NCBI RefSeq assembly: GCF_001468005.1
Contig: NZ_LNYY01000019.1
Coordinates: 1,857,070-1,921,069 of the forward strand
Source: Legionella steelei
Lineage (GTDB): Bacteria; Pseudomonadota; Gammaproteobacteria; Legionellales; Legionellaceae
DNA: 64,000 nucleotides
Reading direction: 5' to 3'
Both the position numbers and the translations under genes were made by a program. This document shows positions 1-64,000 of the stretch, in pieces (the first letter of the stretch is position 1; every line of letters begins with the position of its first letter). A model generated the notes under the pieces. The model was given only the letters and a program-made list of their open reading frames with translations, was not told the DNA's origin and ran no database searches.

Positions 1-213
1 GTCCATAACCAGTAAGCCTAGTTGCTCTTTTGGACATGACCTCAAAAGTATCCTAAGATTCGTTAGAGATGTATAAAAATGGCAAATTAAGTTTGAGTTG
101 ATAAATAATTCCAGAATCTCTATGGTTTTCGACTAATTAACGAATTAATTATTATTAAATAGATAACACCTATCGAAGCCGCAGTGGTTATTATTTAATA
201 AAATTTCATAAGA

Positions 214-1809
214 ATGGGTTTACGGATTTTTTTAATGAATAATCATGTTCTGGACGCTGAAAAAACACCCTTTTTGAGTTTAAGACAAGAGCTTATTTGT
301 CACATTTTATTAGTATTAATTCCTTTTGTTTTAATATCTATATTAGTAATGCATTTTACTGATAATCATTTTATTTATACTTTAGATGACCCATATATCC
401 ATTTGACTCTAGCTAAAAATATTTGGCATGGATTTTATGGCATTAATATAGGTGAAGTATCTGCCCCATCATCAAGTATCCTGTGGCCCTTTTTATTATC
501 ACCGTTCTCTATCTTTGGCAGTTATTTTGAATTTGTTCCATTATTTATCAATTTATTATGCCTGGCTGGATTAGTGCATTTATTATTGTTGATTTTTAAA
601 GACATACCGATTAAGTCGCGGGTTTTATTAATTTTTATAATTTTGCTTTCAATTAATGGTTATGGACTTGTTTTTACTGGTATGGAACATAATTTACAAA
701 TTTTCTTAATCGTATTAGGTGTCTACCCTCTATATAAAGAAAAATGGTGCATTCAAACCAGCGCCCCCCCCAATTATCAGATGATTGCTTTGGTGGTATT
801 GCCTATGGTGCGTTATGAAGGTTTAGCGATATCAATTCCTATATTATGTTATCTTTTCTATAAAGGTTATCGCTTAAAGGCTTCTATTGGGCTGATATCG
901 ATTTTATTTATTCTCGGTTTGTTTAGTACTTTTTTATATTACCAAGGATTGGGTTTGCTACCCAGCTCAATTACTGCGAAATACATTCCAATCGTTAGTA
1001 ACTTAAAAGTAAACGTACGGCAATATATTTACTTATTGTTAGTCATCGTAGCCATAGAAATAATTTTATGGAAAAAAGATCCGCAACTTGCTTTAGTTGT
1101 TTTTTTTACTAGCATGCTGCATTTTTTATTTGGCCACTTTGGCGGGTTTGGAAGATATGAAGCTTATTTTGTTTTATTTATTGTTATCTTAGCAGTACGC
1201 TTGCTAATTGACCTTGATTTGCCAATCTTTCCAACAGTCTTTGCATTACCCGTTATTTGTTATTCTCTCTTCCTCATTAATTTTTTAATCCCTCTTGCAT
1301 CTGCAAATATTTTCTATCAACAAGTGCAAATGGCTAATATTTTCCGTTTGTTAAATGACCCAGTTGCAGTCAATGACGTAGGTTTAATCTCCTTTCGTAG
1401 CCATGGAAAATATGTACTTGACCTTTATGGTTTGGGCTCAACTGCATCGCAAAAAAGTCGTATTGCACAACTCAATCGTGCAAGCTCAGATTGGATAAGT
1501 GACTTGATGAGCAAAGAAAATGTTAAATATGCCTTTATCTTTGATCAGTGGTTTCCATACAAACCAAGTTCTTGGATTAAAGTTGGGAAACTCAAAGTAA
1601 AGGTTATGCGCGTGGTGATAACCTTTGCTACCGTTACCATGTATGCAGTGGACCCCATTCACGCCCAAAAATTATTTGCCGCACTAAAATCATATGAACC
1701 CTATATCAACAAAGATAAAGTTGAACTTATTATCTACTTTGGGGAAGGACCGGGTCCGGTCCGCCCCCATCTCAGAAAGAGTGAACTACATTCATGGAAA
1801 CGTTATTAG
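214..1809 (+). CDS. Polytopic membrane protein, GT-C-type glycosyltransferase-like
   Basis: A 531-residue protein with many hydrophobic helices. Near residues 55-90 it has a DDPYIH motif followed by a G-x-Y-G...GE...S-S-x-LWP loop. This is the layout of the first periplasmic loop of GT-C-fold lipid-linked sugar transferases (mannosyl/arabinosyltransferase type), where the Asp pair binds metal or donor phosphate. A hydrophilic C-terminal part of about 150 residues follows. Family knowledge suggests transfer of a sugar from a polyprenyl donor at the inner membrane; the substrate is unknown. ATG at 235 is an alternative start, as neither has a strong ribosome site. The last codons overlap the next gene, which starts at 1794, so the first four genes probably form one transcript. 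Confidence 0.65.
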   Translation: MGLRIFLMNNHVLDAEKTPFLSLRQELICHILLVLIPFVLISILVMHFTDNHFIYTLDDPYIHLTLAKNIWHGFYGINIGEVSAPSSSILWPFLLSPFSIFGSYFEFVPLFINLLCLAGLVHLLLLIFKDIPIKSRVLLIFIILLSINGYGLVFTGMEHNLQIFLIVLGVYPLYKEKWCIQTSAPPNYQMIALVVLPMVRYEGLAISIPILCYLFYKGYRLKASIGLISILFILGLFSTFLYYQGLGLLPSSITAKYIPIVSNLKVNVRQYIYLLLVIVAIEIILWKKDPQLALVVFFTSMLHFLFGHFGGFGRYEAYFVLFIVILAVRLLIDLDLPIFPTVFALPVICYSLFLINFLIPLASANIFYQQVQMANIFRLLNDPVAVNDVGLISFRSHGKYVLDLYGLGSTASQKSRIAQLNRASSDWISDLMSKENVKYAFIFDQWFPYKPSSWIKVGKLKVKVMRVVITFATVTMYAVDPIHAQKLFAALKSYEPYINKDKVELIIYFGEGPGPVRPHLRKSELHSWKRY

Positions 1810-2123
1810 ATAATGTTAAATTGCTAAAGCAGATTATGAAAATTCAAACTGTTTTTGCCAGTGCACACCTTGATCAGCGGGTTTTTATACAACTTGCCGT
1901 GAATGAAGTACATAAGATCACCCCGGCGACCGAAACAGTAGTGGAGTTAGTCCAAGGGAGTTTCATGGTTTATAAGGCAATGACTGGAACCGTTACTGAT
2001 TATCATGAGCTAAAATTGCCTATTGAAAAGAGTATTTCAGGACGCTGTATTCTCACTAATCAAGTGTTAATCTCTCACGATAAAGAATGTATTTTTAGAC
2101 GCAATAATTTAAAAGGTGCTTAG
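1794..2123 (+). CDS. Short GAF-domain protein (possibly truncated)
   Basis: 109 residues. The segment from about residue 40 (ATETVVELV) through the PIEKSISGRC motif to LISHD has the strand-helix pattern of the first half of a GAF sensor domain. GAF domains usually run about 150 residues, and here the reading stops before the second half. The start overlaps the preceding gene by 16 bases, and its stop TAG abuts the ATG of the epimerase gene at 2124. That spacing implies translational coupling. Either this is a minimal GAF protein or the rest was lost. Ligand and partner are unknown. Confidence 0.5.
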   Translation: METLLDNVKLLKQIMKIQTVFASAHLDQRVFIQLAVNEVHKITPATETVVELVQGSFMVYKAMTGTVTDYHELKLPIEKSISGRCILTNQVLISHDKECIFRRNNLKGA

Positions 2124-3227
2124 ATGAACATTACGGAAATTCATATTGCGCAATTAACGATTCCATTAATTCGTCCATTTATAACGGCCGTAAGACGCAC
2201 TGAATGCGTTGAGGATGTGGTCATCATAATTAAAACGGATAGTGGCAATCTAGGTTATGGTTCCGCAGCGTCAACTCCAGCCATCACTGGCGACAATACG
2301 GAATCGATTATCAATGCAGTTAAAGCCATTCTGGGGCCACAGTTAATTGGACGCAGTATTTCTGAACTGAATGTATTGCTCCAAATGAATAACCAAGCCA
2401 TCGCAGGTAATACTTCTGCAAAGGCGGCCATTGATATGGCATTGCATGATTTGTTTGCCCAATACTGTGGTTTACCTCTTTATAAATTGCTGGGAGGGAA
2501 TACGAACAGTATTAGTTCGTGTATTACTATAAGCGTTAAAGAGATTGATGCAATGGTGCAGGATGCAGTTGAGCTGGCCAATCAAGGACACCAAACCATT
2601 AAAATAAAATTAGGCTTAAATCCAATTGAAGACATCCAACGCGTCCAAGCAATTCGCCGCGCAGTAGGCAATTCCATCACCTTACTTGTAGATGCCAATC
2701 AAGGATGGTCTTATGATGAAACCTTAAAGGTTATTGATGCTTTGCAACAACAGCATTTGCATATTCCGATGATCGAACAACCTATTAACGCACGGGATCT
2801 ACCGCACTTAAAGACTATTAGCGAACAAGTTGAATGTCTCATCATTGCCGACGAGGCTTGTTTTTCCCCTGAGGATACACTGAATATTGCCAAAATTAAT
2901 GCCTGTGATGGTGTCAATATTAAGTTGATGAAATCGGGGGGCCTTGAGAATGCTCAGGCCATTTATCATATTGCTAAAGCCGCACACATGAAAATAATGG
3001 TCGGTTGTATGTTGGAATCGCCAATTGGGGTTGCTGCAATAGCCAGTTTTGCTGTAAGTAAGCCAGATATTGCCTACGCAGACCTTGATCCTATTTACTT
3101 GATTCGTGACAATTATATTTCTGGTGGGGCACAACGTCTTGGCAATAAAATCATCTTGTCAGACAAACCAGGCTTAGGAATTGAAGGCATTGCCCAGGGA
3201 TTAAATAAGATTGGAGTGATCCATTAA
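2124..3227 (+). CDS. Dipeptide epimerase (L-Ala-D/L-Glu epimerase type), enolase superfamily
   Basis: 367 residues with the muconate-lactonizing-type enolase-superfamily layout. There is an N-terminal capping domain, then a barrel with the K-x-K acid/base pair in TIKIKLG, a metal Asp in LLVDANQGW, metal Glu in IEQP and IADEA, and the opposite-face Lys in KLMKSGG. This combination is typical of L-Ala-D/L-Glu epimerases (YcjG/YkfB family), which epimerise dipeptides from murein recycling. The gene abuts the GAF gene upstream and overlaps the permease downstream by one base, so the epimerase and permease probably handle the same imported dipeptides. Exact specificity cannot be read from the sequence. 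Confidence 0.85.
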   Translation: MNITEIHIAQLTIPLIRPFITAVRRTECVEDVVIIIKTDSGNLGYGSAASTPAITGDNTESIINAVKAILGPQLIGRSISELNVLLQMNNQAIAGNTSAKAAIDMALHDLFAQYCGLPLYKLLGGNTNSISSCITISVKEIDAMVQDAVELANQGHQTIKIKLGLNPIEDIQRVQAIRRAVGNSITLLVDANQGWSYDETLKVIDALQQQHLHIPMIEQPINARDLPHLKTISEQVECLIIADEACFSPEDTLNIAKINACDGVNIKLMKSGGLENAQAIYHIAKAAHMKIMVGCMLESPIGVAAIASFAVSKPDIAYADLDPIYLIRDNYISGGAQRLGNKIILSDKPGLGIEGIAQGLNKIGVIH

Positions 3228-4513
3228 TGTCTTTTTACATGCAGTTAGCCAGTTTAGTCATTATTGTTCTTTATGTCGTGATGTTATTTCGCAATGTTGA
3301 TCCTTTAATCGCGACGGCACTCTGTGTTGGCCTAGGCTATTTGTGGAATCTAAGCAGCCCCATTGCCATCGGCAATTCTATGGCTGCAGCTTTAGGCTCA
3401 TTCATGGCCTTAGTTGGTTTTATTATCATGTTAGGCCATGGCTTAGGTGAGGTCTTAACGCATACCCAAGTCAGTCATACCTTGGTGCACCAAATTGTTT
3501 ATGGGATTGGGGTTAATACACAACGACGAGCTAAAATTGGCATAGTACTTTCGTCGTTTGTCATTGTCGGTTTGCTTGGCACCTTGGCTGGAGGATTGGC
3601 TATTTTAGCACCTAGCTTACGCCCTATTGCAGGTTCAGTGGGGCTCTCACGCCCAAGTTTGGCGGTGTTAATGCAGGCTTCGGCTGAAGAAGCTTTAATT
3701 ATTGGGCCTTTTGCGCCGCCAGTAGTGGCTTTACTGGGCATTACCGGACTAAATTATCAGTCTGTCCTTTTATATGCATCTCTCCCAGTAGCCATAATTA
3801 CTTTAATGACTACATGGGTTATGGCTAACCAATTACAGCGACAATATGCACATGAGTCTTGCGAAGACGAGGACACCTCAGAGCCATTTGTTCCCAATAA
3901 ACAGCAAAAGCGCGCCACATTACTTTTTTTGCTCTCCTTTATGGCGTGCATCGTCTATGGTTTATTGACTCAGGCCAAAACCTCCTACGTTATTTTTGTT
4001 ATGTTATTGCTCGCGCTGCTTACTGGATTAGCGAGTAAATTAAGCTTAAAACAAATTTTTAAATTGTTAGTTGAAGGAATGCGCAAAAGCCTGCATCTCT
4101 TCTTTTTGTTTATTTTGTTTGATCCTTTTATGGTTTTGATTCATCAGGCAGGGGGATTTAATGCCTTAACCGAACTATTAACCCCATTAATTAATTTAGG
4201 TGGCAAACCTGTATTGTCGATGTTAATTGGCTTCACTGGAGCGTTTGGCATGCCAGGCGCTGCTGAAGCAACCATTAAAATGTTACATCAGCTTTTTTCG
4301 TCTAGTGTAGTGCAGATGCAATTGCCGATGATAACGTTTGCGTTATGCATGATCTTCGCAACCCGTGTTACTAATTATGCCTATCCAGGAGCGAATATGT
4401 TTGCAGCCATGGGTTTTGCTGGCAGCGAAAATGTTAAAGCAATGATACAAAACGGACTCGCCGTGACTGCCGTACAAGTCTTATTTCTCGTTATATATAG
4501 TTTATTTCTATAA
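3227..4513 (+). CDS. Multi-spanning permease (ion-transporter-like), substrate unknown
   Basis: 428 residues with about 11-12 hydrophobic segments. Two related halves are each marked by a small-residue/Pro re-entrant-type loop (ASAEEALIIGPFAPPV at about 148-163, and a GMPGAAEAT motif near 345). That two-loop design resembles the GntP/citrate-type ion transporter superfamily. It overlaps the dipeptide epimerase by one base, which suggests uptake of a dipeptide or carboxylate used by that enzyme. No family name can be assigned securely. It ends the cluster that starts at 214. Confidence 0.7.
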   Translation: MSFYMQLASLVIIVLYVVMLFRNVDPLIATALCVGLGYLWNLSSPIAIGNSMAAALGSFMALVGFIIMLGHGLGEVLTHTQVSHTLVHQIVYGIGVNTQRRAKIGIVLSSFVIVGLLGTLAGGLAILAPSLRPIAGSVGLSRPSLAVLMQASAEEALIIGPFAPPVVALLGITGLNYQSVLLYASLPVAIITLMTTWVMANQLQRQYAHESCEDEDTSEPFVPNKQQKRATLLFLLSFMACIVYGLLTQAKTSYVIFVMLLLALLTGLASKLSLKQIFKLLVEGMRKSLHLFFLFILFDPFMVLIHQAGGFNALTELLTPLINLGGKPVLSMLIGFTGAFGMPGAAEATIKMLHQLFSSSVVQMQLPMITFALCMIFATRVTNYAYPGANMFAAMGFAGSENVKAMIQNGLAVTAVQVLFLVIYSLFL

Positions 4514-4551
4514 TTCTGAGCCGATGTCAGCATAAGAGTAGAGTCTGTTTT

Positions 4552-4890
4552 TTATATTTTTAGTCCGAATATAAGTTCTTCAGGCTCCGCCAATGCTTCT
4601 ACCCGAGCATATGAGACGTGACGCGCAGGCCCATGCAAAACATCAACTCCGCCTTGCTGATAAGGCGCATCCGAATAACTGGCAGTCCAGGCATTATGTG
4701 CAGCTACAGCCAATGCTTCTTTACTATGCTGATTATAAGGATGTTTTCCAGGGTGCTGGAAGTGCACGCGTTGTGGATATCCTGGGTCACTAGAATACAG
4801 GGTTGCATCTGACTTAGGGCCTCCCGCCGCATCCGCGTCTTCGATTTGCAAATGTCCATTACGGATATAACAAATATAGTTAAGTGCCAT
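4552..4890 (-). CDS. Hypothetical protein, 112 residues
   Basis: Not recognised. The start is well supported: AGGAG lies about eight bases ahead of ATG at 4890. The protein is soluble, rich in His, Ala and Tyr, with no signal peptide or membrane segment. It carries a QHPGKHPYNQHS stretch near residues 44-55. It is convergent with the permease gene, so it is a separate unit. Two shorter plus-strand frames overlap it but lack ribosome sites and look like shadows. Confidence 0.6.
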   Translation of the reverse strand: MALNYICYIRNGHLQIEDADAAGGPKSDATLYSSDPGYPQRVHFQHPGKHPYNQHSKEALAVAAHNAWTASYSDAPYQQGGVDVLHGPARHVSYARVEALAEPEELIFGLKI

Positions 4891-5118
4891 GTTTATTCTC
4901 CTATTAGGGGTGAATATCGCAATTTACTAAATTTAAAAAGAAATTATCCATTATTGCGACACATCTAAATTCAGAAATCCTCTGGATCTGACCACAGATC
5001 TGTTGAATAATGATTCGTCAATAGTTTAAGCTCTTGTTATACTCTTTCGCATAAAATATGCAACAGGATTTAGCACGCGTAGGCAGGGCTAAACGAAGTG
5101 CAGCCCAACAAAAAGAAC

Positions 5119-6297
5119 TCATACTCTCTTGAGTGTCAACAAAGTAATTTCAGAAGGAACGCCAAAGCGATTAGCTGGTCCCCAATAACCAGTTCCAGGG
5201 TTTACGTAGAGCTGTAAATTCCCATGTTGGTTGGCTCTACGATAATATTTATACGCCAAAGGAAGTAATAAATTAAATGGGAAAAACTGCCCAGCATGAG
5301 TATGTCCAGAAAGTTGCAGATTAACACCTAATTTTTCCGCCTCAAAACACACATCAGGCCTATGCGCTAATAGTATTTTAAATTGCGTTATCTCATCAGA
5401 TTGCAGTGCTTTCTCGATGTTCGGTTTATGGCTGTGATGAAAGTGACCACCAATATGATCAGTAACACCTGCAATCAATATATTAATACCATTCGCATGA
5501 ATCACTTTATGCTCATTAATTAATGGCTGAAATCCTAATTGCTTTACTTTATCCAGCCAACCCTCTATTCCCCAATAGTATTCATGATTACCCGTCACAT
5601 AATAGATGCCATGACGTGCTTCAAGCCGGGCCAAAGGCTCCAGATGTTGCTCAATTGATTCAGCTGTTGCATCGGCAAGATCACCGGTAACCACAATAAA
5701 ATCAGGGTTGGCGGCATTAGCCAGCTTCACAACGCGATCAACATAAAATTGGCGAATAGTAGGACCAACATGCAAGTCACTGATTTGAATTATGGTCATG
5801 TCATCTAATTCTTGGGGTACATTGTTCGTAGAAATAGTAATCTTTTTTACCTTCGGTCCTCCAAGCGCCCCCAAGAAGCCTATTCCTGCAAAACAAGCGG
5901 ATAAGATTAAAAGAAAATAATTGATTTTCTGATGCACAGAAACCAGAGCCACAGGATTGTGGGCAGAGGAATTAAAAATCATCTGCACGACATAATTTCC
6001 GAGAAAAATGACATCAAGAGGAATAGATAATAAAATGAACGTAGCCCAAAGCCCCATCATTAAAGTACCAAACCAGATAATTAACCGAAACCAGAGTCGC
6101 TCAACCCAATCCGGATGAGCATGATAAGCAAATAACCAGCCTATCATCACCAAAAACAGTAAGAGGCTGCATGGCACAATCAATAACTCATGAGCCGGAA
6201 AAGTTTGAATCGCCTTATAGTAGGTATAGCTCCAAAGACTCGCAATTATTAAAAAAAATCTCATTCTTTTCATCCTTAACCTCAGGGTATAAACCAC
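5119..6297 (-). CDS. Membrane-anchored calcineurin-type metallophosphoesterase
   Basis: 392 residues. About four membrane helices occupy residues 10-145, followed by a phosphoesterase domain with the full metal signature: SDLH (D174, H176), GD at 205-206, GNHE at 236-239, a His at about 312 in LAHRP, and GHTHAGQ at 331-337. The design matches YkuE/YaeI-type enzymes that act on membrane-associated substrates such as lipid-linked phosphates. It is probably located in the inner membrane with the catalytic domain anchored there. The gene stands alone, flanked by intergenic repeat DNA. An internal ATG at residue 9 is an alternative start. Confidence 0.88.
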   Translation of the reverse strand: MVYTLRLRMKRMRFFLIIASLWSYTYYKAIQTFPAHELLIVPCSLLLFLVMIGWLFAYHAHPDWVERLWFRLIIWFGTLMMGLWATFILLSIPLDVIFLGNYVVQMIFNSSAHNPVALVSVHQKINYFLLILSACFAGIGFLGALGGPKVKKITISTNNVPQELDDMTIIQISDLHVGPTIRQFYVDRVVKLANAANPDFIVVTGDLADATAESIEQHLEPLARLEARHGIYYVTGNHEYYWGIEGWLDKVKQLGFQPLINEHKVIHANGINILIAGVTDHIGGHFHHSHKPNIEKALQSDEITQFKILLAHRPDVCFEAEKLGVNLQLSGHTHAGQFFPFNLLLPLAYKYYRRANQHGNLQLYVNPGTGYWGPANRFGVPSEITLLTLKRV

Positions 6298-6564
6298 TCA
6301 TTTTTAAAACTCAGCAAGGTGGCAACTGTCTTGAATTAAAAATTTAAGGCAGTTGCTACGCTTGCTGGTAGTCAAAAAGTAGCCAGGATAAAGCAAAGCC
6401 ATAACCGGGTTGCAGATAAAAAATCAGGCTCTGCTCCCCGGGTTCGGCTTCGCTTTACCCAGGCTACAATTTAGCAAGTTGAGCGAAACAGTGCAGCCCA
6501 ACAAAAAGAATTTAAATCAGGCTATAGATTAAATAATGGTAGTGCAGTAGCAGAGCAATACCTC
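6298..6564. repeat. Intergenic imperfect inverted-repeat DNA
   Basis: No gene seen. Positions about 6379-6473 hold a GTAGCC...CCGGGTTG arm and a CCCGGGTTCGG...CAGGCTAC arm that can fold on each other. Related arms recur at 20,401, 56,096 and 59,905. It looks like a dispersed palindromic element between genes. Confidence 0.5.
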
Positions 6565-7071
6565 TTATTTGGGTGGCACTATATTAGCTGAACACGTATC
6601 TGCAATTGAATAAATACCTTCTTTGTATTGTTGATCCGTCATCGAATCTGATTGTTTAAAAAGATCTAATAGCTTAGGCTGCGCACATTGACAAAAATCA
6701 GCTACCATTTTTTGCTCTTTATCTGACGATTTGTCTTTACTAACATTCAACATGTTTTTGCAAGCACTCATCATGTCAGAGTCCGTTGTATTTGTATCTA
6801 AATTATCTGTTGCATAATGTAACAAAGCATTAAAGAAGCATGTCTTTGTTATTTTATTACTATCTTCATTGTTATGATTACTCTTAAGTTGCTCGACCAT
6901 ACAATCACACATCGTTTCATTAAATTTTTTATATTCTGGAGTGTTATTTTCAGGTGTATCATGCTTGGTTATCGCTTTCATGCAGGATTGAAAATTCGCA
7001 TCCTGCTCAGCAAAAATTGGGGCTGATAAAATACAGAAAGAAAACAAAATCAACAGTTTTTTTATTATCAT
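6565..7071 (-). CDS. Small secreted Cys-containing protein
   Basis: 168 residues from ATG at 7071, chosen because AAAGGGA lies about nine bases upstream and a clean signal peptide follows (MIIKKLLILFSFCILSAPIF then an AEQ cleavage region). A longer frame reaching 7176 has no ribosome site. The mature part has about eight Cys spaced in C-x-C or single positions (CDCM, CQCA), which suggests disulphides in the periplasm. The family is not recognised. Two Cys-x-Cys-containing segments about 90 residues apart may be an internal duplication. Confidence 0.7.
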   Translation of the reverse strand: MIIKKLLILFSFCILSAPIFAEQDANFQSCMKAITKHDTPENNTPEYKKFNETMCDCMVEQLKSNHNNEDSNKITKTCFFNALLHYATDNLDTNTTDSDMMSACKNMLNVSKDKSSDKEQKMVADFCQCAQPKLLDLFKQSDSMTDQQYKEGIYSIADTCSANIVPPK

Positions 7072-7190
7072 GATTACATTCCCTTTGTTTAAAAGATAAA
7101 TACCATAGAGTAAGTGTAGTAGTATTTTGTCTTTCAGATGACAACAAGCGTAGGCTGGGCTGAAAGCCCAGCACAAGTATGTATCATTTC

Positions 7191-7988
7191 TTAGTTGAGC
7201 TTTGCAGTTCTCTCTAAAGTAGGAGCTCCATTTTTAATTTGGTATGTATTCAATATCTTTTGCCAGAAGAATATTAGATAAAGGCTGCTTATCACTAAAA
7301 AAATCAGGGATAACATTTTTAATAATAACCCCACGTTGAGTGTCATTGGTGTTTTGCGATAATAGCCATAAGCACCAATTAGGCCACAACTACTCCCTAA
7401 TAATGCGCCGGCCACCACATCGGCTAACCAGTGAGCATCTAATAAGATGCGTGCACTCACTACCGCTATGAGTATCACAATAAAAAGAATCAGCGTTATT
7501 TTCTGTTTTGCAGAAGAAAAATAAGGAGTAATCAGCGCATATAAAAAAACCAGATAAGCACTACAAAGAGTTACATGTCCGCTTGGGAAGGAAAAATTTT
7601 TAAGTACTGCCGTCATAGCACCAGGGCGAGGAGAGGCGATAACGATTTTGAAAACAAAAGCTAAGATTGCTGCAAGAGCAATAACCCCAAACAGATATAA
7701 TGCCAATCGCGTTTTTTGTTGATAAATCAGCCAGGCACTGTTTATTGCAAACACAGGGATAATGACTTTCTTATCTCCTAAAAGACAGATGAAGATAGCA
7801 ACTAAATCCAGAAAAGAAGTTCTCAGTTGATGAGCGAATTGATAAGTTGCTGTATTAATAAAAAAAATAGACCCTTGCCATTTAATGATAAGTGCTAATA
7901 ACAAAAATCCTACACTGCATATAAAAAAGAGAATAAGACGTCGAGCTTGCTTACGTTGCATTGCTAATAAATTGAATGATGACTCCAT
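7191..7988 (-). CDS. PAP2-superfamily membrane phosphatase
   Basis: 265 residues from ATG at 7988, which has TAGGAAAATA just ahead; the frame is open further upstream without support. Six hydrophobic helices surround the three-part acid phosphatase signature: K-x6-RP (K114 to P122), PSGH at 135-138, and SR-x5-H-type (R180, H186 within ARILLDAHWLADV). This family removes phosphate from lipid phosphates such as phosphatidylglycerophosphate or undecaprenyl diphosphate. It is likely an inner-membrane enzyme facing the periplasm. Specificity cannot be resolved. Confidence 0.88.
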   Translation of the reverse strand: MESSFNLLAMQRKQARRLILFFICSVGFLLLALIIKWQGSIFFINTATYQFAHQLRTSFLDLVAIFICLLGDKKVIIPVFAINSAWLIYQQKTRLALYLFGVIALAAILAFVFKIVIASPRPGAMTAVLKNFSFPSGHVTLCSAYLVFLYALITPYFSSAKQKITLILFIVILIAVVSARILLDAHWLADVVAGALLGSSCGLIGAYGYYRKTPMTLNVGLLLKMLSLIFLVISSLYLIFFWQKILNTYQIKNGAPTLERTAKLN

Positions 7989-8222
7989 TATTTTCCTATA
8001 AAAGATTAAAAGACAATTTGCGTTACATAGCGAGTATGTCAATCCCAGGTGCATCTTTATCAGTAAATCACCTTGCTGACTCTATTGTTTTCTACCATAA
8101 AGATATTATGAATAGTTGAATAGCTCAATAGCAAGGTGGCGCGGTTGCAAGCAAGCGTAAGCGGATCCCTATCCCTGGGCGATACATGGGCCAGACCTAC
8201 ACATGCCAACTTTGAACAGGTT

Positions 8223-9164
8223 CTATACAGAATAAGCCGCACGATGAGAATAAGAAACTTCATCATCAGCAATCGGAACTTCATAGCCTTTTTCTAGTGC
8301 ATGGCGGCGCAGTACAATTGCATTATGAATTGCTTCCGTTATTTGTTTGGTGCTATGCACTAAGCCTGGTCTTTGTTGACGCATATTATTAAGTATCTCT
8401 AGTATGCGCTCGGTAATTACATCAGGGTCATCGCTTGAAAAAATAGCTGAATAATTCTTTAAGATTTCCATAGTGAGAATGAGGTGACCAGTTCGACCAT
8501 GGCCGTGTTTACAGTGGACAAAGACAGGATGTTCGACTGAAATCTTAAAAATCTTCCACAGTATCTCTTTTTTCTGATCATTTGGATCAATATTTAAATC
8601 AATGTAACTCCCGTCTTTTAATTCAATACCAATTACCCCTACACGTTGATTATTTCCTTCAGTGCTCACTGTGATTTCAGATTCAGTAAATATATTGGGT
8701 TTTGACTCCTCATGTCCATGATGAAAAACATAACTACCGCCGAGATGTTTCCTCGTAACATGATAAGGTCCAACATCATAACTCTTTTTTTTCATGTAAT
8801 AATTTAAAAAATCAACACCTGAAGGACAAGTATCTAATTCAGAGACACGATTACCTATTGCGATGATGTATGCTATAGGTGGGTCGCGAAATAGAGTGTC
8901 TTTAAAGAAACGAATCAAATCATCTGCATTTTTGGGACCAGCTGTAGCAGAAAAATTAGTGTTAGGAATGCTATTTGAAGGGCGAATAAACGATTTGTCC
9001 TTAATTCTTGCATGCTCTTTGGCGTAAATTGGTCCTTTAATAAAACGTTTTTTTACTGTCCTGATTACTTGAGCAATAATTTCAGGGGAAGGTCCTACTT
9101 CTTGTTTAACCGTTGGTTTTTTATTTTTCGATAAATTTCGTTTGATTTCATGTAGAAAAAACAT
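8223..9164 (-). CDS. Protein tyrosine phosphatase-like protein, candidate Dot/Icm effector
   Basis: 313 residues. The P-loop reads VHCKHGHGRTG, with nucleophile C218 and R224. It is followed at about 260-275 by a QRPGLVHSTKQ stretch that matches the Q-loop region of classical tyrosine phosphatases. The first 80 residues are basic and not part of the fold, and no signal peptide is seen. Legionella delivers several phosphatases into host cells through Dot/Icm, so an effector role is plausible but inferred. The C-terminus (IADDEVSYSHRAAYSV) is only mildly acidic. The gene stands alone. Confidence 0.75.
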   Translation of the reverse strand: MFFLHEIKRNLSKNKKPTVKQEVGPSPEIIAQVIRTVKKRFIKGPIYAKEHARIKDKSFIRPSNSIPNTNFSATAGPKNADDLIRFFKDTLFRDPPIAYIIAIGNRVSELDTCPSGVDFLNYYMKKKSYDVGPYHVTRKHLGGSYVFHHGHEESKPNIFTESEITVSTEGNNQRVGVIGIELKDGSYIDLNIDPNDQKKEILWKIFKISVEHPVFVHCKHGHGRTGHLILTMEILKNYSAIFSSDDPDVITERILEILNNMRQQRPGLVHSTKQITEAIHNAIVLRRHALEKGYEVPIADDEVSYSHRAAYSV

Positions 9165-9490
9165 TTCTATCTCCCTAGAGAAAAAGTAATTATTTCATAA
9201 ACAGAATGTATCATAGACATATATTTTCTATTAATCGAGAGCTTAAGCGTTTTATATAATTATTAAAAATCAATGTGTTAACACGTAGGTTGAGTACACC
9301 CAACAAAACTCACTCATCAGCGAGACAAGAATTGCAATTTATTTACAATAGTTGATTGTGACAATTACATAGTTGAGGCTAATTTATTGATAAATTATGC
9401 TATTGCATCTAGATTTAAGAATAATCGAAACAATAATTAGTGTTAGGGAATCAAAACTGTTGTGTGAGTTCAAATTCAAGGAGGAAACCT
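9165..9490. other. Intergenic region upstream of the sterol-type cassette
   Basis: No gene. It contains a short GTAGGTTG...CACCCAAC inverted element near 9286-9303 and the promoter-like boxes listed separately at 9387-9415. Confidence 0.5.
9387..9415 (+). promoter_or_regulatory. Putative sigma-70 promoter for the sterol-type cassette
   Basis: TTGATA at 9387-9392 and TAGATT at 9410-9415 with a 17-base spacer, about 75 bases before the ATG at 9491. Moderate match to consensus only. Confidence 0.35.
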
Positions 9491-10495
9491 ATGTCGCTGT
9501 TAATCAATTACATGAAGACGTTCCGCTTCCTCTTAAGACGGAATGACTTGAGTTCTTTTGTCCAAGAGCACGACCGCCTATTCTCTCTTGCGAAGCAAAC
9601 TCATAATCATACGGTCGTTGCCTCCCATTATTATGACCTTATGGCGGAAGTGATTGAGATCGCTTACGGCACCAGTTGGGTTTTTTATCCGCCCGATCAT
9701 GTAGGACAATCACGCGAGGAGACCATTTCCAACTTGCATAAGCAGATCAATTCAGCGCTCTGCCTTTTACCCGGAAAAACAGCGCTTGATATGGGCTGCG
9801 GTCTTGGTGGCGCAGCACGTGATATTGCCCGGATTTCCCAGGGAAAAGTGCTTGGGGTCACATTGTCTCAGGCCGAAGTAGATCGAGCGAACGCCCTCAA
9901 TCGCGAACAAAATCTGGACCACTTGTGCGAAGTCACACAGGGGGACTATACACAAAATTTGCCGTTTCCTGATAATTTCCTGGCCTCGGCTTACAGCATT
10001 TACTCACTTAAATACATTTCCAATGACTTGCTGCCCAAAGTATTTGGACACGTCCATCGTGTCATGGAGCCGAATGCAAGATACGTAGTCTATGACGCAG
10101 TTCTGACATCTAAATACGATGCAAATAATCCACAACATCGCGCTCTGGTTGAGCGGATTGAGTTTGTGACTGGCATGCCGCCCCTGCACTCGAGTGACGA
10201 TCTGATAAATGCAGCCCGCAGCGTCGGCCTAAGCCTACTTTCTGAAACAGAAATTTCAAAAGAGCTTGGGTGGAGCTATTTCTTTACCGAAAACAAGCTG
10301 CTGGCTGGTACGCTTCGCTCTCGGGCAGTAGGGAGCGCGATTTCAGGCCTTGAAACAGCTCGTCTGTTTCCAAAGGGCTTTTCAGAGTTTTACAATATTT
10401 TCATTGCAGGGACGGTGAACGCCCTGGTCGATGCGGACCGCTTAGGCATCGTGTCATTCTCTCGGTTGTTCGTCTTTGGCAAGACCGACTCCTGA
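9491..10495 (+). CDS. Sterol C-24 methyltransferase-like SAM methyltransferase
   Basis: 334 residues from ATG at 9491, where AAGGAGGAAACCT gives a strong ribosome site; the frame is open upstream without one. The SAM loop is LDMGCGLGG (99-107). Features specific to sterol methyltransferases are visible: AYGTSWVF at 58-65 in place of region I (YEYGWG-x-SFHF), YSIYSLKYI at 168-176 in place of region III, and a C-terminal segment from LFPKGF to FVFGK that resembles the SMT C-terminal domain. The usual region III Glu is missing, so activity or substrate may differ. Base use is visibly more GC-rich than neighbours, which suggests transfer. It is first of three co-directional genes with two steroid-type enzymes. 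Confidence 0.75.
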   Translation: MSLLINYMKTFRFLLRRNDLSSFVQEHDRLFSLAKQTHNHTVVASHYYDLMAEVIEIAYGTSWVFYPPDHVGQSREETISNLHKQINSALCLLPGKTALDMGCGLGGAARDIARISQGKVLGVTLSQAEVDRANALNREQNLDHLCEVTQGDYTQNLPFPDNFLASAYSIYSLKYISNDLLPKVFGHVHRVMEPNARYVVYDAVLTSKYDANNPQHRALVERIEFVTGMPPLHSSDDLINAARSVGLSLLSETEISKELGWSYFFTENKLLAGTLRSRAVGSAISGLETARLFPKGFSEFYNIFIAGTVNALVDADRLGIVSFSRLFVFGKTDS

Positions 10496-10538
10496 TGTTT
10501 TTAAAAAGGGCTGGATAACTAAATATAAGTTAAAAATC

Positions 10539-11534
10539 ATGAAAATATTAGTCACTGGAGCTAGTGGACACATTGGAAATAACCTCATTGCTGAGCTTAT
10601 TAAAAAGCAATATGATGTCCGAATACTTGTGCGCAGTGAAATACCCAAATATCTCTCTCATTTTCCTTTGGAGGTATGCAAGGGAGATATTTTACATCAG
10701 GAGTCGTTGTATGACGCGACTCACAATATCGATACAGTTTTTCATTTAGCCGCAAAAATTTCTATTACCAATCGAGAAGCAGACGATGTCCGTAAAACAA
10801 ACATCCAGGGCACCCAAAATGTGATCAATGCTTGTCTTAAAAATCAAGTCAACAAGCTCGTTCATTTTAGTTCCATCCACGCCCTCACTCAAAGTTCTAA
10901 AAAATCCAATACGCCTCACATTTTAAATGAAGATTGCCCGCTTGCTTTAGAATCCGTGAATATTTACGATCAATCTAAAGCCTATGCTGAAAAAATAGTG
11001 CTTGATAGTTGTGAGCAAGGATTAAATGCGGTGGTGGTTAATCCCACAGGAACAATTGGTCCCAATGACTATAAACTGTCCCTCATGGGAACGGCAATAA
11101 TTAAAATATACAAAGGACACATCCCTATTCTGGTTCGAGGAGGATATAATTTTGTTGACGTTCGTGACGTGGTTCAAGGGGCGATAGCCGCTGCTGAAAA
11201 AGGCAAATCTGGAGCGCGCTATATTTTAGGTGGCCACGACATAAACATGCATCATTTGCTCAGGTTGATAGCCATTGTAAAACAAAAAAAAATGACTCGT
11301 TTGTTTCTTCCCCCAAGTATGCTTTCCTGGGTGGTACCCCTCATGGAGTTTTTTTCTAAAATCACAAATACAGAACCGCTCTTTACAAAATACTCAATTG
11401 AGACGTTGATGTATCCACCCAAAGTGGATTGTACGAAAGCGGAAAATGAATTGGGGTACAAGAAAACTGAAATCGAGACAACGATCCATGATACGCTTCA
11501 TTGGCTTTCACAGTCTGGCAAGATTAAAATATGA
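10539..11534 (+). CDS. Extended SDR, 3beta-hydroxysteroid dehydrogenase/isomerase-like
   Basis: 331 residues from ATG at 10539; the longer frame starting at 10476 overlaps the methyltransferase and lacks support. The N-terminal Rossmann motif is TGASGHIG (G7, G10, G13). The HLAAK motif, SS-x-HA, and the catalytic pair YDQSK (Y and K near 148-152) follow, then the NPTGTIGP segment of extended SDRs. The closest family layouts are 3beta-HSD and dihydroflavonol reductase types, which oxidise or reduce hydroxyl groups on NAD(P). With a sterol-type methyltransferase before it and a steroid reductase overlapping it, a 3beta-hydroxysteroid role is the best inference. The next gene starts inside its stop (ATGA, four-base overlap). 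Confidence 0.72.
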   Translation: MKILVTGASGHIGNNLIAELIKKQYDVRILVRSEIPKYLSHFPLEVCKGDILHQESLYDATHNIDTVFHLAAKISITNREADDVRKTNIQGTQNVINACLKNQVNKLVHFSSIHALTQSSKKSNTPHILNEDCPLALESVNIYDQSKAYAEKIVLDSCEQGLNAVVVNPTGTIGPNDYKLSLMGTAIIKIYKGHIPILVRGGYNFVDVRDVVQGAIAAAEKGKSGARYILGGHDINMHHLLRLIAIVKQKKMTRLFLPPSMLSWVVPLMEFFSKITNTEPLFTKYSIETLMYPPKVDCTKAENELGYKKTEIETTIHDTLHWLSQSGKIKI

Positions 11535-12280
11535 CTCAAAACAATCTCACTTTATTTCTTTATTTCTGGAATGCTATAGCCATTATGGTTTTCTTCACGC
11601 TCTTTTTCAAACGAGCGCCTTATGGACGTTATGAGCAAGGGAATAAATCTCTTAAAATCCCAGCGAATGTTTCTTGGTGTTTGATGGAATTGCCATCTGT
11701 GATCACATTTTTGCTTATTTTTCTAATGGCCAAACCATCTGCTTATACCTGGGTATTTTTTGCAATGTGGCAACTCCATTATGTCTATCGCTCATTAATC
11801 TATCCGTTTCGCCTGAAAAATGCGAAACAGGTTCCAATTTTTATCACGATATCCGCCACGTTTTTTACGACAGTGAATGGTTTTGTAAATGCCTATTGGC
11901 TGACTCATTTTCAAGAAATTACATTTTCAACATTGCAAACGCAACACTTTATCGTTGGTTTGATACTTTTTGTTTCAGGATTTGTAATCAATGTAAATTC
12001 GGACAACATTTTGTTTGCGATTAATAAAAATAAAAAACCCGGAGTTTACAAAATACCCTACGGCGGCATGTTTCGCTTTTTGAGTAGCCCAAATTATTTT
12101 GGTGAAATTCTCGAGTGGATTGGTTGGGGAGTGGCGACTTGGTCAATTGCCGGTTTTTCTTTTACTTTGTGGACAATAGCCAATTTAGCTCCTCGAGCGC
12201 TCACCCATCATCGGTGGTATCGCACACAGTTTTCCAATTATCCTAAGGAAAGAAAAGCGCTCATTCCGTTTCTTTATTGA
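11531..12280 (+). CDS. Steroid 5-alpha-reductase (SRD5A/DET2)-like membrane enzyme
   Basis: 249 residues with about six membrane helices. The C-terminal quarter carries the SRD5A signature: a PNYFGEILEWIGW block, then HHRWY, then NYPKERKALIPFLY at the very end. In eukaryotes this is the NADPH-binding end of steroid 5-alpha-reductase and DET2, which reduce the delta-4 double bond of 3-oxo-steroids. Length matches that family (about 255-260). Start and stop overlap the preceding gene by four bases (ATGA), so the two are translationally coupled. This is the strongest single reason to view the cassette as acting on steroids or sterols rather than generic lipids. Confidence 0.85.
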   Translation: MTQNNLTLFLYFWNAIAIMVFFTLFFKRAPYGRYEQGNKSLKIPANVSWCLMELPSVITFLLIFLMAKPSAYTWVFFAMWQLHYVYRSLIYPFRLKNAKQVPIFITISATFFTTVNGFVNAYWLTHFQEITFSTLQTQHFIVGLILFVSGFVINVNSDNILFAINKNKKPGVYKIPYGGMFRFLSSPNYFGEILEWIGWGVATWSIAGFSFTLWTIANLAPRALTHHRWYRTQFSNYPKERKALIPFLY

Positions 12281-12300
12281 AAAACTTCATAAACGCTTAG

Positions 12301-12855
12301 TTATAAAGCGAGACAATAAATTTTAGAACTTCTATCAGGAAAAGAATATCCATTAGGCAGATTTTGGTCATCATTGATGAGTTCGAAACCATTTTTTTCA
12401 TAAAACCGGTGCGAGGCTACCGCCACTCCTGGTGTATCAAGAAAAATATTTTTAAGATTTAAATTTTTTGCTTGCAGAAGAAATTGATGGAAAAGTAGCA
12501 TTGCAATACTAGGATAGGTTCCACGAAGTTCTTTTTTAACAAAAAACTTTCTCATAATACCCGTCTCAGTATTCAGTTTTTGCAGTCCAATTGAGCCGAC
12601 AATTGCAGATCCTGCTCTCGCAATCCAAAACCCACCACCAGAATAAAAACTTAAGGGGGCAAAAAGGTCCGGTTGTTCTTTGGCTTTAAGGTTCAACTTG
12701 AATTCATTATTTTGGATATCGATAGCAAAACTACGAAGTTCAGCTTCTTCATCCTGAGCAAGAGGAGCAATAAAAATTTCAGACACAATGAATCTTAATA
12801 AAGCGAATAGAGTAAGCACTATTATTAATAAAATAATCGAGAATACAAGGGACAA
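12301..12855 (-). CDS. Membrane-anchored GNAT-family acetyltransferase
   Basis: 184 residues. One N-terminal hydrophobic helix (about 3-25) precedes a GNAT domain. The acetyl-CoA segment begins at VKKELRG and the C-terminal ASHRFYEKNGFELI is the typical last motif. It probably acetylates an amine at the membrane; substrate unknown. It converges on the steroid reductase gene, so it is not part of that transcript. Confidence 0.75.
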   Translation of the reverse strand: MSLVFSIILLIIVLTLFALLRFIVSEIFIAPLAQDEEAELRSFAIDIQNNEFKLNLKAKEQPDLFAPLSFYSGGGFWIARAGSAIVGSIGLQKLNTETGIMRKFFVKKELRGTYPSIAMLLFHQFLLQAKNLNLKNIFLDTPGVAVASHRFYEKNGFELINDDQNLPNGYSFPDRSSKIYCLAL

Positions 12856-13080
12856 GCCTTTTCCAGAATATTATTCATATACCTTTAAATGGTATGCATG
12901 GCCTGGTTGCTTGCAACCAGGCTCGCTCACTGAAGATTCGAATGTCCAAACAATAAAACTTAATCGCTTCAACTTGATTAATTCTTGATATTTAATTCCA
13001 CTTAAACTAAGTTAATCTCAAAAAATGAAGCCGAATTAACACATACATTTTGTTCATCAGCAGCAATAAAGGAGTGGGGG

Positions 13081-14154
13081 ATGAGAAAACAACTATTATG
13101 CAAAAGAACACTAGTTGCACTATGTATGCTACTTTGCAATACCTTAGTCTATAGTGGCTCACCTTTGCAGACAACTGCGCATATATCTCCTAAGCTCGTG
13201 AACATGACCGCCAACAGTACTGCAAAGAACTCATTGATTTCTATGAAAAAACGACAATGCCATCAATCCAATAGCTCAAAAATTACAAAAAAACCTAATC
13301 TCTTTGTGATGAGTTTAAATGTGTTAGCACCATGCTGGGCGAGTCCTGATTTTTATTCACCCGCCATAGCTCCTTACTTAGATACTAAGGCGCGCAGACA
13401 ACAAATTATCCATTTTTTAAATAGCATCAGCGATAAAGCAGATATCATAGCGCTTCAAGAGACCACTGCTAATGAATTTAATTATTACAAAGAAGCTTTA
13501 GAGAGTAAGTTCTATTCGTTCCAAGCCTATCACGATAAAGATTACTGGTCAGATTGGATTTCACCAGATATCCCATGGGAGCCCAATGGGGTCGCTATTT
13601 TTGTAAAAAAATCAACCTTTAGCCAAGTATCTTTTCAAGATTTAGCGTTAACCAATGATGGAAACCATTCGGCCTATTTTGAAGGAGCGCTTTGCAGCAC
13701 GGGGGAAAAGATACGCGCCGCATCAATCCATCTTGATACAGCACTTGATAGCAATCGCTATCTTGAATTATCAACCCTCATGACCTTAATGCCTCCGGCC
13801 TCTGATGTGTACGATATTATTGCCGGCGATTTCAATTATGGGACTCAGTCAGCTCCCATACAAGAAGTCTTAGTGAATAACCATTTTATAGACGTATTTT
13901 ATTTTTTAAACAAAGAGGAGTGGACCCATCCTTTTGATAATCAAGGAGATATCAACTCAGGAATTATTGATCATATCATCTCACGCAATCTAACCCCGAT
14001 TGATGGTCAGGTAATCAGTTCCAATCTTTGGGAATTATATCCAAACGATGAAGACCTGCGTGCTATTGGTAATTTAAAACTCACAGGCTCTGATCATTTT
14101 CCTCTTTACACCATATTAAATATGGATAATAACCAGACTCAGAGAAAAAGCTGA
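13081..14154 (+). CDS. Secreted endonuclease/exonuclease/phosphatase-family protein
   Basis: 357 residues. The start is backed by AAGGAGTGGGGG directly ahead of ATG. An N-terminal hydrophobic stretch (about 8-25) looks like a signal sequence. The fold motifs are in order: SLNVL (N80), LQE (E127), a His near 217, GDFN (D250, N252), IIDHI (D297, H298) and SDHF (D338, H339). This family hydrolyses phosphodiesters or phosphomonoesters in nucleic acids, sphingomyelin or phosphoinositides. The signal sequence points to export. A diverged copy of its last ~40 codons and 3' flank lies at about 20,438-20,600. Confidence 0.82.
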   Translation: MRKQLLCKRTLVALCMLLCNTLVYSGSPLQTTAHISPKLVNMTANSTAKNSLISMKKRQCHQSNSSKITKKPNLFVMSLNVLAPCWASPDFYSPAIAPYLDTKARRQQIIHFLNSISDKADIIALQETTANEFNYYKEALESKFYSFQAYHDKDYWSDWISPDIPWEPNGVAIFVKKSTFSQVSFQDLALTNDGNHSAYFEGALCSTGEKIRAASIHLDTALDSNRYLELSTLMTLMPPASDVYDIIAGDFNYGTQSAPIQEVLVNNHFIDVFYFLNKEEWTHPFDNQGDINSGIIDHIISRNLTPIDGQVISSNLWELYPNDEDLRAIGNLKLTGSDHFPLYTILNMDNNQTQRKS

Positions 14155-14173
14155 CTGCTCGGAAAAATGAAGC

Positions 14174-14209
14174 AAGGGTAGGCTGGTTGCAAGCAGCCAG
14201 CCTACCCTT
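14174..14209 (+). terminator. Hairpin downstream of the nuclease-like gene
   Basis: A perfect 13 bp stem (14174-14186 with 14197-14209) and 10-base loop, starting about 20 bases after the stop codon. No T-run follows, so it may be a REP-like palindrome rather than a true terminator. Confidence 0.4.
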
Positions 14210-14380
14210 ACTGCGAAACAGTGCACACCAGCCTTCGGTTTTATTGGAAATCTGGAGATTAAATTTGGTGGAGGTGGCATATTTTTAACTCATTGATTTA
14301 TTTATCTTAAACTACTGTGGCTACAATGGTGGGTCACTGATGGGGCAATTTACACCTAACTTAATTATGAAATATTGCCT

Positions 14381-15607
14381 TTATAGCCGTTTCTCTATCC
14401 TCATACTATAATCCTTTGTTTCTCTTAAGATGAAACCAAAAATAAGTAACCCAACAGAAGCCACAAAAGCTAAGGATAAAAATCCAATAAAAAATCCATA
14501 GACTGATGTGATGTATCCAGCTACAAGATTACTTATTGATGAACCAACACCGACACATAATCCAAGAACTCCTACTAAAAAATTAAATCGGCCAGTTCCT
14601 GCTGCCAAATCGGAAACAATAACAACAGCAACCACTCCAAAAATACCAGCACTAACTCCATCTAATAATTGAATGAACAGCAGATGATAGGAGTTTTTCG
14701 TGATTGAAAATAATAAAGCACGTACGATTAGGAAAATAAATGCAAATAAATAAATGGGCTTACGCCCCATTTTGTCTATTATGAATCGCAGACTAAAAGC
14801 AACAATCACCATCACAAACTGTGCCAATACAATGCAGCTTGCCATAAAAATTGAATCTCTATTGGGATTAATTTCTGCAAGTTCCTGTCCAACTAAAGGC
14901 AGTTGGGCTGCATTGGCGATATGAAACATAATGACCGAGCTAAAAAATATTACTATGGGTTTTGACTTTGTTAATTGTAAAAAACCAATCGGTTTTGCAT
15001 CTGGCGCCACTGTTGGTAATTCTCTAGCAATGGAATGATCAATTTCGTTTGAATTAATAAATAACAGTGGAATCAAAGCAATGAATGAAAAAATAATGGT
15101 TCCATAGACTATCCAAGAATGACCGTATAATTGCGCGACAATACCAATAGCGACCATTGTAAACACCGTGCCCGCATGTGTCAGTGATTCATTAACTGTC
15201 ACTCGTATAGGAAAATACTCTCTCCCAACCAAACCAAGTGTCACCGCTGTGATTGCAGGAGGAATTAAGCTTGCAGCGATACCAACCAACGATTGAGCCG
15301 CAATGATAGAATAAAATGAAGTTTGCTTTAAAATCACATAGCAACTCATAATAATACAAGCACATGCAAGCCCTATGAGTGTTCGTTTAAAGGGAATTGC
15401 ATCGACTAAGATGCCACTAGGCATTTGAAAAATGGCACCAGCAAAACCTGCTGCTGCAAGCGCGATACCCACTTGACTTGTACTCCATCCCAAATGAGAA
15501 CGTAAATAAATAGCAAGAATTGGCCCTATACCGCCTTGAATATCTGAGATAAAAAAAATCATGAAGCTTAACGCTAAGATACTTTGATAAGAGGGTTTAT
15601 TTTTCAT
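14381..15607 (-). CDS. Major facilitator superfamily transporter
   Basis: 408 residues with 12 predicted membrane helices in two six-helix halves and a central charged loop near residue 190-205. The inter-helix loop RFIIDKMGRKP (about residue 273-283) is the MFS loop motif of the second half, and DAIPFKR is its counterpart in the first. AGGTGA lies about six bases before ATG at 15607. The substrate cannot be told; the closest style is drug- or metabolite-exporting MFS proteins. Confidence 0.85.
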   Translation of the reverse strand: MKNKPSYQSILALSFMIFFISDIQGGIGPILAIYLRSHLGWSTSQVGIALAAAGFAGAIFQMPSGILVDAIPFKRTLIGLACACIIMSCYVILKQTSFYSIIAAQSLVGIAASLIPPAITAVTLGLVGREYFPIRVTVNESLTHAGTVFTMVAIGIVAQLYGHSWIVYGTIIFSFIALIPLLFINSNEIDHSIARELPTVAPDAKPIGFLQLTKSKPIVIFFSSVIMFHIANAAQLPLVGQELAEINPNRDSIFMASCIVLAQFVMVIVAFSLRFIIDKMGRKPIYLFAFIFLIVRALLFSITKNSYHLLFIQLLDGVSAGIFGVVAVVIVSDLAAGTGRFNFLVGVLGLCVGVGSSISNLVAGYITSVYGFFIGFLSLAFVASVGLLIFGFILRETKDYSMRIEKRL

Positions 15608-15648
15608 GATTCACCTGCAAAGAAAATAGATATAAATTAAAATATTCA

Positions 15649-15909
15649 TTAAGGTTGGCAAGCAAGCGTAGATTGGGCTACAGCTGGAGCATCTTGAGGA
15701 GTCGTTGCTCTAACTTCAGGAGTAAATACCGGCGATAGGGTATGCTTTAATAAATCACTCATTGAAGATACCGGTACAGCTCTACGTTCTTTATCATGAA
15801 CCTCAGACAAATACTTTTGCCGCTCTTCAAAAACGCGATTCCTTATTCGACGAGCTAGATTGATTTCCATCAAAATCGGTAAAAATAAAAAGTTTGGTTT
15901 TGGGCACAA
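15649..15909 (-). CDS. Hypothetical small protein, doubtful
   Basis: 86 residues from a TTG at 15909 with AAGGAAAAT just ahead. An ATG at 15870 lacks a ribosome site. The middle is charged (ARRIRNRVFEERQKYLSEVHDKERR), and the last residues come from an intergenic GCAAGCGTAG repeat arm. It may be a relic of a longer gene. Confidence 0.35.
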   Translation of the reverse strand: MCPKPNFLFLPILMEINLARRIRNRVFEERQKYLSEVHDKERRAVPVSSMSDLLKHTLSPVFTPEVRATTPQDAPAVAQSTLACQP

Positions 15910-16094
15910 AAATTTTCCTTAAAACTTAAAAAAAATCAATATCTTGCCACAGAACTCAATATAACTGAACGATCTTAATCTAATGAAATAACAGAAAAAC
16001 CCCATCGAAAGATGAAATTATTGCTAAGGAGAATAAGCGCAGTCTAGTTACTACAGAACCATTAACTCTTTTGGAACGCAGCGACATTTTTAAG

Positions 16095-19000
16095 TTAACC
16101 CGGACGATTTTCTTGATCGGCAGAAGTGGAAGCCGCAGCACTTTTTGTGCCCTGGGGCTCAGCCTTAAACATACTCGATGCTCGAAGAGTTGAAACAGTC
16201 TTTGCACTATAAGCTGTTGCTGATTCTGCCTCATCTTTGCTTATCTTTGGTGGTGTTAACATTTCATCCTCAAATCGAGCTAATGCTTCAGGAAGTTTAT
16301 TCTTATCAAACTCAGGGCTTAAAATTTCTTTTAAAAATAAATCTATTTTGGCCCTTATTTTGGAAGCTGCTGCCTTTTTCAGCTCCTCTGATATAGGGGG
16401 GCTAGGAAACTCTTTAGTCCACATTTTTTGTGTAATAGTTAACAATTTGACGATGGGTTGTAGTTTACTTTTTAATTCCTGAATCTCTTCATTGCCAACA
16501 ATAACTGTTGCGCCTCGACGATCCTCGACCACATAAGATTTATTTCTATCTCGTTCAGAATCTCGCTCCTTAGGTAAACCGCACATATTCATTATTTTTA
16601 TTATTGTTGGCATTGGCATGAACGCTGAGGCAACAGAAAAAGCGGGGGGAACGGGGAGGCTATCGTAAATACATGAAACCGTAGTTTTACAAAATTGGCT
16701 TGGGTTGGTAAATTCCGGTGGAACTGCTTTGAGAATAGCATCTTTTGTTTCACGTTTTGCCATTATTGGATTTATTCTTTCTTCAGTGAATTTTTTTAGA
16801 AGTTCTGGAATTTCTTTTATTTTTTTATTTTTTGATGCTTCATCGCCACTGCTTGCGGTGAGAAAAATGGAACACACAGTGCTGTATAAATTAGTCTGTC
16901 CTGTAATATATAATTTTTCACAAATATCAAGAAAATCACAAATTATTTTATATTTAAACTGTATATTTTCACGTGACTCAGAACCGATACTAATACGTAA
17001 GAAATTTCCGATATTACAACACACGCTATTTGAGAAGCCATAACCATCTCTAAGAGGTATGCCTAAAGCAGGTAATACTATACTGAGCATATCTCTTTTA
17101 ACAGTAGGCCCATAGGTCAAGCTGCCTCCTGGTTTAGGAGTAAAATCTATATAAAGAAATCCCCAAATGTCCTGAATATTATGGCTGGTCTCTCGAGTAA
17201 ATGGAGAATAAATCCTACCAATATGAGATATATTGGGAACTAAATTTTTATGAATGTAATAAGAATTTTGATGTGCGCGGTCAAAGTGTAAATGCATACA
17301 TGGGTACGCCTTTTCTAATTGATGACACGTCATTGCGGGTGTTGGATCCGTAGGTTGGAAACTTACATGAGATGATGCGAATGTTGTTTTAAGGCCAGGA
17401 AAATGATCTTTATTATAAATTGCACTGGCAACGCCACATGATAGCCTGTCTAACCCCATTCCTGCATGTTTATTAAAACTATGCGCCGTTAAAATAGCGA
17501 GCTTTCCAGAATTAATTTCTTCTTGAAATTGATGAAGTAACAATGGCATATGAATATGTTTCAATGCGGTCATTGTGGTGTCAAGAACAACGGTGAGTGG
17601 CTCTTCTTTATATTCTCGTGGTTTGAAGCCTTCCTTTGTTGTGATTTCAAAAACTGCATCTTTTTGCTCTTGAGTAAGTATTGCGTCGCCACTAAGTGCT
17701 GCTTCTGCAAGCTGAGACCGAATGCTTGTATCAATACCTTTTTTCAAAGAGTCTAATGATATTGTTTTGAGTTCGCTCTCTTGCCTTACATAGCAAACCA
17801 ATTTTCCTTCTTTTATCGCCAGATATAATTTTCTTTTATCCATTGTAAGAACATTCGGTTTTTCATCGGGCATCAGACCTGAGAAATCCAGAGTATATCC
17901 TTCCCTCTCTGCTTTGCCTTTCAGTTCTTTTCTGATTTCCATTTGTTTTTGAATGGATGCAATGATGTCTGTTCCGGCATAATGAGTAGGGGCTGTTTGG
18001 CTATCTGCTGACACATTCTGGCCAAAACCATCAATAATTACATTAACCTTTTCTTTAAAATCAGTAGCCTGTTTTGTTATCGCCGTAATGATTTCCATTT
18101 CATCGCGCGATAATGTTTTTGCAACCCCCTTGGGATCCATGAGACTATCAATTTTTGTCATGTCATCACAGCGAATTTCCTCACATTTTTTGTCAGTTTT
18201 ATTAATATAAAAAAGTTTATCGCCCGTACGTACGTATGCTTCATTAGAGTGAGTAGGTAATGCTTGGAGTGTCTCCACCGTAGGTGGTGTCTCCCTTCTC
18301 ATGAGGTCACAACCCACTGGTGATACTTTCAGTGTTCCATTTTCTAATGTGAGAACAACACTTTCATAGTCTTTGATATTCAAACCTTCCGGACGAATAA
18401 CAGGAAATAAGTTTCTAATAAAAATATCGAGCTCAAAATAAACTCTTCGATTTAAATAAATTTTTTCATGTTCTTTCATTTGTTTTATTGATGTCATTAT
18501 CATCTGCGTTAGAGCCCCCATTCCTGAGGTTGATAAAAAAACATCTTCGAGAGGTACCTGAGCAGTTGGAAATGCAGGTCTTACCGCCCCCTCTTTTACT
18601 CGCTCAGCAATACAAAAAATATCTTTTAAATAGTCAGATAAATGATGCTTAATTGATGCTTCATCATAAGTTTTAGTTAAAGAAAGAATTAAATTAACTT
18701 CTTCATATGCAGATTCTATCGCTACATGAAAATCATCTCGAAATGGATCAGCAACATCTTTGCCTTTTATTCGGCTCACAGATGTATTCAATGCATAGGC
18801 CAATCGCATCCATGTTGTTCTTAATAACTCATTTTCAAGCGGTGATCTGCGGGCATCGTCCTCTAATCTCAGATCGCGTATACCTGTCATAGTTACCACA
18901 GTGTGCAATTCTTTTTGAGATAAAAGTTTTGGAATAGTTGACGGATGTAGATACGCATCAAACTGTTTTAATAGTTCGCCTTTTACCTCTAATTCCTGAC

Positions 19001-20264
19001 ATTTTTTTTCTAATTTATTTACATAATAAAGTTTGCCACCATATCTAATAAAACCGGCATTAGCTTTAATGGGTAATTCATTTAGATTTTCTCGGTTAGG
19101 TTCTAATAATGAAGCGCTTACTTCATATGAAGAATCGAATACGAGCAGGGAGTTAATAATTTTATATTGAAATGCTGCGCTTTCATCACCTTGTGCTGTA
19201 AGCTTTTTTTCCATTTTATCTAAAAGAGAATAGACATAATCTTTAACTTCACTCAACGTGCTCCGATCACGTTCATCTATTGCAGATACTTTTGGTGCGC
19301 CCGTTGATGGCCTAGCATCCGATAAAACAGAAAAACGCGCATCCTTTCCAGCATAGATTCCTCCCGTAAATAATAACTGATCTAACCTATATGAGATCAG
19401 CTCTTGGAGTAGACCAGTAGACTTTATTCTTTGATGGAGTTTGTCATCTAAACGCGCTCCTTCAATGCGGTTGATACGCTCAAATTGAATTGAACTTTTT
19501 TCGGGCCAATGAAGATCTTCGGTTAAACTACTATCAATTTCAGCATATGAAAATGATGTATTCAGAGGAGAACAAAGGTATATTTTATCATTTTTTTTAA
19601 TTAAAAATGGCTCTGTTGCACGACCATTATTGAATGCAAAAACAGCCAATTTATTTTTGAAATTGGCATCATTGATGTCCACATCATTATCTATGGTTAA
19701 CAAGTTGAACGTATGAAAATTATAATAATCATCCAAAACAATAAAGTTCCTGCCGTCTAAGCCTTCTACTATTTTTACTTTACTTGCTAAGACGTCTTTT
19801 TTTCCTGTTTCCCCTTCGAGCGATCTCAGTATTTCAAAAGGTATTTTGGCCATTTCTAGAGCCATAGTTAATACCTTAAGATTATCCGTCACCGGAAGCA
19901 CTTTTTTTCCATACTTGCTACTTATGTGCAACCTCACCTCTTCAATGACAGAACCTGTTCTGCCTTCTCTTTCATAAACAAATCTTTTTGAGCGTGGGGA
20001 GTTGGAAAATCCTGTCAGTGACTTTGAAAGCTGATATTGTTTTAGTACATAGTGATTTCTTTCATTTTCTTCTTTTTGGGCTTTAAGTTTAGCTATGGTT
20101 TCTTCCATATTCTGGCTGCGTAATGCAAATAAAGAACTGATAGGGGCGTCTTCGGGTAAAAAACCAATGTCCAGAGACAAATCAGCAGATAACTCACTCG
20201 ATTTTGCTGTAGATCCAGATGAAGGTACTGGGACTGATTCAGGTATTGGTGAAGGGGTAGACAT
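16095..20264 (-). CDS. Large repeat-containing protein, candidate Dot/Icm effector
   Basis: 1389 residues, no signal peptide or membrane helix. The family is not recognised. A module recurs: KLYYVNKLEKKCQELE at 411-426 followed by a helix at 447-461, and KLFYINKTDKKCEEIR at 683-698 followed by one at 717-730. Weaker copies start at KIYLCS (227) and KLYLAIKEGK (812, helix 862-879). Between about 900 and 1060 is a different domain with conserved-looking AHSFNKHAGMGLDR, SSHVSF and MHLHFDRAHQN motifs. The last 90 residues are helical and charged, ending STSADQENRPG. Size, modular repeats and isolation fit Legionella effectors, which is inference. The ribosome site is weak (GGAA before ATG). Confidence 0.7.
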   Translation of the reverse strand: MSTPSPIPESVPVPSSGSTAKSSELSADLSLDIGFLPEDAPISSLFALRSQNMEETIAKLKAQKEENERNHYVLKQYQLSKSLTGFSNSPRSKRFVYEREGRTGSVIEEVRLHISSKYGKKVLPVTDNLKVLTMALEMAKIPFEILRSLEGETGKKDVLASKVKIVEGLDGRNFIVLDDYYNFHTFNLLTIDNDVDINDANFKNKLAVFAFNNGRATEPFLIKKNDKIYLCSPLNTSFSYAEIDSSLTEDLHWPEKSSIQFERINRIEGARLDDKLHQRIKSTGLLQELISYRLDQLLFTGGIYAGKDARFSVLSDARPSTGAPKVSAIDERDRSTLSEVKDYVYSLLDKMEKKLTAQGDESAAFQYKIINSLLVFDSSYEVSASLLEPNRENLNELPIKANAGFIRYGGKLYYVNKLEKKCQELEVKGELLKQFDAYLHPSTIPKLLSQKELHTVVTMTGIRDLRLEDDARRSPLENELLRTTWMRLAYALNTSVSRIKGKDVADPFRDDFHVAIESAYEEVNLILSLTKTYDEASIKHHLSDYLKDIFCIAERVKEGAVRPAFPTAQVPLEDVFLSTSGMGALTQMIMTSIKQMKEHEKIYLNRRVYFELDIFIRNLFPVIRPEGLNIKDYESVVLTLENGTLKVSPVGCDLMRRETPPTVETLQALPTHSNEAYVRTGDKLFYINKTDKKCEEIRCDDMTKIDSLMDPKGVAKTLSRDEMEIITAITKQATDFKEKVNVIIDGFGQNVSADSQTAPTHYAGTDIIASIQKQMEIRKELKGKAEREGYTLDFSGLMPDEKPNVLTMDKRKLYLAIKEGKLVCYVRQESELKTISLDSLKKGIDTSIRSQLAEAALSGDAILTQEQKDAVFEITTKEGFKPREYKEEPLTVVLDTTMTALKHIHMPLLLHQFQEEINSGKLAILTAHSFNKHAGMGLDRLSCGVASAIYNKDHFPGLKTTFASSHVSFQPTDPTPAMTCHQLEKAYPCMHLHFDRAHQNSYYIHKNLVPNISHIGRIYSPFTRETSHNIQDIWGFLYIDFTPKPGGSLTYGPTVKRDMLSIVLPALGIPLRDGYGFSNSVCCNIGNFLRISIGSESRENIQFKYKIICDFLDICEKLYITGQTNLYSTVCSIFLTASSGDEASKNKKIKEIPELLKKFTEERINPIMAKRETKDAILKAVPPEFTNPSQFCKTTVSCIYDSLPVPPAFSVASAFMPMPTIIKIMNMCGLPKERDSERDRNKSYVVEDRRGATVIVGNEEIQELKSKLQPIVKLLTITQKMWTKEFPSPPISEELKKAAASKIRAKIDLFLKEILSPEFDKNKLPEALARFEDEMLTPPKISKDEAESATAYSAKTVSTLRASSMFKAEPQGTKSAAASTSADQENRPG

Positions 20265-20786
20265 ATAATCATTCCAACATGTTCATATTGTTTTATATAT
20301 TATAGGCCATAGCTGCCCTTCTATTGCTCATCAAGAACCTATAAACCACTTATTGACTCACCATTGCCCAATAATGCACTGGACTGCTAGTACTTCTCTT
20401 AATTTGGTGAAGGCAAAGCCGTAACCCGGGTTGTAGATCTTTGAGAATTGTATCCAAACGATGAAGACAGCCGTGCTATTGGTAATTTAAAACTCACGGC
20501 TCTGCTCATTTTCCTCTTTACACTATATTAAATATGAATAGCAACCGGGCTTAGGAAAAACGTTGATTGTTCGGAACTATAAAACAAGCGTAGCCAGGTT
20601 ACTCGCAACCATGATTTCAACCATCAACTCTACTCACCAAAATTACAATCCACGAATAAATCCCCACTCCAATTTTGGGAGCACGAGTTTATTAATGAAC
20701 ATACTGAGCCCGCCAACCCTTACCTCCAACCCATTTTCAACGGCTAATAAACCCCAACCGCCATTTGCTGTCCGTTTATAGTTGAT
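20265..20786. other. Intergenic region with gene relic
   Basis: No intact gene. It holds a REP-like arm at about 20,401-20,436, the displaced nuclease 3' copy listed separately, and on the minus strand an unstarted open stretch of about 45 codons (20,650-20,780, containing GGWGLLAVENGLEV). That stretch may be a relic of another gene. Confidence 0.4.
20438..20600 (+). pseudogene. Displaced, decayed copy of the 3' end of the gene at 13,081-14,154
   Basis: This stretch runs in parallel with 14,023-14,185: the same TATCCAAACGATGAAGAC, GCTATTGGTAATTTAAAACTCAC and CATTTTCCTCTTTACA blocks occur in the same order, with scattered substitutions. One base is deleted after AAACTCAC, which breaks the frame. 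Similarity continues past the stop codon into the 3' flank as far as the GTAGCCAGG arm. It therefore looks like a segmental copy that decayed, not a gene. Confidence 0.75.
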
Positions 20787-22037
20787 TTAATTATTTCTTA
20801 ATACATGACAATAAGCAGGTAATAAATGATTATATTGGTACATTTTAACCATCTTCACTATCTTTTTCGAATGACTTAATTTTTTAAACAGTTCGTCTGC
20901 AATTTTAATAAAAATCAGTTGTTGTCTAGGCTTCACATTGTAGGCTAATGCCAGATAGATTCCATTACATGGGCTATAGGCATACAAGGATTCATAACCC
21001 AGTGTGCCGCCGGAATGAACCCAGGTCATCCCGTTACTTTTAAAATAGATAAGGCCAATACCAGCGCCTATACCTATTTCAGTGAATGGTTTAGACTCTT
21101 CAAAATATTTTGGTGTACCAATGGTTTCGATATTAACCGTTTTGGTATTCACTGTAGAAATAAGAGAGGTCATATTTTCTAATGACTTCTTAGACAAGAT
21201 GTTATTTGTAAAAAGTTGATTCAGCCACAATAGTAAATCATGCGGGGTTGAAACCAATGCACCAGCAGATTGTGCAAAGGATGGGGTAATGTTTGTAACA
21301 TCCGAATTAAACTTAAATGTTCCATCTCGATTATATCCATGAGCAAGCCTCGTCTTAATCGATTCTGAGTAAGGTAAAACTGAATAAAAAGTATTAGGTA
21401 AATTATAGCGCTTAAAATATTCATCAAATACTACGTGTATGGGTTTGTGAGTGACCTTTTCAATGATGAGCCCCAATAAAACATAGTCTGTATTGGTATA
21501 ATGGTATTTTTTCCCAGGGATAGATACATCATGATGTTGATAAGCCATATCAGCCAGCTCTTTAAGGGACCAATATTTTTGGGGATTTTTCCTTAGTAAC
21601 TTGTCGAACGAGCTTCCGCTGGTGTAATTATAAACACCACTGGTATGGCGTAACAAATCACCCAGGGTTATTTTTTTCCACCTAGGGTATTGGGTCAGCC
21701 ATTTTCCTACCTTGTCATTAATATTTAGTTTATTTACTTCTACCAGCTTATAAATAATGGTTGCAGTAAATGTCTTTGTGATGCTTCCCATCTGAAACAA
21801 AGTATCGTTAGTCATTTCTTTATTTTTTAATAAAGTCTCATAACCACTAACATAATCACCTATTTTATTATTCGGAAACTGAATACTTAAAGATATGCCA
21901 GGTAAACCGTATTTTTTTCTGTTTTTATCCAGAATTTGTTGTATGTCATTTCTTAAAGAAGTATTACTGGCTGCGTCGAAGGCATAGACACAAGAAATAC
22001 AGCCCAAAAAGAGTATGAATAACCTATATAAACGCAT
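20787..22037 (-). CDS. Secreted serine hydrolase, class C beta-lactamase/DD-peptidase fold
   Basis: 416 residues from ATG at 22037, chosen because a signal peptide starts there (MRLYRLFILFLGCISCVYAF). The catalytic set is complete: S-x-x-K as SITK (85-88), Y-x-N as YTN (180-182) and HSGG near 347 in place of KTG. The HxGG form is common in esterases and peptidases of this fold. It probably acts in the periplasm on a peptide or ester. Nothing marks it as an antibiotic-resistance gene. It stands alone, with no close co-directional neighbour. Confidence 0.85.
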   Translation of the reverse strand: MRLYRLFILFLGCISCVYAFDAASNTSLRNDIQQILDKNRKKYGLPGISLSIQFPNNKIGDYVSGYETLLKNKEMTNDTLFQMGSITKTFTATIIYKLVEVNKLNINDKVGKWLTQYPRWKKITLGDLLRHTSGVYNYTSGSSFDKLLRKNPQKYWSLKELADMAYQHHDVSIPGKKYHYTNTDYVLLGLIIEKVTHKPIHVVFDEYFKRYNLPNTFYSVLPYSESIKTRLAHGYNRDGTFKFNSDVTNITPSFAQSAGALVSTPHDLLLWLNQLFTNNILSKKSLENMTSLISTVNTKTVNIETIGTPKYFEESKPFTEIGIGAGIGLIYFKSNGMTWVHSGGTLGYESLYAYSPCNGIYLALAYNVKPRQQLIFIKIADELFKKLSHSKKIVKMVKMYQYNHLLPAYCHVLRNN

Positions 22038-22473
22038 TATTTCTACTTTAATGAAAAATTGCAGCATAAATTAATTTGCCCGCTAACTCTAGAGCACGGC
22101 AAACAATAGGCCGCGCTTGCTAATTTCTCCAATACCAAGCTCACTTTCAGTATCGAACTCACGGGCCACCAAGCTCTTGATTTTTTTTATGAGCCATCCC
22201 TAATTATTAATCTTTACTAAATGTTCTTATGGTTAAAAAAAGTTAATGAATTAAGTGCAACAGTCAATAATAAAACCAGGGGACGGACCCCTGCAGGAAG
22301 TGTACAGATTGTTTAAATTATTTTGACAATTTAATTATGATTTTTAATTTAAAGAGAGTTAACAGGAAGTCGGGCCATCTCCAATTGTAGTTCAGTGTCC
22401 CAATAAACATGTCGTCGTACAGCAAAGTATGTTGGCCTCAACCCAGCGATAAAAAAAGTTGATGATCGTTAAT
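22038..22473. other. Intergenic region, nothing recognised
   Basis: 436 AT-rich bases with no convincing frame, hairpin or promoter pair that I could support. Confidence 0.4.
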
Positions 22474-23577
22474 TCATGTGTTTTCACTTTCATCTTCTGC
22501 TGCGAGTTGTAAGAGCATGTCTTTGCTTTTTGCATACCGTTCCCAATGGGTATCAACAAGAGTAACATGGCCTACCTTGCGAGCTATCCGAGGTTTTTTT
22601 CCATAGGCGTGATAATGAACCCCAGGAATAGACAAGCACGACTCCAGTGGAAGCAGATTGCCAATGCAATTTAATAACAAACAAGAACCGGTTACTTCCG
22701 TACTTCCCAAAGGCAAATCAAAAAGTGCACGCAAATGATTTTCAAATTGGCTGGTATAAGCACCCTCAATAGTCCAGTGACCAGAATTGTGAACACGTGG
22801 CGCTATCTCGTTAGCAATTAATTGATTCCCTCGGTAAAAAAACTCAATTGTAAGTACTCCTACATAGTCTAGAGCTTCTAAAATTTTGAGTGCATAAGTT
22901 TGTGCCTCTTGTTGTAAATCGCGATGATGTACTGGCGCTTCAGAGAAATGTAATATGCCTTTTTTATGATGATTTTTAATCAGTGGGTAGAAGTTTGTTT
23001 CACATTTTTTATTTCGAACAGCAATTAATGAAAATTCGTTTTCAAAAGAGATTAACTCTTCAAGGATAAGGGGTTGATTGCCTAACATGTTCCAGCTTTT
23101 TGAAATATCGGATTGGCCTCGTAAGACATATTGGCCTTTGCCATCATAGCCAAATTGTCTTGTTTTTAACACGGCGGGCATTCCTATGTCTGAGAGCGAC
23201 TGTACCAAATCATGTTCTGACTCAACCGGTAAAAATCTTGGGGTTGGAATGTTTAAAGATCTAAAAAAGTTTTTTTCATATAATCTGTCTTGAGTAATTT
23301 TCAATGCTTGAGTCGAGGGATAGAAAGGCCGCATTGTGGCAACCAATTCGGCACAAGAAAGCGGTATATTTTCTGTTTCAATCGTAACGCAATCCACTTC
23401 TGCCAAAAATTGTTTTAAAGCCAACTCATCATTAAACTCAGCGACTATCAGTTTAGTAAGATCACCAGCACAGGCATCAGGACTGGGATCCAAGCACACA
23501 GTGTCAATTCCTAATGGATAAGCCGCTAATGCCAACATTCTTGCAAGTTGTCCACCACCTAAAATACCAAGTTTCAT
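22474..23577 (-). CDS. purK: N5-carboxyaminoimidazole ribonucleotide synthase
   Basis: 367 residues, full length for PurK. The N-terminal [11 protein letters not shown] nucleotide loop, the ATP-grasp core with [14 protein letters not shown], and the [13 protein letters not shown] metal/ATP segment are all present. It converts AIR, ATP and bicarbonate to N5-CAIR in purine synthesis. Its ATG overlaps the stop of purE by four bases (ATGA), so the two are coupled and supply substrate to each other. Confidence 0.97.
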
Positions 23578-24074
23578 GTTAACTCCTTTGGGGGGGTTGG
23601 ATTATCGAGCACTTTTTGTGTTTGTTGTTCTCGATAGAGTTTTAGGGCAGTGCGAATGTCAGGATATTTATTTGCAAGCATTGCGGCAGCTAACAGAGCG
23701 GCGTTGATGGCACCTGCTTTGCCTATCGATAAAGTGCCTACAGGTATGCCGGCGGGCATTTGTACAATAGATAATAAGGAATCAATGCCATTTAAAGTTT
23801 GCGAGGTGACCGGAACCCCTAAAACAGGCAATGATGTTTTGGCTGCTACCATCCCAGGGAGATGGGCTGCTCCTCCTGCACCCGCAATAATTACTTCCAA
23901 ACCTCGCATCTCGGCCTGTTCTGCATACTGGAAAAGTTTATCTGGCGTTCTATGAGCAGAGACAATTTCCGCCTCATAAGTAATGTTCAAAGTGTCCAGT
24001 GTTTGAGCGGCGTGAGTCAATGTTTGCCAATCACTTTGAGAGCCCATAATAAGGCCTATTAATATGGTTTTCAC
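23574..24074 (-). CDS. purE: N5-carboxyaminoimidazole ribonucleotide mutase
   Basis: 166 residues from GTG at 24074, chosen because AAAGGAG lies eight bases upstream; the frame is open to 24104 without a site. PurE motifs are MGSQSDW, SAHRTP and [12 protein letters not shown]. The enzyme moves the carboxylate of N5-CAIR to give CAIR. It is followed by purK with a four-base overlap. This is the standard bacterial class I PurE that works with PurK. Confidence 0.97.
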
Positions 24075-24266
24075 AGAGCGACTCCTTTGTTTGTATGTTT
24101 GCAACGCTTCATTGAATTTGATTCTCTCAAACGGTTATATAAGTTATTTTCCATCCTTCAGCAGAAAGACTCACTCGAATCACAGCATTCTTGACACCAT
24201 AGTCAAGTAGAGAACTCATCGAGCATGCCCAGGTATAAAGTTAAGTATGGGTTACAACACTATGTT

Positions 24267-24923
24267 TCAAATCAGGTCACTATTAAAACCAAATTTAGCA
24301 TCTTGATAAAAGATCACCTCACCTGTTGAGATATCATGATGTCCCCCAATAATGCCACACTCACCTGTTTCAATAAGTTCTTTCAAAATGGGACTGCGCT
24401 CCATAACAGCATAGACTGTTTTTCGTACATTAATCGTTGTAACCTTTTCTACAAATTCCTCGTTACTTGAGGTTCGATTTTCAACTATGGTATTTTCGGC
24501 ACGAACAGCAGATTGTATTTTACTTAATAAGGCAGTCAAACTGCCCATTTCTACATTATCACATGCACCTTTTATTGCACCACATTTTGAATGTCCCAAA
24601 ACCACTATTATCTTTGCTCCTGCTATTTTACAAGCAAATTCCATACTGCCTAAAATATCTTCATTAATAATGGTTCCGGCAATGCGCACGCTAAATACAT
24701 CGCCTAAACCCTGGTCAAAAATCAACTCGACTGAGGTGCGTGAATCAATACAACTTAAGATAATTGCAAAGGGGTGTTGTCCATCAGAGGTTTCATTGGC
24801 TTGCTGTAACAGGTTACGATTAATTTTTAAGTTGTTTATAAATCGTTTGTTGCCTTCTTGCAATAAGTGCAACGCAATTGTAGGCGTAATCGCTGCTTGC
24901 ATTTCTTTAGTCAAAGTTTTCAT
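24267..24923 (-). CDS. Beta-class carbonic anhydrase
   Basis: 218 residues. Zinc ligands and the active-site dyad are in the usual positions: C58, D60 and R62 in SCIDSRTS, then H111 and C114 in GHSKCGA. It interconverts CO2 and bicarbonate in the cytoplasm. Being next to purE/purK it may supply bicarbonate for PurK, but it has its own intergenic gap of 190 bases. A long plus-strand frame overlapping its 5' half is a shadow. Confidence 0.95.
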   Translation of the reverse strand: MKTLTKEMQAAITPTIALHLLQEGNKRFINNLKINRNLLQQANETSDGQHPFAIILSCIDSRTSVELIFDQGLGDVFSVRIAGTIINEDILGSMEFACKIAGAKIIVVLGHSKCGAIKGACDNVEMGSLTALLSKIQSAVRAENTIVENRTSSNEEFVEKVTTINVRKTVYAVMERSPILKELIETGECGIIGGHHDISTGEVIFYQDAKFGFNSDLI

Positions 24924-25487
24924 TTTATGCTCCTATACAAGCTCTAAGCATCAGGTAGACTCGATAAGATCTACCATTTTAACAGTAATATTTTTCAGTT
25001 TGCATCTATATTACAATTACGAACACATTAGCAACCTTTTTCTCATTTTTATTTATCTTCATAATATGCCCCTGCCAATTTAAGAAAACTTCAGACTGAA
25101 CTCAAATAAACAATTTATAAATCATTAAAAAACGGCAGAACCATGGCCTTGACGAAAAAGGCTCGGGCTGCCGGTTCATCCCGTTTTTCCGACAGCATGA
25201 AATCAACTGTAGTACCTTCCTTATCCACTGCCCTTTCAATTTGATATACGTCTCATCCATACGCCATGAGACACCACAGTGTCGTTTGTGACGCTTTCGA
25301 AAGACTCCAGAAAAATCCGATAAATCGACTGATCATGAAAATTTTTGCGACAAAACCGAATTTATCCATTACTAAAACAGCCTATGCATGGATGTGAAAA
25401 CAGCTCGTAGGCTGGGTGATTTTCACCCAACCATAGTTGATAAATTGAAAATCCAATGTTGGGTCAAAACGACTTAACCCATTCAGA
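24924..25487. other. Intergenic region with IS relic and repeat arms
   Basis: No intact gene. It contains the IS6-type transposase relic and, at about 25,408-25,430, a GTAGGCTGGGTG...CACCCAACC palindrome. Confidence 0.5.
25125..25330 (-). pseudogene. IS6-family transposase relic
   Basis: On the minus strand, one frame reads SWRMDETYIKLKGQ and the next reads VDKEGTTVDFMLSEKRDEPA then RAFFVKA. Joined, these match the central DDE-domain core of IS6/IS26-type transposases, with a small deletion and frame change between them. Both ends of the gene and the terminal repeats are absent. It records an old insertion near the purEK/carbonic anhydrase region. Confidence 0.8.
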
Positions 25488-26126
25488 CTACTTCTTATTT
25501 AATATGACAGAAATAAAATTATTATTATCTTTCATTTTATTGTTTACCTCGCTAACAGCCTTATTACGATCCTTTTTATTAATCTGACTTGTATTTGCCA
25601 AGGTTATGTGAGGAGCAAAGTATTTTGGAAGTAGATCGGTATCCATTTTGTACTTTGTTCCATGCTCTTCATTATATCGATCCAGTGCTTCATTCAACTC
25701 CCGGTTAATCATTCTTAGTGTTTCCAGAGAGTCCTTTGCAGGAAATAGTACTACAGCATTACGGTTGCACTTTATATTTAGAGGATTTTTGGGATTGGAA
25801 GGTTCAGGGCAGTTAGGAGCGACATGCAGGAGACCTGCTGGATCGAAATAAAAAATGAATTGTTCCTTATTTTTTAACTCCTTTTTCATAAAATTTCTTA
25901 GTTCTTTCGCTTTGCCAACCTGTCTTATCCACCCTACAGTAACATGATAATTTCTGGGTTTATTATTTGTTTTTCGTGCAACAATAGTATTTTCTACAAA
26001 CTTGGTATAAATTTGATTTTTATCCTTTTCTGAAACCCTGTAGATTAAAACCAGATCATTAGCATCTGATGCAAAAACTTGACAGGAAAATAAAACAAGA
26101 AAGCAAATACTTATAAGTTTTTTCAT
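25488..26126 (-). CDS. Exported 2H-phosphoesterase-like protein
   Basis: 212 residues with a clear signal peptide (MKKLISICFLVLFSCQVFAS). Two H-x-T motifs sit in the arrangement of the 2H superfamily: YHVTVGW (H61, T63) and APHITLAN (H173, T175). 2H enzymes such as LigT and cyclic phosphodiesterases hydrolyse 2',3'-cyclic phosphates or 2',5' linkages. A signal peptide is unusual for that family and implies action in the periplasm or outside the cell, perhaps on RNA breakdown products. This is inference from motifs only. Confidence 0.6.
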   Translation of the reverse strand: MKKLISICFLVLFSCQVFASDANDLVLIYRVSEKDKNQIYTKFVENTIVARKTNNKPRNYHVTVGWIRQVGKAKELRNFMKKELKNKEQFIFYFDPAGLLHVAPNCPEPSNPKNPLNIKCNRNAVVLFPAKDSLETLRMINRELNEALDRYNEEHGTKYKMDTDLLPKYFAPHITLANTSQINKKDRNKAVSEVNNKMKDNNNFISVILNKK

Positions 26127-26831
26127 ACTGAACCTCTATCTCAAAATTATTAGACTCTCCCATTTTAAAAGATTGAGAGCCCAATTTGTAAATAATTTGC
26201 TCTGGATGAGTAAAGATAGTGTTAATAAAGCATAATTTGAGGATGACGATTGTACAAAACATGGGCAACTCGTAGGTTGGGTCATTTTGACCTGTAATGC
26301 TCTAATTAATAATCCAAACAATTTTACCCTTGAAAATAGAGAATAAATCACCAGATAGGCATAATGAAATCGATATTTATTTTAACATTTTATTTTTTAC
26401 GATCGCTCACTCTGTTGATTAGATCTAATGGAGCAAAAAAGGCAGTAGCTGAAAATCTAATGTCATTTATATCATGAGATAGTTTTTTTATCAGAGATAT
26501 GAATTTTTCATCGCCAGAAAATTTTCTAATATCTACATAAAAGGATTCTTTTTTTTATGATCAAATCCATATTTATGCTCACTTCTAATGGGAATCTCAA
26601 TAAACCATAAAAATAATTTTGAAATAATCCTTTAACGATAATCCACTTTTTTCCTCTATTGATTTTATTAGGACTGCTAGCTAACCTTGCTGCTCTTAAG
26701 AAGAGCAGGGGTTGTTTAAGATTTTTTTTAACTTCTCTTCCGAGAAACTACCAGGAAACATAGCATAATGATGTGGGTGGATATTATTCTTGAGATTAGA
26801 ATATGCCGCCCCTTAAAGATTGGGCCCTTAT
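26127..26831. other. Intergenic region with gene relic
   Basis: About 700 bases with no intact gene. It contains a repeat arm near 26,270, the relic listed at 26,390-26,590, and an 8 bp hairpin at 26,690-26,708 (CTGCTCTT with AAGAGCAG). Confidence 0.45.
26390..26590 (-). pseudogene. C-terminal relic of an unknown gene
   Basis: The minus strand has a well-formed stretch reading SFYVDIRKFSGDEKF, then SLIKKLSHDINDIRFSA and APLDLINRVSDRKK, ending at TAA (26,390-26,392). Upstream the frame is carried on by IPIRSEHKYGFDHKK but breaks at a run of A residues, and no start codon is found. It looks like the tail of a decayed gene of unknown family. Confidence 0.45.
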
Positions 26832-27914
26832 CTATCTTAAACTAAAGCTCGTTGATTCCATATGAAGCTTATGGCTATTATGTGTATAAAAATCGGATCT
26901 TTTTATGTCTTCGAAAATGTTTCTTAGAACGCTTTTCTCTTCAAGTGCATTGATTTGGTTATGAGTCAGCATTATCTCACCACCCTTTATCCATTTGAGT
27001 AAGCTATTTGCCGCTTCTTTTCGCGTGCTATTGGTTGCAACACAGCTTTTGTCAGCTTCCCATTCAAATGCGAGATAATCATCTAGCGCATAAGTTAAAT
27101 CTTTATGCGATTTTGGCGTTAAATTCTTGGATAGCACTTCCCGATTTTGAGGAGCATGGTTTTGCACGACTCTGTTCTCTGGTCTACAAAACAGGGTTTG
27201 CGATAAAAGCGGTGATTTGGCTGTTTTGGGTAATAAAGGAGGTTGGGTAGTAATGTCCTTTCTTTTAATTTTCAAAGCAAATGGCTCAATGTGGCTGCGC
27301 TGCTCTTCTAAAGCACTGTGTAATCTCTTAGCAGCGGACAAAGCACCAATTGGATTGTTATCGAAATCGGCGAAAAACTCTCGATCCTTAGTAGCTGCTG
27401 GAGGGTTACGTAATATTGATATTTCAGGGCAGTTACTTTTTATTGCGTGAAGCTCTTTTGCATACACAGCATCAAGATAATTTCGTAATACAAAGCTATC
27501 TTTTGTATTCCAATAACCGCCACCGACTGCATAGGAAAAGAGTAGTGATTCTATATTTCCAAAGCGACGCGCAAAAGCTTGTAATTTTTTCTCTATCATG
27601 TGCACTTCATTGGTGCATTCTATTTGATTTCTTTCGACTAATGGAAAGCTGACTTGTTTACTTAGAAACATATTACGAATGAATACTGAAAAATTCTCTG
27701 GGAATGATGTATGTGCAGGTTTTATGATCCAGCCTTCTTGGATTCCATAACAAGGAAACCATGTTCCTTTGCTTGCTGAGTTTGTACCTGAAGAGCAATA
27801 AAAATAGGGGGCTTTCTCTAAAGATACTGCAGAGAGATTTCTTTCGACTTTTTCGTTTCCTTCAATACTTACATATGAAAAAACGTTACCTTTTTCTACT
27901 GCTTTAGCTTGCAT
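26832..27914 (-). CDS. Hypothetical protein, candidate effector
   Basis: 360 residues, not recognised. GAGG lies nine bases before ATG at 27914, so the start is sound. No signal peptide or membrane helix. The N-terminal half is globular (YFYCSSGTNSASKGTWFPCYG near 37-57, LLFSYAVGGGYWN near 124-136). A low-complexity Lys/Pro/Ser linker spans about 215-270, and a charged helical C-terminal part follows. Size, isolation and position in an accessory zone fit a Dot/Icm substrate, but there is no direct evidence. Confidence 0.6.
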   Translation of the reverse strand: MQAKAVEKGNVFSYVSIEGNEKVERNLSAVSLEKAPYFYCSSGTNSASKGTWFPCYGIQEGWIIKPAHTSFPENFSVFIRNMFLSKQVSFPLVERNQIECTNEVHMIEKKLQAFARRFGNIESLLFSYAVGGGYWNTKDSFVLRNYLDAVYAKELHAIKSNCPEISILRNPPAATKDREFFADFDNNPIGALSAAKRLHSALEEQRSHIEPFALKIKRKDITTQPPLLPKTAKSPLLSQTLFCRPENRVVQNHAPQNREVLSKNLTPKSHKDLTYALDDYLAFEWEADKSCVATNSTRKEAANSLLKWIKGGEIMLTHNQINALEEKSVLRNIFEDIKRSDFYTHNSHKLHMESTSFSLR

Positions 27915-28527
27915 AATTGTTAACCTCTAACCTTGCTTACTTCAATTTAACCAAACATTAATCTGATAGTATTATATTTGAACCATTATTATTGTCTTGT
28001 TAATTCATCTACGTAAATTATGCAATAGTGATACGAGTTATTTGATTTCAAAAGAATTTGTTTCATCTTGATTTTCACTATAAATAGACCAATAGCGTAT
28101 TAATCATCTAGTATAAAAATTTCGGGTTTTGTCGCAAATCATAGAGGGTCAAGCCTTGCTTCGTGCTTACTCCCTACTTATCAAACTTGTGTTTATTTGA
28201 TAATTTCTGCTTTAAGCACAAAGCAAGGCTTGACCCTCTATGCCGTGCCCCCTGCGAGAGCTCATGAACCTCCCCATCATTTAAAGGCGCCATTCCTGGC
28301 CATTTTTCTCAATACTGGAGTATTGCTAATGATCGGATTGAATTAATTTTTTTGGGCAGATATTGGGTATCTTTGAGGCATATTATACTTAATCAAGCCA
28401 CATGGCTATTTCACTATAGGTGTTACCTATATTGCTCAATGTCTATGTATTGGTTATATGATTTTGTTTCACATTAAAGGGAGACTACATACTACGTTAG
28501 AAAAATTCGGGCTATCCCAATCAAGAA
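27915..28527. other. Intergenic region with palindromic repeat copy 1
   Basis: Holds the repeat at 28,140-28,242. Nothing else was recognised in the remaining 510 bases. Confidence 0.4.
28140..28242 (+). repeat. 103 bp palindromic repeat, copy 1
   Basis: Starts CATAGAGGGTCAAGCCTTGC and ends with its complement. The outer arms are 30 bases and match at 29 positions. An inner pair TTATCAAA/TTTGATAA extends the fold. Same orientation as copies 2-4. Confidence 0.9.
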
Positions 28528-28788
28528 TTAAACAAGCTTTATATCGACTTTGTTGGGGTCTGTCCAAATATCATTTAATCCCCAATAACATTCTTTATTC
28601 GGATGCAATTCTCCCCGATTTCTACCAAAATTAGAAAAAACAGTTTGTTCTGCTAATTTCAATCTAGCTTCTTCTTCAGTATTAGCCCAAGTATCCTGGC
28701 CATTTTCAAGAAGATTTTCATATCCCCCAATATCCTTAATTATTTTTATTGTTTCCTTATCTATTACTCTTAATCTGTAATGATTCAT
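28528..28788 (-). CDS. Hypothetical protein, 86 residues
   Basis: Not recognised. GGAG sits eight bases before ATG at 28788. It is a small soluble protein with a charged middle (TWANTEEEARLKLAEQ) and several Trp residues. It is the only gene between palindromic repeat copies 1 and 2. Confidence 0.6.
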   Translation of the reverse strand: MNHYRLRVIDKETIKIIKDIGGYENLLENGQDTWANTEEEARLKLAEQTVFSNFGRNRGELHPNKECYWGLNDIWTDPNKVDIKLV

Positions 28789-28973
28789 TTTTAGCTCCAG
28801 AAAATTAATTTATTCTCCTCTTGTTTTATATTAGCTTATTTTTAAATAGACCAACGATTAATGAACACTAGAGTCGAAACAAATTGACAAAGTTGAGCAT
28901 ATAAAATCTGCATAATTACTTGTACAGAACGTTTCCCAAATTAGGGAACCGACAATCAATCTATTTTCACAAT

Positions 28974-29076
28974 CATAGAGGGTCAAGCCTTGCTTCGTGC
29001 TTACTCGCTACTTATCAAACTTGTATTTATTTGATAATTTCTGCTTTAAGCACAAAGCAAGGCTTGACCCTCTATG
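28974..29076 (+). repeat. 103 bp palindromic repeat, copy 2
   Basis: Nearly identical to copy 1; the loop differs by CTCGC for CTCCC and GTATT for GTGTT. The terminal CATAG on its right side supplies the in-frame stop of the relic listed next. Confidence 0.9.
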
Positions 29077-29340
29077 CCCCGGTTTTATGAGGAAATGCAA
29101 AACTCATCACAACCAGAAAATTTCGCAATGATTCAAATTCCTGCTCAATAGCCGTAGCTATATACAAAGGTTCATCAGTATCTTCCAATGTATAAACATT
29201 GGTTGCCACCCAATCCGCATGCAAAGAGAGAGAGAGCCAATACGTCCAATTTATCCAACGGTAGACATGTATTCCTAGTGTTCATTTTTGGAACGTGCTC
29301 GATCAAAATGCAAATGGATTAGTACGGCAATATTTCAATA
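29072..29340 (-). pseudogene. Relic related to the large effector gene at 16,095-20,264
   Basis: On the minus strand one frame reads IHLHFDRARSKNEH, matching MHLHFDRAHQN at residue 990 of the large candidate effector. A second frame gives IGRIGSLSL, like HIGRIYSPF of that protein. Then an open stretch reads HADWVATNVYTLEDTDEP and EQEFESLRNFLVVMSFAFP. Stops and frame changes separate the pieces, and the last piece ends on a TAG provided by repeat copy 2. It appears to be a decayed paralogue. Confidence 0.5.
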
Positions 29341-29567
29341 ACTAATAACACCCAGTTGTGATTATGAATAAATTTAATGAAAGACCCTAGAAAAACATTA
29401 GGCTGTAAAGCGCCTGGCATGTTATTTTTATCGCAAAAAATTAGTTAAAGTGTGATTGCATTAGATGGTTGAATCCACAACTCTATGGCTTACTTAGGTC
29501 TGTCTATCAAAGTAATCATCAGATCTAATGGATTTGAATTTTGAATAACGAATGGAAGTGTAAAAAG

Positions 29568-30431
29568 ATGTTAGAAAAAAAAGAGATTAGTACCCCTGAG
29601 CAAGAAAATAGTATGATGGCTCCACTCCCCGTTGAACTCTTGGTTCATTTATTTAGTTTTTTCAATAATAATGAAAAAAGAGTAGCTAAAGGTGTTTCTC
29701 ACTTATGTAAGGATGTAATTGATAAATTTTTTACCCATAAAAATATACCACTTACTTATAATGCACATAAGGATGGCTATGTTTCCTCCTTTATTTTACT
29801 ACCTGGTCACCGTATTGTTTTTTCTGTTGTCCTAGAGAAAACGACATCCTTATCAAGGGCAGGCCTTATTTTTTTTAATTGCAAAGAAAATCAGATTAAA
29901 GAAGTTCTTTTGATTGAAGAGTACGAAAAGAATGGAAAACTTGATCATCTTCATGCTTTACCCAATGGTGATTTGGTTGCCTTGTTATATAACACAAACG
30001 ATGCCCCTCCTTATATCCTGCTTTTAAATGGGAAAACAGGCGAAGAGAAAAATAGAATTCTATTAGCGAAGAAACATGGCAAAGAATCTCCCTGCCTAAA
30101 AGAGCTACAAGTATTATCTTCAAACCAATGTATTGCTGTATGTGATTCGGGAAACTTTTATTTGATAGATGTAGAAAATCCTGTTGCTAAAAAAATATCA
30201 CTCGCCGATGCTAAAAAGCTGAGTAAAAAGAAATATAGCTTATTCGAAGGCCGACCTTCGCAGGCATTAAATATTTATAGCTTACCCGATGGCAATAAGT
30301 TATCAATTAACCACAGGTTACCTCATGATACATTAGGTAGTGGAGGGCATTTATCTATTCTCTACACTGAAAGTACAAAAAACCAATTTTCAGATGAAGA
30401 GGATTTTAAAGATGCTCTTTACAAAAAATAA
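29568..30431 (+). CDS. F-box protein, candidate Dot/Icm effector
   Basis: 287 residues from ATG at 29568 (GGAAG about 11 bases upstream); a TTG at 29541 is the alternative. Residues 19-50 (PLPVELLVHLFSFF then VAKGVSHLCKDVI) match the F-box pattern of LP-x-E-L-L...I-F-S-F-L...V-S-K. F-boxes recruit host SCF ubiquitin ligases, and several Legionella effectors use them. The rest has repeated strand-turn units (LPGHRIVF, LPNGDLVALL, LSSNQCIAV, LPDGNKL) that look like a small beta-propeller, a usual substrate-binding partner. The C-terminal FSDEEDFKDALYKK is acidic like Dot/Icm signals. It lies between repeat copies 2 and 3. Confidence 0.72.
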   Translation: MLEKKEISTPEQENSMMAPLPVELLVHLFSFFNNNEKRVAKGVSHLCKDVIDKFFTHKNIPLTYNAHKDGYVSSFILLPGHRIVFSVVLEKTTSLSRAGLIFFNCKENQIKEVLLIEEYEKNGKLDHLHALPNGDLVALLYNTNDAPPYILLLNGKTGEEKNRILLAKKHGKESPCLKELQVLSSNQCIAVCDSGNFYLIDVENPVAKKISLADAKKLSKKKYSLFEGRPSQALNIYSLPDGNKLSINHRLPHDTLGSGGHLSILYTESTKNQFSDEEDFKDALYKK

Positions 30432-30734
30432 ACACATTGTTGCGATTATAAATAGAAACACATAGAGGGTCACCACATAGAGGGTCAAGCCTTGCTTCGT
30501 GCTTACTCCCTACTTATCAAACTTGTGTTTATTGATAATTTCTGCTTTAAGCACAAAGCAAGGCTTGACCCTCTATGCCCCATTGCTTGTGATAGCAATG
30601 TTTTAATACTTAAGAATTGTAACGGCCTTTTAACTTTGGACACCTTGTTTTAATTATGCTCGCTTAGGATGGGATTTTCATCAAATAATTAAAAAAAATA
30701 CACTATAATTTTAGCAAGTAGTGAGGTATCTTTG
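30432..30734. other. Intergenic region with repeat copy 3
   Basis: Holds repeat copy 3 and a 12-base partial duplication of its left end (30,461-30,472). No gene. Confidence 0.5.
30476..30577 (+). repeat. 102 bp palindromic repeat, copy 3
   Basis: Same sequence and orientation as copy 1 with one T missing in the inner loop. It is preceded by a partial repeat of its first 12 bases, as if an insertion or slippage event duplicated the end. Confidence 0.9.
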
Positions 30735-31652
30735 ATGAAAACAATTACAGTTGCTATGTGGGATCCCGGTTTTAGCATGGAGGATAAAAAACTGGAAGAA
30801 AGGATTGACGTGCTTGAAGAAAAATTTAAAGCGGCCTATGCGCAGGCTATGTCATCAGATTCTGGCGACTCAGAGGTGACGTTTATTTTTATGTGTCCTG
30901 AATATACTCTGTTAAATAAGGATGACGCGATACAGGGGAAATTCAACTCCAAGACAGCGTTGTTAGACGCTGAGAAGCGTTTACAAAAGCTGGCTAAAGA
31001 TTATCCTCAGGCTATTATTATTCCCGGTACTACCTATGTTGAAAAAACCTTGAATTTACAAGATGAAGCAAAAAAAACAAAGTATGTGAGTGCGGTTAAA
31101 TCATGGCAACGTAATCATTTCCGAGGTTTTTTCTCGTTTGAAGAGGAAATTGCAGATAAAAAATTAGTAAAAAATACAGCATCTATTTTTTTCAATTCTC
31201 AAAATAATAAACCTAAGCGTTATAGTAAACAGGTCGAGGCTGAAGTTTATCTTGATACGGGAAGCGGTATTTTTTATCCCGGTCATGCCTCTTCGATTTT
31301 TACACAAAATGGTATTCGCTTTGGAATAGAGATTTGTGCCGATCATAAAACGGGAATTTTAAGCTCTGAACAACAAAAGATAAGTGAACAAATCGATGTA
31401 CATTTAATTGTAGCCGATGTTATTCCTACGATACATGGTAAAGTCGCTGAAGGCGATGGCGTGATTATCGTTAATTGTGCTGGGAATTTTACTTACAATC
31501 CACTTGCTGCAAAAGAAACAGGCGTTTGGATAAGAGATCAAGGGGGCAATTTGGAGCCTGTCGAAATATCAGAAAACTCAACTGAAGATTTAATAATTTA
31601 TAGTAACATCCCTGTACCTAATCAAACACTTTCTCCTCAGGCATCAATGTAA
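30735..31652 (+). CDS. Nitrilase/carbon-nitrogen hydrolase-fold protein
   Basis: 305 residues from ATG at 30735, with GAGG about nine bases upstream. The catalytic set of the nitrilase superfamily is present in order: E56 in FMCPEYTL, K165 in RYSKQVEAE, and C201 in RFGIEICADH. These enzymes cleave amides or nitriles through a Cys-acyl intermediate. No close subfamily is recognised, and the insert around 105-145 is unusual. There is no signal peptide. Its place between repeat copies 3 and 4 in an effector-rich zone leaves a translocated role possible. Confidence 0.8.
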   Translation: MKTITVAMWDPGFSMEDKKLEERIDVLEEKFKAAYAQAMSSDSGDSEVTFIFMCPEYTLLNKDDAIQGKFNSKTALLDAEKRLQKLAKDYPQAIIIPGTTYVEKTLNLQDEAKKTKYVSAVKSWQRNHFRGFFSFEEEIADKKLVKNTASIFFNSQNNKPKRYSKQVEAEVYLDTGSGIFYPGHASSIFTQNGIRFGIEICADHKTGILSSEQQKISEQIDVHLIVADVIPTIHGKVAEGDGVIIVNCAGNFTYNPLAAKETGVWIRDQGGNLEPVEISENSTEDLIIYSNIPVPNQTLSPQASM

Positions 31653-31662
31653 TGCAAACACT

Positions 31663-31786
31663 CATGGGGTCAAGCCTTGAATTGTGAATCTTTTCCTTGA
31701 CATGTTTTTAGTCCATTTCATTCTGAGCCTCAATAGACTCATCAATCTTTAATTGAAATTCACAACTCAAGGCCTGACCCCATATG
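31663..31786 (+). repeat. 124 bp palindromic repeat, variant type
   Basis: Begins CATGGGGTCAAGCCTTGAAT and ends with a near-complement (AAGGCCTGACCCCATATG). The outer GGGTCAAGCCTTG core is shared with the 103 bp repeats but arms and loop differ, so it is a sister element. Confidence 0.8.
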
Positions 31787-31900
31787 TGTGATTTGTAATC
31801 CGAAACAAACTCATCACTTTGTTGGAATAGATACAATTAACTAAGTTTATTAGATTGATTTAATCGAAGAAGAAGACCGAATACACCCTTTGCACAGAAT

Positions 31901-32001
31901 CATCGAGGGTCAAGCCTTGCTTCGTGCTTACTCGCTACTTATCAAACTTGTGTTTATTTGATAATTTCTGCTTTAAGCACAAAGCAAGGCTTGACCCTCA
32001 C
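31901..32001 (+). repeat. About 100 bp palindromic repeat, copy 4
   Basis: As copies 1-3, but the outer ends are altered: CATCG on the left, and CACG for CTATG on the right. The right end merges into the integrase relic, as if the repeat marks the break in that gene. Confidence 0.85.
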
Positions 32002-32272
32002 GAATCAACCATGGGAAACCGATCACCAAATACGGCGCACTGCTTGGGTGCATACAATTAAGAGAGCTGGTATTCGTTACAGAAACCCTTATCAAACAAG
32101 ACATACGTATGCCTCTATGATGTTATCTGGCGGCGAAAATATCATGTGGGTTGCAAGTCAGATGGGGCATGTTGATACTGAAATGGTAATGAAGACCTAT
32201 GGTAAGTGGATTCCTAATGATGCATCGAAAAAAGGGTATAGGACAATTAATAATTGGGGAACATACATTTAG
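31999..32272 (+). pseudogene. C-terminal relic of a phage-type tyrosine integrase
   Basis: The frame ending at 32,272 reads IRYRNPYQTRHTYASMML, then GENIMWVASQMGHVDTEM and MKTYGKW. These give the box II Arg (TRHTYAS), the GH motif and the catalytic Tyr of tyrosine recombinases. The N-terminal arm, core and first Arg are missing. The frame runs straight into palindromic repeat copy 4, which replaces the upstream part. It is not close to the intact integrase at 48,349-49,530 and so stems from another element. Confidence 0.8.
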
Positions 32273-32276
32273 GAGG

Positions 32277-33305
32277 CTATCCGCTCCAAACGTTAGCTGA
32301 AGAGGCATCGTAAAAATAATATCCTTTTTCTTTATTTTTACTCTTCCAACCCTCAACTTTATTGATGATATTTTGATTTTTAAGGGTATTAACATCATCG
32401 AAAAGACTAATAAATATATTTTTTAGACTTTTTGATTCCTCGTTGATAAAGTTAAATACATGATCATCTTCATTTCTAATTGAGTGTCCAAAAATAAATA
32501 AACTTCCTCCTATCTCTTTTATACTTGCGAAAGCTCGCCCAAGATAAGTATTTTCCATTATCCGTGATAGTTTTTGTTCTGTTGTTCCTTCAGAGATAAA
32601 AACAGGGTATTTTTGTGAGCTGATAGATTCACGCACTTGTTCAGATATCGATTTACCACTATTGATCCAAGTATATTTTTCATAATGGGGACTGCCATCA
32701 TTAAAAATATGCATAGCTCCATGTATATAGTATACATTTTGGCGTCTTTCCCTGCCTATCCTCCATTGTACTATCGATTGATTATTTTCAGGCTTTCTGA
32801 ATCCGTCATCACAAACTAAACGCTTCTCTTTATTTTCAAGAAAATGCATATAAACCCAATAAAGGATTAGATCATAGTTAAATGAATATTTTTTTCCTTT
32901 TTCAAAGTGTTTTAAAAATTTGTAACAAGATTGGTACTGCTTTTCTGTAATTGCTTGCGGAGTGGGAGGGTGGGATTTAGTGATAACTTCTATTAATGTA
33001 TTTTTTAGTTCATCCAAATCTTGTTCAAGTTTAGCTATAAGATCAGATCCTTCTGGGTATAATCGAGCAATGACTAATGCATTAGTTATCCGTCTCATTA
33101 CGTCTTCAAAATCATTTGTTTCAAGAGATGTAAACAATGCTTTGATGGTTTTAGAGTTAATTCTGTCTGCTAGAACTTTATAGTTGAATACATCTGGAAA
33201 TATACTGCAACTAAAACCATTTCCCAACATTAAATGCCGATTCCCGCCCGCTCGTTCTGAAATATCTAAACAATCTTGAAACGTATGTATTTGGGGTTGC
33301 TGCAT
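32277..33305 (-). CDS. DUF4917/SIR2-like protein, possible defence gene
   Basis: 342 residues with AAGGA about ten bases before ATG at 33305. Motifs LMLGNGFS (26-32), SFNYDLILYW (141-150) and YYIHGAMHIF (192-201) fit the DUF4917 family. They resemble the N-D-H pattern of SIR2-like domains (glycine loop, NYD, HG) found in several NAD-consuming phage-defence proteins. It lies outside the left att site of the ssrA island and beside an integrase relic, so it may be cargo of an older element. NADase activity is inference. Confidence 0.6.
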   Translation of the reverse strand: MQQPQIHTFQDCLDISERAGGNRHLMLGNGFSCSIFPDVFNYKVLADRINSKTIKALFTSLETNDFEDVMRRITNALVIARLYPEGSDLIAKLEQDLDELKNTLIEVITKSHPPTPQAITEKQYQSCYKFLKHFEKGKKYSFNYDLILYWVYMHFLENKEKRLVCDDGFRKPENNQSIVQWRIGRERRQNVYYIHGAMHIFNDGSPHYEKYTWINSGKSISEQVRESISSQKYPVFISEGTTEQKLSRIMENTYLGRAFASIKEIGGSLFIFGHSIRNEDDHVFNFINEESKSLKNIFISLFDDVNTLKNQNIINKVEGWKSKNKEKGYYFYDASSANVWSG

Positions 33306-33342
33306 GTGTATGAGTCCTTCATAAATTCAGTAGAATTACTCA

Positions 33343-33525
33343 TTAGATAGAACTGAGCCATTCTCTCCACTCATCATTGGCAGCCTCAATTTCTTTTACC
33401 CATTTGTTTTTAATTTTTATATCTTCTTGAGTATAAAATTTTCCGGGCTGAATTGTTTGCTGAAAGCCAGTCCATGCTTTTTGTTTCCGTTGTGCTATTG
33501 CATCACCTTGGGTTTTGAAGTCCAT
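33343..33525 (-). CDS. Hypothetical small protein, about 60 residues
   Basis: Start set at ATG 33525 with AAGG upstream; GTG at 33534 is possible. It is a soluble, charged, Trp-rich peptide (AWTGFQQTIQPGKFYTQEDI, then NDEWREWLSSI). Not recognised. It sits 40 bases upstream of the DUF4917 gene on the same strand and may be its partner. Confidence 0.5.
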   Translation of the reverse strand: MDFKTQGDAIAQRKQKAWTGFQQTIQPGKFYTQEDIKIKNKWVKEIEAANDEWREWLSSI

Positions 33526-33622
33526 ATCAAACACCTTATGTTTTGGAGTAGTTTAAGTAGTAAATAAACCCTTTGAGAACCCGCGAATAAATCAGATATA
33601 CCAAAGAGCTTATAAATCAACA

Positions 33623-33644
33623 GGTTAATTGGTGGAGGCGGCGG
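33623..33644 (+). other. Left attachment site of the ssrA island (attL)
   Basis: 22 bases identical to 49,689-49,710, which span the 3' end of ssrA including the encoded CCA. The flanking bases differ on both sides. Distance between copies is 16,066 bp. Confidence 0.9.
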
Positions 33645-33733
33645 CTATTTAATTTATAATTCAATGCATTGTATTTAAAAGGTTATTTTTATGTTTGATA
33701 AAAATATACCCCCAAATGTACCCCCACTTGCTC

Positions 33734-34681
33734 TTAGTGCAAGTAGGAAACAACTTTTTTGCTGAGATCCGCAATCACATTGATGGCTTTATCATAATCA
33801 GTAGCTAGGCTAGGATTAAACACCATATTTTCAATGAAATCTTGATAACGTTCTCGCCATAAAGATTTGGTGCGCAGAAGATCAAGTGAACGATTAATTT
33901 CTTCTACTGGGTTGGCTGCATATTCAGGATTTTGATTTTTAAATTGCTGTGCATCGGTTAGAACAATCTCCTTAGCCAGCATTAAAAAATTGTCAGGAAC
34001 AGGTTCAACCGATTCAATAGCATTAAGATCGTAAACGTGGCGAATCAATGATGGATCATCATAATGATAACCTCGTTCAATAGCTATGATGCGTCTGGTT
34101 AAACCCACCCATTTCTCAATAGCCGTTTCATGCACAGCAACGCAATGGGTTTGGCTTTGAGGAAATAAGCTTAAACTGGGAAAGGTATCCTCCATCAGCG
34201 TTTTTACTGAGCGTGTCACAACCTCACGGCGAATATTTGATAAAGTGAATTCAAAGAGTATGTGAGGTCTTAAAGTCGCATTACGAGTAAACTCTGAAGG
34301 GTAGAAAAATTCAACCCGTGAATACTTTCCCTCATTACGCACCACTGGCTCACTTGCTGTAAGATTAGGAATTGCAAAGTTTGATTGAAGCTCAAGCCGA
34401 AAAGCCTTAAGTTCTTTCAACAAATAGGATTTGCTAAAACCATCCGTGGTAGATTTACGCTGAATTTTAAAATCAACGTCCTCAGACATACGCTGGACGA
34501 CCTTGTGCGCTTTGGCCAAACAAGTACCGCCACAAAATACCAAACGGAAATATTCATTTTCTATTTTGGAAAGGGATTGAATTACCTGAGTGACATAATA
34601 ATCCTTTTCAATAACAGATTCAGGTAAGTCTAAAGTGTTTGCAGTGGTTTCAATATATTGAAACATCGAGCTATCGAGCAT
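33734..34681 (-). CDS. AbiEii-type nucleotidyltransferase toxin
   Basis: 315 residues from ATG at 34681 (GCGGAG upstream), overlapping the end of the antitoxin gene by 11 bases. The nucleotidyltransferase motif is GGTCLAKAHK at 51-60, followed by RMSEDVDF (66-71) with the metal Asp/Glu residues, and ESVIEKDYYVTQ precedes it. This is the AbiEii/AbiGii family, which inactivates tRNA or other targets by NTP transfer and causes abortive infection. It is paired with the AbiEi-like gene directly upstream, as usual for type IV-class AbiE systems. Confidence 0.88.
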   Translation of the reverse strand: MLDSSMFQYIETTANTLDLPESVIEKDYYVTQVIQSLSKIENEYFRLVFCGGTCLAKAHKVVQRMSEDVDFKIQRKSTTDGFSKSYLLKELKAFRLELQSNFAIPNLTASEPVVRNEGKYSRVEFFYPSEFTRNATLRPHILFEFTLSNIRREVVTRSVKTLMEDTFPSLSLFPQSQTHCVAVHETAIEKWVGLTRRIIAIERGYHYDDPSLIRHVYDLNAIESVEPVPDNFLMLAKEIVLTDAQQFKNQNPEYAANPVEEINRSLDLLRTKSLWRERYQDFIENMVFNPSLATDYDKAINVIADLSKKVVSYLH

Positions 34682-35099
34682 TAATTTGTTTCTCCGCAAT
34701 TAATTTTCTTTTGCCAAAAGACAGCGTGCCTCGATAGCGGCTTTTTAATCGGACAGAAGTACGCACGGGAACTTGTGTTGTGCGCCCTGCATTATACTCT
34801 TGAGCCGCTGTGCTAAGCTCCCATTGGATACCTTTCTTAGTTAAGGCCTCTTTACAGGCTTGATCAAAACCGCCTTGAATAATAGGTGCATTTAGCATTT
34901 CTGATAAATATGCTTTTGCATAAATACCAGCTCCAATTTTAACCAGCTTATTGTCATCCATCATTTTCTTAAAAACACGACTAACTTGGCGATACGATCC
35001 CAGATCCATGAGATCTTGGCGCAGCACCACATTACTGCGTATTTTCTTAATACGCTGAAGCGCTTTGTACTCTATGCTGTCTTTATATTTAACTGTCAT
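34671..35099 (-). CDS. AbiEi-like antitoxin/regulator (DUF6088 type)
   Basis: 142 residues. The N-terminal part (IRSNVVLRQDLMDLGSYRQV then RVFKKMMDDNKLVKIGAGIYAKA) is a winged-helix domain like that of AbiEi/DUF6088 proteins. The second half (ALTKKGIQWELS, VPVRTSVRL, LSFGKRKLIAE) matches the rest of that family. Such proteins repress their own promoter and block the AbiEii partner. The promoter just upstream has repeated AAATTG elements that could be its operators. Confidence 0.82.
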   Translation of the reverse strand: MTVKYKDSIEYKALQRIKKIRSNVVLRQDLMDLGSYRQVSRVFKKMMDDNKLVKIGAGIYAKAYLSEMLNAPIIQGGFDQACKEALTKKGIQWELSTAAQEYNAGRTTQVPVRTSVRLKSRYRGTLSFGKRKLIAEKQINAR

Positions 35100-35106
35100 A
35101 ATAATT

Positions 35107-35198
35107 CGCCAATTTAGGACTTATTGTAATTATAGCACACCTGTATTTAGCGTCAATTTGGGACACATTAAATATAATAAACCGCCTCTTAATTTGGA
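35107..35198 (-). promoter_or_regulatory. Promoter and repeated operator-like sites of the AbiE pair
   Basis: On the minus strand TTGACG (35,156-35,151) and TATAAT (35,134-35,129) are 16 bases apart. Three similar elements lie around them: 35,107-35,118, 35,151-35,162 and 35,187-35,198, sharing CC-x-AAATT. One overlaps the -35 box and one lies between -10 and the start codon, which would suit autorepression. Confidence 0.65.
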
Positions 35199-35257
35199 TA
35201 GAATTTATTATATATCATGCTATTAGCATAGTGTTGTGGCAAAGTTTAGAAAGAACT

Positions 35258-35671
35258 TTAGGATTCTATACCAAGAAAGACTTGCTTAAATATTTCTAGC
35301 TTCGATTGGGGATCGATACTTATGCTATTATCGCGCTCCACACCAGCAATATACATCTCCCAATCTTCTACGTAGACTTTATCGTAGTTATCAATTAATA
35401 GCTTGGCGAGTTCCAACTCAAACTCAGAGGCTTTCAATAAATCTGCCCATTTATGGAAGCCAACTATCAACGCAATGATATGCTGGGCTTTCATTAAGCT
35501 AAAATTGTCTTCATCTATGTCGTAAGATAAAATAATTTGTTCTATATCAAAGTATTGAGGCTGATACTCATATAAATAATCATTAATTACCTCATCAAGG
35601 TATGGTGTTTTTGTTTTGTAATCTTTGAATAGGTTTTTTGCTTGAAGTTTAAAGTATTCGATGTATGTCAT
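35258..35671 (-). CDS. Hypothetical protein, 137 residues
   Basis: AGGA lies nine bases before ATG at 35671. The acidic, helical protein opens MTYIEYFKLQAKNLFKDYKT and has a KAQHIIALIVGFHKWADLL motif near 61-79 and DNYDKVYVEDWEMYI near 94-108. I recall similar small proteins as a widespread hypothetical family on mobile DNA, but no function is known to me. It lies upstream of the AbiE promoter on the same strand. Confidence 0.65.
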   Translation of the reverse strand: MTYIEYFKLQAKNLFKDYKTKTPYLDEVINDYLYEYQPQYFDIEQIILSYDIDEDNFSLMKAQHIIALIVGFHKWADLLKASEFELELAKLLIDNYDKVYVEDWEMYIAGVERDNSISIDPQSKLEIFKQVFLGIES

Positions 35672-36193
35672 AATATAATCCTATTACGTTTACCAAAATT
35701 ATTATCTAGTTATTTGCGTTCGTAGTCTTTGGTTAGATAACAAGCTTGGTATAAGGTTATACTATCTTCACTATTGGTTGATTAAATCTTTGCACGAACG
35801 AGCAGGCTTACCAATAAGCACGATTGCATTATGTATGAAATGCTTTTTAAAGACAAGATAGTAGTCACCCGCAGCCTATTTCAACCATTTCGAGAACTTC
35901 CTCGAAATGGCCTTCAAATTTTTTTGTCATCCATACGTTCCAAAATGGAACATATGCTTTTTACAATACTTCCCAACGTATATTCTTACGAGTTAAATGT
36001 GTTTTAATTAGAGGCCTATCTCATTTAAGGATCAGTTTTTTGATCTTAGTCTCGACTTTGGCCATTTTTGATTTTGTCATTCCCGCGAAGGTAGGAATCT
36101 ATCTATCAGATTAAAATGATACCAACTTGGGCATGGATTCCCGCCTTCGCGGGAATGACAGGCTATCACATTGGACTGAAATAAATCAAAAAT
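35672..36193. other. Intergenic region with hairpin and inverted repeat
   Basis: No gene. A perfect 10 bp hairpin (35,885-35,894 with 35,901-35,910) is followed by a T-rich stretch. The composite inverted repeat at 36,053-36,210 is listed separately. Confidence 0.5.
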
Positions 36194-36210
36194 TTAAAAT
36201 GGCCAAAGTC
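36053..36210. repeat. MITE-like inverted repeat overlapping the end of the HTH gene
   Basis: Outer arms GACTTTGGCCATTTT... (36,053) and ...AAAATGGCCAAAGTC (to 36,210) are complementary. Inner arms GTCATTCCCGCGAAGG (36,077) and CCTTCGCGGGAATGAC (36,145-36,160) form a strong second stem. The right outer arm encodes the last four residues of the next gene. Confidence 0.75.
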
Positions 36211-36733
36211 CAGTTAGTAGTGTTGATATTTTCTGTGCAGCAATTTGCCTTTCTCTTACCCGCCCAGAACGAATAGCATCAATTAATGTTAACAAATCAT
36301 AAAATAATGGATCTGGATGTTTGGCTATAGCTTCAGGTACTGAAGGATATAAAGGTTTCAGTGCAAGACCCCGTTCACTACCTTCACCGTATGGCCAAAC
36401 AGGAATTGGATCATTACCTATTATAATCTGCTCATTTAAAGCCGGTGCGGCATAGCTAGTTGGAATCCCACGAACTAGTTCGCCTAATTTGGCCGGAAAA
36501 ACATACTTTAAACCATGGAGAAAAAACTCTTCGCAAGCTTGAGTTATAGGCTGTGGCTTATTTGGCGGATGATAAGGTGTAATTAATCCTGCAGAAACTA
36601 ATCGCTTAAACGCGCTATTTATCTGGGAAGGACTAAGACACAATTCAGATGCAATGCTATTTTGAGACCAGCTTTTATCTATCTGGTAAACTAATAGTTT
36701 GGCTAAAACAACAATATCTTGTGGTTTGATCAT
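36194..36733 (-). CDS. Winged-helix DNA-binding protein
   Basis: 179 residues. The N-terminal 60 residues form a helix-turn-helix (WSQNSIASELCLSPSQINSAFKRLVSAGLI) of the MarR-like type. The rest (PVWPYGEGSERGLALKPLYPSVPEA) is a conserved-looking domain seen in regulators on mobile elements. It is divergent from hsdR, 161 bases away, so it may control the restriction genes. Its final codons (GLWPF and stop) lie in the arm of an inverted repeat, which suggests the original 3' end was replaced. Confidence 0.7.
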   Translation of the reverse strand: MIKPQDIVVLAKLLVYQIDKSWSQNSIASELCLSPSQINSAFKRLVSAGLITPYHPPNKPQPITQACEEFFLHGLKYVFPAKLGELVRGIPTSYAAPALNEQIIIGNDPIPVWPYGEGSERGLALKPLYPSVPEAIAKHPDPLFYDLLTLIDAIRSGRVRERQIAAQKISTLLTGLWPF

Positions 36734-36894
36734 GATTAATGAATAGCTATTCTAAATTCTAGAATTTAGAATGATTTAATCCATTTATAAATTGATTTTT
36801 AGTCTAAATGCAAAGAAAATTAAAATAGCATGCTGATGTGCATAGCAAAACGTACCAGATCATAATATTAACTTGACGATAACAGGCGATTGGC

Positions 36895-39861
36895 GTGAAA
36901 GAGCAACAAATAGAGAAAGACTTAATCAATAAATTGATTGAGCAAAAATATTCTTACCGTGATGACATTTGTGATAGAGTCTCTTTGGAAAAAAATTTCC
37001 GACAAAAATTTGAAGAGCTAAACAGAGTCCATCTAACCGATAATGAATTTTCTCGTTTATTAGAAAGCATTATTACACCAAATGTCTATAGTTCTGCTCG
37101 TATCTTACGTGAACGCAATAGCTTCGAGCGTGATGATGGAACACCGTTAAATTATACACTCGTCAATATTAAGGAATGGTGCAAAAATACTTTTGAGGTT
37201 ATCAGCCAGCTGAGAATCAATACAGATAATAGCCATCATCGTTATGATGTCATTTTGCTTATTAACGGAGTTCCAGTAGTTCAAATTGAACTAAAGTCAC
37301 TCACGATTACCCCACGTCGAGCAATGCAGCAGATAGTAGAGTACAAAAATGAACCTGGTAATGGCTATAACAGAACATTGATGTGTTTTTTGCAAATATT
37401 TATCGTCAGTAATCGCACCGATACATGGTATTTTGCTAATAATAACACGCGCCATTTTAGCTTCGACGCTGATGAACGTTTTTTGCCACTGTATCAGTAT
37501 GCAAGTGAGGATAACAAAAAGATAACTCACCTTGATACCTTTGCTGAAAAGTTTCTCGCCAAATGCACTCTGGGGCAAATGATCAGTCGCTATATGGTTT
37601 TAGTTGCCAGCGAACAAAAATTGATGATGATGCGCCCCTATCAAATCTATGCCGTAAAAGCCATCGTTGATTGTATTCATCAATATAGTGGTAATGGATA
37701 TATCTGGCACACTACAGGAAGCGGTAAAACATTGACCTCATTCAAAGCTTCAACTTTACTCAAGGATAACCCAGACATAGAAAAATGCCTGTTTGTGGTC
37801 GATAGGAAAGATCTTGATCGACAAACTCGAGAAGAGTTCAATCGATTTCAGGAAGGATGTGTTGAGGAAAATACAAATACTGAAATGTTGGTGCAACGCT
37901 TACTTTCTGATGACTATGCCAATAAGGTAATTGTTACCACAATCCAAAAATTGGCTTTAGCCTTAGATAAAAACAACAAACGTAACTATCAAGAGCGTCT
38001 TAAGCCTTTAAGTAACAAACGCATCGTATTTATCTTTGACGAATGCCATCGCTCACAATTTGGCGAAAATCATAAAGCCATCAAGGAATTTTTCCCCAAT
38101 GCCCAGTTATTTGGTTTCACTGGAACACCAATTTTTGAGTTAAATGCCACTTATAAGCAAATTGAAAGCGAACAAGGCTCTTTTAAAACCACAGAAGATA
38201 TTTTTCAACAACAATTGCATGCCTACACAATAACGCACGCTATTGAAGATCGTAATGTTCTACGATTTCACATTGACTACTACAAACCTGAAGGTAAAAA
38301 TACGCCAAAACAAGGGGAAGCATATACTAAAAAAGCCGTTATTGAAGCCATTTTGGAAAAACACAATACTGCAACAGCTGACCGTAAATTTAATGCCATA
38401 CTTGCAACCTCATCGATCAATGATGCAATTGAATATTACGAGCTGTTCAAAACAATCCAAGCACCCCCAAAAGAAATAGACATAGATTATCATCCTTTAA
38501 ACATTGCCTGTGTTTTTTCTCCTCCTGCTGAAGGCAATAAAGATGTACAGCAGCTCCAAGAAGATTTACCACAAGAAAAATTGGATAATTCTGTAGCGCC
38601 TGACAAAAAGAAAGCCGCTCTTAAAGCCATCATTGATGATTACAATAAACAATACAAAATGAACTGTAGTATTAACGAATTTGATCTTTACTATCAGGAT
38701 GTGCAGAAAAGAATTAAAGACCAACAATATCCCAATCAAGATCTGCCACACAACCAAAAAATCGATATTATTATTGTGGTCGATATGTTGCTTACTGGGT
38801 TTGATTCCAAATATTTAAACACCCTATATGTAGATAAAAACCTCAAGTACCATGGATTAATTCAGGCATTCTCACGCACTAATCGCGTATTGAATGATAG
38901 CAAGCCTTACGGCAATATCCTTGACTTCCGTCAACAGCACGAAGCTGTAAATGAGGCCATCACGCTATTTTCTGGCGCACAAGCTGAGCGCGCCAGAGAA
39001 ATTTGGTTGGTGGATAAAGCGCCTGTCGTCATCGAAAAATTTGATAACGCAGTACAAAAACTCAATGAATTTATGCAATCACAAGGACTGGAAAACAAAC
39101 CGGAAGAAGTCGTTAACTTAAAAGGTGATACAGCTCGCAGCCAATTTATCAACCTATTTAAAGAGGTACAACGCTTAACAACACAGCTGAATCAATATAC
39201 CGATTTAAACGAAGAACAACGGCAGTCCATTGAACAGGTACTACCAAAAGAACAGTTACAAAGTTTCAAATCTGTTTATTTGGAGACCGCTCAACGTTTG
39301 AAGGCGGAACAGGATAAGGGTAATGAAAAAACTTTGCCAGAAGTAGAACAGCTGGATTTCGAATTTGTGCTATTTGCTTCAGCCATCATTGATTATGATT
39401 ATATTATGGAGCTCATTGCTCAATATTCACAACAAAAACCTGGCAAGCAGAACATGAGCCGTGAACAATTGATAGGCTTAATTCAATCTGATGCTAAATT
39501 CATGGATGAGCGTGAAGATATCACCGCTTATATTAACTCCCTTACAGTGGGTGAAGGTCTCAGTGAGAAACAAATTCGTGAAGGTTATGAAAACTTTAAA
39601 GAAGAAAAAAATGCAAAGCTACTTACGACTATTGCTAATAAACATGGTTTAGAAGTAGCCAAGCTGCAAAACTTTATCGATAGTGTCATCCGCCGCATGA
39701 TTTTTGATGGGGAACAATTAACTGAATTACTGGCGCCACTTGAATTGGGCTGGAAAGCACGCACTCAGAAAGAGCTGGAATTGGTTGATGATCTAACGCC
39801 ACTACTACATAAACTAGCCCATGGGCGTGAAATTTCGGGGTTAGATGCTTATGAGCAATAA
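36895..39861 (+). CDS. hsdR: Type I restriction enzyme, R subunit
   Basis: 988 residues from GTG at 36895. The N-terminal nuclease domain has the PD-(D/E)xK core (RYDVILLINGVPVVQIELKS, about 113-134). The translocase motor follows with Walker A in TGSGKTLTS (about 275), FDECHRS as motif II (about 381), and FGFTGTPIF. It forms the R2M2S complex that cleaves unmodified DNA after translocation. The last codons overlap hsdS. The gene is full length with no frame break, so the system is likely active. Confidence 0.95.
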   Translation: MKEQQIEKDLINKLIEQKYSYRDDICDRVSLEKNFRQKFEELNRVHLTDNEFSRLLESIITPNVYSSARILRERNSFERDDGTPLNYTLVNIKEWCKNTFEVISQLRINTDNSHHRYDVILLINGVPVVQIELKSLTITPRRAMQQIVEYKNEPGNGYNRTLMCFLQIFIVSNRTDTWYFANNNTRHFSFDADERFLPLYQYASEDNKKITHLDTFAEKFLAKCTLGQMISRYMVLVASEQKLMMMRPYQIYAVKAIVDCIHQYSGNGYIWHTTGSGKTLTSFKASTLLKDNPDIEKCLFVVDRKDLDRQTREEFNRFQEGCVEENTNTEMLVQRLLSDDYANKVIVTTIQKLALALDKNNKRNYQERLKPLSNKRIVFIFDECHRSQFGENHKAIKEFFPNAQLFGFTGTPIFELNATYKQIESEQGSFKTTEDIFQQQLHAYTITHAIEDRNVLRFHIDYYKPEGKNTPKQGEAYTKKAVIEAILEKHNTATADRKFNAILATSSINDAIEYYELFKTIQAPPKEIDIDYHPLNIACVFSPPAEGNKDVQQLQEDLPQEKLDNSVAPDKKKAALKAIIDDYNKQYKMNCSINEFDLYYQDVQKRIKDQQYPNQDLPHNQKIDIIIVVDMLLTGFDSKYLNTLYVDKNLKYHGLIQAFSRTNRVLNDSKPYGNILDFRQQHEAVNEAITLFSGAQAERAREIWLVDKAPVVIEKFDNAVQKLNEFMQSQGLENKPEEVVNLKGDTARSQFINLFKEVQRLTTQLNQYTDLNEEQRQSIEQVLPKEQLQSFKSVYLETAQRLKAEQDKGNEKTLPEVEQLDFEFVLFASAIIDYDYIMELIAQYSQQKPGKQNMSREQLIGLIQSDAKFMDEREDITAYINSLTVGEGLSEKQIREGYENFKEEKNAKLLTTIANKHGLEVAKLQNFIDSVIRRMIFDGEQLTELLAPLELGWKARTQKELELVDDLTPLLHKLAHGREISGLDAYEQ

Positions 39862-41140
39862 AAAAACAACACCTCTCAAACCTAAGCTAAGATTTCCTGA
39901 ATTTCGTGATACAAGTGAATGGGAGGAAAAAACTTTATTAGATGTTTGCAAAAAAATTACTCAAGGTGGCACTCCAGATACAACCAACTCTTCTTTTTGG
40001 AATGGCCAGATCGAGTGGTTGACACCTGCAGAGATGGGAAAAACAGAATCTTACTTTATAAATTCAACTAAAAGAAAAATAACATCAGATGGATTAAAGA
40101 ACTGTTCATCAGAATTACTTCCAATAAATTCCGTAATACTTTCAACAAGAGCCCCGATCGGCCACTTAGCTATTAATAGCACAGAAATGGCAATTAATCA
40201 GGGTTGTAAGGGATTGATTCCAAAGGAATCAACCGATTGTACGTTTTTATACTATATTCTATACAATTTAAAATCTTGTCTTATAAATCTTGGAGCAGGT
40301 AACACTTTCAAAGAACTAAGTGGAAGTGTTTTAAAAAAATTCACTTTAAGTTTACCAATCTACAGAGAACAACAAAAAATCGCTGATTGCCTGTCTTCTA
40401 TCGATGAATTGATTACAGCAGAAAACAAAAAGCTCGATGCTCTTAAGACTTACAAAAAAGGGCTAATGCAACAACTCTTTCCTGCCGAAGGTGAAATTCC
40501 CCCGAAACTCCGCTTTTCGGAGTTTCAGAATGCTCAAGAGTGGAAGCTATATTTACTTGGTTCAAAATCAATAAAAATTGGAAGTGGCATAACTCCTAAT
40601 GGAGGAGAGAAGAACTATAAAAATAATGGACGCCCCTTTATTAGAAGCCAGAATGTAGGATGGGGTGAGTTATTACTAGAGAACGTTGCCTTTATTGATA
40701 ATGCAACACATTTAACTTTTTCTGCAACAGAGATAAAAGAAAATGATGTTTTATTAAACATCACCGGTGCATCTATAGGGCGGAGTGCGATAGCAGATAA
40801 AAGAATCGAAGGAGGTAACGTTAATCAACATGTATGCATTATTCGAGTAAAATTAGATGAGTTATTACCAAAATTATTAAATCAATATCTGCTTTCAGAA
40901 TATGGACAAAATCAAATTGATGGATTTCAAGCGGGGGGTAATAGGCAAGGCCTTAATTTTTCTCAAATAAAATCTTTTTCTATCCCTCTGCCAAATACCC
41001 TACAGGAGCAACAAAAAATTTCCGATTGTCTGTCTTCTATCGATGAATTGATTACAGCAGAAAGCAAAAAACTAGAAGCTCTTAACAATCATAAAAAAGG
41101 TTTAATGCAACAACTCTTCCCAAGTATAAGTGAGCTGTAG
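39851..41140 (+). CDS. hsdS: Type I restriction-modification specificity subunit
   Basis: About 429 residues from ATG at 39851, inside the end of hsdR. Two target-recognition domains (about 15-180 and 220-385) are each followed by a conserved coiled-coil spacer ending KKGLMQQLFP. The two spacers share the block CLSSIDELITAE. At DNA level, 33 identical bases occur at 40,392-40,424 and 41,031-41,063. The two TRDs differ, so a bipartite target is expected. The repeats allow domain exchange by recombination. Confidence 0.93.
   Translation: MSNKKTTPLKPKLRFPEFRDTSEWEEKTLLDVCKKITQGGTPDTTNSSFWNGQIEWLTPAEMGKTESYFINSTKRKITSDGLKNCSSELLPINSVILSTRAPIGHLAINSTEMAINQGCKGLIPKESTDCTFLYYILYNLKSCLINLGAGNTFKELSGSVLKKFTLSLPIYREQQKIADCLSSIDELITAENKKLDALKTYKKGLMQQLFPAEGEIPPKLRFSEFQNAQEWKLYLLGSKSIKIGSGITPNGGEKNYKNNGRPFIRSQNVGWGELLLENVAFIDNATHLTFSATEIKENDVLLNITGASIGRSAIADKRIEGGNVNQHVCIIRVKLDELLPKLLNQYLLSEYGQNQIDGFQAGGNRQGLNFSQIKSFSIPLPNTLQEQQKISDCLSSIDELITAESKKLEALNNHKKGLMQQLFPSISEL
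40392..40424 (+). repeat. Direct repeat in hsdS, left copy
   Basis: 33 bases identical to 41,031-41,063, coding for the first conserved spacer. Confidence 0.85.
41031..41063 (+). repeat. Direct repeat in hsdS, right copy
   Basis: Identical to 40,392-40,424, coding for the second conserved spacer. Confidence 0.85.
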
Positions 41141-41142
41141 GA

Positions 41143-42237
41143 ATGAGTAACAAACCAGAAAAAATTTACGAATTTAAAACACTGCATCGTCTTGTTACCC
41201 GTATTAGAGATGATCTAAATAATCATGATTTTGTTTTATTGTTCGCCTATAATGGCACAGGAAAAACGCGCCTGTCCATGGCGTTCAAAGATGCTGGCAA
41301 AAAAAATAACGGGAAGGATACACTCTATTTTAATGCGTTCACTGAAGACTTATTTCATTGGGATAATGATCTTGAGGGTGATGCCGAACGTTACTTGAAT
41401 ATTAATTCGCAATCTGCTTTTTTCTCTGGTTTTAAAGAGCTGGCTTTAGAAGAAAAAATTTTTTCATTTCTTGAACGTTATGCGGATTTTGATTTTAAAA
41501 TAGACTATGACGAATGGAAAATCATTTTTATACGCGGCGAAGAGCAACATATTAAGATTTCTCGTGGCGAGCAAAACATATTTATTTGGTGTATCTTTCT
41601 GGCAATTATAAGGCTCGTTATTGATGGCCATGAATCCTATGCATGGGTCAAGAATATATATATCGATGATCCTATTTCATCACTAGATGATAATAACACC
41701 ATTGCTGTAGCCAGCGACCTGGCTAAGTTATTGAAATCTGGTATAGGAAAAATAAAGACAGTTATTTCCACACATCATGGCTTATTCTTTAATGTGCTAC
41801 ATAATGAATTGAAGGCTGATAAATATAAAGCCAAAACACATTTTTATCATCGAGCAAATCATTCTGATATTTATACTCTACGTAATACAGAGGATACACC
41901 ATTTTTTCATCACGTAGCGACATTGAGCGAGTTAAAAAATGCTGTCGAGTCGAACAAAATATACACCTATCATTTTAATATGCTGAGAAGCATTATGGAA
42001 AAAACCGCTGTTTTTTTCGGCGCTAAAGATTTCTCTAGCTGTATTCATGGCATGGAGGATCAAGCACTGTATGCTCGCGCTTTAAACCTATTAAGTCATG
42101 GACAATATTCCATTTATGAGCCAAGGGAAATGATGGATGACAATAAAGAATTATTCAAAAATATTTATTTTGCATTTTTACAACGTTACCGTTTTGAATT
42201 ACCTGAAATAAGCCGCCAACAGGAGAACCCTGCATGA
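41143..42237 (+). CDS. PrrC/RloC-like ATPase, possible anticodon nuclease
   Basis: 364 residues. The ABC-type ATPase is complete within one compact domain: Walker A AYNGTGKT (35-42), signature ISRGEQN (139-145), Walker B NIYIDDPISSLDD (171-183) and H-loop STHHG (209-213). In the C-terminal part R282 and E286 (LRSIMEK) and H319 (LLSHGQ) have nearly the spacing of the catalytic R320-E324-H356 triad of E. coli PrrC, a 396-residue anticodon nuclease. PrrC is also encoded inside an hsd locus and held silent by it. Here the gene sits between hsdS and hsdM and overlaps hsdM by four bases (ATGA). Nuclease activity is inferred; a plain hsd-linked ATPase is the alternative. Confidence 0.7.
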   Translation: MSNKPEKIYEFKTLHRLVTRIRDDLNNHDFVLLFAYNGTGKTRLSMAFKDAGKKNNGKDTLYFNAFTEDLFHWDNDLEGDAERYLNINSQSAFFSGFKELALEEKIFSFLERYADFDFKIDYDEWKIIFIRGEEQHIKISRGEQNIFIWCIFLAIIRLVIDGHESYAWVKNIYIDDPISSLDDNNTIAVASDLAKLLKSGIGKIKTVISTHHGLFFNVLHNELKADKYKAKTHFYHRANHSDIYTLRNTEDTPFFHHVATLSELKNAVESNKIYTYHFNMLRSIMEKTAVFFGAKDFSSCIHGMEDQALYARALNLLSHGQYSIYEPREMMDDNKELFKNIYFAFLQRYRFELPEISRQQENPA

Positions 42238-43853
42238 CTGAAGAACAACAAAAAGAACTTGGGAAAATCCTTTGGGGAATAGCCGATCAGCTTCGTGGAG
42301 CAATGAACGCAGATGATTTTCGCGACTATATGCTTTCTTTTCTTTTCCTACGTTATCTTTCTGACAATTACGAGGCTGCAGCAAAAAAGGAATTGGGAGA
42401 AGAGTATCCCGCTGCTAATGGGCATATAACACCGTTACAACATTGGTATGAAAAAAATCCTAATGATATAACTGCATTTGAGGACTTACTACGTCGTCGC
42501 ATGCATTATATTATCAAGCCAGATTATCTCTGGGGCAATATTGCTGATATGGCTCGCAGACAGCATGAAAAGCTGTTGGATACATTACAAGATGGATTTA
42601 AGTATATTGAAGAAGAGTCTTTCGGGTGTGCTTTTCAAGGGCTGTTTTCTGAAATTAACCTTGCTTCTGAAAAACTTGGAAAAATCTATTCTGATCGAAA
42701 CACTAAACTTTGCACTATTATCACTAAAATCAATGAAGGTATGGCTAAGTTTTCGACTGATAGAGATACTCTTGGCGATGCTTACGAATATCTTATTGGC
42801 CAATTTGCTGCTGGGTCTGGTAAAAAAGCTGGTGAGTTCTATACACCCCAACAAATTTCTAGCATTTTATCTGCCATTGTGACATTGGATGGCCAAGATC
42901 CCACTTTAGGCAAAAAAGAATATCTTGAAAGTGTCTTCGACTTTGCCTGCGGATCAGGTTCATTATTGCTCAATGTGCGAAATCAAATAGGTGCTCATGG
43001 CATTGGTAAAATTTATGGACAAGAAAAAAATATCACCACCTACAACTTGGCACGTATGAATATGCTATTACATGGGGTAAAAGACACTGAGTTTGAGATT
43101 TATCACGGAGATACCCTACTGAATGATTGGGATATGCTGCGTGAAGCTAACCCTGCCAAGAAACCCTATTTTGATGCGATTGTGGCTAATCCACCATTTA
43201 GTTATCGCTGGGAACCATCAGAAGCGATGGCGGATGATGTCCGATTTAAAAGCTATGGGCTTGCTCCTAAATCAGCAGCTGATTTTGCCTTCTTGCTGCA
43301 TGGTTTCCACTACTTGAAAGAGCAAGGAACCATGGCAATTATTCTACCTCATGGCGTACTATTTCGTGGGGGTGCAGAGGAACGTATCCGCCGAAAACTC
43401 CTTGATGATGGCCATATTGACACTGTTATTGGCTTGCCTGCTAATCTTTTCTACTCCACTGGCATTCCTGTATGCATTTTGATACTTAAAAAATGTAGGA
43501 AACCAGATGATGTCTTATTCATCAATGCGAGCGAACATTTTGAAAAAGGAAAAAGGCAGAACCAACTGCTGCCAGAACATATTGAAAAAATCATTTCAAC
43601 TTATCAATTTCGCAAAGAAGAAGAGCGCTATTCAAAGCGCGTTTCAATAGAAGACATTCGTGAAAAACATAGCTATAACTTGAATATTTCTCGCTACATA
43701 AGTACCACGATAGCTGAAGAAGAAATTGATTTACATGCGGTGCATGCTGAGCTGGAAGATATCGAGCTAAAAATCACTGCTGCACTTGATAAGCACAATA
43801 CATTTTTAAAAGAGCTTGGGCTTCCTTTATTACCAAAATCTGGAAGCCGATAG
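42234..43853 (+). CDS. hsdM: Type I restriction-modification DNA methyltransferase subunit
   Basis: 539 residues, full length. The N-terminal HsdM helical domain (ILWGIADQLRGAMNADDF) precedes the N6-adenine methyltransferase fold, with SAM loop FDFACGSGSLLL (near 235) and catalytic NPPF (about 318). It methylates the target set by HsdS and protects host DNA. Its start overlaps the ATPase gene by four bases. The order hsdR-hsdS-ATPase-hsdM differs from the common M-S-R order. Confidence 0.95.
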   Translation: MTEEQQKELGKILWGIADQLRGAMNADDFRDYMLSFLFLRYLSDNYEAAAKKELGEEYPAANGHITPLQHWYEKNPNDITAFEDLLRRRMHYIIKPDYLWGNIADMARRQHEKLLDTLQDGFKYIEEESFGCAFQGLFSEINLASEKLGKIYSDRNTKLCTIITKINEGMAKFSTDRDTLGDAYEYLIGQFAAGSGKKAGEFYTPQQISSILSAIVTLDGQDPTLGKKEYLESVFDFACGSGSLLLNVRNQIGAHGIGKIYGQEKNITTYNLARMNMLLHGVKDTEFEIYHGDTLLNDWDMLREANPAKKPYFDAIVANPPFSYRWEPSEAMADDVRFKSYGLAPKSAADFAFLLHGFHYLKEQGTMAIILPHGVLFRGGAEERIRRKLLDDGHIDTVIGLPANLFYSTGIPVCILILKKCRKPDDVLFINASEHFEKGKRQNQLLPEHIEKIISTYQFRKEEERYSKRVSIEDIREKHSYNLNISRYISTTIAEEEIDLHAVHAELEDIELKITAALDKHNTFLKELGLPLLPKSGSR

Positions 43854-43862
43854 AGTAAAATT

Positions 43863-44084
43863 TTAGTTTAAAAATCCGCAGAGCTGAGTCAAGATTCTTT
43901 TTAACTCAGTAAATTGGCGCTCTCTTTCACGCAATTCTGCGCAGCGAGCGCCATGTTTATAAGCATTCATTTTGCTGACGGATTTACCCTCAAGAGTCAC
44001 TGCCCCGGTTGATTGATTCCAGGGTTTCCATAGTTGGATTAATAATGCTTGTTTTTGTCGTTCCTCTGAAGTCCAATGTCTCAT
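43863..44084 (-). CDS. Small island protein, 73 residues
   Basis: Opens MRHWTSEERQKQALLIQLWK and has an NAYKHGARCAELRE stretch. I recall this as a common small hypothetical on integrated elements. It overlaps the upstream gene by 95 bases in another frame, and both read as plausible proteins. Function unknown. It is the last gene of the minus-strand module that starts with AlpA. Confidence 0.6.
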   Translation of the reverse strand: MRHWTSEERQKQALLIQLWKPWNQSTGAVTLEGKSVSKMNAYKHGARCAELRERERQFTELKRILTQLCGFLN

Positions 44085-44592
44085 TCTGAGTCTCCTTTAA
44101 TAGTTCGTTTGCAACTTTTTTATTATTTTCAATTGAATCAGATTGATTATTGATCTGTTGGTTAAATGCATTATTTTGTTGTTTAACAAAAGTAATACTA
44201 CGACGTGGATGCTTTAATTCACTCAAAACAGCCAAGGTTTTTCTGCATTGTGCCTGTGCTTTCAAAGCTATGTTTGAGAACACCTCAATTTGATTGATCA
44301 TATTCAAATTAGGTAACTGCTTTAAAGTATCGTAAAAAACGTAGTCCAATGTTTTAGCTTGCGCCATTAGCATGTCCTCTATCTCCTTAAGATTACCTTC
44401 ATTAATCCGGCTAGAACTTTTAATAAGCTCATCCATAAGTGTGGGTGTATCAAGCACATGACCATGTCCATGCAATTCACTTATTGCCATTGCTGCACTA
44501 CTTAAACAATTAACGTGAACTTTTGAATTGTGGATCTTTTGCTGTTGCTTAGCATCTTCTTGATTATGCTTATTTTTCGATTTATTTGTCAT
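43990..44592 (-). CDS. Island hypothetical protein, 200 residues
   Basis: Not assigned to a function. Gln/Asn/Lys-rich ends flank a helical core (LMAQAKTLDYVFYDTLKQLP, then SNIALKAQAQCRKTLAVL). This core style is frequent in unnamed proteins following DUF3987 genes on P4-type elements. It overlaps the upstream 125-residue gene by 11 bases, which implies coupled translation. Confidence 0.65.
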   Translation of the reverse strand: MTNKSKNKHNQEDAKQQQKIHNSKVHVNCLSSAAMAISELHGHGHVLDTPTLMDELIKSSSRINEGNLKEIEDMLMAQAKTLDYVFYDTLKQLPNLNMINQIEVFSNIALKAQAQCRKTLAVLSELKHPRRSITFVKQQNNAFNQQINNQSDSIENNKKVANELLKETQNETLDFRGTTKTSIINPTMETLESINRGSDS

Positions 44593-44959
44593 TTTGTAAT
44601 GCCTCCCGAATATAAGTATTAGCTGCCCACCGACCTTTATTTTGCTTTTTAAAGGTTTTTTCTTCCTGCTTCATTCCATCAAGCCAACGTGTTATGTATT
44701 CCGATAGTAAAGGTGTATTTACTTGAGAATATCCTAAAGATCGCAGCCATCTTTTGTCATCGTGTAATAGCTCTAGCCCAGCTTGTTTTGCTTGTTCAAA
44801 GAATGCTTCAAAAATATCAGTAGATTGCACTGGTACATCAATCTCTATTGCTAATTTTGCTAACACTGGTTTGTTGGTTGGTATGGTACTAGCAGAATTA
44901 GCAACATTAGCAGCCAACTGTCGTTGCTTAATTTCATTAAAAAGTCGTGCAATAGTCAT
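44582..44959 (-). CDS. Island hypothetical protein, 125 residues
   Basis: Not recognised. The C-terminal half (KRWLRSLGYSQVNTPLLSEY then KKQNKGRWAANTYIREAL) is basic and may bind nucleic acid. The start is one base past the stop of the DUF3987 gene, within the same transcript. Confidence 0.65.
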   Translation of the reverse strand: MTIARLFNEIKQRQLAANVANSASTIPTNKPVLAKLAIEIDVPVQSTDIFEAFFEQAKQAGLELLHDDKRWLRSLGYSQVNTPLLSEYITRWLDGMKQEEKTFKKQNKGRWAANTYIREALQNDK

Positions 44960-44960
44960 A

Positions 44961-47072
44961 TTATCCTCCGTTTTTAAGCAACGCAGGATTTAACTCAATA
45001 CAGTTTGGTTTTTTATCGCTATTTAAACGTGCTCGGTTAAGTTCTTGCAACTCACACAAAACTAATCGCATATCTGACGCCTTTCTCACACATGCAGGGC
45101 CACTTTGAAGAACAATCGATGTAGGGACTGTGTGTGTCTTGTTTTTTTGACAATACCCAATTAACCAATTTTCTAATCGATTTGCACTGACAAGCTCTGG
45201 TGCGAGTGCAAGTTCACCGAAAAATCTTTTGGATTCATTTAAGTGCCACAAAGCAATTAGACTTGCCCCATCAAATGACTCGCCACCTATATCTTCATCA
45301 TCGCCAAATTCAAAGAAGCTAAACAACGCCGCCAATCGAGCTGCATTATCTGCTAATTTTGACGCCACATCCCTGAATTCATACAGTTCACCTCCTTGAT
45401 GTAATTCACTTTCGATCACGTCATGAAACTTAACCCATGCTAATTTTGCTAATGGTGATAATGGCATAAGTTTCGGAGTTAATGCGCCATTCATCACTGG
45501 CGGCGAACTATTTAGTATTTGCGTCATACGCTGGTTAAATAGGGCTAAATGTGGCCATTTTTTAGGAGCTTCAGTAAAAAGACGTTGACCTTGCGTTGAC
45601 TCTGGCCATGAAAAGAGCACTCGAGCAAAATAGCCTATTCCGCGAGCTAAAGAACCAAGACGTGAAGTGAACTCCTTGATAGTAACCTCTTGGACTTGCA
45701 CAGCCATGGTGAGTCTAACTTCTTGTGATCTAAATGATTCAGACGTGCGCCTGTCTGTGGGGATACCTTTTCCATCCCATCCTTGATTGTATGTTGCTAA
45801 ATTACGCATCACTGTATCTTTATTCATGCCATGAGCACCAAAAACTATACCTCCTTCACTAGAAATAATTCCAGCAGATGGCCAAACCATCGCTAAATTA
45901 CTTTTCAATGCCTCGGGCGTCACATCAGAATAAATAAGCCTTGGGATCTTAGGTGGTTCTGGTTTGCTAAGTTCAAGAGAAACTAATTTAAATTCTAAAT
46001 GGTGTGTATCTTGTCCTTTAGAGGTTAATTTTCGGATTTCATTTTTTATTCCATCAAATTTTGCCTCCCAAGCTTCTTTCTTGGCGTTGTACTCTTTGAG
46101 CAATGGCTTTGCTTCCTCTGCTTTTTTCTGCTCGTATTCATAAATAACCTTGGTAAAAAAATTATCACAAGTCGATTTCCTTTCACCTGAATCCGCAATA
46201 GTGACCATAAATAACCCCGTTGGTCCGCATAGCTTTTCATCACGCTTGACATCAACATAAGTTTGGCATGCTAAAGAAATCGCACTAAGCGCAGATGCAG
46301 CAACTAGAGCAATTGGCGCTTTTGTATAGCTTTGAACTTCGATAATTGCATCACGAATGATCGGTGGCAATGCTTCTATAGGGTATGGAAGTTGCCCAAT
46401 GGTTGTCTTTAGGGGCAAGGGATCAGACCAATCGCATTGCTGCTCCACATCATCGGATAAATTATCAAGAAAGGGCAGATTATATAAGCTCTCTTGATTT
46501 GCGTCAGGGTTCATTTCAAGCCAATCTACAACATCACCTTTTTCTGACAATCCAAGTTTAGCAACATCAACGTATCTAATACGGCAATTAAGTGATTCTA
46601 AGATACAGCGTACTTCTTGCGCATAACAAAGGCCAGATTCATCAAAATCACGCCAAATAATGATGTCTCTACCACGAAGTGGCTGCCAATCAACCGTTGC
46701 AGCGCTAGATCTTCCCCCCGATGTCGTGGCAATACATCCTAGACGTTCTAAGCAATCTACCTTTTGCTCTCCTTCTACAATCCATACCTCTCCCTGCGGA
46801 TTTTTTGCAATATGGCTCAGATGATATAAGGGCTTCTGATGATTAAATTGAGGTTCACCTAAGCTCCAAGTATTTTTGTCTGAGCAGAAATGAAATGGTC
46901 TTATCCATTTTCTCCCATCAGAGTGCTTTAAACGAATTCGCATGTAGATGAACGTTCCTTTTGCATCATCATATATATGCAATGCAAGGGGCTTAAAGCC
47001 TTCTTTGAGCTCATTTTTAGCGTAGCGCCCCACCAACTTTTTTGCTTCCATTCGAAGTTTGTTGCTATCCAT
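44961..47072 (-). CDS. TOPRIM/DUF3987 replication protein of the island
   Basis: 703 residues. A TOPRIM domain near 95-165 has the Glu in WIVEGEQKVD and the D-x-D-type pair in IIWRDFDESG. The DUF3987 ATPase part follows with a nucleotide loop in VTIADSGERKST (near 290) and LIYSDVTPEA further on. P4-type elements use such proteins as primase-helicases for their own replication. The zinc-finger domain normally fused in front is a separate gene here (47,065-47,361), overlapping by eight bases. Confidence 0.85.
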   Translation of the reverse strand: MDSNKLRMEAKKLVGRYAKNELKEGFKPLALHIYDDAKGTFIYMRIRLKHSDGRKWIRPFHFCSDKNTWSLGEPQFNHQKPLYHLSHIAKNPQGEVWIVEGEQKVDCLERLGCIATTSGGRSSAATVDWQPLRGRDIIIWRDFDESGLCYAQEVRCILESLNCRIRYVDVAKLGLSEKGDVVDWLEMNPDANQESLYNLPFLDNLSDDVEQQCDWSDPLPLKTTIGQLPYPIEALPPIIRDAIIEVQSYTKAPIALVAASALSAISLACQTYVDVKRDEKLCGPTGLFMVTIADSGERKSTCDNFFTKVIYEYEQKKAEEAKPLLKEYNAKKEAWEAKFDGIKNEIRKLTSKGQDTHHLEFKLVSLELSKPEPPKIPRLIYSDVTPEALKSNLAMVWPSAGIISSEGGIVFGAHGMNKDTVMRNLATYNQGWDGKGIPTDRRTSESFRSQEVRLTMAVQVQEVTIKEFTSRLGSLARGIGYFARVLFSWPESTQGQRLFTEAPKKWPHLALFNQRMTQILNSSPPVMNGALTPKLMPLSPLAKLAWVKFHDVIESELHQGGELYEFRDVASKLADNAARLAALFSFFEFGDDEDIGGESFDGASLIALWHLNESKRFFGELALAPELVSANRLENWLIGYCQKNKTHTVPTSIVLQSGPACVRKASDMRLVLCELQELNRARLNSDKKPNCIELNPALLKNGG

Positions 47073-47361
47073 GGCGCCACGCTCCTAGCTCCTTAACTGC
47101 AGAAACAAAATCAAGGTTGTAACGTTTCATATGGAAGGCCACAATATCTCCTCCATGAGCACCACAAGCCATACATTTGAAACTACCTGAATCTAATCGC
47201 AAACGTAAGCTAGGCTTTGTATCAGGATGAAATGGGCAAATTGCAGACTTCCACTCACCACCTCCCTTTAAAATCAAGCCCTGTTTACGATAATATTGCG
47301 CAGCAGATGGAAGCAAGGCTGCATTAAATCCACTTTTGAAACGATTCACGCTTTTATTCAT
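47065..47361 (-). CDS. CHC2-type primase zinc-finger protein
   Basis: 98 residues. CPFHPDTKPS and FKCMACGAHGGDIVAF provide the C-x2-H...C-x2-C zinc site of DnaG-type primases. The catalytic TOPRIM domain is in the next gene, so the primase is split in two. It overlaps both neighbours by eight bases, consistent with one polycistronic unit. Confidence 0.88.
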   Translation of the reverse strand: MNKSVNRFKSGFNAALLPSAAQYYRKQGLILKGGGEWKSAICPFHPDTKPSLRLRLDSGSFKCMACGAHGGDIVAFHMKRYNLDFVSAVKELGAWRHG

Positions 47362-47611
47362 GGTTCGTTTCTCCGCAGGATTTACGCGCTAATTCTAGTC
47401 GTGTAACAAGATCTCGAATTTCATCATTTGATTTTCCTGCAATTCGAGCAGCATTTAATGCAATAACCTCATTTTCAGGCCAACCAACGGAACGAGTCCC
47501 AAGATGAATGGGTTTTGTCCATAAGCCTTGAGATATTCTTAAATAAAGCGTGCTTCTGGGAAGTCCACTAGATGCTTTGACGCGAGGCAATCTTAAGATG
47601 GTATTAGTCAT
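47354..47611 (-). CDS. AlpA-family transcriptional regulator
   Basis: 85 residues from ATG at 47611, chosen because AGGAGGG lies about nine bases upstream; the frame extends to 47641. The sequence TILRLPRVKASSGLPRSTLY then GTRSVGWPENEVIALN is the AlpA winged-helix pattern. AlpA proteins activate excision or integrase genes of P4-type elements, so this is likely the island's excision regulator. It is the first gene of the replication transcript. Confidence 0.9.
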   Translation of the reverse strand: MTNTILRLPRVKASSGLPRSTLYLRISQGLWTKPIHLGTRSVGWPENEVIALNAARIAGKSNDEIRDLVTRLELARKSCGETNHE

Positions 47612-47724
47612 GCTTGTGCCCTCCTGGGCGTTGTTAAACATGACTGTAGGATATTCTGACTAGAAATGCGTCACACCTAATGTCTTACGACGTAAAACTC
47701 GACATGACTATCTGTTTGATAATA

Positions 47725-48327
47725 TTAAAATTTATAAATTTCTCGTATAATTTTTTTAATTATTTCTGCTTCTTTGGTATTAAATTTTCGTTCCTTAACC
47801 AACCATGAAGTTAAATTGCCCGTTTTCTGAATAGTATTTTGCTTTTCACGCCAATTAGGAAATTCTTTAAGAGTTTGCTCAAATGCCTTGTTCAGATCTT
47901 GAAAATATCGACTTTGTTCTAATAATGGATAAGTGTGATTAACTGGCTCAAGATTATCTTCGTTAATTGATTGTTGAGCACGAAAGAGATATTTCTCTAC
48001 ATCCTCTGTATATACGAGTGTATCTTCGCTTAATTCCACCTCATCCTTTCTGTATATTGCACGAATTTCTCCTGCGTACACAGCACGAATTAATTCTTGA
48101 ATACGGTCATTCCACATCCCAACGTGCAACGTGCCATAATTACTTCTGTTTTCCCAAAATGAACCAGATGTTATCGGATTCATCCCGAAACTTAACGCCG
48201 TTACTTCATGTATAGTAAGCGAACTGTAATTACTCCAACTACGCGCTGCATGCCCGCCATTACCATGTGGTGGATGTGCTCCTTCAAAGGGCCAAATAGG
48301 TTTTTCTGGATGATTGAATTTTCCCAT
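47725..48327 (-). CDS. Island hypothetical protein, 200 residues
   Basis: AAAGGAAG lies ahead of ATG at 48327. The N-terminal 30 residues are rich in Pro, Gly and His (IWPFEGAHPPHGNGGHAA). A middle segment (LTIHEVTALSFGMNP) and a C-terminal helix-rich part (NTKEAEIIKKIIREIYKF) follow. Similar proteins often sit beside P4 integrases, but the function is not known to me. Confidence 0.6.
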   Translation of the reverse strand: MGKFNHPEKPIWPFEGAHPPHGNGGHAARSWSNYSSLTIHEVTALSFGMNPITSGSFWENRSNYGTLHVGMWNDRIQELIRAVYAGEIRAIYRKDEVELSEDTLVYTEDVEKYLFRAQQSINEDNLEPVNHTYPLLEQSRYFQDLNKAFEQTLKEFPNWREKQNTIQKTGNLTSWLVKERKFNTKEAEIIKKIIREIYKF

Positions 48328-48348
48328 ATAGTTCTTCCTTTCAATAAT

Positions 48349-49530
48349 CTATTTCTTCAGGTTATATAAGTAATCAGCCCAATCTTGCATCATTTTTTTG
48401 CGTTCGGGTAAATGTGCTGTTCTGTTGTAGGCACGCCCATTAGGATCACGAACAGCATGAGCAAGCTGATGTTCAATAATATCTGGCCGGACACCAAGGA
48501 CTTCATCAAGTAATGTTCTCGCAGTTGCCCTAAAACCATGACCAGTGGCTTCTTCTTTACTAATTCCTAACCTCCGTAATGCAGCCAAAATTGCGTTGTC
48601 ACTCATTGGTCGAGCATTGCTTCTCGCAGAGGGAAAAACAAAAGAACTATTACCAGTTAATGGGTGAAGTTCTTTTAATATTGCTATAGCTTGAATAGCC
48701 AAAGGCACGATATGGGGAGTATCTGTTTTAGTAACAATATAACTCCATTGAGCGGTGTCAAAATCAATGTCTTCCCATTTTGCGTGGCGCAACTCACCAG
48801 GACGTACAAAAACTAACGGTGCCAACCGTAAAGCACATCGAACAATCAGTGATCCTTGGTAATCTTCAAATATTTTTAACAATTCTCCAAAACGCTTAGG
48901 ATCAGTTTGCGCTGCAAAATGCTTGGTTTTTACAGGAGGAAGCGCGCCTCTTAAATCTTGAGTTGCATCTCTTTCCGCTCGGCCTGTTGCAATGGCATAA
49001 CGAAATACTTGTCCACAATTGCTTAATGCTCGATGCGCTGTTTCTAATGCTCCACGTTCTTCAATTCGACGAATTACTGACAACAATACGGGGGGAGTAA
49101 CTTCTGTTACAGGTTTATTGCCAATCCAAGGAAAAATATCACGCACAAAGCGTTGCATAATCTTATCCCCGTGACTTTTAACCCAATTTGATGAGTATTT
49201 TACAAACCATTCTCTAGCGACTACTTCAAAACTATTGGTCGAGCGTTCATCTGCAATTTGTTTCATGACTTTTCGATGCTCACCAGGATCAATGTCATCA
49301 GCGAGTAGTTTTCTAGCCTCATCCCGTTTGACGCGGGCTTTAGCGAGGGTAACATCATCATATACCCCCAAGGCCAGCAATTTCTCTTTCCCACCAAAAC
49401 GGTATTTCATTCGCCAATATTTATTACCCTGTGGGGTTACATACATAAACAAGCCTTTCTCAGCAGAAATCTTATAAGCTTTTTCTTTTGGTTTAGCATT
49501 ACGAAATACTATATCTTTCTTTTCAGCCAC
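48349..49530 (-). CDS. P4-type tyrosine integrase of the ssrA island
   Basis: 393 residues from GTG at 49530, with AAGGAG about 11 bases upstream; a TTG at 49617 is less likely. The N-terminal arm domain (about 1-90) is of the DUF4102 type. The catalytic set is present: R243 (VRPGEL), H331 and R334 (HGFRAT), H354 or H358 in HQLAHA, and Y368 (RAYNRT). It ends 160 bases from the ssrA 3' end, the site it uses. It should recombine the 22 bp repeats at 33,623 and 49,689 to excise or insert the island. Confidence 0.95.
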   Translation of the reverse strand: MAEKKDIVFRNAKPKEKAYKISAEKGLFMYVTPQGNKYWRMKYRFGGKEKLLALGVYDDVTLAKARVKRDEARKLLADDIDPGEHRKVMKQIADERSTNSFEVVAREWFVKYSSNWVKSHGDKIMQRFVRDIFPWIGNKPVTEVTPPVLLSVIRRIEERGALETAHRALSNCGQVFRYAIATGRAERDATQDLRGALPPVKTKHFAAQTDPKRFGELLKIFEDYQGSLIVRCALRLAPLVFVRPGELRHAKWEDIDFDTAQWSYIVTKTDTPHIVPLAIQAIAILKELHPLTGNSSFVFPSARSNARPMSDNAILAALRRLGISKEEATGHGFRATARTLLDEVLGVRPDIIEHQLAHAVRDPNGRAYNRTAHLPERKKMMQDWADYLYNLKK

Positions 49531-49688
49531 TTTGGGGGTATCTCCTTTTTGACTTATCGATATACCCCAATAAATACCCCCACTATGGTTTGGATGTAGG
49601 GGGTATCTATTGGACAATAGTGGACGTATGATAGGCTTTAAGCCTAGTGTTTACAAGAGTTTATGGATGTTATTGGAGTGTCTTGGAT

Positions 49689-49710
49689 GGTTAATTGGTG
49701 GAGGCGGCGG
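49689..49710 (+). other. Right attachment site of the ssrA island (attR)
   Basis: 22 bases identical to attL at 33,623-33,644. They overlap the last 15 bases of ssrA, so the gene stays intact after insertion. Confidence 0.9.
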
Positions 49711-50101
49711 GAATCGAACCCGCGTCCGCAAATCCTCTGCCTTCAGCTCTACATGCGTAGCCGTGTCTTTTGATTTAACTGTGCATTCTCCGACGGGCAG
49801 GATACTACACAGCGATTCCCTGAATTTCGCGTCTTAATACGGGATGGATTAGGACACTAGCTTATTTCTTATGACCGTTGATTCGATACCAATAAGCGGG
49901 CTCGGTCGAACGGGATACTGGGTTTATTGGCCAGTACACAGTGATGGTTTAACTAAAGCGCTTATTAGGCAGCGATAGCTTCCCCACCAGCAAAGTTTTC
50001 ATCGTTTGCATTTATATTTAGTTTGAGTCTGATTTACGAGAGTTCTCAATCTCGGCATGCACCTCTGGTTTTGCAACCCACGTCGAAGCCAGGTCGCCCC
50101 C
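49696..50101 (-). ncRNA. ssrA: tmRNA
   Basis: 406 bases. The 5' end GGGGGCGACCTGGCTTCGAC and the 3' end GGTTCGATTCCCGCCGCC with CTCCACCA form the tRNA-like half. The resume codon and tag (50,009-49,968) encode ANDENFAGGEAIAA followed by TAA TAA. It rescues stalled ribosomes with SmpB. The 3' end is the insertion target of the island to its left, and its function is preserved because the repeat restores the end. Confidence 0.98.
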
Positions 50102-50175
50102 AATCTGTACACTTTAAGTATAACATAAATTGTACACGGATGAGCAGCCCTTATTGTGAAAATTCATGCGGGAGG

Positions 50176-50206
50176 TCTGGATGACGGCTTTTTGCCATCA
50201 TCCAGA
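50176..50206. terminator. Hairpin between oligopeptidase A and ssrA
   Basis: A 13 bp stem with one mismatch (50,176-50,188 with 50,194-50,206) and a T5 loop, just past the prlC stop. It could end prlC transcripts, though no T-run follows on that strand. Confidence 0.5.
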
Positions 50207-50212
50207 TTATAC

Positions 50213-52231
50213 TTATCCTTGAATGCCATTATGGCGTAATAACGCATCCACCGTTGCTGGGCGACCTCTGAACTCTTTATAAGCCTCGGCCGCTTTCTTC
50301 GCACTCCCTACTTCCAAAATGTAATGTAGGAAATCATGCCCCGTTTGGGGATTTAAAACCCCTTCTTCTTCAAAACGAGAAAAAGCGTCACTGGATAAAA
50401 CTTCGGCCCAACTGTAACTGTAGTAACCGGCAGAATAACCACCACCAAATATATGGCTAAAACTATGTGCAAAACGATTATAAGGTACAACAGGGACCAC
50501 ACAGGTTTTAGAACGTACATCAGCCAAAATATCATCAACCAGGGAGGCTTGATTGGCTACATATTCTTGATGAATACGAAAATCAAATACCGCAAACTCC
50601 ATCTGGCGTATCATCGCCATAGCAGATTGAAAGTTTTTTGCGGCAATCAGACGTTCAAAAAGTGAATTAGGAAGAGGCTCACCAGTATCTACATGCGCAG
50701 TTAAAACGGCTAAACCACTGTTTTCCCAACACCAGTTTTCAAAGAATTGGCTGGGTAATTCCACTGCATCCCATTCCACCCCATTAATACCTGAAGCACC
50801 TAAATAATCAACTTGCGTTAGAATGTGATGCAAGCAATGGCCAAATTCGTGGAACAAGGTCACCACCTCTTCGTGAGATAGCGTCGCAGGCTTATTGGCG
50901 GATGCCTTAGCAAAATTACATGTCAATGTCGCGATGGGTAACTGTACGCTGCCATCTTCCAATTTTCGACGGCTTTGTAAGGAATCCATCCATGCGCCAC
51001 TGTGCTTGTTGGAGCGTGCAAATAAATCAGTAAACACATAACCGCGAACCGTGTTGTGCTCGTCAACCACACAATAACATTGTACGTCTTTATGCCAAAT
51101 ATCAACGCCTTTTATTTCTTCTATGGACATGCCATATAATTTCTTAACTAAATCGAATAATCCCTGCATCACCTTAGGTTGAGGAAAATAGGGGCGCAAA
51201 TCTTCTTGTGATAGCGTAAATAATGCTTGTCTTCTTTTCTCAGACAAATACCCTACATCCCAAGGTTTAACTACTTTGAGCTGGAATTTTTCAGCAGCAA
51301 ATTGTTCCAGCTGTTTAAACTCGGTTGTTGCTTGGGTGTGTATTCTTCCGATCAAGTCATCCAGAAAGTTTCTAACCTCAGCGGTTGATTCAGCCATTTT
51401 TGTGGCTATCGACAGTTCGGCATAGTTATTAAAGCCTAAAAGCTTAGCCTTTTCATCGCGTAATGCCAAAATTTCCTGAATCAAGGGCGTATTGTCATAA
51501 GTTCCAGCATTAGGACCTTGATCTGAGGCTCTGGTAATATAAGCCTGGTACATTTCTTCACGTAGTGCGCGATCTTCAGCATACGTCATCACCGCTTGAT
51601 AACAAGGATATTCCAGAGTAAGGACATGCCCTTCGAGATGTTTTTCAGCAGCAAGTTCTTTCGCTGTATTTAAAGCATGTTCAGGCAGTCCTGCCAAACG
51701 TGCCGGATCTTTAATATGCAACGTAAATGCTTGTGTTGCGTCGAGAATATTGTGCTCAAATTGATTGGTCAAATCATCTAGGCGTGTCTGAATGGCTTCG
51801 AAGCGTTTTTTATGTTCTTTATTCAAAGCAACACCTGATAATTCAAAATCGCGCAAACTATCGTCAATTAACTTTTGTTGCACCGGATTCAAGCTGTGTT
51901 TGTCAATTGATTTGATGGCCTCATACAATTCATGATTATGGCCCATTGTGGACTCATAAGCAGAGAGCAGTGGCAAACAGGCATCATAGCATTTGCGTAA
52001 TTCAGGCGAATCCATTACCCCATGCAAATGCGACAATGGTGACCAAAAGCGCTCCAGCTCATCGGCCATATCATCTAAGGGGTACATTAAATTGTCCCAG
52101 GTATAATGAGGATTTTCTTTGAGTAAACGGTCTACCTGCTCTAAATGCTTTTTTAATATGGCATCAAGATGCGATTGAAATTGCTTCACATCAATACGAC
52201 TAAATTGGGGTAATCCTACTGGTGCTGACAT
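50213..52231 (-). CDS. prlC: Oligopeptidase A, M3 family zinc metallopeptidase
   Basis: 672 residues, full length. The zinc motif HEFGH is in TLFHEFGHCLHHILT, followed by the M3 downstream Glu region and the tail motif FSHIFGGGYSAGYYSYSWAE. It degrades short peptides, including cleaved signal peptides, in the cytoplasm. The gene is intact and looks like the original chromosomal neighbour of ssrA. Confidence 0.95.
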   Translation of the reverse strand: MSAPVGLPQFSRIDVKQFQSHLDAILKKHLEQVDRLLKENPHYTWDNLMYPLDDMADELERFWSPLSHLHGVMDSPELRKCYDACLPLLSAYESTMGHNHELYEAIKSIDKHSLNPVQQKLIDDSLRDFELSGVALNKEHKKRFEAIQTRLDDLTNQFEHNILDATQAFTLHIKDPARLAGLPEHALNTAKELAAEKHLEGHVLTLEYPCYQAVMTYAEDRALREEMYQAYITRASDQGPNAGTYDNTPLIQEILALRDEKAKLLGFNNYAELSIATKMAESTAEVRNFLDDLIGRIHTQATTEFKQLEQFAAEKFQLKVVKPWDVGYLSEKRRQALFTLSQEDLRPYFPQPKVMQGLFDLVKKLYGMSIEEIKGVDIWHKDVQCYCVVDEHNTVRGYVFTDLFARSNKHSGAWMDSLQSRRKLEDGSVQLPIATLTCNFAKASANKPATLSHEEVVTLFHEFGHCLHHILTQVDYLGASGINGVEWDAVELPSQFFENWCWENSGLAVLTAHVDTGEPLPNSLFERLIAAKNFQSAMAMIRQMEFAVFDFRIHQEYVANQASLVDDILADVRSKTCVVPVVPYNRFAHSFSHIFGGGYSAGYYSYSWAEVLSSDAFSRFEEEGVLNPQTGHDFLHYILEVGSAKKAAEAYKEFRGRPATVDALLRHNGIQG

Positions 52232-52377
52232 GCTTTACCTTTGAAAATTGATAAGACCTAAAGCATAGCATTCAATTAATAAAGCCTCTATACCCAAATG
52301 ATGTAATGTAATTCGTCATCCCGGTGTTATGACAAAAAAGCTAAATACCGTAGGCTGCGCTACACCCAGCCTATGTT

Positions 52378-53691
52378 TTATTGGACACAACAGAATGAAT
52401 CATCGAGCGTCATATCCTCTTCTTCCTCAGACAACAACTCTAAACGTGCTGGCGTTGCTTCTTTTTTACTAAAAAAACCCAGTTTTGCTAGTGCAGGAGC
52501 ACGCTCGATGGTATCTACAGGTCGACTTTCGGCAATTTCTTCTGTTAGAGCAAAATTGATAACACAAATCATGGCCAAACAAATTGCGCCAACTACTGGA
52601 ATAATTGGATTTGCGGCAAATATGGGCAATGCGCAACATATGGCCAGAAAAATAGCGACGGTCGTTATTAAATGCGACACCAGTCGATATTGCTCAAAAG
52701 CAATTTGCTTATCTATTGTGTCAAGCTGCTCATTTATTTGTTTTTCTTCTTTTGCAGAATGCGGCTCATTGAGCATCGCTGCATATTGCGCACGCAGCTC
52801 ATATAAACGACTTAATTCAATAAAAGTACGCGTAAGCGAGAGGATGATATCGATGGCAAAAGCGGCGAACGAAACATAAAAGGCAAATGGAGCCAATGCA
52901 CCAACTAAATAAAAACAATTAAGAAATCCTGCACTAAACCAGACAATATCATTACCTAATTCAAACCAACGACGTTTTATTTGTGCATTGAAACGAGCGG
53001 TCCAGTCTAAAGAACCCTCTGTATCATCATCCATCCACCAGCCATGCACCGTATGTTTTATCACCACAAACAGGTTTACTAACAATCGAGGCAGGAAAAA
53101 AATCCACGCTAAATATGCGATAATAGGATCTAGAGCTTTATCCATGATGCGGACAAAATTAAGGTATCCATCTGATTGTGCAATAAGAGTAATAAAATCC
53201 AACGCGCGCTTGGAACGCGTGAATAACAATCGATACAAATTCGTCTCGACAGTCATATTGCGTACTTCTTGCGTCAAAGAAGGTACTTCTTCCACCTCTT
53301 TAGGATTCTTAGGAAAATTTTCTATCAATCCTGCGAGCAATTCACGATATAAATTCTGTTGCTGGCGTAAGCGCCTCACCTCTCTGGGTATAATTAAGTA
53401 GTGCTCGTAAATATGCTCCAAAAGTTCTGCCAGCATTAAGGCAGCAATAAGCTGTTCTTGCAGTTCTTCGCGATCGATCTGCTGCTGAGACAGAAATTTA
53501 GCTCTTAATTGTTGCCCCAAAAGACTGTATTCGAGATTCATTACTAAATGAAGTGGGACTACCTTATTATAGAAATCAGGACCTAACTTCTTGATGCTTT
53601 CTGTGAAGGTCCAATTCAAAGGATTCTGCACCATCTGCGAAACAGACAGTTCAGGAAATATGTTGTCTAAATGCCGAATAACTGGGGTCAT
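52378..53691 (-). CDS. Membrane protein with acidic C-terminus and CaaX-like end
   Basis: 437 residues, family not recognised. The N-terminal half is helical and soluble, with a coiled-coil-like stretch at about 75-115 (QQQIDREELQEQ, REVRRLRQQQNLYREL). Membrane helices lie near 195-215, 250-285 and 345-385. The end reads LLSEEEEDMTLDDSFCCVQ: a Glu block as in Dot/Icm signals, then CCVQ, which fits the C-a-a-X prenylation pattern used by some Legionella effectors in host cells. Multiple membrane helices plus such an end make it a candidate host-membrane effector; this is inference. It stands alone. Confidence 0.65.
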   Translation of the reverse strand: MTPVIRHLDNIFPELSVSQMVQNPLNWTFTESIKKLGPDFYNKVVPLHLVMNLEYSLLGQQLRAKFLSQQQIDREELQEQLIAALMLAELLEHIYEHYLIIPREVRRLRQQQNLYRELLAGLIENFPKNPKEVEEVPSLTQEVRNMTVETNLYRLLFTRSKRALDFITLIAQSDGYLNFVRIMDKALDPIIAYLAWIFFLPRLLVNLFVVIKHTVHGWWMDDDTEGSLDWTARFNAQIKRRWFELGNDIVWFSAGFLNCFYLVGALAPFAFYVSFAAFAIDIILSLTRTFIELSRLYELRAQYAAMLNEPHSAKEEKQINEQLDTIDKQIAFEQYRLVSHLITTVAIFLAICCALPIFAANPIIPVVGAICLAMICVINFALTEEIAESRPVDTIERAPALAKLGFFSKKEATPARLELLSEEEEDMTLDDSFCCVQ

Positions 53692-54086
53692 GATGTCCTA
53701 AAATGAATTTTGGATATCAAATAAACAATGTTCTATTGATCATTTGTTTATGCCTATTAATCACTTCAAAAGTAAAAAAATAGGTCTGATTATATATAAA
53801 TCTACATAAAAAGAAAATTTATGAACATTAATCCTACGGTTTGTTGTTTCCATGGATAGATTAAAAAAACAAATTTGATTTATTTTTTACCAGAAAAATC
53901 GATAATCAGGCTTATCGATCTATACTAAAGTGACACGAACTTATCGTTTTGGCATGCTCATAAAATATGAAATCAGGGCAAAATTAGATCTTTTTGCAAA
54001 ATAATGGTCAAAAATGCACTTATTTTCTTGCTGATTTATGTCTTCTGAGCGACAATATTGCACCGAATTAAGCATGAAGAGAACCC
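53692..54086. other. Intergenic region upstream of tkt
   Basis: 395 AT-rich bases between divergent genes. No gene and no promoter pair I could fix; a TATACT at about 53,921 is a possible -10. Confidence 0.4.
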
Positions 54087-56087
54087 ATGAATCTTTCCAA
54101 AGAATTAGCTAATGCCATTCGCATGCTAAGTATAGACGCCGTAGAACAAGCTCAATCAGGACATCCAGGAATGCCTTTAGGCATGGCAGACATAGCAACC
54201 GTTCTGTGGAAGAAGTTTTTAAAGCACAATCCCCAAAATCCTCATTGGTTTAATCGCGATCGCTTTGTACTGTCTAATGGGCATGGCTCCATGTTGCTTT
54301 ATTCCTTACTTCATTTGAGTGGATATAAGCTCTCTTTGGAAGATCTTAAACAGTTTCGTCAACTCAATTCGAAAACACCTGGACACCCAGAGTTTGGACA
54401 TACGCCCGGTGTAGAAACGACTACCGGCCCTTTAGGACAAGGCTTAGCAAATGCAGTAGGCATGGCGTTAGCAGAACGCGTACTCGCAACACACTTCAAC
54501 CATGATGATTTTAATCTTGTGGATCACTATACCTATACTTTTACTGGTGATGGATGCCTCATGGAGGGCATTTCTCATGAAGCGTGTTCGCTAGCAGGTA
54601 CTTTAGGCTTAGGGAAACTCATTGTTTTCTATGACGACAATGGAATTTCTATTGATGGTAAAGTTGAATCTTGGTTTACGGATGACACCGCACAACGGTT
54701 TAGAGCATATCATTGGCAAGTCATCGAAGCAGTAGATGGCCATGATATGGATGCAATCGAGCAAGCCATTCTTAAAGCCCAAGCAAATACCACACAACCC
54801 ACCTTGATTATCTGCAAAACGATAATAGGACTAGGTTCCTCTGTCGCCGGAAGTGAAAAAGCACATGGCGCGGCATTAGGCAGCAAAGACATTGCCAATG
54901 TGCGTGAATTTTTTAAGTGGAACTACGGACCTTTTGAAATCCCTGACTCCATCTATCAACAATGGAATCATGTAGAGCAAGGGGAAAGAGAAGAACAACA
55001 ATGGCTCATGCTGCTGAATCAATACAAGGAAAAATATCCTCAAGAGCATTATGAGTTTTTACGTCGCATCAACGGCGATCTTCCCGATGATTGGCAAAGT
55101 AACAGTCATGCATTTTTTGAGCAATGCCGCTCCAATGACAAAGCCATCGCGACACGAAAAGCGTCACAACAATGTATTGAACATTTTGCCCGTTTTCTGC
55201 CTGAAATGCTCGGTGGTTCTGCGGACTTAACTGGTTCTAATAATACAGATTGGTCAGGTAGCAAAGCCATCACTGGCGAAGACTTTTCAGGTAATTATCT
55301 ATATTATGGTGTACGCGAGTTTGGCATGGCTGCAATCATGAATGGCTTAGCCGTCCATGGAGGATTTATTCCTTATGGTGGAACATTCCTGGTTTTTGCA
55401 GACTATGCCCGTAATGCGGTACGTTTAAGTGCCTTAATGCAACAACGCGTTATTTATGTCTTTACTCATGATTCGATTGGCTTAGGTGAAGATGGTCCAA
55501 CACATCAGCCCGTAGAGCATGCATCCATGCTGCGCATGACTCCAGGCATGAGCGTCTGGCGCCCTGCAGATTTAATGGAAACAGCCGTTGCATGGAAACG
55601 CTCTTTGGAGCATCATAATGGGCCAACATCCTTGCTGCTTTCAAGGCAAAACCTGCCTGCATTGCCTCATGGAGCAACAGCGGCTGAGCTAATTGACAAA
55701 GGAGGTTACATTATTCTGGATTGTGAGGGCACTCCTGATGCCATCTTAATCGCTACAGGCTCGGAAGTTCAGCTGGCACTTACGGCTGCAGAGCAAGTAA
55801 AAACACGAGGATTTAAAGTGAGAGTAGTCTCTATGCCTTGTGCAGAACGATTCTTGGAGCAAGACCAAAGTTATAAAAATCACGTTTTGCCCCAAAATAT
55901 CCACACCCGTGTAGCAATTGAAGCAGCCAGTTCTGCTTATTGGTATCAATTTGTTGGCTTACAAGGTGCAGTCATTGGCCTGGATCGTTTTGGCGTATCG
56001 GCTCCAGCTACCCAAGCCTATCAATATCTGGGTATTACTGTAGAGCGAATAGTTGAAACTGTAGAAACATTAGTGCAAAAACATTAA
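54087..56087 (+). CDS. tkt: Transketolase
   Basis: 666 residues, full length. ThDP-binding GDGCLMEGISHEA (near 154-166), the N-terminal QSGHPGMPLG motif, and DSIGLGEDGPTHQPVEH (near 465-480) are all diagnostic. It moves two-carbon units in the pentose phosphate pathway. It is followed after a 184-base repeat-bearing gap by gap-pgk-pyk, so carbon flow from pentoses to pyruvate is clustered here. Confidence 0.98.
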   Translation: MNLSKELANAIRMLSIDAVEQAQSGHPGMPLGMADIATVLWKKFLKHNPQNPHWFNRDRFVLSNGHGSMLLYSLLHLSGYKLSLEDLKQFRQLNSKTPGHPEFGHTPGVETTTGPLGQGLANAVGMALAERVLATHFNHDDFNLVDHYTYTFTGDGCLMEGISHEACSLAGTLGLGKLIVFYDDNGISIDGKVESWFTDDTAQRFRAYHWQVIEAVDGHDMDAIEQAILKAQANTTQPTLIICKTIIGLGSSVAGSEKAHGAALGSKDIANVREFFKWNYGPFEIPDSIYQQWNHVEQGEREEQQWLMLLNQYKEKYPQEHYEFLRRINGDLPDDWQSNSHAFFEQCRSNDKAIATRKASQQCIEHFARFLPEMLGGSADLTGSNNTDWSGSKAITGEDFSGNYLYYGVREFGMAAIMNGLAVHGGFIPYGGTFLVFADYARNAVRLSALMQQRVIYVFTHDSIGLGEDGPTHQPVEHASMLRMTPGMSVWRPADLMETAVAWKRSLEHHNGPTSLLLSRQNLPALPHGATAAELIDKGGYIILDCEGTPDAILIATGSEVQLALTAAEQVKTRGFKVRVVSMPCAERFLEQDQSYKNHVLPQNIHTRVAIEAASSAYWYQFVGLQGAVIGLDRFGVSAPATQAYQYLGITVERIVETVETLVQKH

Positions 56088-56095
56088 ATTTGTAG

Positions 56096-56180
56096 CCTGG
56101 GTGAAAGCAAAGCCGTAACCCAGGTTTCTGGACGTGAAAGAATTTCTTAATCCCGGGTTACGGCTTCGCCCTCACCCAGG
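56096..56180. repeat. Imperfect inverted repeat between tkt and gap
   Basis: Arms of 26 bases (56,096-56,121 and 56,155-56,180) match at 23 positions. It is the same dispersed family as at 6,379 and 59,907. It may end tkt transcripts. Confidence 0.7.
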
Positions 56181-56271
56181 TACGATTAGATACTTACTTA
56201 ACTTGAAAGATAAAAGGATGTTTACAATTCGTTAGAATTGTAAACGACCCTACTAAAATTGGAGAGGTAAT

Positions 56272-57264
56272 ATGACAATACGTGTCGCGATTAACGGCTA
56301 TGGTCGCATTGGCCGTTGTATCTTAAGAGCAATTTTTGAATCAAAAAAACAAAATGAATTTGAAATTGTTGCGATCAACGATTTATCAGCGATTGATACA
56401 ACAGCACACCTGACCCGTTACGATACAACACATGGCCGTTTCGCATCGGATGTCAGTGTTGAAGGTGACATGCTGATAATCGACGGGCATGCAATTAAAA
56501 TCATTGCCGAGCGTAATCCACTGAATTTACCCTGGAAAGAATTAAACATTGATTTAGTCTTAGAGTGTACTGGCTTCTTTACAGAACGTGACAAAGCAAT
56601 GCAACACATTACCGCTGGCGCGAAAAAAGTATTGATTTCTGCCCCAGGAAAAAATGTGGATGCAACCATTGTTTATGGAGTAAACCACCACACACTCAAA
56701 GCGTCTGACCTGATTGTTTCCAATGCATCATGCACCACGAATTGCTTGGCTCCAGTTGTAAAACCATTAAATGATGCTCTAGGCATTGAAGCGGGTTTAT
56801 TGAATACAGTTCATGCCTACACTAACGATCAAATGCTTTTAGATGGAAGTCATGAAGATTTACGTCGTGCTCGTGCAGCAGCACACTCTATTATTCCCAC
56901 AAAAACAGGTGCCGCAGCAGCAGTAGGATTAGTATTACCTGAGTTAGCAGGAAAACTGGATGGTTTTGCAATGCGTGTTCCAGTGCTTAATGTGTCCGTT
57001 ATTGACTTAACCTTTACAGCAAAACGTGAAACCACCGCCAAAGAAGTCAACGATATTGTCCGTCAAGCAAAAAGCCGTATCTTACAAATCAATGATGATC
57101 CTTTAGTTTCATGTGATTTTAATCATAACCCCGCATCAGCTATTTTTGATACCACACAAACCAAGGTATTTGGTAATCTCGTGAAAATTGTGGCTTGGTA
57201 TGACAATGAATGGGGCTTTTCTAATCGTATGCTGGACACAGCGCAACAAATGATGAGTTGCTAA
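56272..57264 (+). CDS. gap: Glyceraldehyde-3-phosphate dehydrogenase
   Basis: 330 residues. The NAD loop INGYGRIGR, catalytic [12 protein letters not shown] with the active Cys (near 150), and the C-terminal [12 protein letters not shown] are present. GGAGAGG lies ahead of ATG at 56272. It catalyses the oxidative step of glycolysis. pgk starts 24 bases downstream, so the two are co-transcribed. Confidence 0.98.
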
Positions 57265-57287
57265 AAAACCCAGCTTGGAGATATCTG

Positions 57288-58478
57288 ATGAATCTGATAC
57301 AAATGCGCGATATAGACCTGTCAGGAAAACGGGTACTTATTCGTGAAGATCTGAATGTTCCAATCAAAGAGGGTTTTATTACCAGCGACCAACGATTACA
57401 GGCAGCACTACCTACTATTAAAGCTGCTTTGGATGCCGGTGCGGCAGTTATGGTCTTATCTCATTTAGGACGTCCTGAAGAAGGAAAATTCGAACGACGT
57501 TTTTCCATGGAGCCGATCGCAGAATATCTGCGCGAACATTTGGATTACCCTGTACGTTTCGTAAAGGAATATCTCAGTGGGGTAGAGGTTAACCCAGGTG
57601 AGTTAGTCGTTTGTGAAAACGTGCGTTTTAATGTGGGTGAAAAAAATAATGATGAGCAACTGGCAAAGAAACTTGCCAGTCTCTGTGATATTTTTGTCAT
57701 GGATGCTTTTGGAACAGCACATCGAGCTCAAGCGTCTACTTATGGTGTCGCTCAGTATGCCCCGATTGCGGTCGCAGGCCCCTTATTAGTGAGCGAACTT
57801 GATGCCTTGGAAAAAGCCCTTGCTGCCCCTCAAAAACCCATTGTGGCGATTGTAGGTGGTGCCAAAGTTTCTACAAAGCTTAGTTTACTACGGCAGTTAG
57901 TCACGCTTGTTGATTATTTAATCCCTGGAGGCGGAATCGCAAATACCTTTCTTAAAGCTCAAGGATTTGAAATCGGTGTTTCCCTTTATGAACACGATTT
58001 ACTGGATGAAGCACGTGAAATTCTCCAACTGGCTAAAGAAAAAGGCTGCCATATCCCCTTACCTACGGATGTTGTCGTTGGCAAATCATTTAGTGAACAT
58101 TGCCCGGCCTATAATAAATCACTGCACAATGTTGCCTCTGACGACATGATTCTCGATATCGGTCCCATGACGGTTAGTGAATATGTTGACATTGTTAACC
58201 TTGCCAAAACCATCATTTGGAATGGCCCAGTTGGTGTTTTTGAATTTGCACAATTTGCTTATGGAACACGGGCTATAGCTATTGCTATAGCCGAAAGTGA
58301 TGCTTTTTCAATTGCCGGAGGTGGTGACACACTTGCCGCGATCGATCTCTATGATCTGAATCAGCAAATCTCTTATGTTTCCACAGGAGGTGGGGCGTTT
58401 CTTGAGTGTTTAGAAGGAAAGACCTTGCCAGCTGTTGCCATTTTGCAGGAGCGAGCACAAGATGTTAAGACAAACTAA
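57288..58478 (+). CDS. pgk: Phosphoglycerate kinase
   Basis: 396 residues from ATG at 57288 (TTGGAGATATC upstream); a frame from 57258 overlaps gap and is less likely. Signature segments are [19 protein letters not shown], the ADP-site GGAKVSTK and the C-terminal [10 protein letters not shown] and [14 protein letters not shown]. It makes ATP from 1,3-bisphosphoglycerate. Its end overlaps pyk by 17 bases. Confidence 0.98.
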
Positions 58479-59880
58479 AATTGTTGCCACATTAGGTCCA
58501 TCCAGTAGTAATCCAACGATACTTCGTGCCATGTTAACCGCAGGTGTTGACGTGGTACGTATCAATTTCTCCCATGCTGATGCTTCTGCGTTATCGCTTA
58601 TTGCATTGGTTCGCGAAATTGCTGAAGAATTAAAGCATCCACTGGCAGTAATGGCCGATTTACAAGGCCCGAAAATCCGTATAGGCCGTTTCAAAAATAA
58701 ATCAATCACTCTGGTTGAAGGCCAAGCTTTTTCTTTAGATTGTAACGCCGCAGAGATGTTAGGTGATCATGGCGAAGTTTCTGTAGCCTATCCCAATCTA
58801 GCTAGGGAACTGGTCGTAGGAGATCATCTATTGCTTAATGATGGTTTAGTGGAATTGGAAGTCAAAGACATCGTTGGCTCTAAAATTCACTGTATTGTCA
58901 TTGAAGGAGGTGTTCTCAGTGATCTTAAAGGATTAAACAGAAAAGGTGGCGGCCTCGCAGCGAGAACGATGACAGAGAAAGACAAACGTGATTTGCATAC
59001 AGCTATAGAAGCAGAAGTAGATTACATCAGTTTATCCTTTGTTAAAGATGCCGAAGACATTCGCCATACCCGTGCCCTCATGACCGAGTTTGGCAAAAAA
59101 ATACCGATTATCGCAAAAATCGAGCGTACTGAGGCCTTGGAATACCTCACTGAAATTATTCAGGAAGCCGATGCCATCATGGTAGCGCGAGGCGATTTGG
59201 GCGTTGAAATAGGTGCCGCAGAAGTGCCTGCGATTCAAAAACACATCATTGGCGAAGCACGTCGATTGGATAAAGTAGTCATCACAGCAACCCAAATGAT
59301 GGAATCAATGATAAACAATCCGCAACCTACGCGTGCAGAAGTTTCTGATGTTGCCAATGCCATCTTGGATGGAACAGATGCGGTGATGTTATCCGCAGAA
59401 ACCGCCAGTGGCCAATTCCCAGTAAAAGTACTGGCGATGGTCAATAAGATCTGTCTCAGTGCAGAAAAGCATGCAAGCTTTTACTACCACAGTAATGATG
59501 AAACCTGTCATTACCAACGCGCAGACCAAGCCATTGCGATGGCCACAATGCATGCAGCCAATCATTTCCCCATCCAAGCAATTATTACCTTGACCGAATC
59601 AGGTGATACCGCATTATGGATCTCAAGACAACAAAGCACAGTTCCTATTATTGCTGTGTCTGCGAATAAGAGAACTATTGGCCGCTTGTGTCTTGCCCAC
59701 AATGTGTTCCCGGTGTTTATGAATTACCACCAATTCACTTCTGAAACCTTGAATCAACAAGTGCTTGCAGAGTTAATAAAGTTAGGTCATCTGGAGCAAA
59801 AAGGCTTTGTTTTATTAACCCGTGGTCGAGTAATTGGTACAGCAGGTGGTACAAACAGTATGGAAATTATTCGCGTTTAG
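58462..59880 (+). CDS. pyk: Pyruvate kinase
   Basis: 472 residues from ATG at 58462 (CAGGAG about 12 bases upstream), inside the pgk end. Motifs: [22 protein letters not shown], the active-site [22 protein letters not shown] and TQMMESM. It converts PEP to pyruvate with ATP formation and ends the glycolytic operon. A short palindrome at 59,907-59,935 follows. Confidence 0.98.
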
Positions 59881-59906
59881 CGCTTATAATAAGTTTGTGA
59901 CAATGT

Positions 59907-59935
59907 AGCCTGGGTGCAGCATAGCGTAACCCAGG
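59907..59935. repeat. Short palindrome after pyk
   Basis: CCTGGGT...ACCCAGG with an inner CGCTATGC-like pairing; single-unit version of the dispersed intergenic element. Confidence 0.55.
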
Positions 59936-59957
59936 TTATGGGACAGGGCTTTAATTT

Positions 59958-60028
59958 GCGGGTGTAGTTCAATGGTAGAACCTCAGCTTCCCAAGCTGAT
60001 GGCGTGGGTTCGATTCCCATCACCCGCT
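59958..60028 (+). tRNA. tRNA-Gly (anticodon CCC)
   Basis: 71 bases without CCA. Acceptor GCGGGTG pairs with CACCCGC. The anticodon stem TCAGC/GCTGA encloses the loop TTCCCAA, giving anticodon CCC at the centre. The T-arm GGGTTCGATTCCC is standard. CCA is not encoded and would be added. Confidence 0.96.
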
Positions 60029-60111
60029 CATTCAATTTGCGTGCTCCAAGAATCAAAACAACTCAGACAAACTTTCTATCAATCAGTGATTTTGCGCAAA
60101 AGCCGGTAGCT

Positions 60112-60137
60112 CCCGGATTATGCTGGGCTAATCCGGG
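60112..60137. terminator. Hairpin between tRNA-Gly and the ProQ/FinO gene
   Basis: Perfect 9 bp stem CCCGGATTA/TAATCCGGG with an 8-base loop, between convergent units. No T-run. Confidence 0.4.
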
Positions 60138-60160
60138 TACAAAACAGGCGACAACATTAA

Positions 60161-60847
60161 CTATTCAACGACTTCTTTTTTTTCTTCAAGACTGCGTGAC
60201 AACCCTAATTTCTCTTTCAAACGCGCGACAACATCTGGATCATATTGCCGGCTCGTTTTATTTTTCACCATCACAGCGGTAGCTCTAACAGGCTGTGCTG
60301 GTGCATTTAGGGAATTATAAGTTGACGAACGCACTGGATAAGTAGGAAAGTGATCTTCTGCAGATGGAGAGACTTGGCTTGTTTTTGCTTGGAAACTTGT
60401 ATTTTGCTGATTTGAACTGGTTGGGTTTGAGGTTTTTTCGGTCATAACCTTACGTGCGTTTCTTGCACTTTTTTCAACACGCTTTTTAATCTTAGTGGTG
60501 GCGTGTTCCGCTTCTTCTGCACTGACCTCCCCCACTTCATTACCGTGCAAATCAATACGCATTTCACGTAGCTTCAGACAGGCTAAATAATCAAGACGAC
60601 GTGTGAATAAAACCACGGCCTCTCGTAATTTACTTTTAGAAATACCTAATTCTGTAGCTTTATCTGCGTGAAGCAAAATATCGTCCATAATCCCTATTTT
60701 TAATGGACGAATTCGTAATGAATTATCAAATGCTTCCGGGAAATTTGCAGCGAGCCACAATAATGCGTCTGTTCGTGCTTGTTTAGACTTATTTTTTTGA
60801 GCTTTATTTATAACGGCGGTGCGTGGGTGCAGCTCCTGTTTTCTCAT
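60161..60847 (-). CDS. rocC: ProQ/FinO-domain RNA chaperone, RocC-like
   Basis: 228 residues from ATG at 60847 (AAGGG nine bases upstream); the frame extends to 60949 without a site. The FinO core spans about 20-120: ALLWLAANFPEAFD, IRPLKIGIMDDIL, then LREAVVLFTRRLDYLACLK. A long polar linker and a short basic C-terminal helix follow (DVVARLKEKLGLSRSLEE). In L. pneumophila a protein of this type, RocC, works with the sRNA RocR to repress competence genes. As I recall it lies close to the glycolytic block, which agrees with the context here. Assignment rests on domain, size and context. Confidence 0.75.
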   Translation of the reverse strand: MRKQELHPRTAVINKAQKNKSKQARTDALLWLAANFPEAFDNSLRIRPLKIGIMDDILLHADKATELGISKSKLREAVVLFTRRLDYLACLKLREMRIDLHGNEVGEVSAEEAEHATTKIKKRVEKSARNARKVMTEKTSNPTSSNQQNTSFQAKTSQVSPSAEDHFPTYPVRSSTYNSLNAPAQPVRATAVMVKNKTSRQYDPDVVARLKEKLGLSRSLEEKKEVVE

Positions 60848-61128
60848 TAGAGTACCCTTGTTAGATATTAAAATGTCATATCCGGAAAATGAAATCATTT
60901 GCATTAACGAATGAGCGCACAATGTACAATGTTTAATGATTGTTTGCAAGCACTCTTAATCATGTTCAGTTACTGCGCACGAAAAAAGAACCAAAGTAGA
61001 AAAATCGATGATGATGACCCTATAATAAAACAAGTCTTTTTGTATTCGTCATCGTTTTTTGACTACGCATTGATGTGATACCATTCATTGATATTGACTG
61101 TTTCGATTAGGTTTTATGGGAGCAATAT

Positions 61129-61323
61129 ATGATAAGCTTCATGCAAAAAATGTTTATATTCTTTCTTGCTGTATTCTTTCCATGGATCATTTTTCTTATC
61201 AATGATAATCCTGGAGGTGCCTTTGTTTCTCTAGCCTTACAAGCTACAGTGATTGGATGGCCTTTTGCAACGATGTGGGCGTTGCGAACACACTACCCTC
61301 CCTCAAAAGATAAAAAATCATAA
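61129..61323 (+). CDS. Small membrane protein, Pmp3/YqaE-like
   Basis: 64 residues with GGGAG eight bases before ATG. Two membrane helices flank a short loop (FFPWIIFLINDNPGGAFVSL, then GWPFATMWALR), the size and layout of Pmp3/UPF0057 proteins, which affect membrane potential under stress. The match is by pattern only. dapB follows 20 bases downstream and may share the transcript. Confidence 0.6.
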   Translation: MISFMQKMFIFFLAVFFPWIIFLINDNPGGAFVSLALQATVIGWPFATMWALRTHYPPSKDKKS

Positions 61324-61343
61324 CTCATTTCGTGAGGAGAATT

Positions 61344-62075
61344 ATGTTAACACGTGTTATTGTTAATGGGGCTAATGGAAAAATGGGGTCTTTAGCTTGT
61401 GAAACCCTTAATCAGCACAAGGAATTTGAATTAGTTGCACAACTGGGCAAAAAAGATAATTTAGCGCAAGCGATTCAAGATACTAAAGCGCAAATTGTTG
61501 TTGATCTCACCCGAGCAGACAGTGTGTATCAAAATAGCCTTACGATTATACACCATGGCGCGCACCCAATAATTGGCACCTCAGGACTTCTTCCTGAGCA
61601 CATTCAGGAATTAACTTCATTATGTGAAGGTCGTCGTCTGGGTGGAATCATTGTACCTAATTTTTCCATAAGTGCCGTCTTGATGATGCTCTTTGCAGCG
61701 AAAGCCGCAGAATACTTGCCTGAGGTGGAAATTATTGAAGCACATCATCAACAAAAACTTGATGCCCCCTCAGGGACCGCTTTAAAAACTGCGGAAATGA
61801 TTGCCGCTGCAAGAAAAAATCCTAAAAATAAATTAAATCTCAAGGAATTAGTCCCTGGCGCTCGTGGTGGAACACATTGTGACATCAACATCCACTCTTT
61901 ACGTCTGCCAGGTGTTATTGCACGCCAACAAGTCATTTTTGGGAGCGAGGGCGAAACCTTAACCATTACAGATGACTGTATTGACCGACGTTGTTTTATG
62001 CCTGGGATTATTCTGTCTTGCCAAAAAGTGTCGGGATTATCTACATTAATTTATGGACTTGAGCACTTACTGTAA
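61344..62075 (+). CDS. dapB: 4-hydroxy-tetrahydrodipicolinate reductase
   Basis: 243 residues from ATG at 61344, with GAGGAG six bases upstream. The N-terminal NAD(P) loop is VNGANGKMG. The catalytic HH-x7-SGT region reads EAHHQQKLDAPSGTA, and the GARGGTHCDINIHSLRLPG block is typical. It makes tetrahydrodipicolinate for lysine and diaminopimelate. Full length. Confidence 0.96.
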   Translation: MLTRVIVNGANGKMGSLACETLNQHKEFELVAQLGKKDNLAQAIQDTKAQIVVDLTRADSVYQNSLTIIHHGAHPIIGTSGLLPEHIQELTSLCEGRRLGGIIVPNFSISAVLMMLFAAKAAEYLPEVEIIEAHHQQKLDAPSGTALKTAEMIAAARKNPKNKLNLKELVPGARGGTHCDINIHSLRLPGVIARQQVIFGSEGETLTITDDCIDRRCFMPGIILSCQKVSGLSTLIYGLEHLL

Positions 62076-62118
62076 TTGTGAGAATTTAGGGCCCGGTAAA
62101 CCCGGGCTCTATGTATGT

Positions 62119-64000
62119 TTAAACATGAATCATAGCTTCATGCCGATGTGATTCTTTGGATTTATTAAACAAGCCCGTCCATTCCTCCACTGTCTTCTCA
62201 ACCGTCTCAGCAAAAGTGCTCACTTCTTTTGGTTTTAACAGTGAACGTAAACGTCCATAAACAGAATTTGTTGCAACAGAGCGGGTTTCATCTGCTTCGG
62301 GTCGCTCCAATACGATTTGCAATATTTTTTCGAGCCGCACTACATTATCCTTTCCGGAACTGGGGCTGACCATGAGATCGAAAATCTGCTGAATTCCATC
62401 AGGAGTTGTTGGCGACGCATCAGAAAAAAACATCGCAGACCACGAATTTGATTCTACAGGAGCAAATAAGCTTTTTTCATTGATAAAAGGATAGAGGGCA
62501 TCGTAAAGTCGATTGCAATTTGTTTTACCTAATTGCCGAGCAGCCAAACGACATTGTAATGTGTCTTTTGGTAATAGATATTCTTTTGCTTTTTTATGGC
62601 CACCAATAAAAATATTCTTTACTTCGTTATCGGTAGCAGCTCGGTCATCGTCCTTAAGAGCATGTTCATTATTGAGGCGCTTTTTAATTTCAGTGGCAAT
62701 ATCCTCTGGTAAATACCACTCAGGGGTTTTGATGCCTTCAGACCCAGGCGCATTATGCCCCGCATGTTCTTGTTGATGACGACTCATATACAGATCTGCA
62801 ACCAAAGAAACAAAACGAATACGGTCTTTAGCTTGGGACTCATCAAATATGGGCCAGTTGCCATACAGTTCTTTATAAAGAAGCATCGCATCCGTATGGA
62901 TGAGCTCTATGGCTTTTCTATCCTTACCACTCACACACGAACCATAAGGATGCCCACCAACGGCCAAAATAATTAACTGTTCCAAAGAACTCAAAAACAA
63001 TTCTCTACCAGCATAATCAAAAACCGTTGCGGAACCTGCTTTTGACTCCAAAACACTTTTGTATTGATCAAGAAGAGTCTGTAATCCTGGTGTCGAGGAA
63101 ACGTATTTTTTTGCGACAGCCAATAAATTCAAACTGTCTTTATCATTCGACTGAGTGTAATACAGCCGCTTTGCTAAATTATAAGGATGATTATTCTGCT
63201 GGATGGATTGAATCTTTGCCCGCCGCTCTACTGCAGCCCGCGCTAATTTGTACAACTCCAAATCAGGTGGTAATGTTGGTAAATAGTCTGTAATCCAGGT
63301 CGGCACATAGTCTACCGCATGAATTGGACTAATCAGCGTTTGTAATATTGCCAGTTGTCCTGGTTGTGCATGCTCCATCACTTTCGCCAGACACGCATCG
63401 CTATGCCGTCGTTGCACTGCTTCTGGCCACTCTAATCCATCTCGTGTTGCAATGTGGCTGGAACGATAGCGCTTTTTTGAGAGCTCACGAATTACTTTTC
63501 CATCATGACTTATTCCCAATAAGCTATGGGCTGCATAATTTGCAGGCAGAGGTAAAGTGCGATGGCGGCTGGATAAAAAAGGAACCGCATCTTCTACTTT
63601 ATCAACACCTTTTAGTACATGCTCCAAAAAAAACTGTTGGTGATGCGGCAATACCCAATACCATTGTGGCAAGCTTGAGATATATGCCACCGAATCAGCA
63701 CACTCATTCTTAAAACTATCGGAGATAAGCAGCTTTTTAAATTGCTTTAGATTTTCGTCCAGGTTAGCGGGATCAGCGGCCAAAATACGCATCATTTCTT
63801 GTAAATGAGGACTTAGATCATTAAACCATGAAGGAAGTGGCGAGGAATTATTAGCAATTTGTTGGAGATCTGTCTTTAAACTAAGTGCTTTCCTTTTTAT
63901 TGATGACCAACTGATTAAAAAATTATTAAAATCGTGAACTACTTCAGTATGACTGCTAATTTTTCGATCTAGATTACAAAAATAGGCTTGTTGATATTCT
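62119..64000 (-). CDS. Large candidate effector with CX5R phosphatase loop (partial, runs off the window)
   Basis: The frame is open from its stop near 62,119 to the window edge, so the N-terminus is outside; at least 626 residues are seen. An internal ATG at 63,795 is not a supported start: the frame continues upstream as FNDLSPHLQEM and further with no stop. At 62,917-62,937 it encodes CVSGKDR, with Cys and Arg five apart. This matches the C-x-S-G-K-D-R loop of SopB/IpgD and SidF-type phosphoinositide phosphatases delivered into host cells. The rest is helical with no recognised fold and no signal peptide. Activity and translocation are inferred. Confidence 0.65.
   Translation of the reverse strand, partial: EYQQAYFCNLDRKISSHTEVVHDFNNFLISWSSIKRKALSLKTDLQQIANNSSPLPSWFNDLSPHLQEMMRILAADPANLDENLKQFKKLLISDSFKNECADSVAYISSLPQWYWVLPHHQQFFLEHVLKGVDKVEDAVPFLSSRHRTLPLPANYAAHSLLGISHDGKVIRELSKKRYRSSHIATRDGLEWPEAVQRRHSDACLAKVMEHAQPGQLAILQTLISPIHAVDYVPTWITDYLPTLPPDLELYKLARAAVERRAKIQSIQQNNHPYNLAKRLYYTQSNDKDSLNLLAVAKKYVSSTPGLQTLLDQYKSVLESKAGSATVFDYAGRELFLSSLEQLIILAVGGHPYGSCVSGKDRKAIELIHTDAMLLYKELYGNWPIFDESQAKDRIRFVSLVADLYMSRHQQEHAGHNAPGSEGIKTPEWYLPEDIATEIKKRLNNEHALKDDDRAATDNEVKNIFIGGHKKAKEYLLPKDTLQCRLAARQLGKTNCNRLYDALYPFINEKSLFAPVESNSWSAMFFSDASPTTPDGIQQIFDLMVSPSSGKDNVVRLEKILQIVLERPEADETRSVATNSVYGRLRSLLKPKEVSTFAETVEKTVEEWTGLFNKSKESHRHEAMIHV

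What the first reader, a model, noticed from the sequence alone, without database searches (positions are those of the whole stretch)
9491..12280. Three-gene sterol/steroid-modifying cassette with eukaryote-like enzymes
Seen: three co-directional genes, the last two overlapping by ATGA. They encode a methyltransferase with sterol-methyltransferase regions I-III and its C-terminal domain, an extended SDR with YxxxK, and a protein with the SRD5A/DET2 C-terminus (PNYFGE, HHRWY, YPKERKALIPF). Known: Coxiella and some amoeba symbionts carry eukaryote-derived sterol reductases without making sterols themselves. Inference: this organism alters host (amoebal) sterols, by side-chain methylation and A-ring oxidation/reduction. 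I know of no described bacterial operon of this composition in Legionella. The first gene is more GC-rich than its surroundings, which fits acquisition.
Basis: partly seen in the sequence, partly recalled or inferred. Interest (0 to 1): 0.85.

Follow-up and report, generated by a model that had tools for sequence, protein, structure and literature searches.

The report
Legionella three-gene steroid-modification cassette
Some Legionella species carry a conserved three-gene unit whose last two enzymes look built to oxidise and saturate the A ring of a steroid or sterol, probably one taken from the host, while the first enzyme is a divergent relative of sterol methyltransferases whose substrate is not settled.

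Summary
The cassette is real: methyltransferase 9491-10495, SDR 10539-11534, SRD5A 11531-12280, all +, last two overlapping by ATGA. All three occur in this order in 7 of 45 Legionella genomes searched, in differing surroundings and under purifying selection. Gene 3 is a secure steroid 5alpha-reductase homologue; its nearest relatives found are bacterial. The SDR is a relative of HpnA and SdmB but passes neither cut-off. The methyltransferase aligns with a recalled yeast Erg6 better than with the other non-orthologous proteins in one BLAST set, but shows no Pfam SMT C-terminal domain and a changed region III. So A-ring chemistry is supported, side-chain methylation undecided, eukaryotic origin unsupported. 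The genome has no cyclase match but an ERG4/ERG24 reductase, as have 34 of 45 Legionella genomes. Best reading: a bacterial SDR-SRD5A steroid module, joined in some Legionella by an Erg6-like methyltransferase, acting on imported host sterol. New variant of a known kind. Bench tests of the Legionella genes are referred.

The parts
9491..10495 (+). SAM-dependent class I methyltransferase, divergent Erg6-like, 334 aa
   Evidence: ORF (listed from an upstream GTG; ATG at 9491); Methyltransf_25 8.3e-14, Methyltransf_11 4.1e-12; 27% over 244 aa, 103 bits with recalled yeast Erg6; no Sterol_MT_C; 88-93% identical in 6 other Legionella
10539..11534 (+). extended SDR oxidoreductase, relative of HpnA, SdmB and 3beta-HSD, 331 aa
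   Evidence: Epimerase 7.3e-35, 3Beta_HSD 2.8e-28; HpnA 246.4 bits (cut-off 367.65), SdmB 189.2 bits (cut-off 600); 85-90% identical in 6 other Legionella
11531..12280 (+). steroid 5alpha-reductase homologue (SRD5A/DET2 family), 249 aa
   Evidence: Steroid_dh 2.3e-48; PbSRD5A 7c83 3.1e-61, human SRD5A2 7bw1 7.3e-41; 9 of 11 tabulated catalytic/NADPH residues as in human SRD5A2; 85-90% identical in 6 other Legionella
11531..11534 (+). ATGA overlap of SDR stop and SRD5A start, kept in 7 of 7 carriers

Best explanation
The cassette is an operon-like unit for modifying a sterol or steroid that the bacterium probably does not make. Genes 2 and 3 form an A-ring module: the SDR oxidises the 3beta-hydroxyl to a ketone (a Delta5 bond then moving to Delta4), the membrane-embedded SRD5A reduces the Delta4 bond with NADPH to the 5alpha form, and the SDR may reduce the ketone back, giving a 5alpha-stanol or a 3-oxo-5alpha product. 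Gene 1 is a SAM-dependent methyltransferase of Erg6-like descent that methylates the same lipid at a position not known. The substrate is most likely amoebal sterol that enters the bacterial membrane. Shown: the genes, their families, linkage and selection, SRD5A active-site conservation in part, no cyclase match. Inferred: substrate, reaction order, host source, methylation site, co-transcription.
For: Steroid_dh at 164.4 bits and 3.1e-61 to a solved enzyme that reduces progesterone (PMC7815742, passages). Glu57, Tyr91 and NADPH contacts N160, D164, N193, E197, R227, H231, Y235 of HsSRD5A2 kept in the window protein. SDR near triterpenoid-associated SDR models (HpnA 246.4, SdmB 189.2 bits) and 3Beta_HSD 99.2 bits. 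SDR-SRD5A pair in the same order in G073 (36% and 44%) with a SnoaL_4 gene 18 bp downstream; that ketosteroid isomerase shares this broad fold is recalled. Unit kept in 7 genomes with differing flanks; mean dN/dS 0.11, 0.16, 0.16 over 21 pairs each. Own genome: no SQHop_cyclase_C match, but an ERG4_ERG24 protein, 5.2e-65, 1.3e-60 to solved Delta14-sterol reductase 4quv.
Against: Gln56 of the QEY motif is Met, and Q56A/L killed human SRD5A2; but Met is also in 8 of 9 other bacterial homologues fetched (two of them near-identical) and in recalled plant DET2. R171 aligns with Asn in 7 of 7 carriers and N160 is His in anisa and PC1000. In the stretches fetched around 9 non-Legionella SRD5A loci no gene 1 homologue was found, and a gene 2 homologue in 2 of 9 (tblastn, E <= 1e-3). 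Top NCBIfam model for the SDR is named sugar epimerase. No evidence of sterol uptake; promoter/terminator scan at chance level. PMC2667531 (discussion) says that L. drancourtii has almost all of the predicted genes for the first part of sterol biosynthesis, so an endogenous precursor is not excluded.
Confidence: 0.52

Rival explanations
1. Secondary-metabolite tailoring: the three enzymes decorate a small non-steroid molecule (polyketide, terpenoid or lipid enone); SRD5A reduces an enone, the SDR a ketone, the methyltransferase adds a methyl group.
For: Closest solved methyltransferases include MitM (6.3e-11), 4pne and 5gm1; that these are natural-product enzymes is recalled. In L. gratiana an NRPS-like gene lies next upstream (L013 4303-7659) and in L. 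steigerwaltii a HalD-family gene about 1 kb downstream (L011 11813-12577).
Against: Each of these neighbours was seen at one carrier; surroundings differ between carriers. SRD5A matches solved steroid reductases far better than the only other solved match, a very-long-chain enoyl-CoA reductase (210.7 and 143.9 bits against 48.1).
Confidence: 0.2
2. Polyprenol saturation: the pair works like DHRSX-SRD5A3 (recalled), oxidising a polyprenol, reducing the alpha double bond and reducing the aldehyde back, to make a dolichol-like lipid.
For: Same oxidise-reduce-reduce logic (inference); the substrate would be endogenous, so no import is needed.
Against: The best solved matches are named 3-oxo-5-alpha-steroid 4-dehydrogenases; no SRD5A3 sequence was compared. 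A methyltransferase has no known role there (recalled).
Confidence: 0.1
3. Full sterol conversion including C-24 methylation: gene 1 is a working sterol C-24 methyltransferase and the cassette turns host Delta24 sterols into 24-methyl stanols.
For: Alignment with recalled Erg6 incl. the block TSKYDANNPQHR against TDKYDENNPEHR, partly shared by the Legionella L008-L009 proteins and not evident in the Streptomyces, Sphingobium or L065 proteins.
Against: No PF08498 match; region III Glu replaced by Tyr; 27% identity, below the 30% and 1e-50 limits that a published bacterial SMT survey used (PMC10070321, passages).
Confidence: 0.15
4. The genes are decaying leftovers without function.
For: A broken SRD5A piece lies elsewhere in this genome and another in a genome without the cassette.
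Against: All three ORFs open in 7 of 7 carriers and mean dN/dS 0.11-0.16.
Confidence: 0.03

Closest known systems
Steroid 5alpha-reductases PbSRD5A (7c83), HsSRD5A2 (7bw1), plant DET2 (recalled)
   Same: Steroid_dh domain, Glu57/Tyr91 and most NADPH residues, alignable to the C-terminal end
   Different: Met for Gln56 and Asn for R171 against the two solved enzymes; 42% to PbSRD5A and 35% to human over the aligned parts; substrate untested
Bacteroides 5beta-reductase / 5alpha-reductase / 3beta-HSDH conversion of 3-oxoLCA (PMC11271093, passages)
   Same: 5alpha-reductase together with an SDR; in a Phocaeicola record Steroid_dh, Oxidored_FMN and adh_short genes follow one another
   Different: there a classical SDR and an FMN reductase, no methyltransferase beside them; here an extended SDR and an Erg6-like methyltransferase. 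That the Phocaeicola genes are this pathway is my inference
Coxiella Stmp1 (PMC8787468, passages) and Legionella drancourtii sterol Delta7-reductase (PMC2667531, abstract and discussion)
   Same: sterol-modifying enzyme in an intracellular, amoeba-resistant bacterium
   Different: sterol reductases (ERG4/ERG24 family, recalled), one gene; here three genes of other families
Sterol C-24 methyltransferase Erg6 (recalled) and bacterial SMTs (PMC10070321)
   Same: class I methyltransferase, 27% over 244 aa to recalled Erg6, shared YDxNNPxHR block
   Different: no Sterol_MT_C, region III altered
HpnA and SdmB SDRs
   Same: full-length profile matches
   Different: 246.4 bits against 510-515 for three HpnA proteins; 189.2 bits against an SdmB cut-off of 600

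Membership tests
Steroid 5alpha-reductase (SRD5A1/2/DET2) | Pfam Steroid_dh domain over its cut-off | tested here: met
   164.4 bits, cut-off 22.6
Steroid 5alpha-reductase (SRD5A1/2/DET2) | QEY catalytic motif (Q56, E57, Y91 of HsSRD5A2; PMC7815742) | tested here: inconclusive
   E and Y kept, Q is M in 7 of 7 Legionella and in 8 of 9 other bacterial homologues fetched
Steroid 5alpha-reductase (SRD5A1/2/DET2) | reduces 3-oxo-Delta4 steroids | not testable with these tools
   needs an assay
Sterol C-24 methyltransferase | Sterol_MT_C domain PF08498 | tested here: not met
   no match with the limit at E 10; recalled Erg6 control 97.3 bits. One search also found it in 0 of 92 genomes, but no control genome rang there, so that call shows nothing by itself
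Sterol C-24 methyltransferase | region III signature with Glu (YAIEATCHAP of recalled Erg6) | tested here: not met
   YSIYSLKYIS
Sterol C-24 methyltransferase | at least 30% identity and E <= 1e-50 to yeast Erg6 (limits of PMC10070321) | tested here: not met
   27% over 244 aa, 103 bits, E 3e-29 for the single comparison with the recalled sequence
Sterol C-24 methyltransferase | transfers methyl to C-24 of a sterol | not testable with these tools
   needs an assay
HpnA hopanoid-associated SDR | NCBIfam TIGR03466 over cut-off 367.65 | tested here: not met
   246.4 bits; three controls 510-515
HpnA hopanoid-associated SDR | hopanoid cyclase in the genome | tested here: not met
   no SQHop_cyclase_C match in G000; rings in 2 of 14 control genomes
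SdmB sterol demethylase SDR | NF052578 over cut-off 600 | tested here: not met
   189.2 bits
Extended SDR / 3beta-HSD superfamily | Rossmann GxxGxxG, YxxxK, 3Beta_HSD or Epimerase domain | tested here: met
   TGASGHIG, YDQSK; 99.2 and 120.9 bits
De novo sterol or hopanoid producer | squalene/oxidosqualene cyclase | tested here: not met
   The squalene epoxidase search is not informative: weak matches in 45 of 45 genomes and in E. coli and Caulobacter controls

The most novel reading that the evidence does not exclude
A group of Legionella species carries an operon that remodels amoebal membrane sterol at both ends, alkylating the side chain and saturating ring A to a 5alpha-stanol, on top of an ERG4/ERG24 sterol reductase common in the genus: a bacterium without cyclase that runs a partial plant/amoeba-like sterol pathway on host lipid.
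Probability: 0.15. Interest if true: 0.8.

Novelty: new variant of a known kind. Interest (0 to 1): 0.52.

Why it matters
If right, sterol handling in Legionella goes beyond the single reductase described in L. drancourtii, and there is a defined gene set with which to ask what bacteria gain from changing the sterols of an amoeba vacuole. It would also be a second setting, outside gut Bacteroidota, for an SDR-SRD5A module, with an Erg6-like methyltransferase added.

Tried and rejected
AlphaFold2 of the methyltransferase with the 7-row alignment A1 gave mean pLDDT 44.7; not used, no fold search was run, and the second job was not spent. Viral contigs: 202 pattern stretches, none encodes a relative of the methyltransferase (one scan of 8). 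Plasmids at E <= 1e-5: SRD5A in 2 records (Phocaeicola, Nocardia); methyltransferase in 61 records, 20 listed, identity at most 29.2% among those; the Nocardia record is on both lists, but the two places lie about 1.6 Mb apart; so no cassette there. PADLOC: one weak mad2 match for gene 1, 39.1 bits, none for the others; a defence role is rejected. Promoter/terminator scan: 12 promoter-like sites against 10.4 expected, 5 terminator-like against 3.3; no weight given. Squalene epoxidase PF08491: matches of at most 31.3 bits in 45 of 45 genomes and in two controls; not informative. PF08498 in 92 genomes: none, but no control rang. Gene 1 profile in 398 phylum genomes: 3 at 1e-12, own included, the other two partial domain matches; not every first-look candidate was scored, so these counts are lower bounds. 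Eukaryotic donor: unsupported, not disproved. Sugar epimerase for the SDR: lowered, not excluded.
Full report
What is there. Three ORFs on the + strand, 9491-10495, 10539-11534 and 11531-12280, match the given coordinates; the last two overlap by ATGA. The gap between genes 1 and 2 is 24-112 bp in the seven carriers (43 in the window) and the ATGA overlap is present in 7 of 7. Co-transcription is inferred from this, not shown; the promoter/terminator scan is at chance level.

Distribution. In 92 genomes (own and relatives) the methyltransferase has full-length matches of 88-93% in 6 genomes besides G000; the next by E-value are 22-24%. SRD5A (85-90%) and SDR (85-90%) have their top matches in the same 6 genomes at adjacent coordinates. 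In the genus search 9 of 45 genomes match at 1e-10: 7 are these orthologues, 2 are the 22% proteins. The 45 genomes held are not claimed to be the whole genus. Surroundings differ: by my reading there are five kinds among seven carriers (window; steigerwaltii; anisa with PC1000; bozemanae with parisiensis; gratiana), with some genes shared between kinds. Two genes (window 2124-4513) lie directly downstream of the unit in gratiana, bozemanae and parisiensis but about 5 kb upstream in the window, and window 6565-7071 has an 89% match just upstream in steigerwaltii. In the flanks fetched, only the three-gene unit is common to all seven at tblastn 1e-15.

Selection and composition. Nei-Gojobori dN/dS, 21 pairs per gene (not independent): means 0.109, 0.156, 0.160, maxima 0.146, 0.204, 0.234. 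Gene 1 has GC 0.467-0.492 in the seven carriers, gene 2 0.361-0.397, gene 3 0.369-0.403; in the window gene 1 is the highest of 41 ORFs of 150 aa or more. This fits a separate origin of gene 1 but names no donor.

Gene 3. Steroid_dh 2.3e-48. Three solved relatives: PbSRD5A 210.7 bits, human SRD5A2 143.9, a very-long-chain enoyl-CoA reductase 48.1. PbSRD5A is a seven-TM protein that prefers progesterone, has limited activity on androstenedione and none detected on testosterone (PMC7815742, passages). Of 11 residues named there, the window protein keeps E57, Y91, N160, D164, N193, E197, R227, H231, Y235; Q56 is M and R171 aligns with N. Q56A/L was dead in human SRD5A2. M is found in 7 of 7 Legionella, in 8 of 9 other bacterial homologues I fetched (the ninth, G121, has F; G684 and G775 are near-identical) and in the recalled DET2; solved PbSRD5A has Q. 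Identity to the window: G622 46%, G073 44%, G720 43%, PbSRD5A 42%, G121 41%, Phocaeicola 38%, recalled DET2 37%, G618 37%, Nocardia 36%, human 35%, G684 34%, G775 32%. In the tree of 19 rows the seven Legionella rows hold together (100/100) but their place is weakly supported; the recalled DET2 falls with G720 and G618 (88/92). A eukaryotic donor is thus neither supported nor excluded. The family is rare in the samples: 2 of 398 phylum genomes at 1e-30 and 7 of 369 class genomes at 1e-25, own included in both. These are lower bounds, since not every first-look candidate was scored, and the profile contained G073, so that row's score is inflated.

Gene 2. Epimerase 120.9 bits, 3Beta_HSD 99.2 bits. 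NCBIfam: HpnA 246.4 bits against a cut-off of 367.65, SdmB 189.2 against 600. Three proteins that pass the HpnA cut-off (L040-L042), from the three genomes with the strongest cyclase matches, score 510-515 for HpnA and 237-248 for SdmB; the G073 SDR scores 234.7 and 234.3; two other Legionella homologues (L043, L047) match OleD-type models at 1e-30 and not these. Gene 2 is a relative of both triterpenoid-associated SDR groups and a member of neither as modelled. 'Sugar epimerase' is the name of the HpnA model.

Gene 1. Pfam gives general methyltransferase domains and CMAS. Sterol_MT_C does not appear with the limit at E 10 in the window protein or the L. parisiensis orthologue (HMMER's filters drop most matches above 0.1). 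A recalled yeast Erg6 is recognised by the same library (97.3 bits) and also hits CMAS and UbiE, so those hits say little. Window against Erg6: 27% of 244 aa, 103 bits. In the same BLAST set the other non-orthologous proteins give 85.5 (L008), 82.0 (L009), 81.3 (L010), 78.2 (L065), 76.3 (Streptomyces), 62.0 (Sphingobium, annotated delta(24)-sterol C-methyltransferase) and 29.6 bits (L066, a cut ORF). L008 and L009 are themselves a little closer to Erg6 (118 and 116 bits with Erg6 as query) than gene 1 is (107). Solved structures: best 52.6 bits with the profile, HMMER scale, not comparable with BLAST bits; a chain named 24-sterol C-methyltransferase (6f5z) matches only at 0.008. So gene 1 leans to the Erg6 side, with region III altered and no recognised C-terminal domain. 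I do not call it an SMT.

Module evidence elsewhere. In G073 SDR and SRD5A are in the same order and overlap by the listed starts, and a SnoaL_4 gene follows 18 bp on, same strand. In the stretches fetched for nine non-Legionella SRD5A loci (G073, G121, G622, G720, G618, G775, G684, Phocaeicola, Nocardia), gene 2 has a tblastn match at 1e-3 in 2 (G073 36%; G720 26%, convergent), gene 1 in none. In the Phocaeicola record Steroid_dh, Oxidored_FMN and adh_short genes follow one another, which resembles the Bacteroides 5beta-reductase, 5alpha-reductase and 3beta-HSDH conversion of 3-oxoLCA to isoalloLCA (PMC11271093, passages).

Genome setting. No SQHop_cyclase_C match in G000; it rings in 6 of 92 genomes and 2 of 14 controls. 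ERG4_ERG24 is over the cut-off in 34 of 45 Legionella genomes, G000 included, and in 0 of 14 controls; the G000 protein matches solved Delta14-sterol reductase 4quv at 1.3e-60 and the next gene has a P450 match of 53 bits. PMC2667531 (2009; abstract and discussion seen) held L. drancourtii to be the only Legionella with its sterol Delta7-reductase. A family match is not the same as that orthologue, which I did not test. The same discussion says L. drancourtii has almost all of the predicted genes for the first part of sterol biosynthesis, which counts against a flat claim that Legionella make no precursor.

Mechanism. The reading is in Best explanation. The sterol would have to reach the bacterial membrane; Coxiella Stmp1 is a published sterol-modifying protein located in the bacterial outer membrane and not secreted through the T4BSS (PMC8787468, passages). 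Which product is made here, and why, is not shown. PMC9806796 (passages) reports that host cholesterol matters for L. pneumophila replication in macrophages (title) and mentions only L. drancourtii for a Legionella sterol reductase in the passages seen.

Print search. Five searches, judged from titles and abstract starts in the listings, showed no paper on such a cassette in Legionella: with 'sterol methyltransferase' (4 papers), '5-alpha reductase' (1), 'sterol reductase' plus Coxiella (20 papers, 10 listed), 'oxo-5-alpha-steroid' (0), L. bozemanae + L. anisa + sterol + genome (0). The library is open-licence PMC only.

Scores. Interest 0.52: real, conserved and unusual, but its firmest part is a known kind of enzyme pair, and the striking part, side-chain methylation, failed three membership tests. 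On checking, the odds of the novel case were set from 0.17 to 0.15 so as not to exceed the matching rival.

Noticed in passing
L081 3614-4909 and 5027-6874 (G000:C19 about 331613-334873): ERG4/ERG24 sterol-reductase family gene (5.2e-65; 1.3e-60 to 4quv) followed by a gene with a P450 match (53 bits); the reductase family is over the cut-off in 34 of 45 Legionella genomes, wider than the 2009 report suggests.
   Followed up: partly
L056 5287-5506 and L057 4907-5131: Broken 3' pieces of an SRD5A-like gene in this genome (86% DNA identity to the cassette copy over 221 bp) and in G008, where the cassette was not found (78% over 232 bp), with stops inside; they suggest gain and loss.
   Followed up: partly
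L008, L009, L010: A second divergent Erg6-like methyltransferase family in Legionellaceae (one on a 373,394-base L. lytica replicon), 22-24% to gene 1 and 106-118 bits to recalled Erg6; no Sterol_MT_C in the matches shown (for L008 the best 25 of 26).
   Followed up: partly
window 8223-9164, -: Protein with a tyrosine-phosphatase domain match (36.4 bits) beside the cassette, without a tblastn match at 1e-15 in the fetched flanks of the other six carriers.
   Followed up: no
L013 4303-7659 and L011 11813-12577: NRPS-like gene beside the cassette in L. gratiana; HalD-family gene about 1 kb from it in L. steigerwaltii.
   Followed up: no
L056 4453-5283: Lipid_desat domain protein (65 bits) just beside the broken SRD5A piece.
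   Followed up: no
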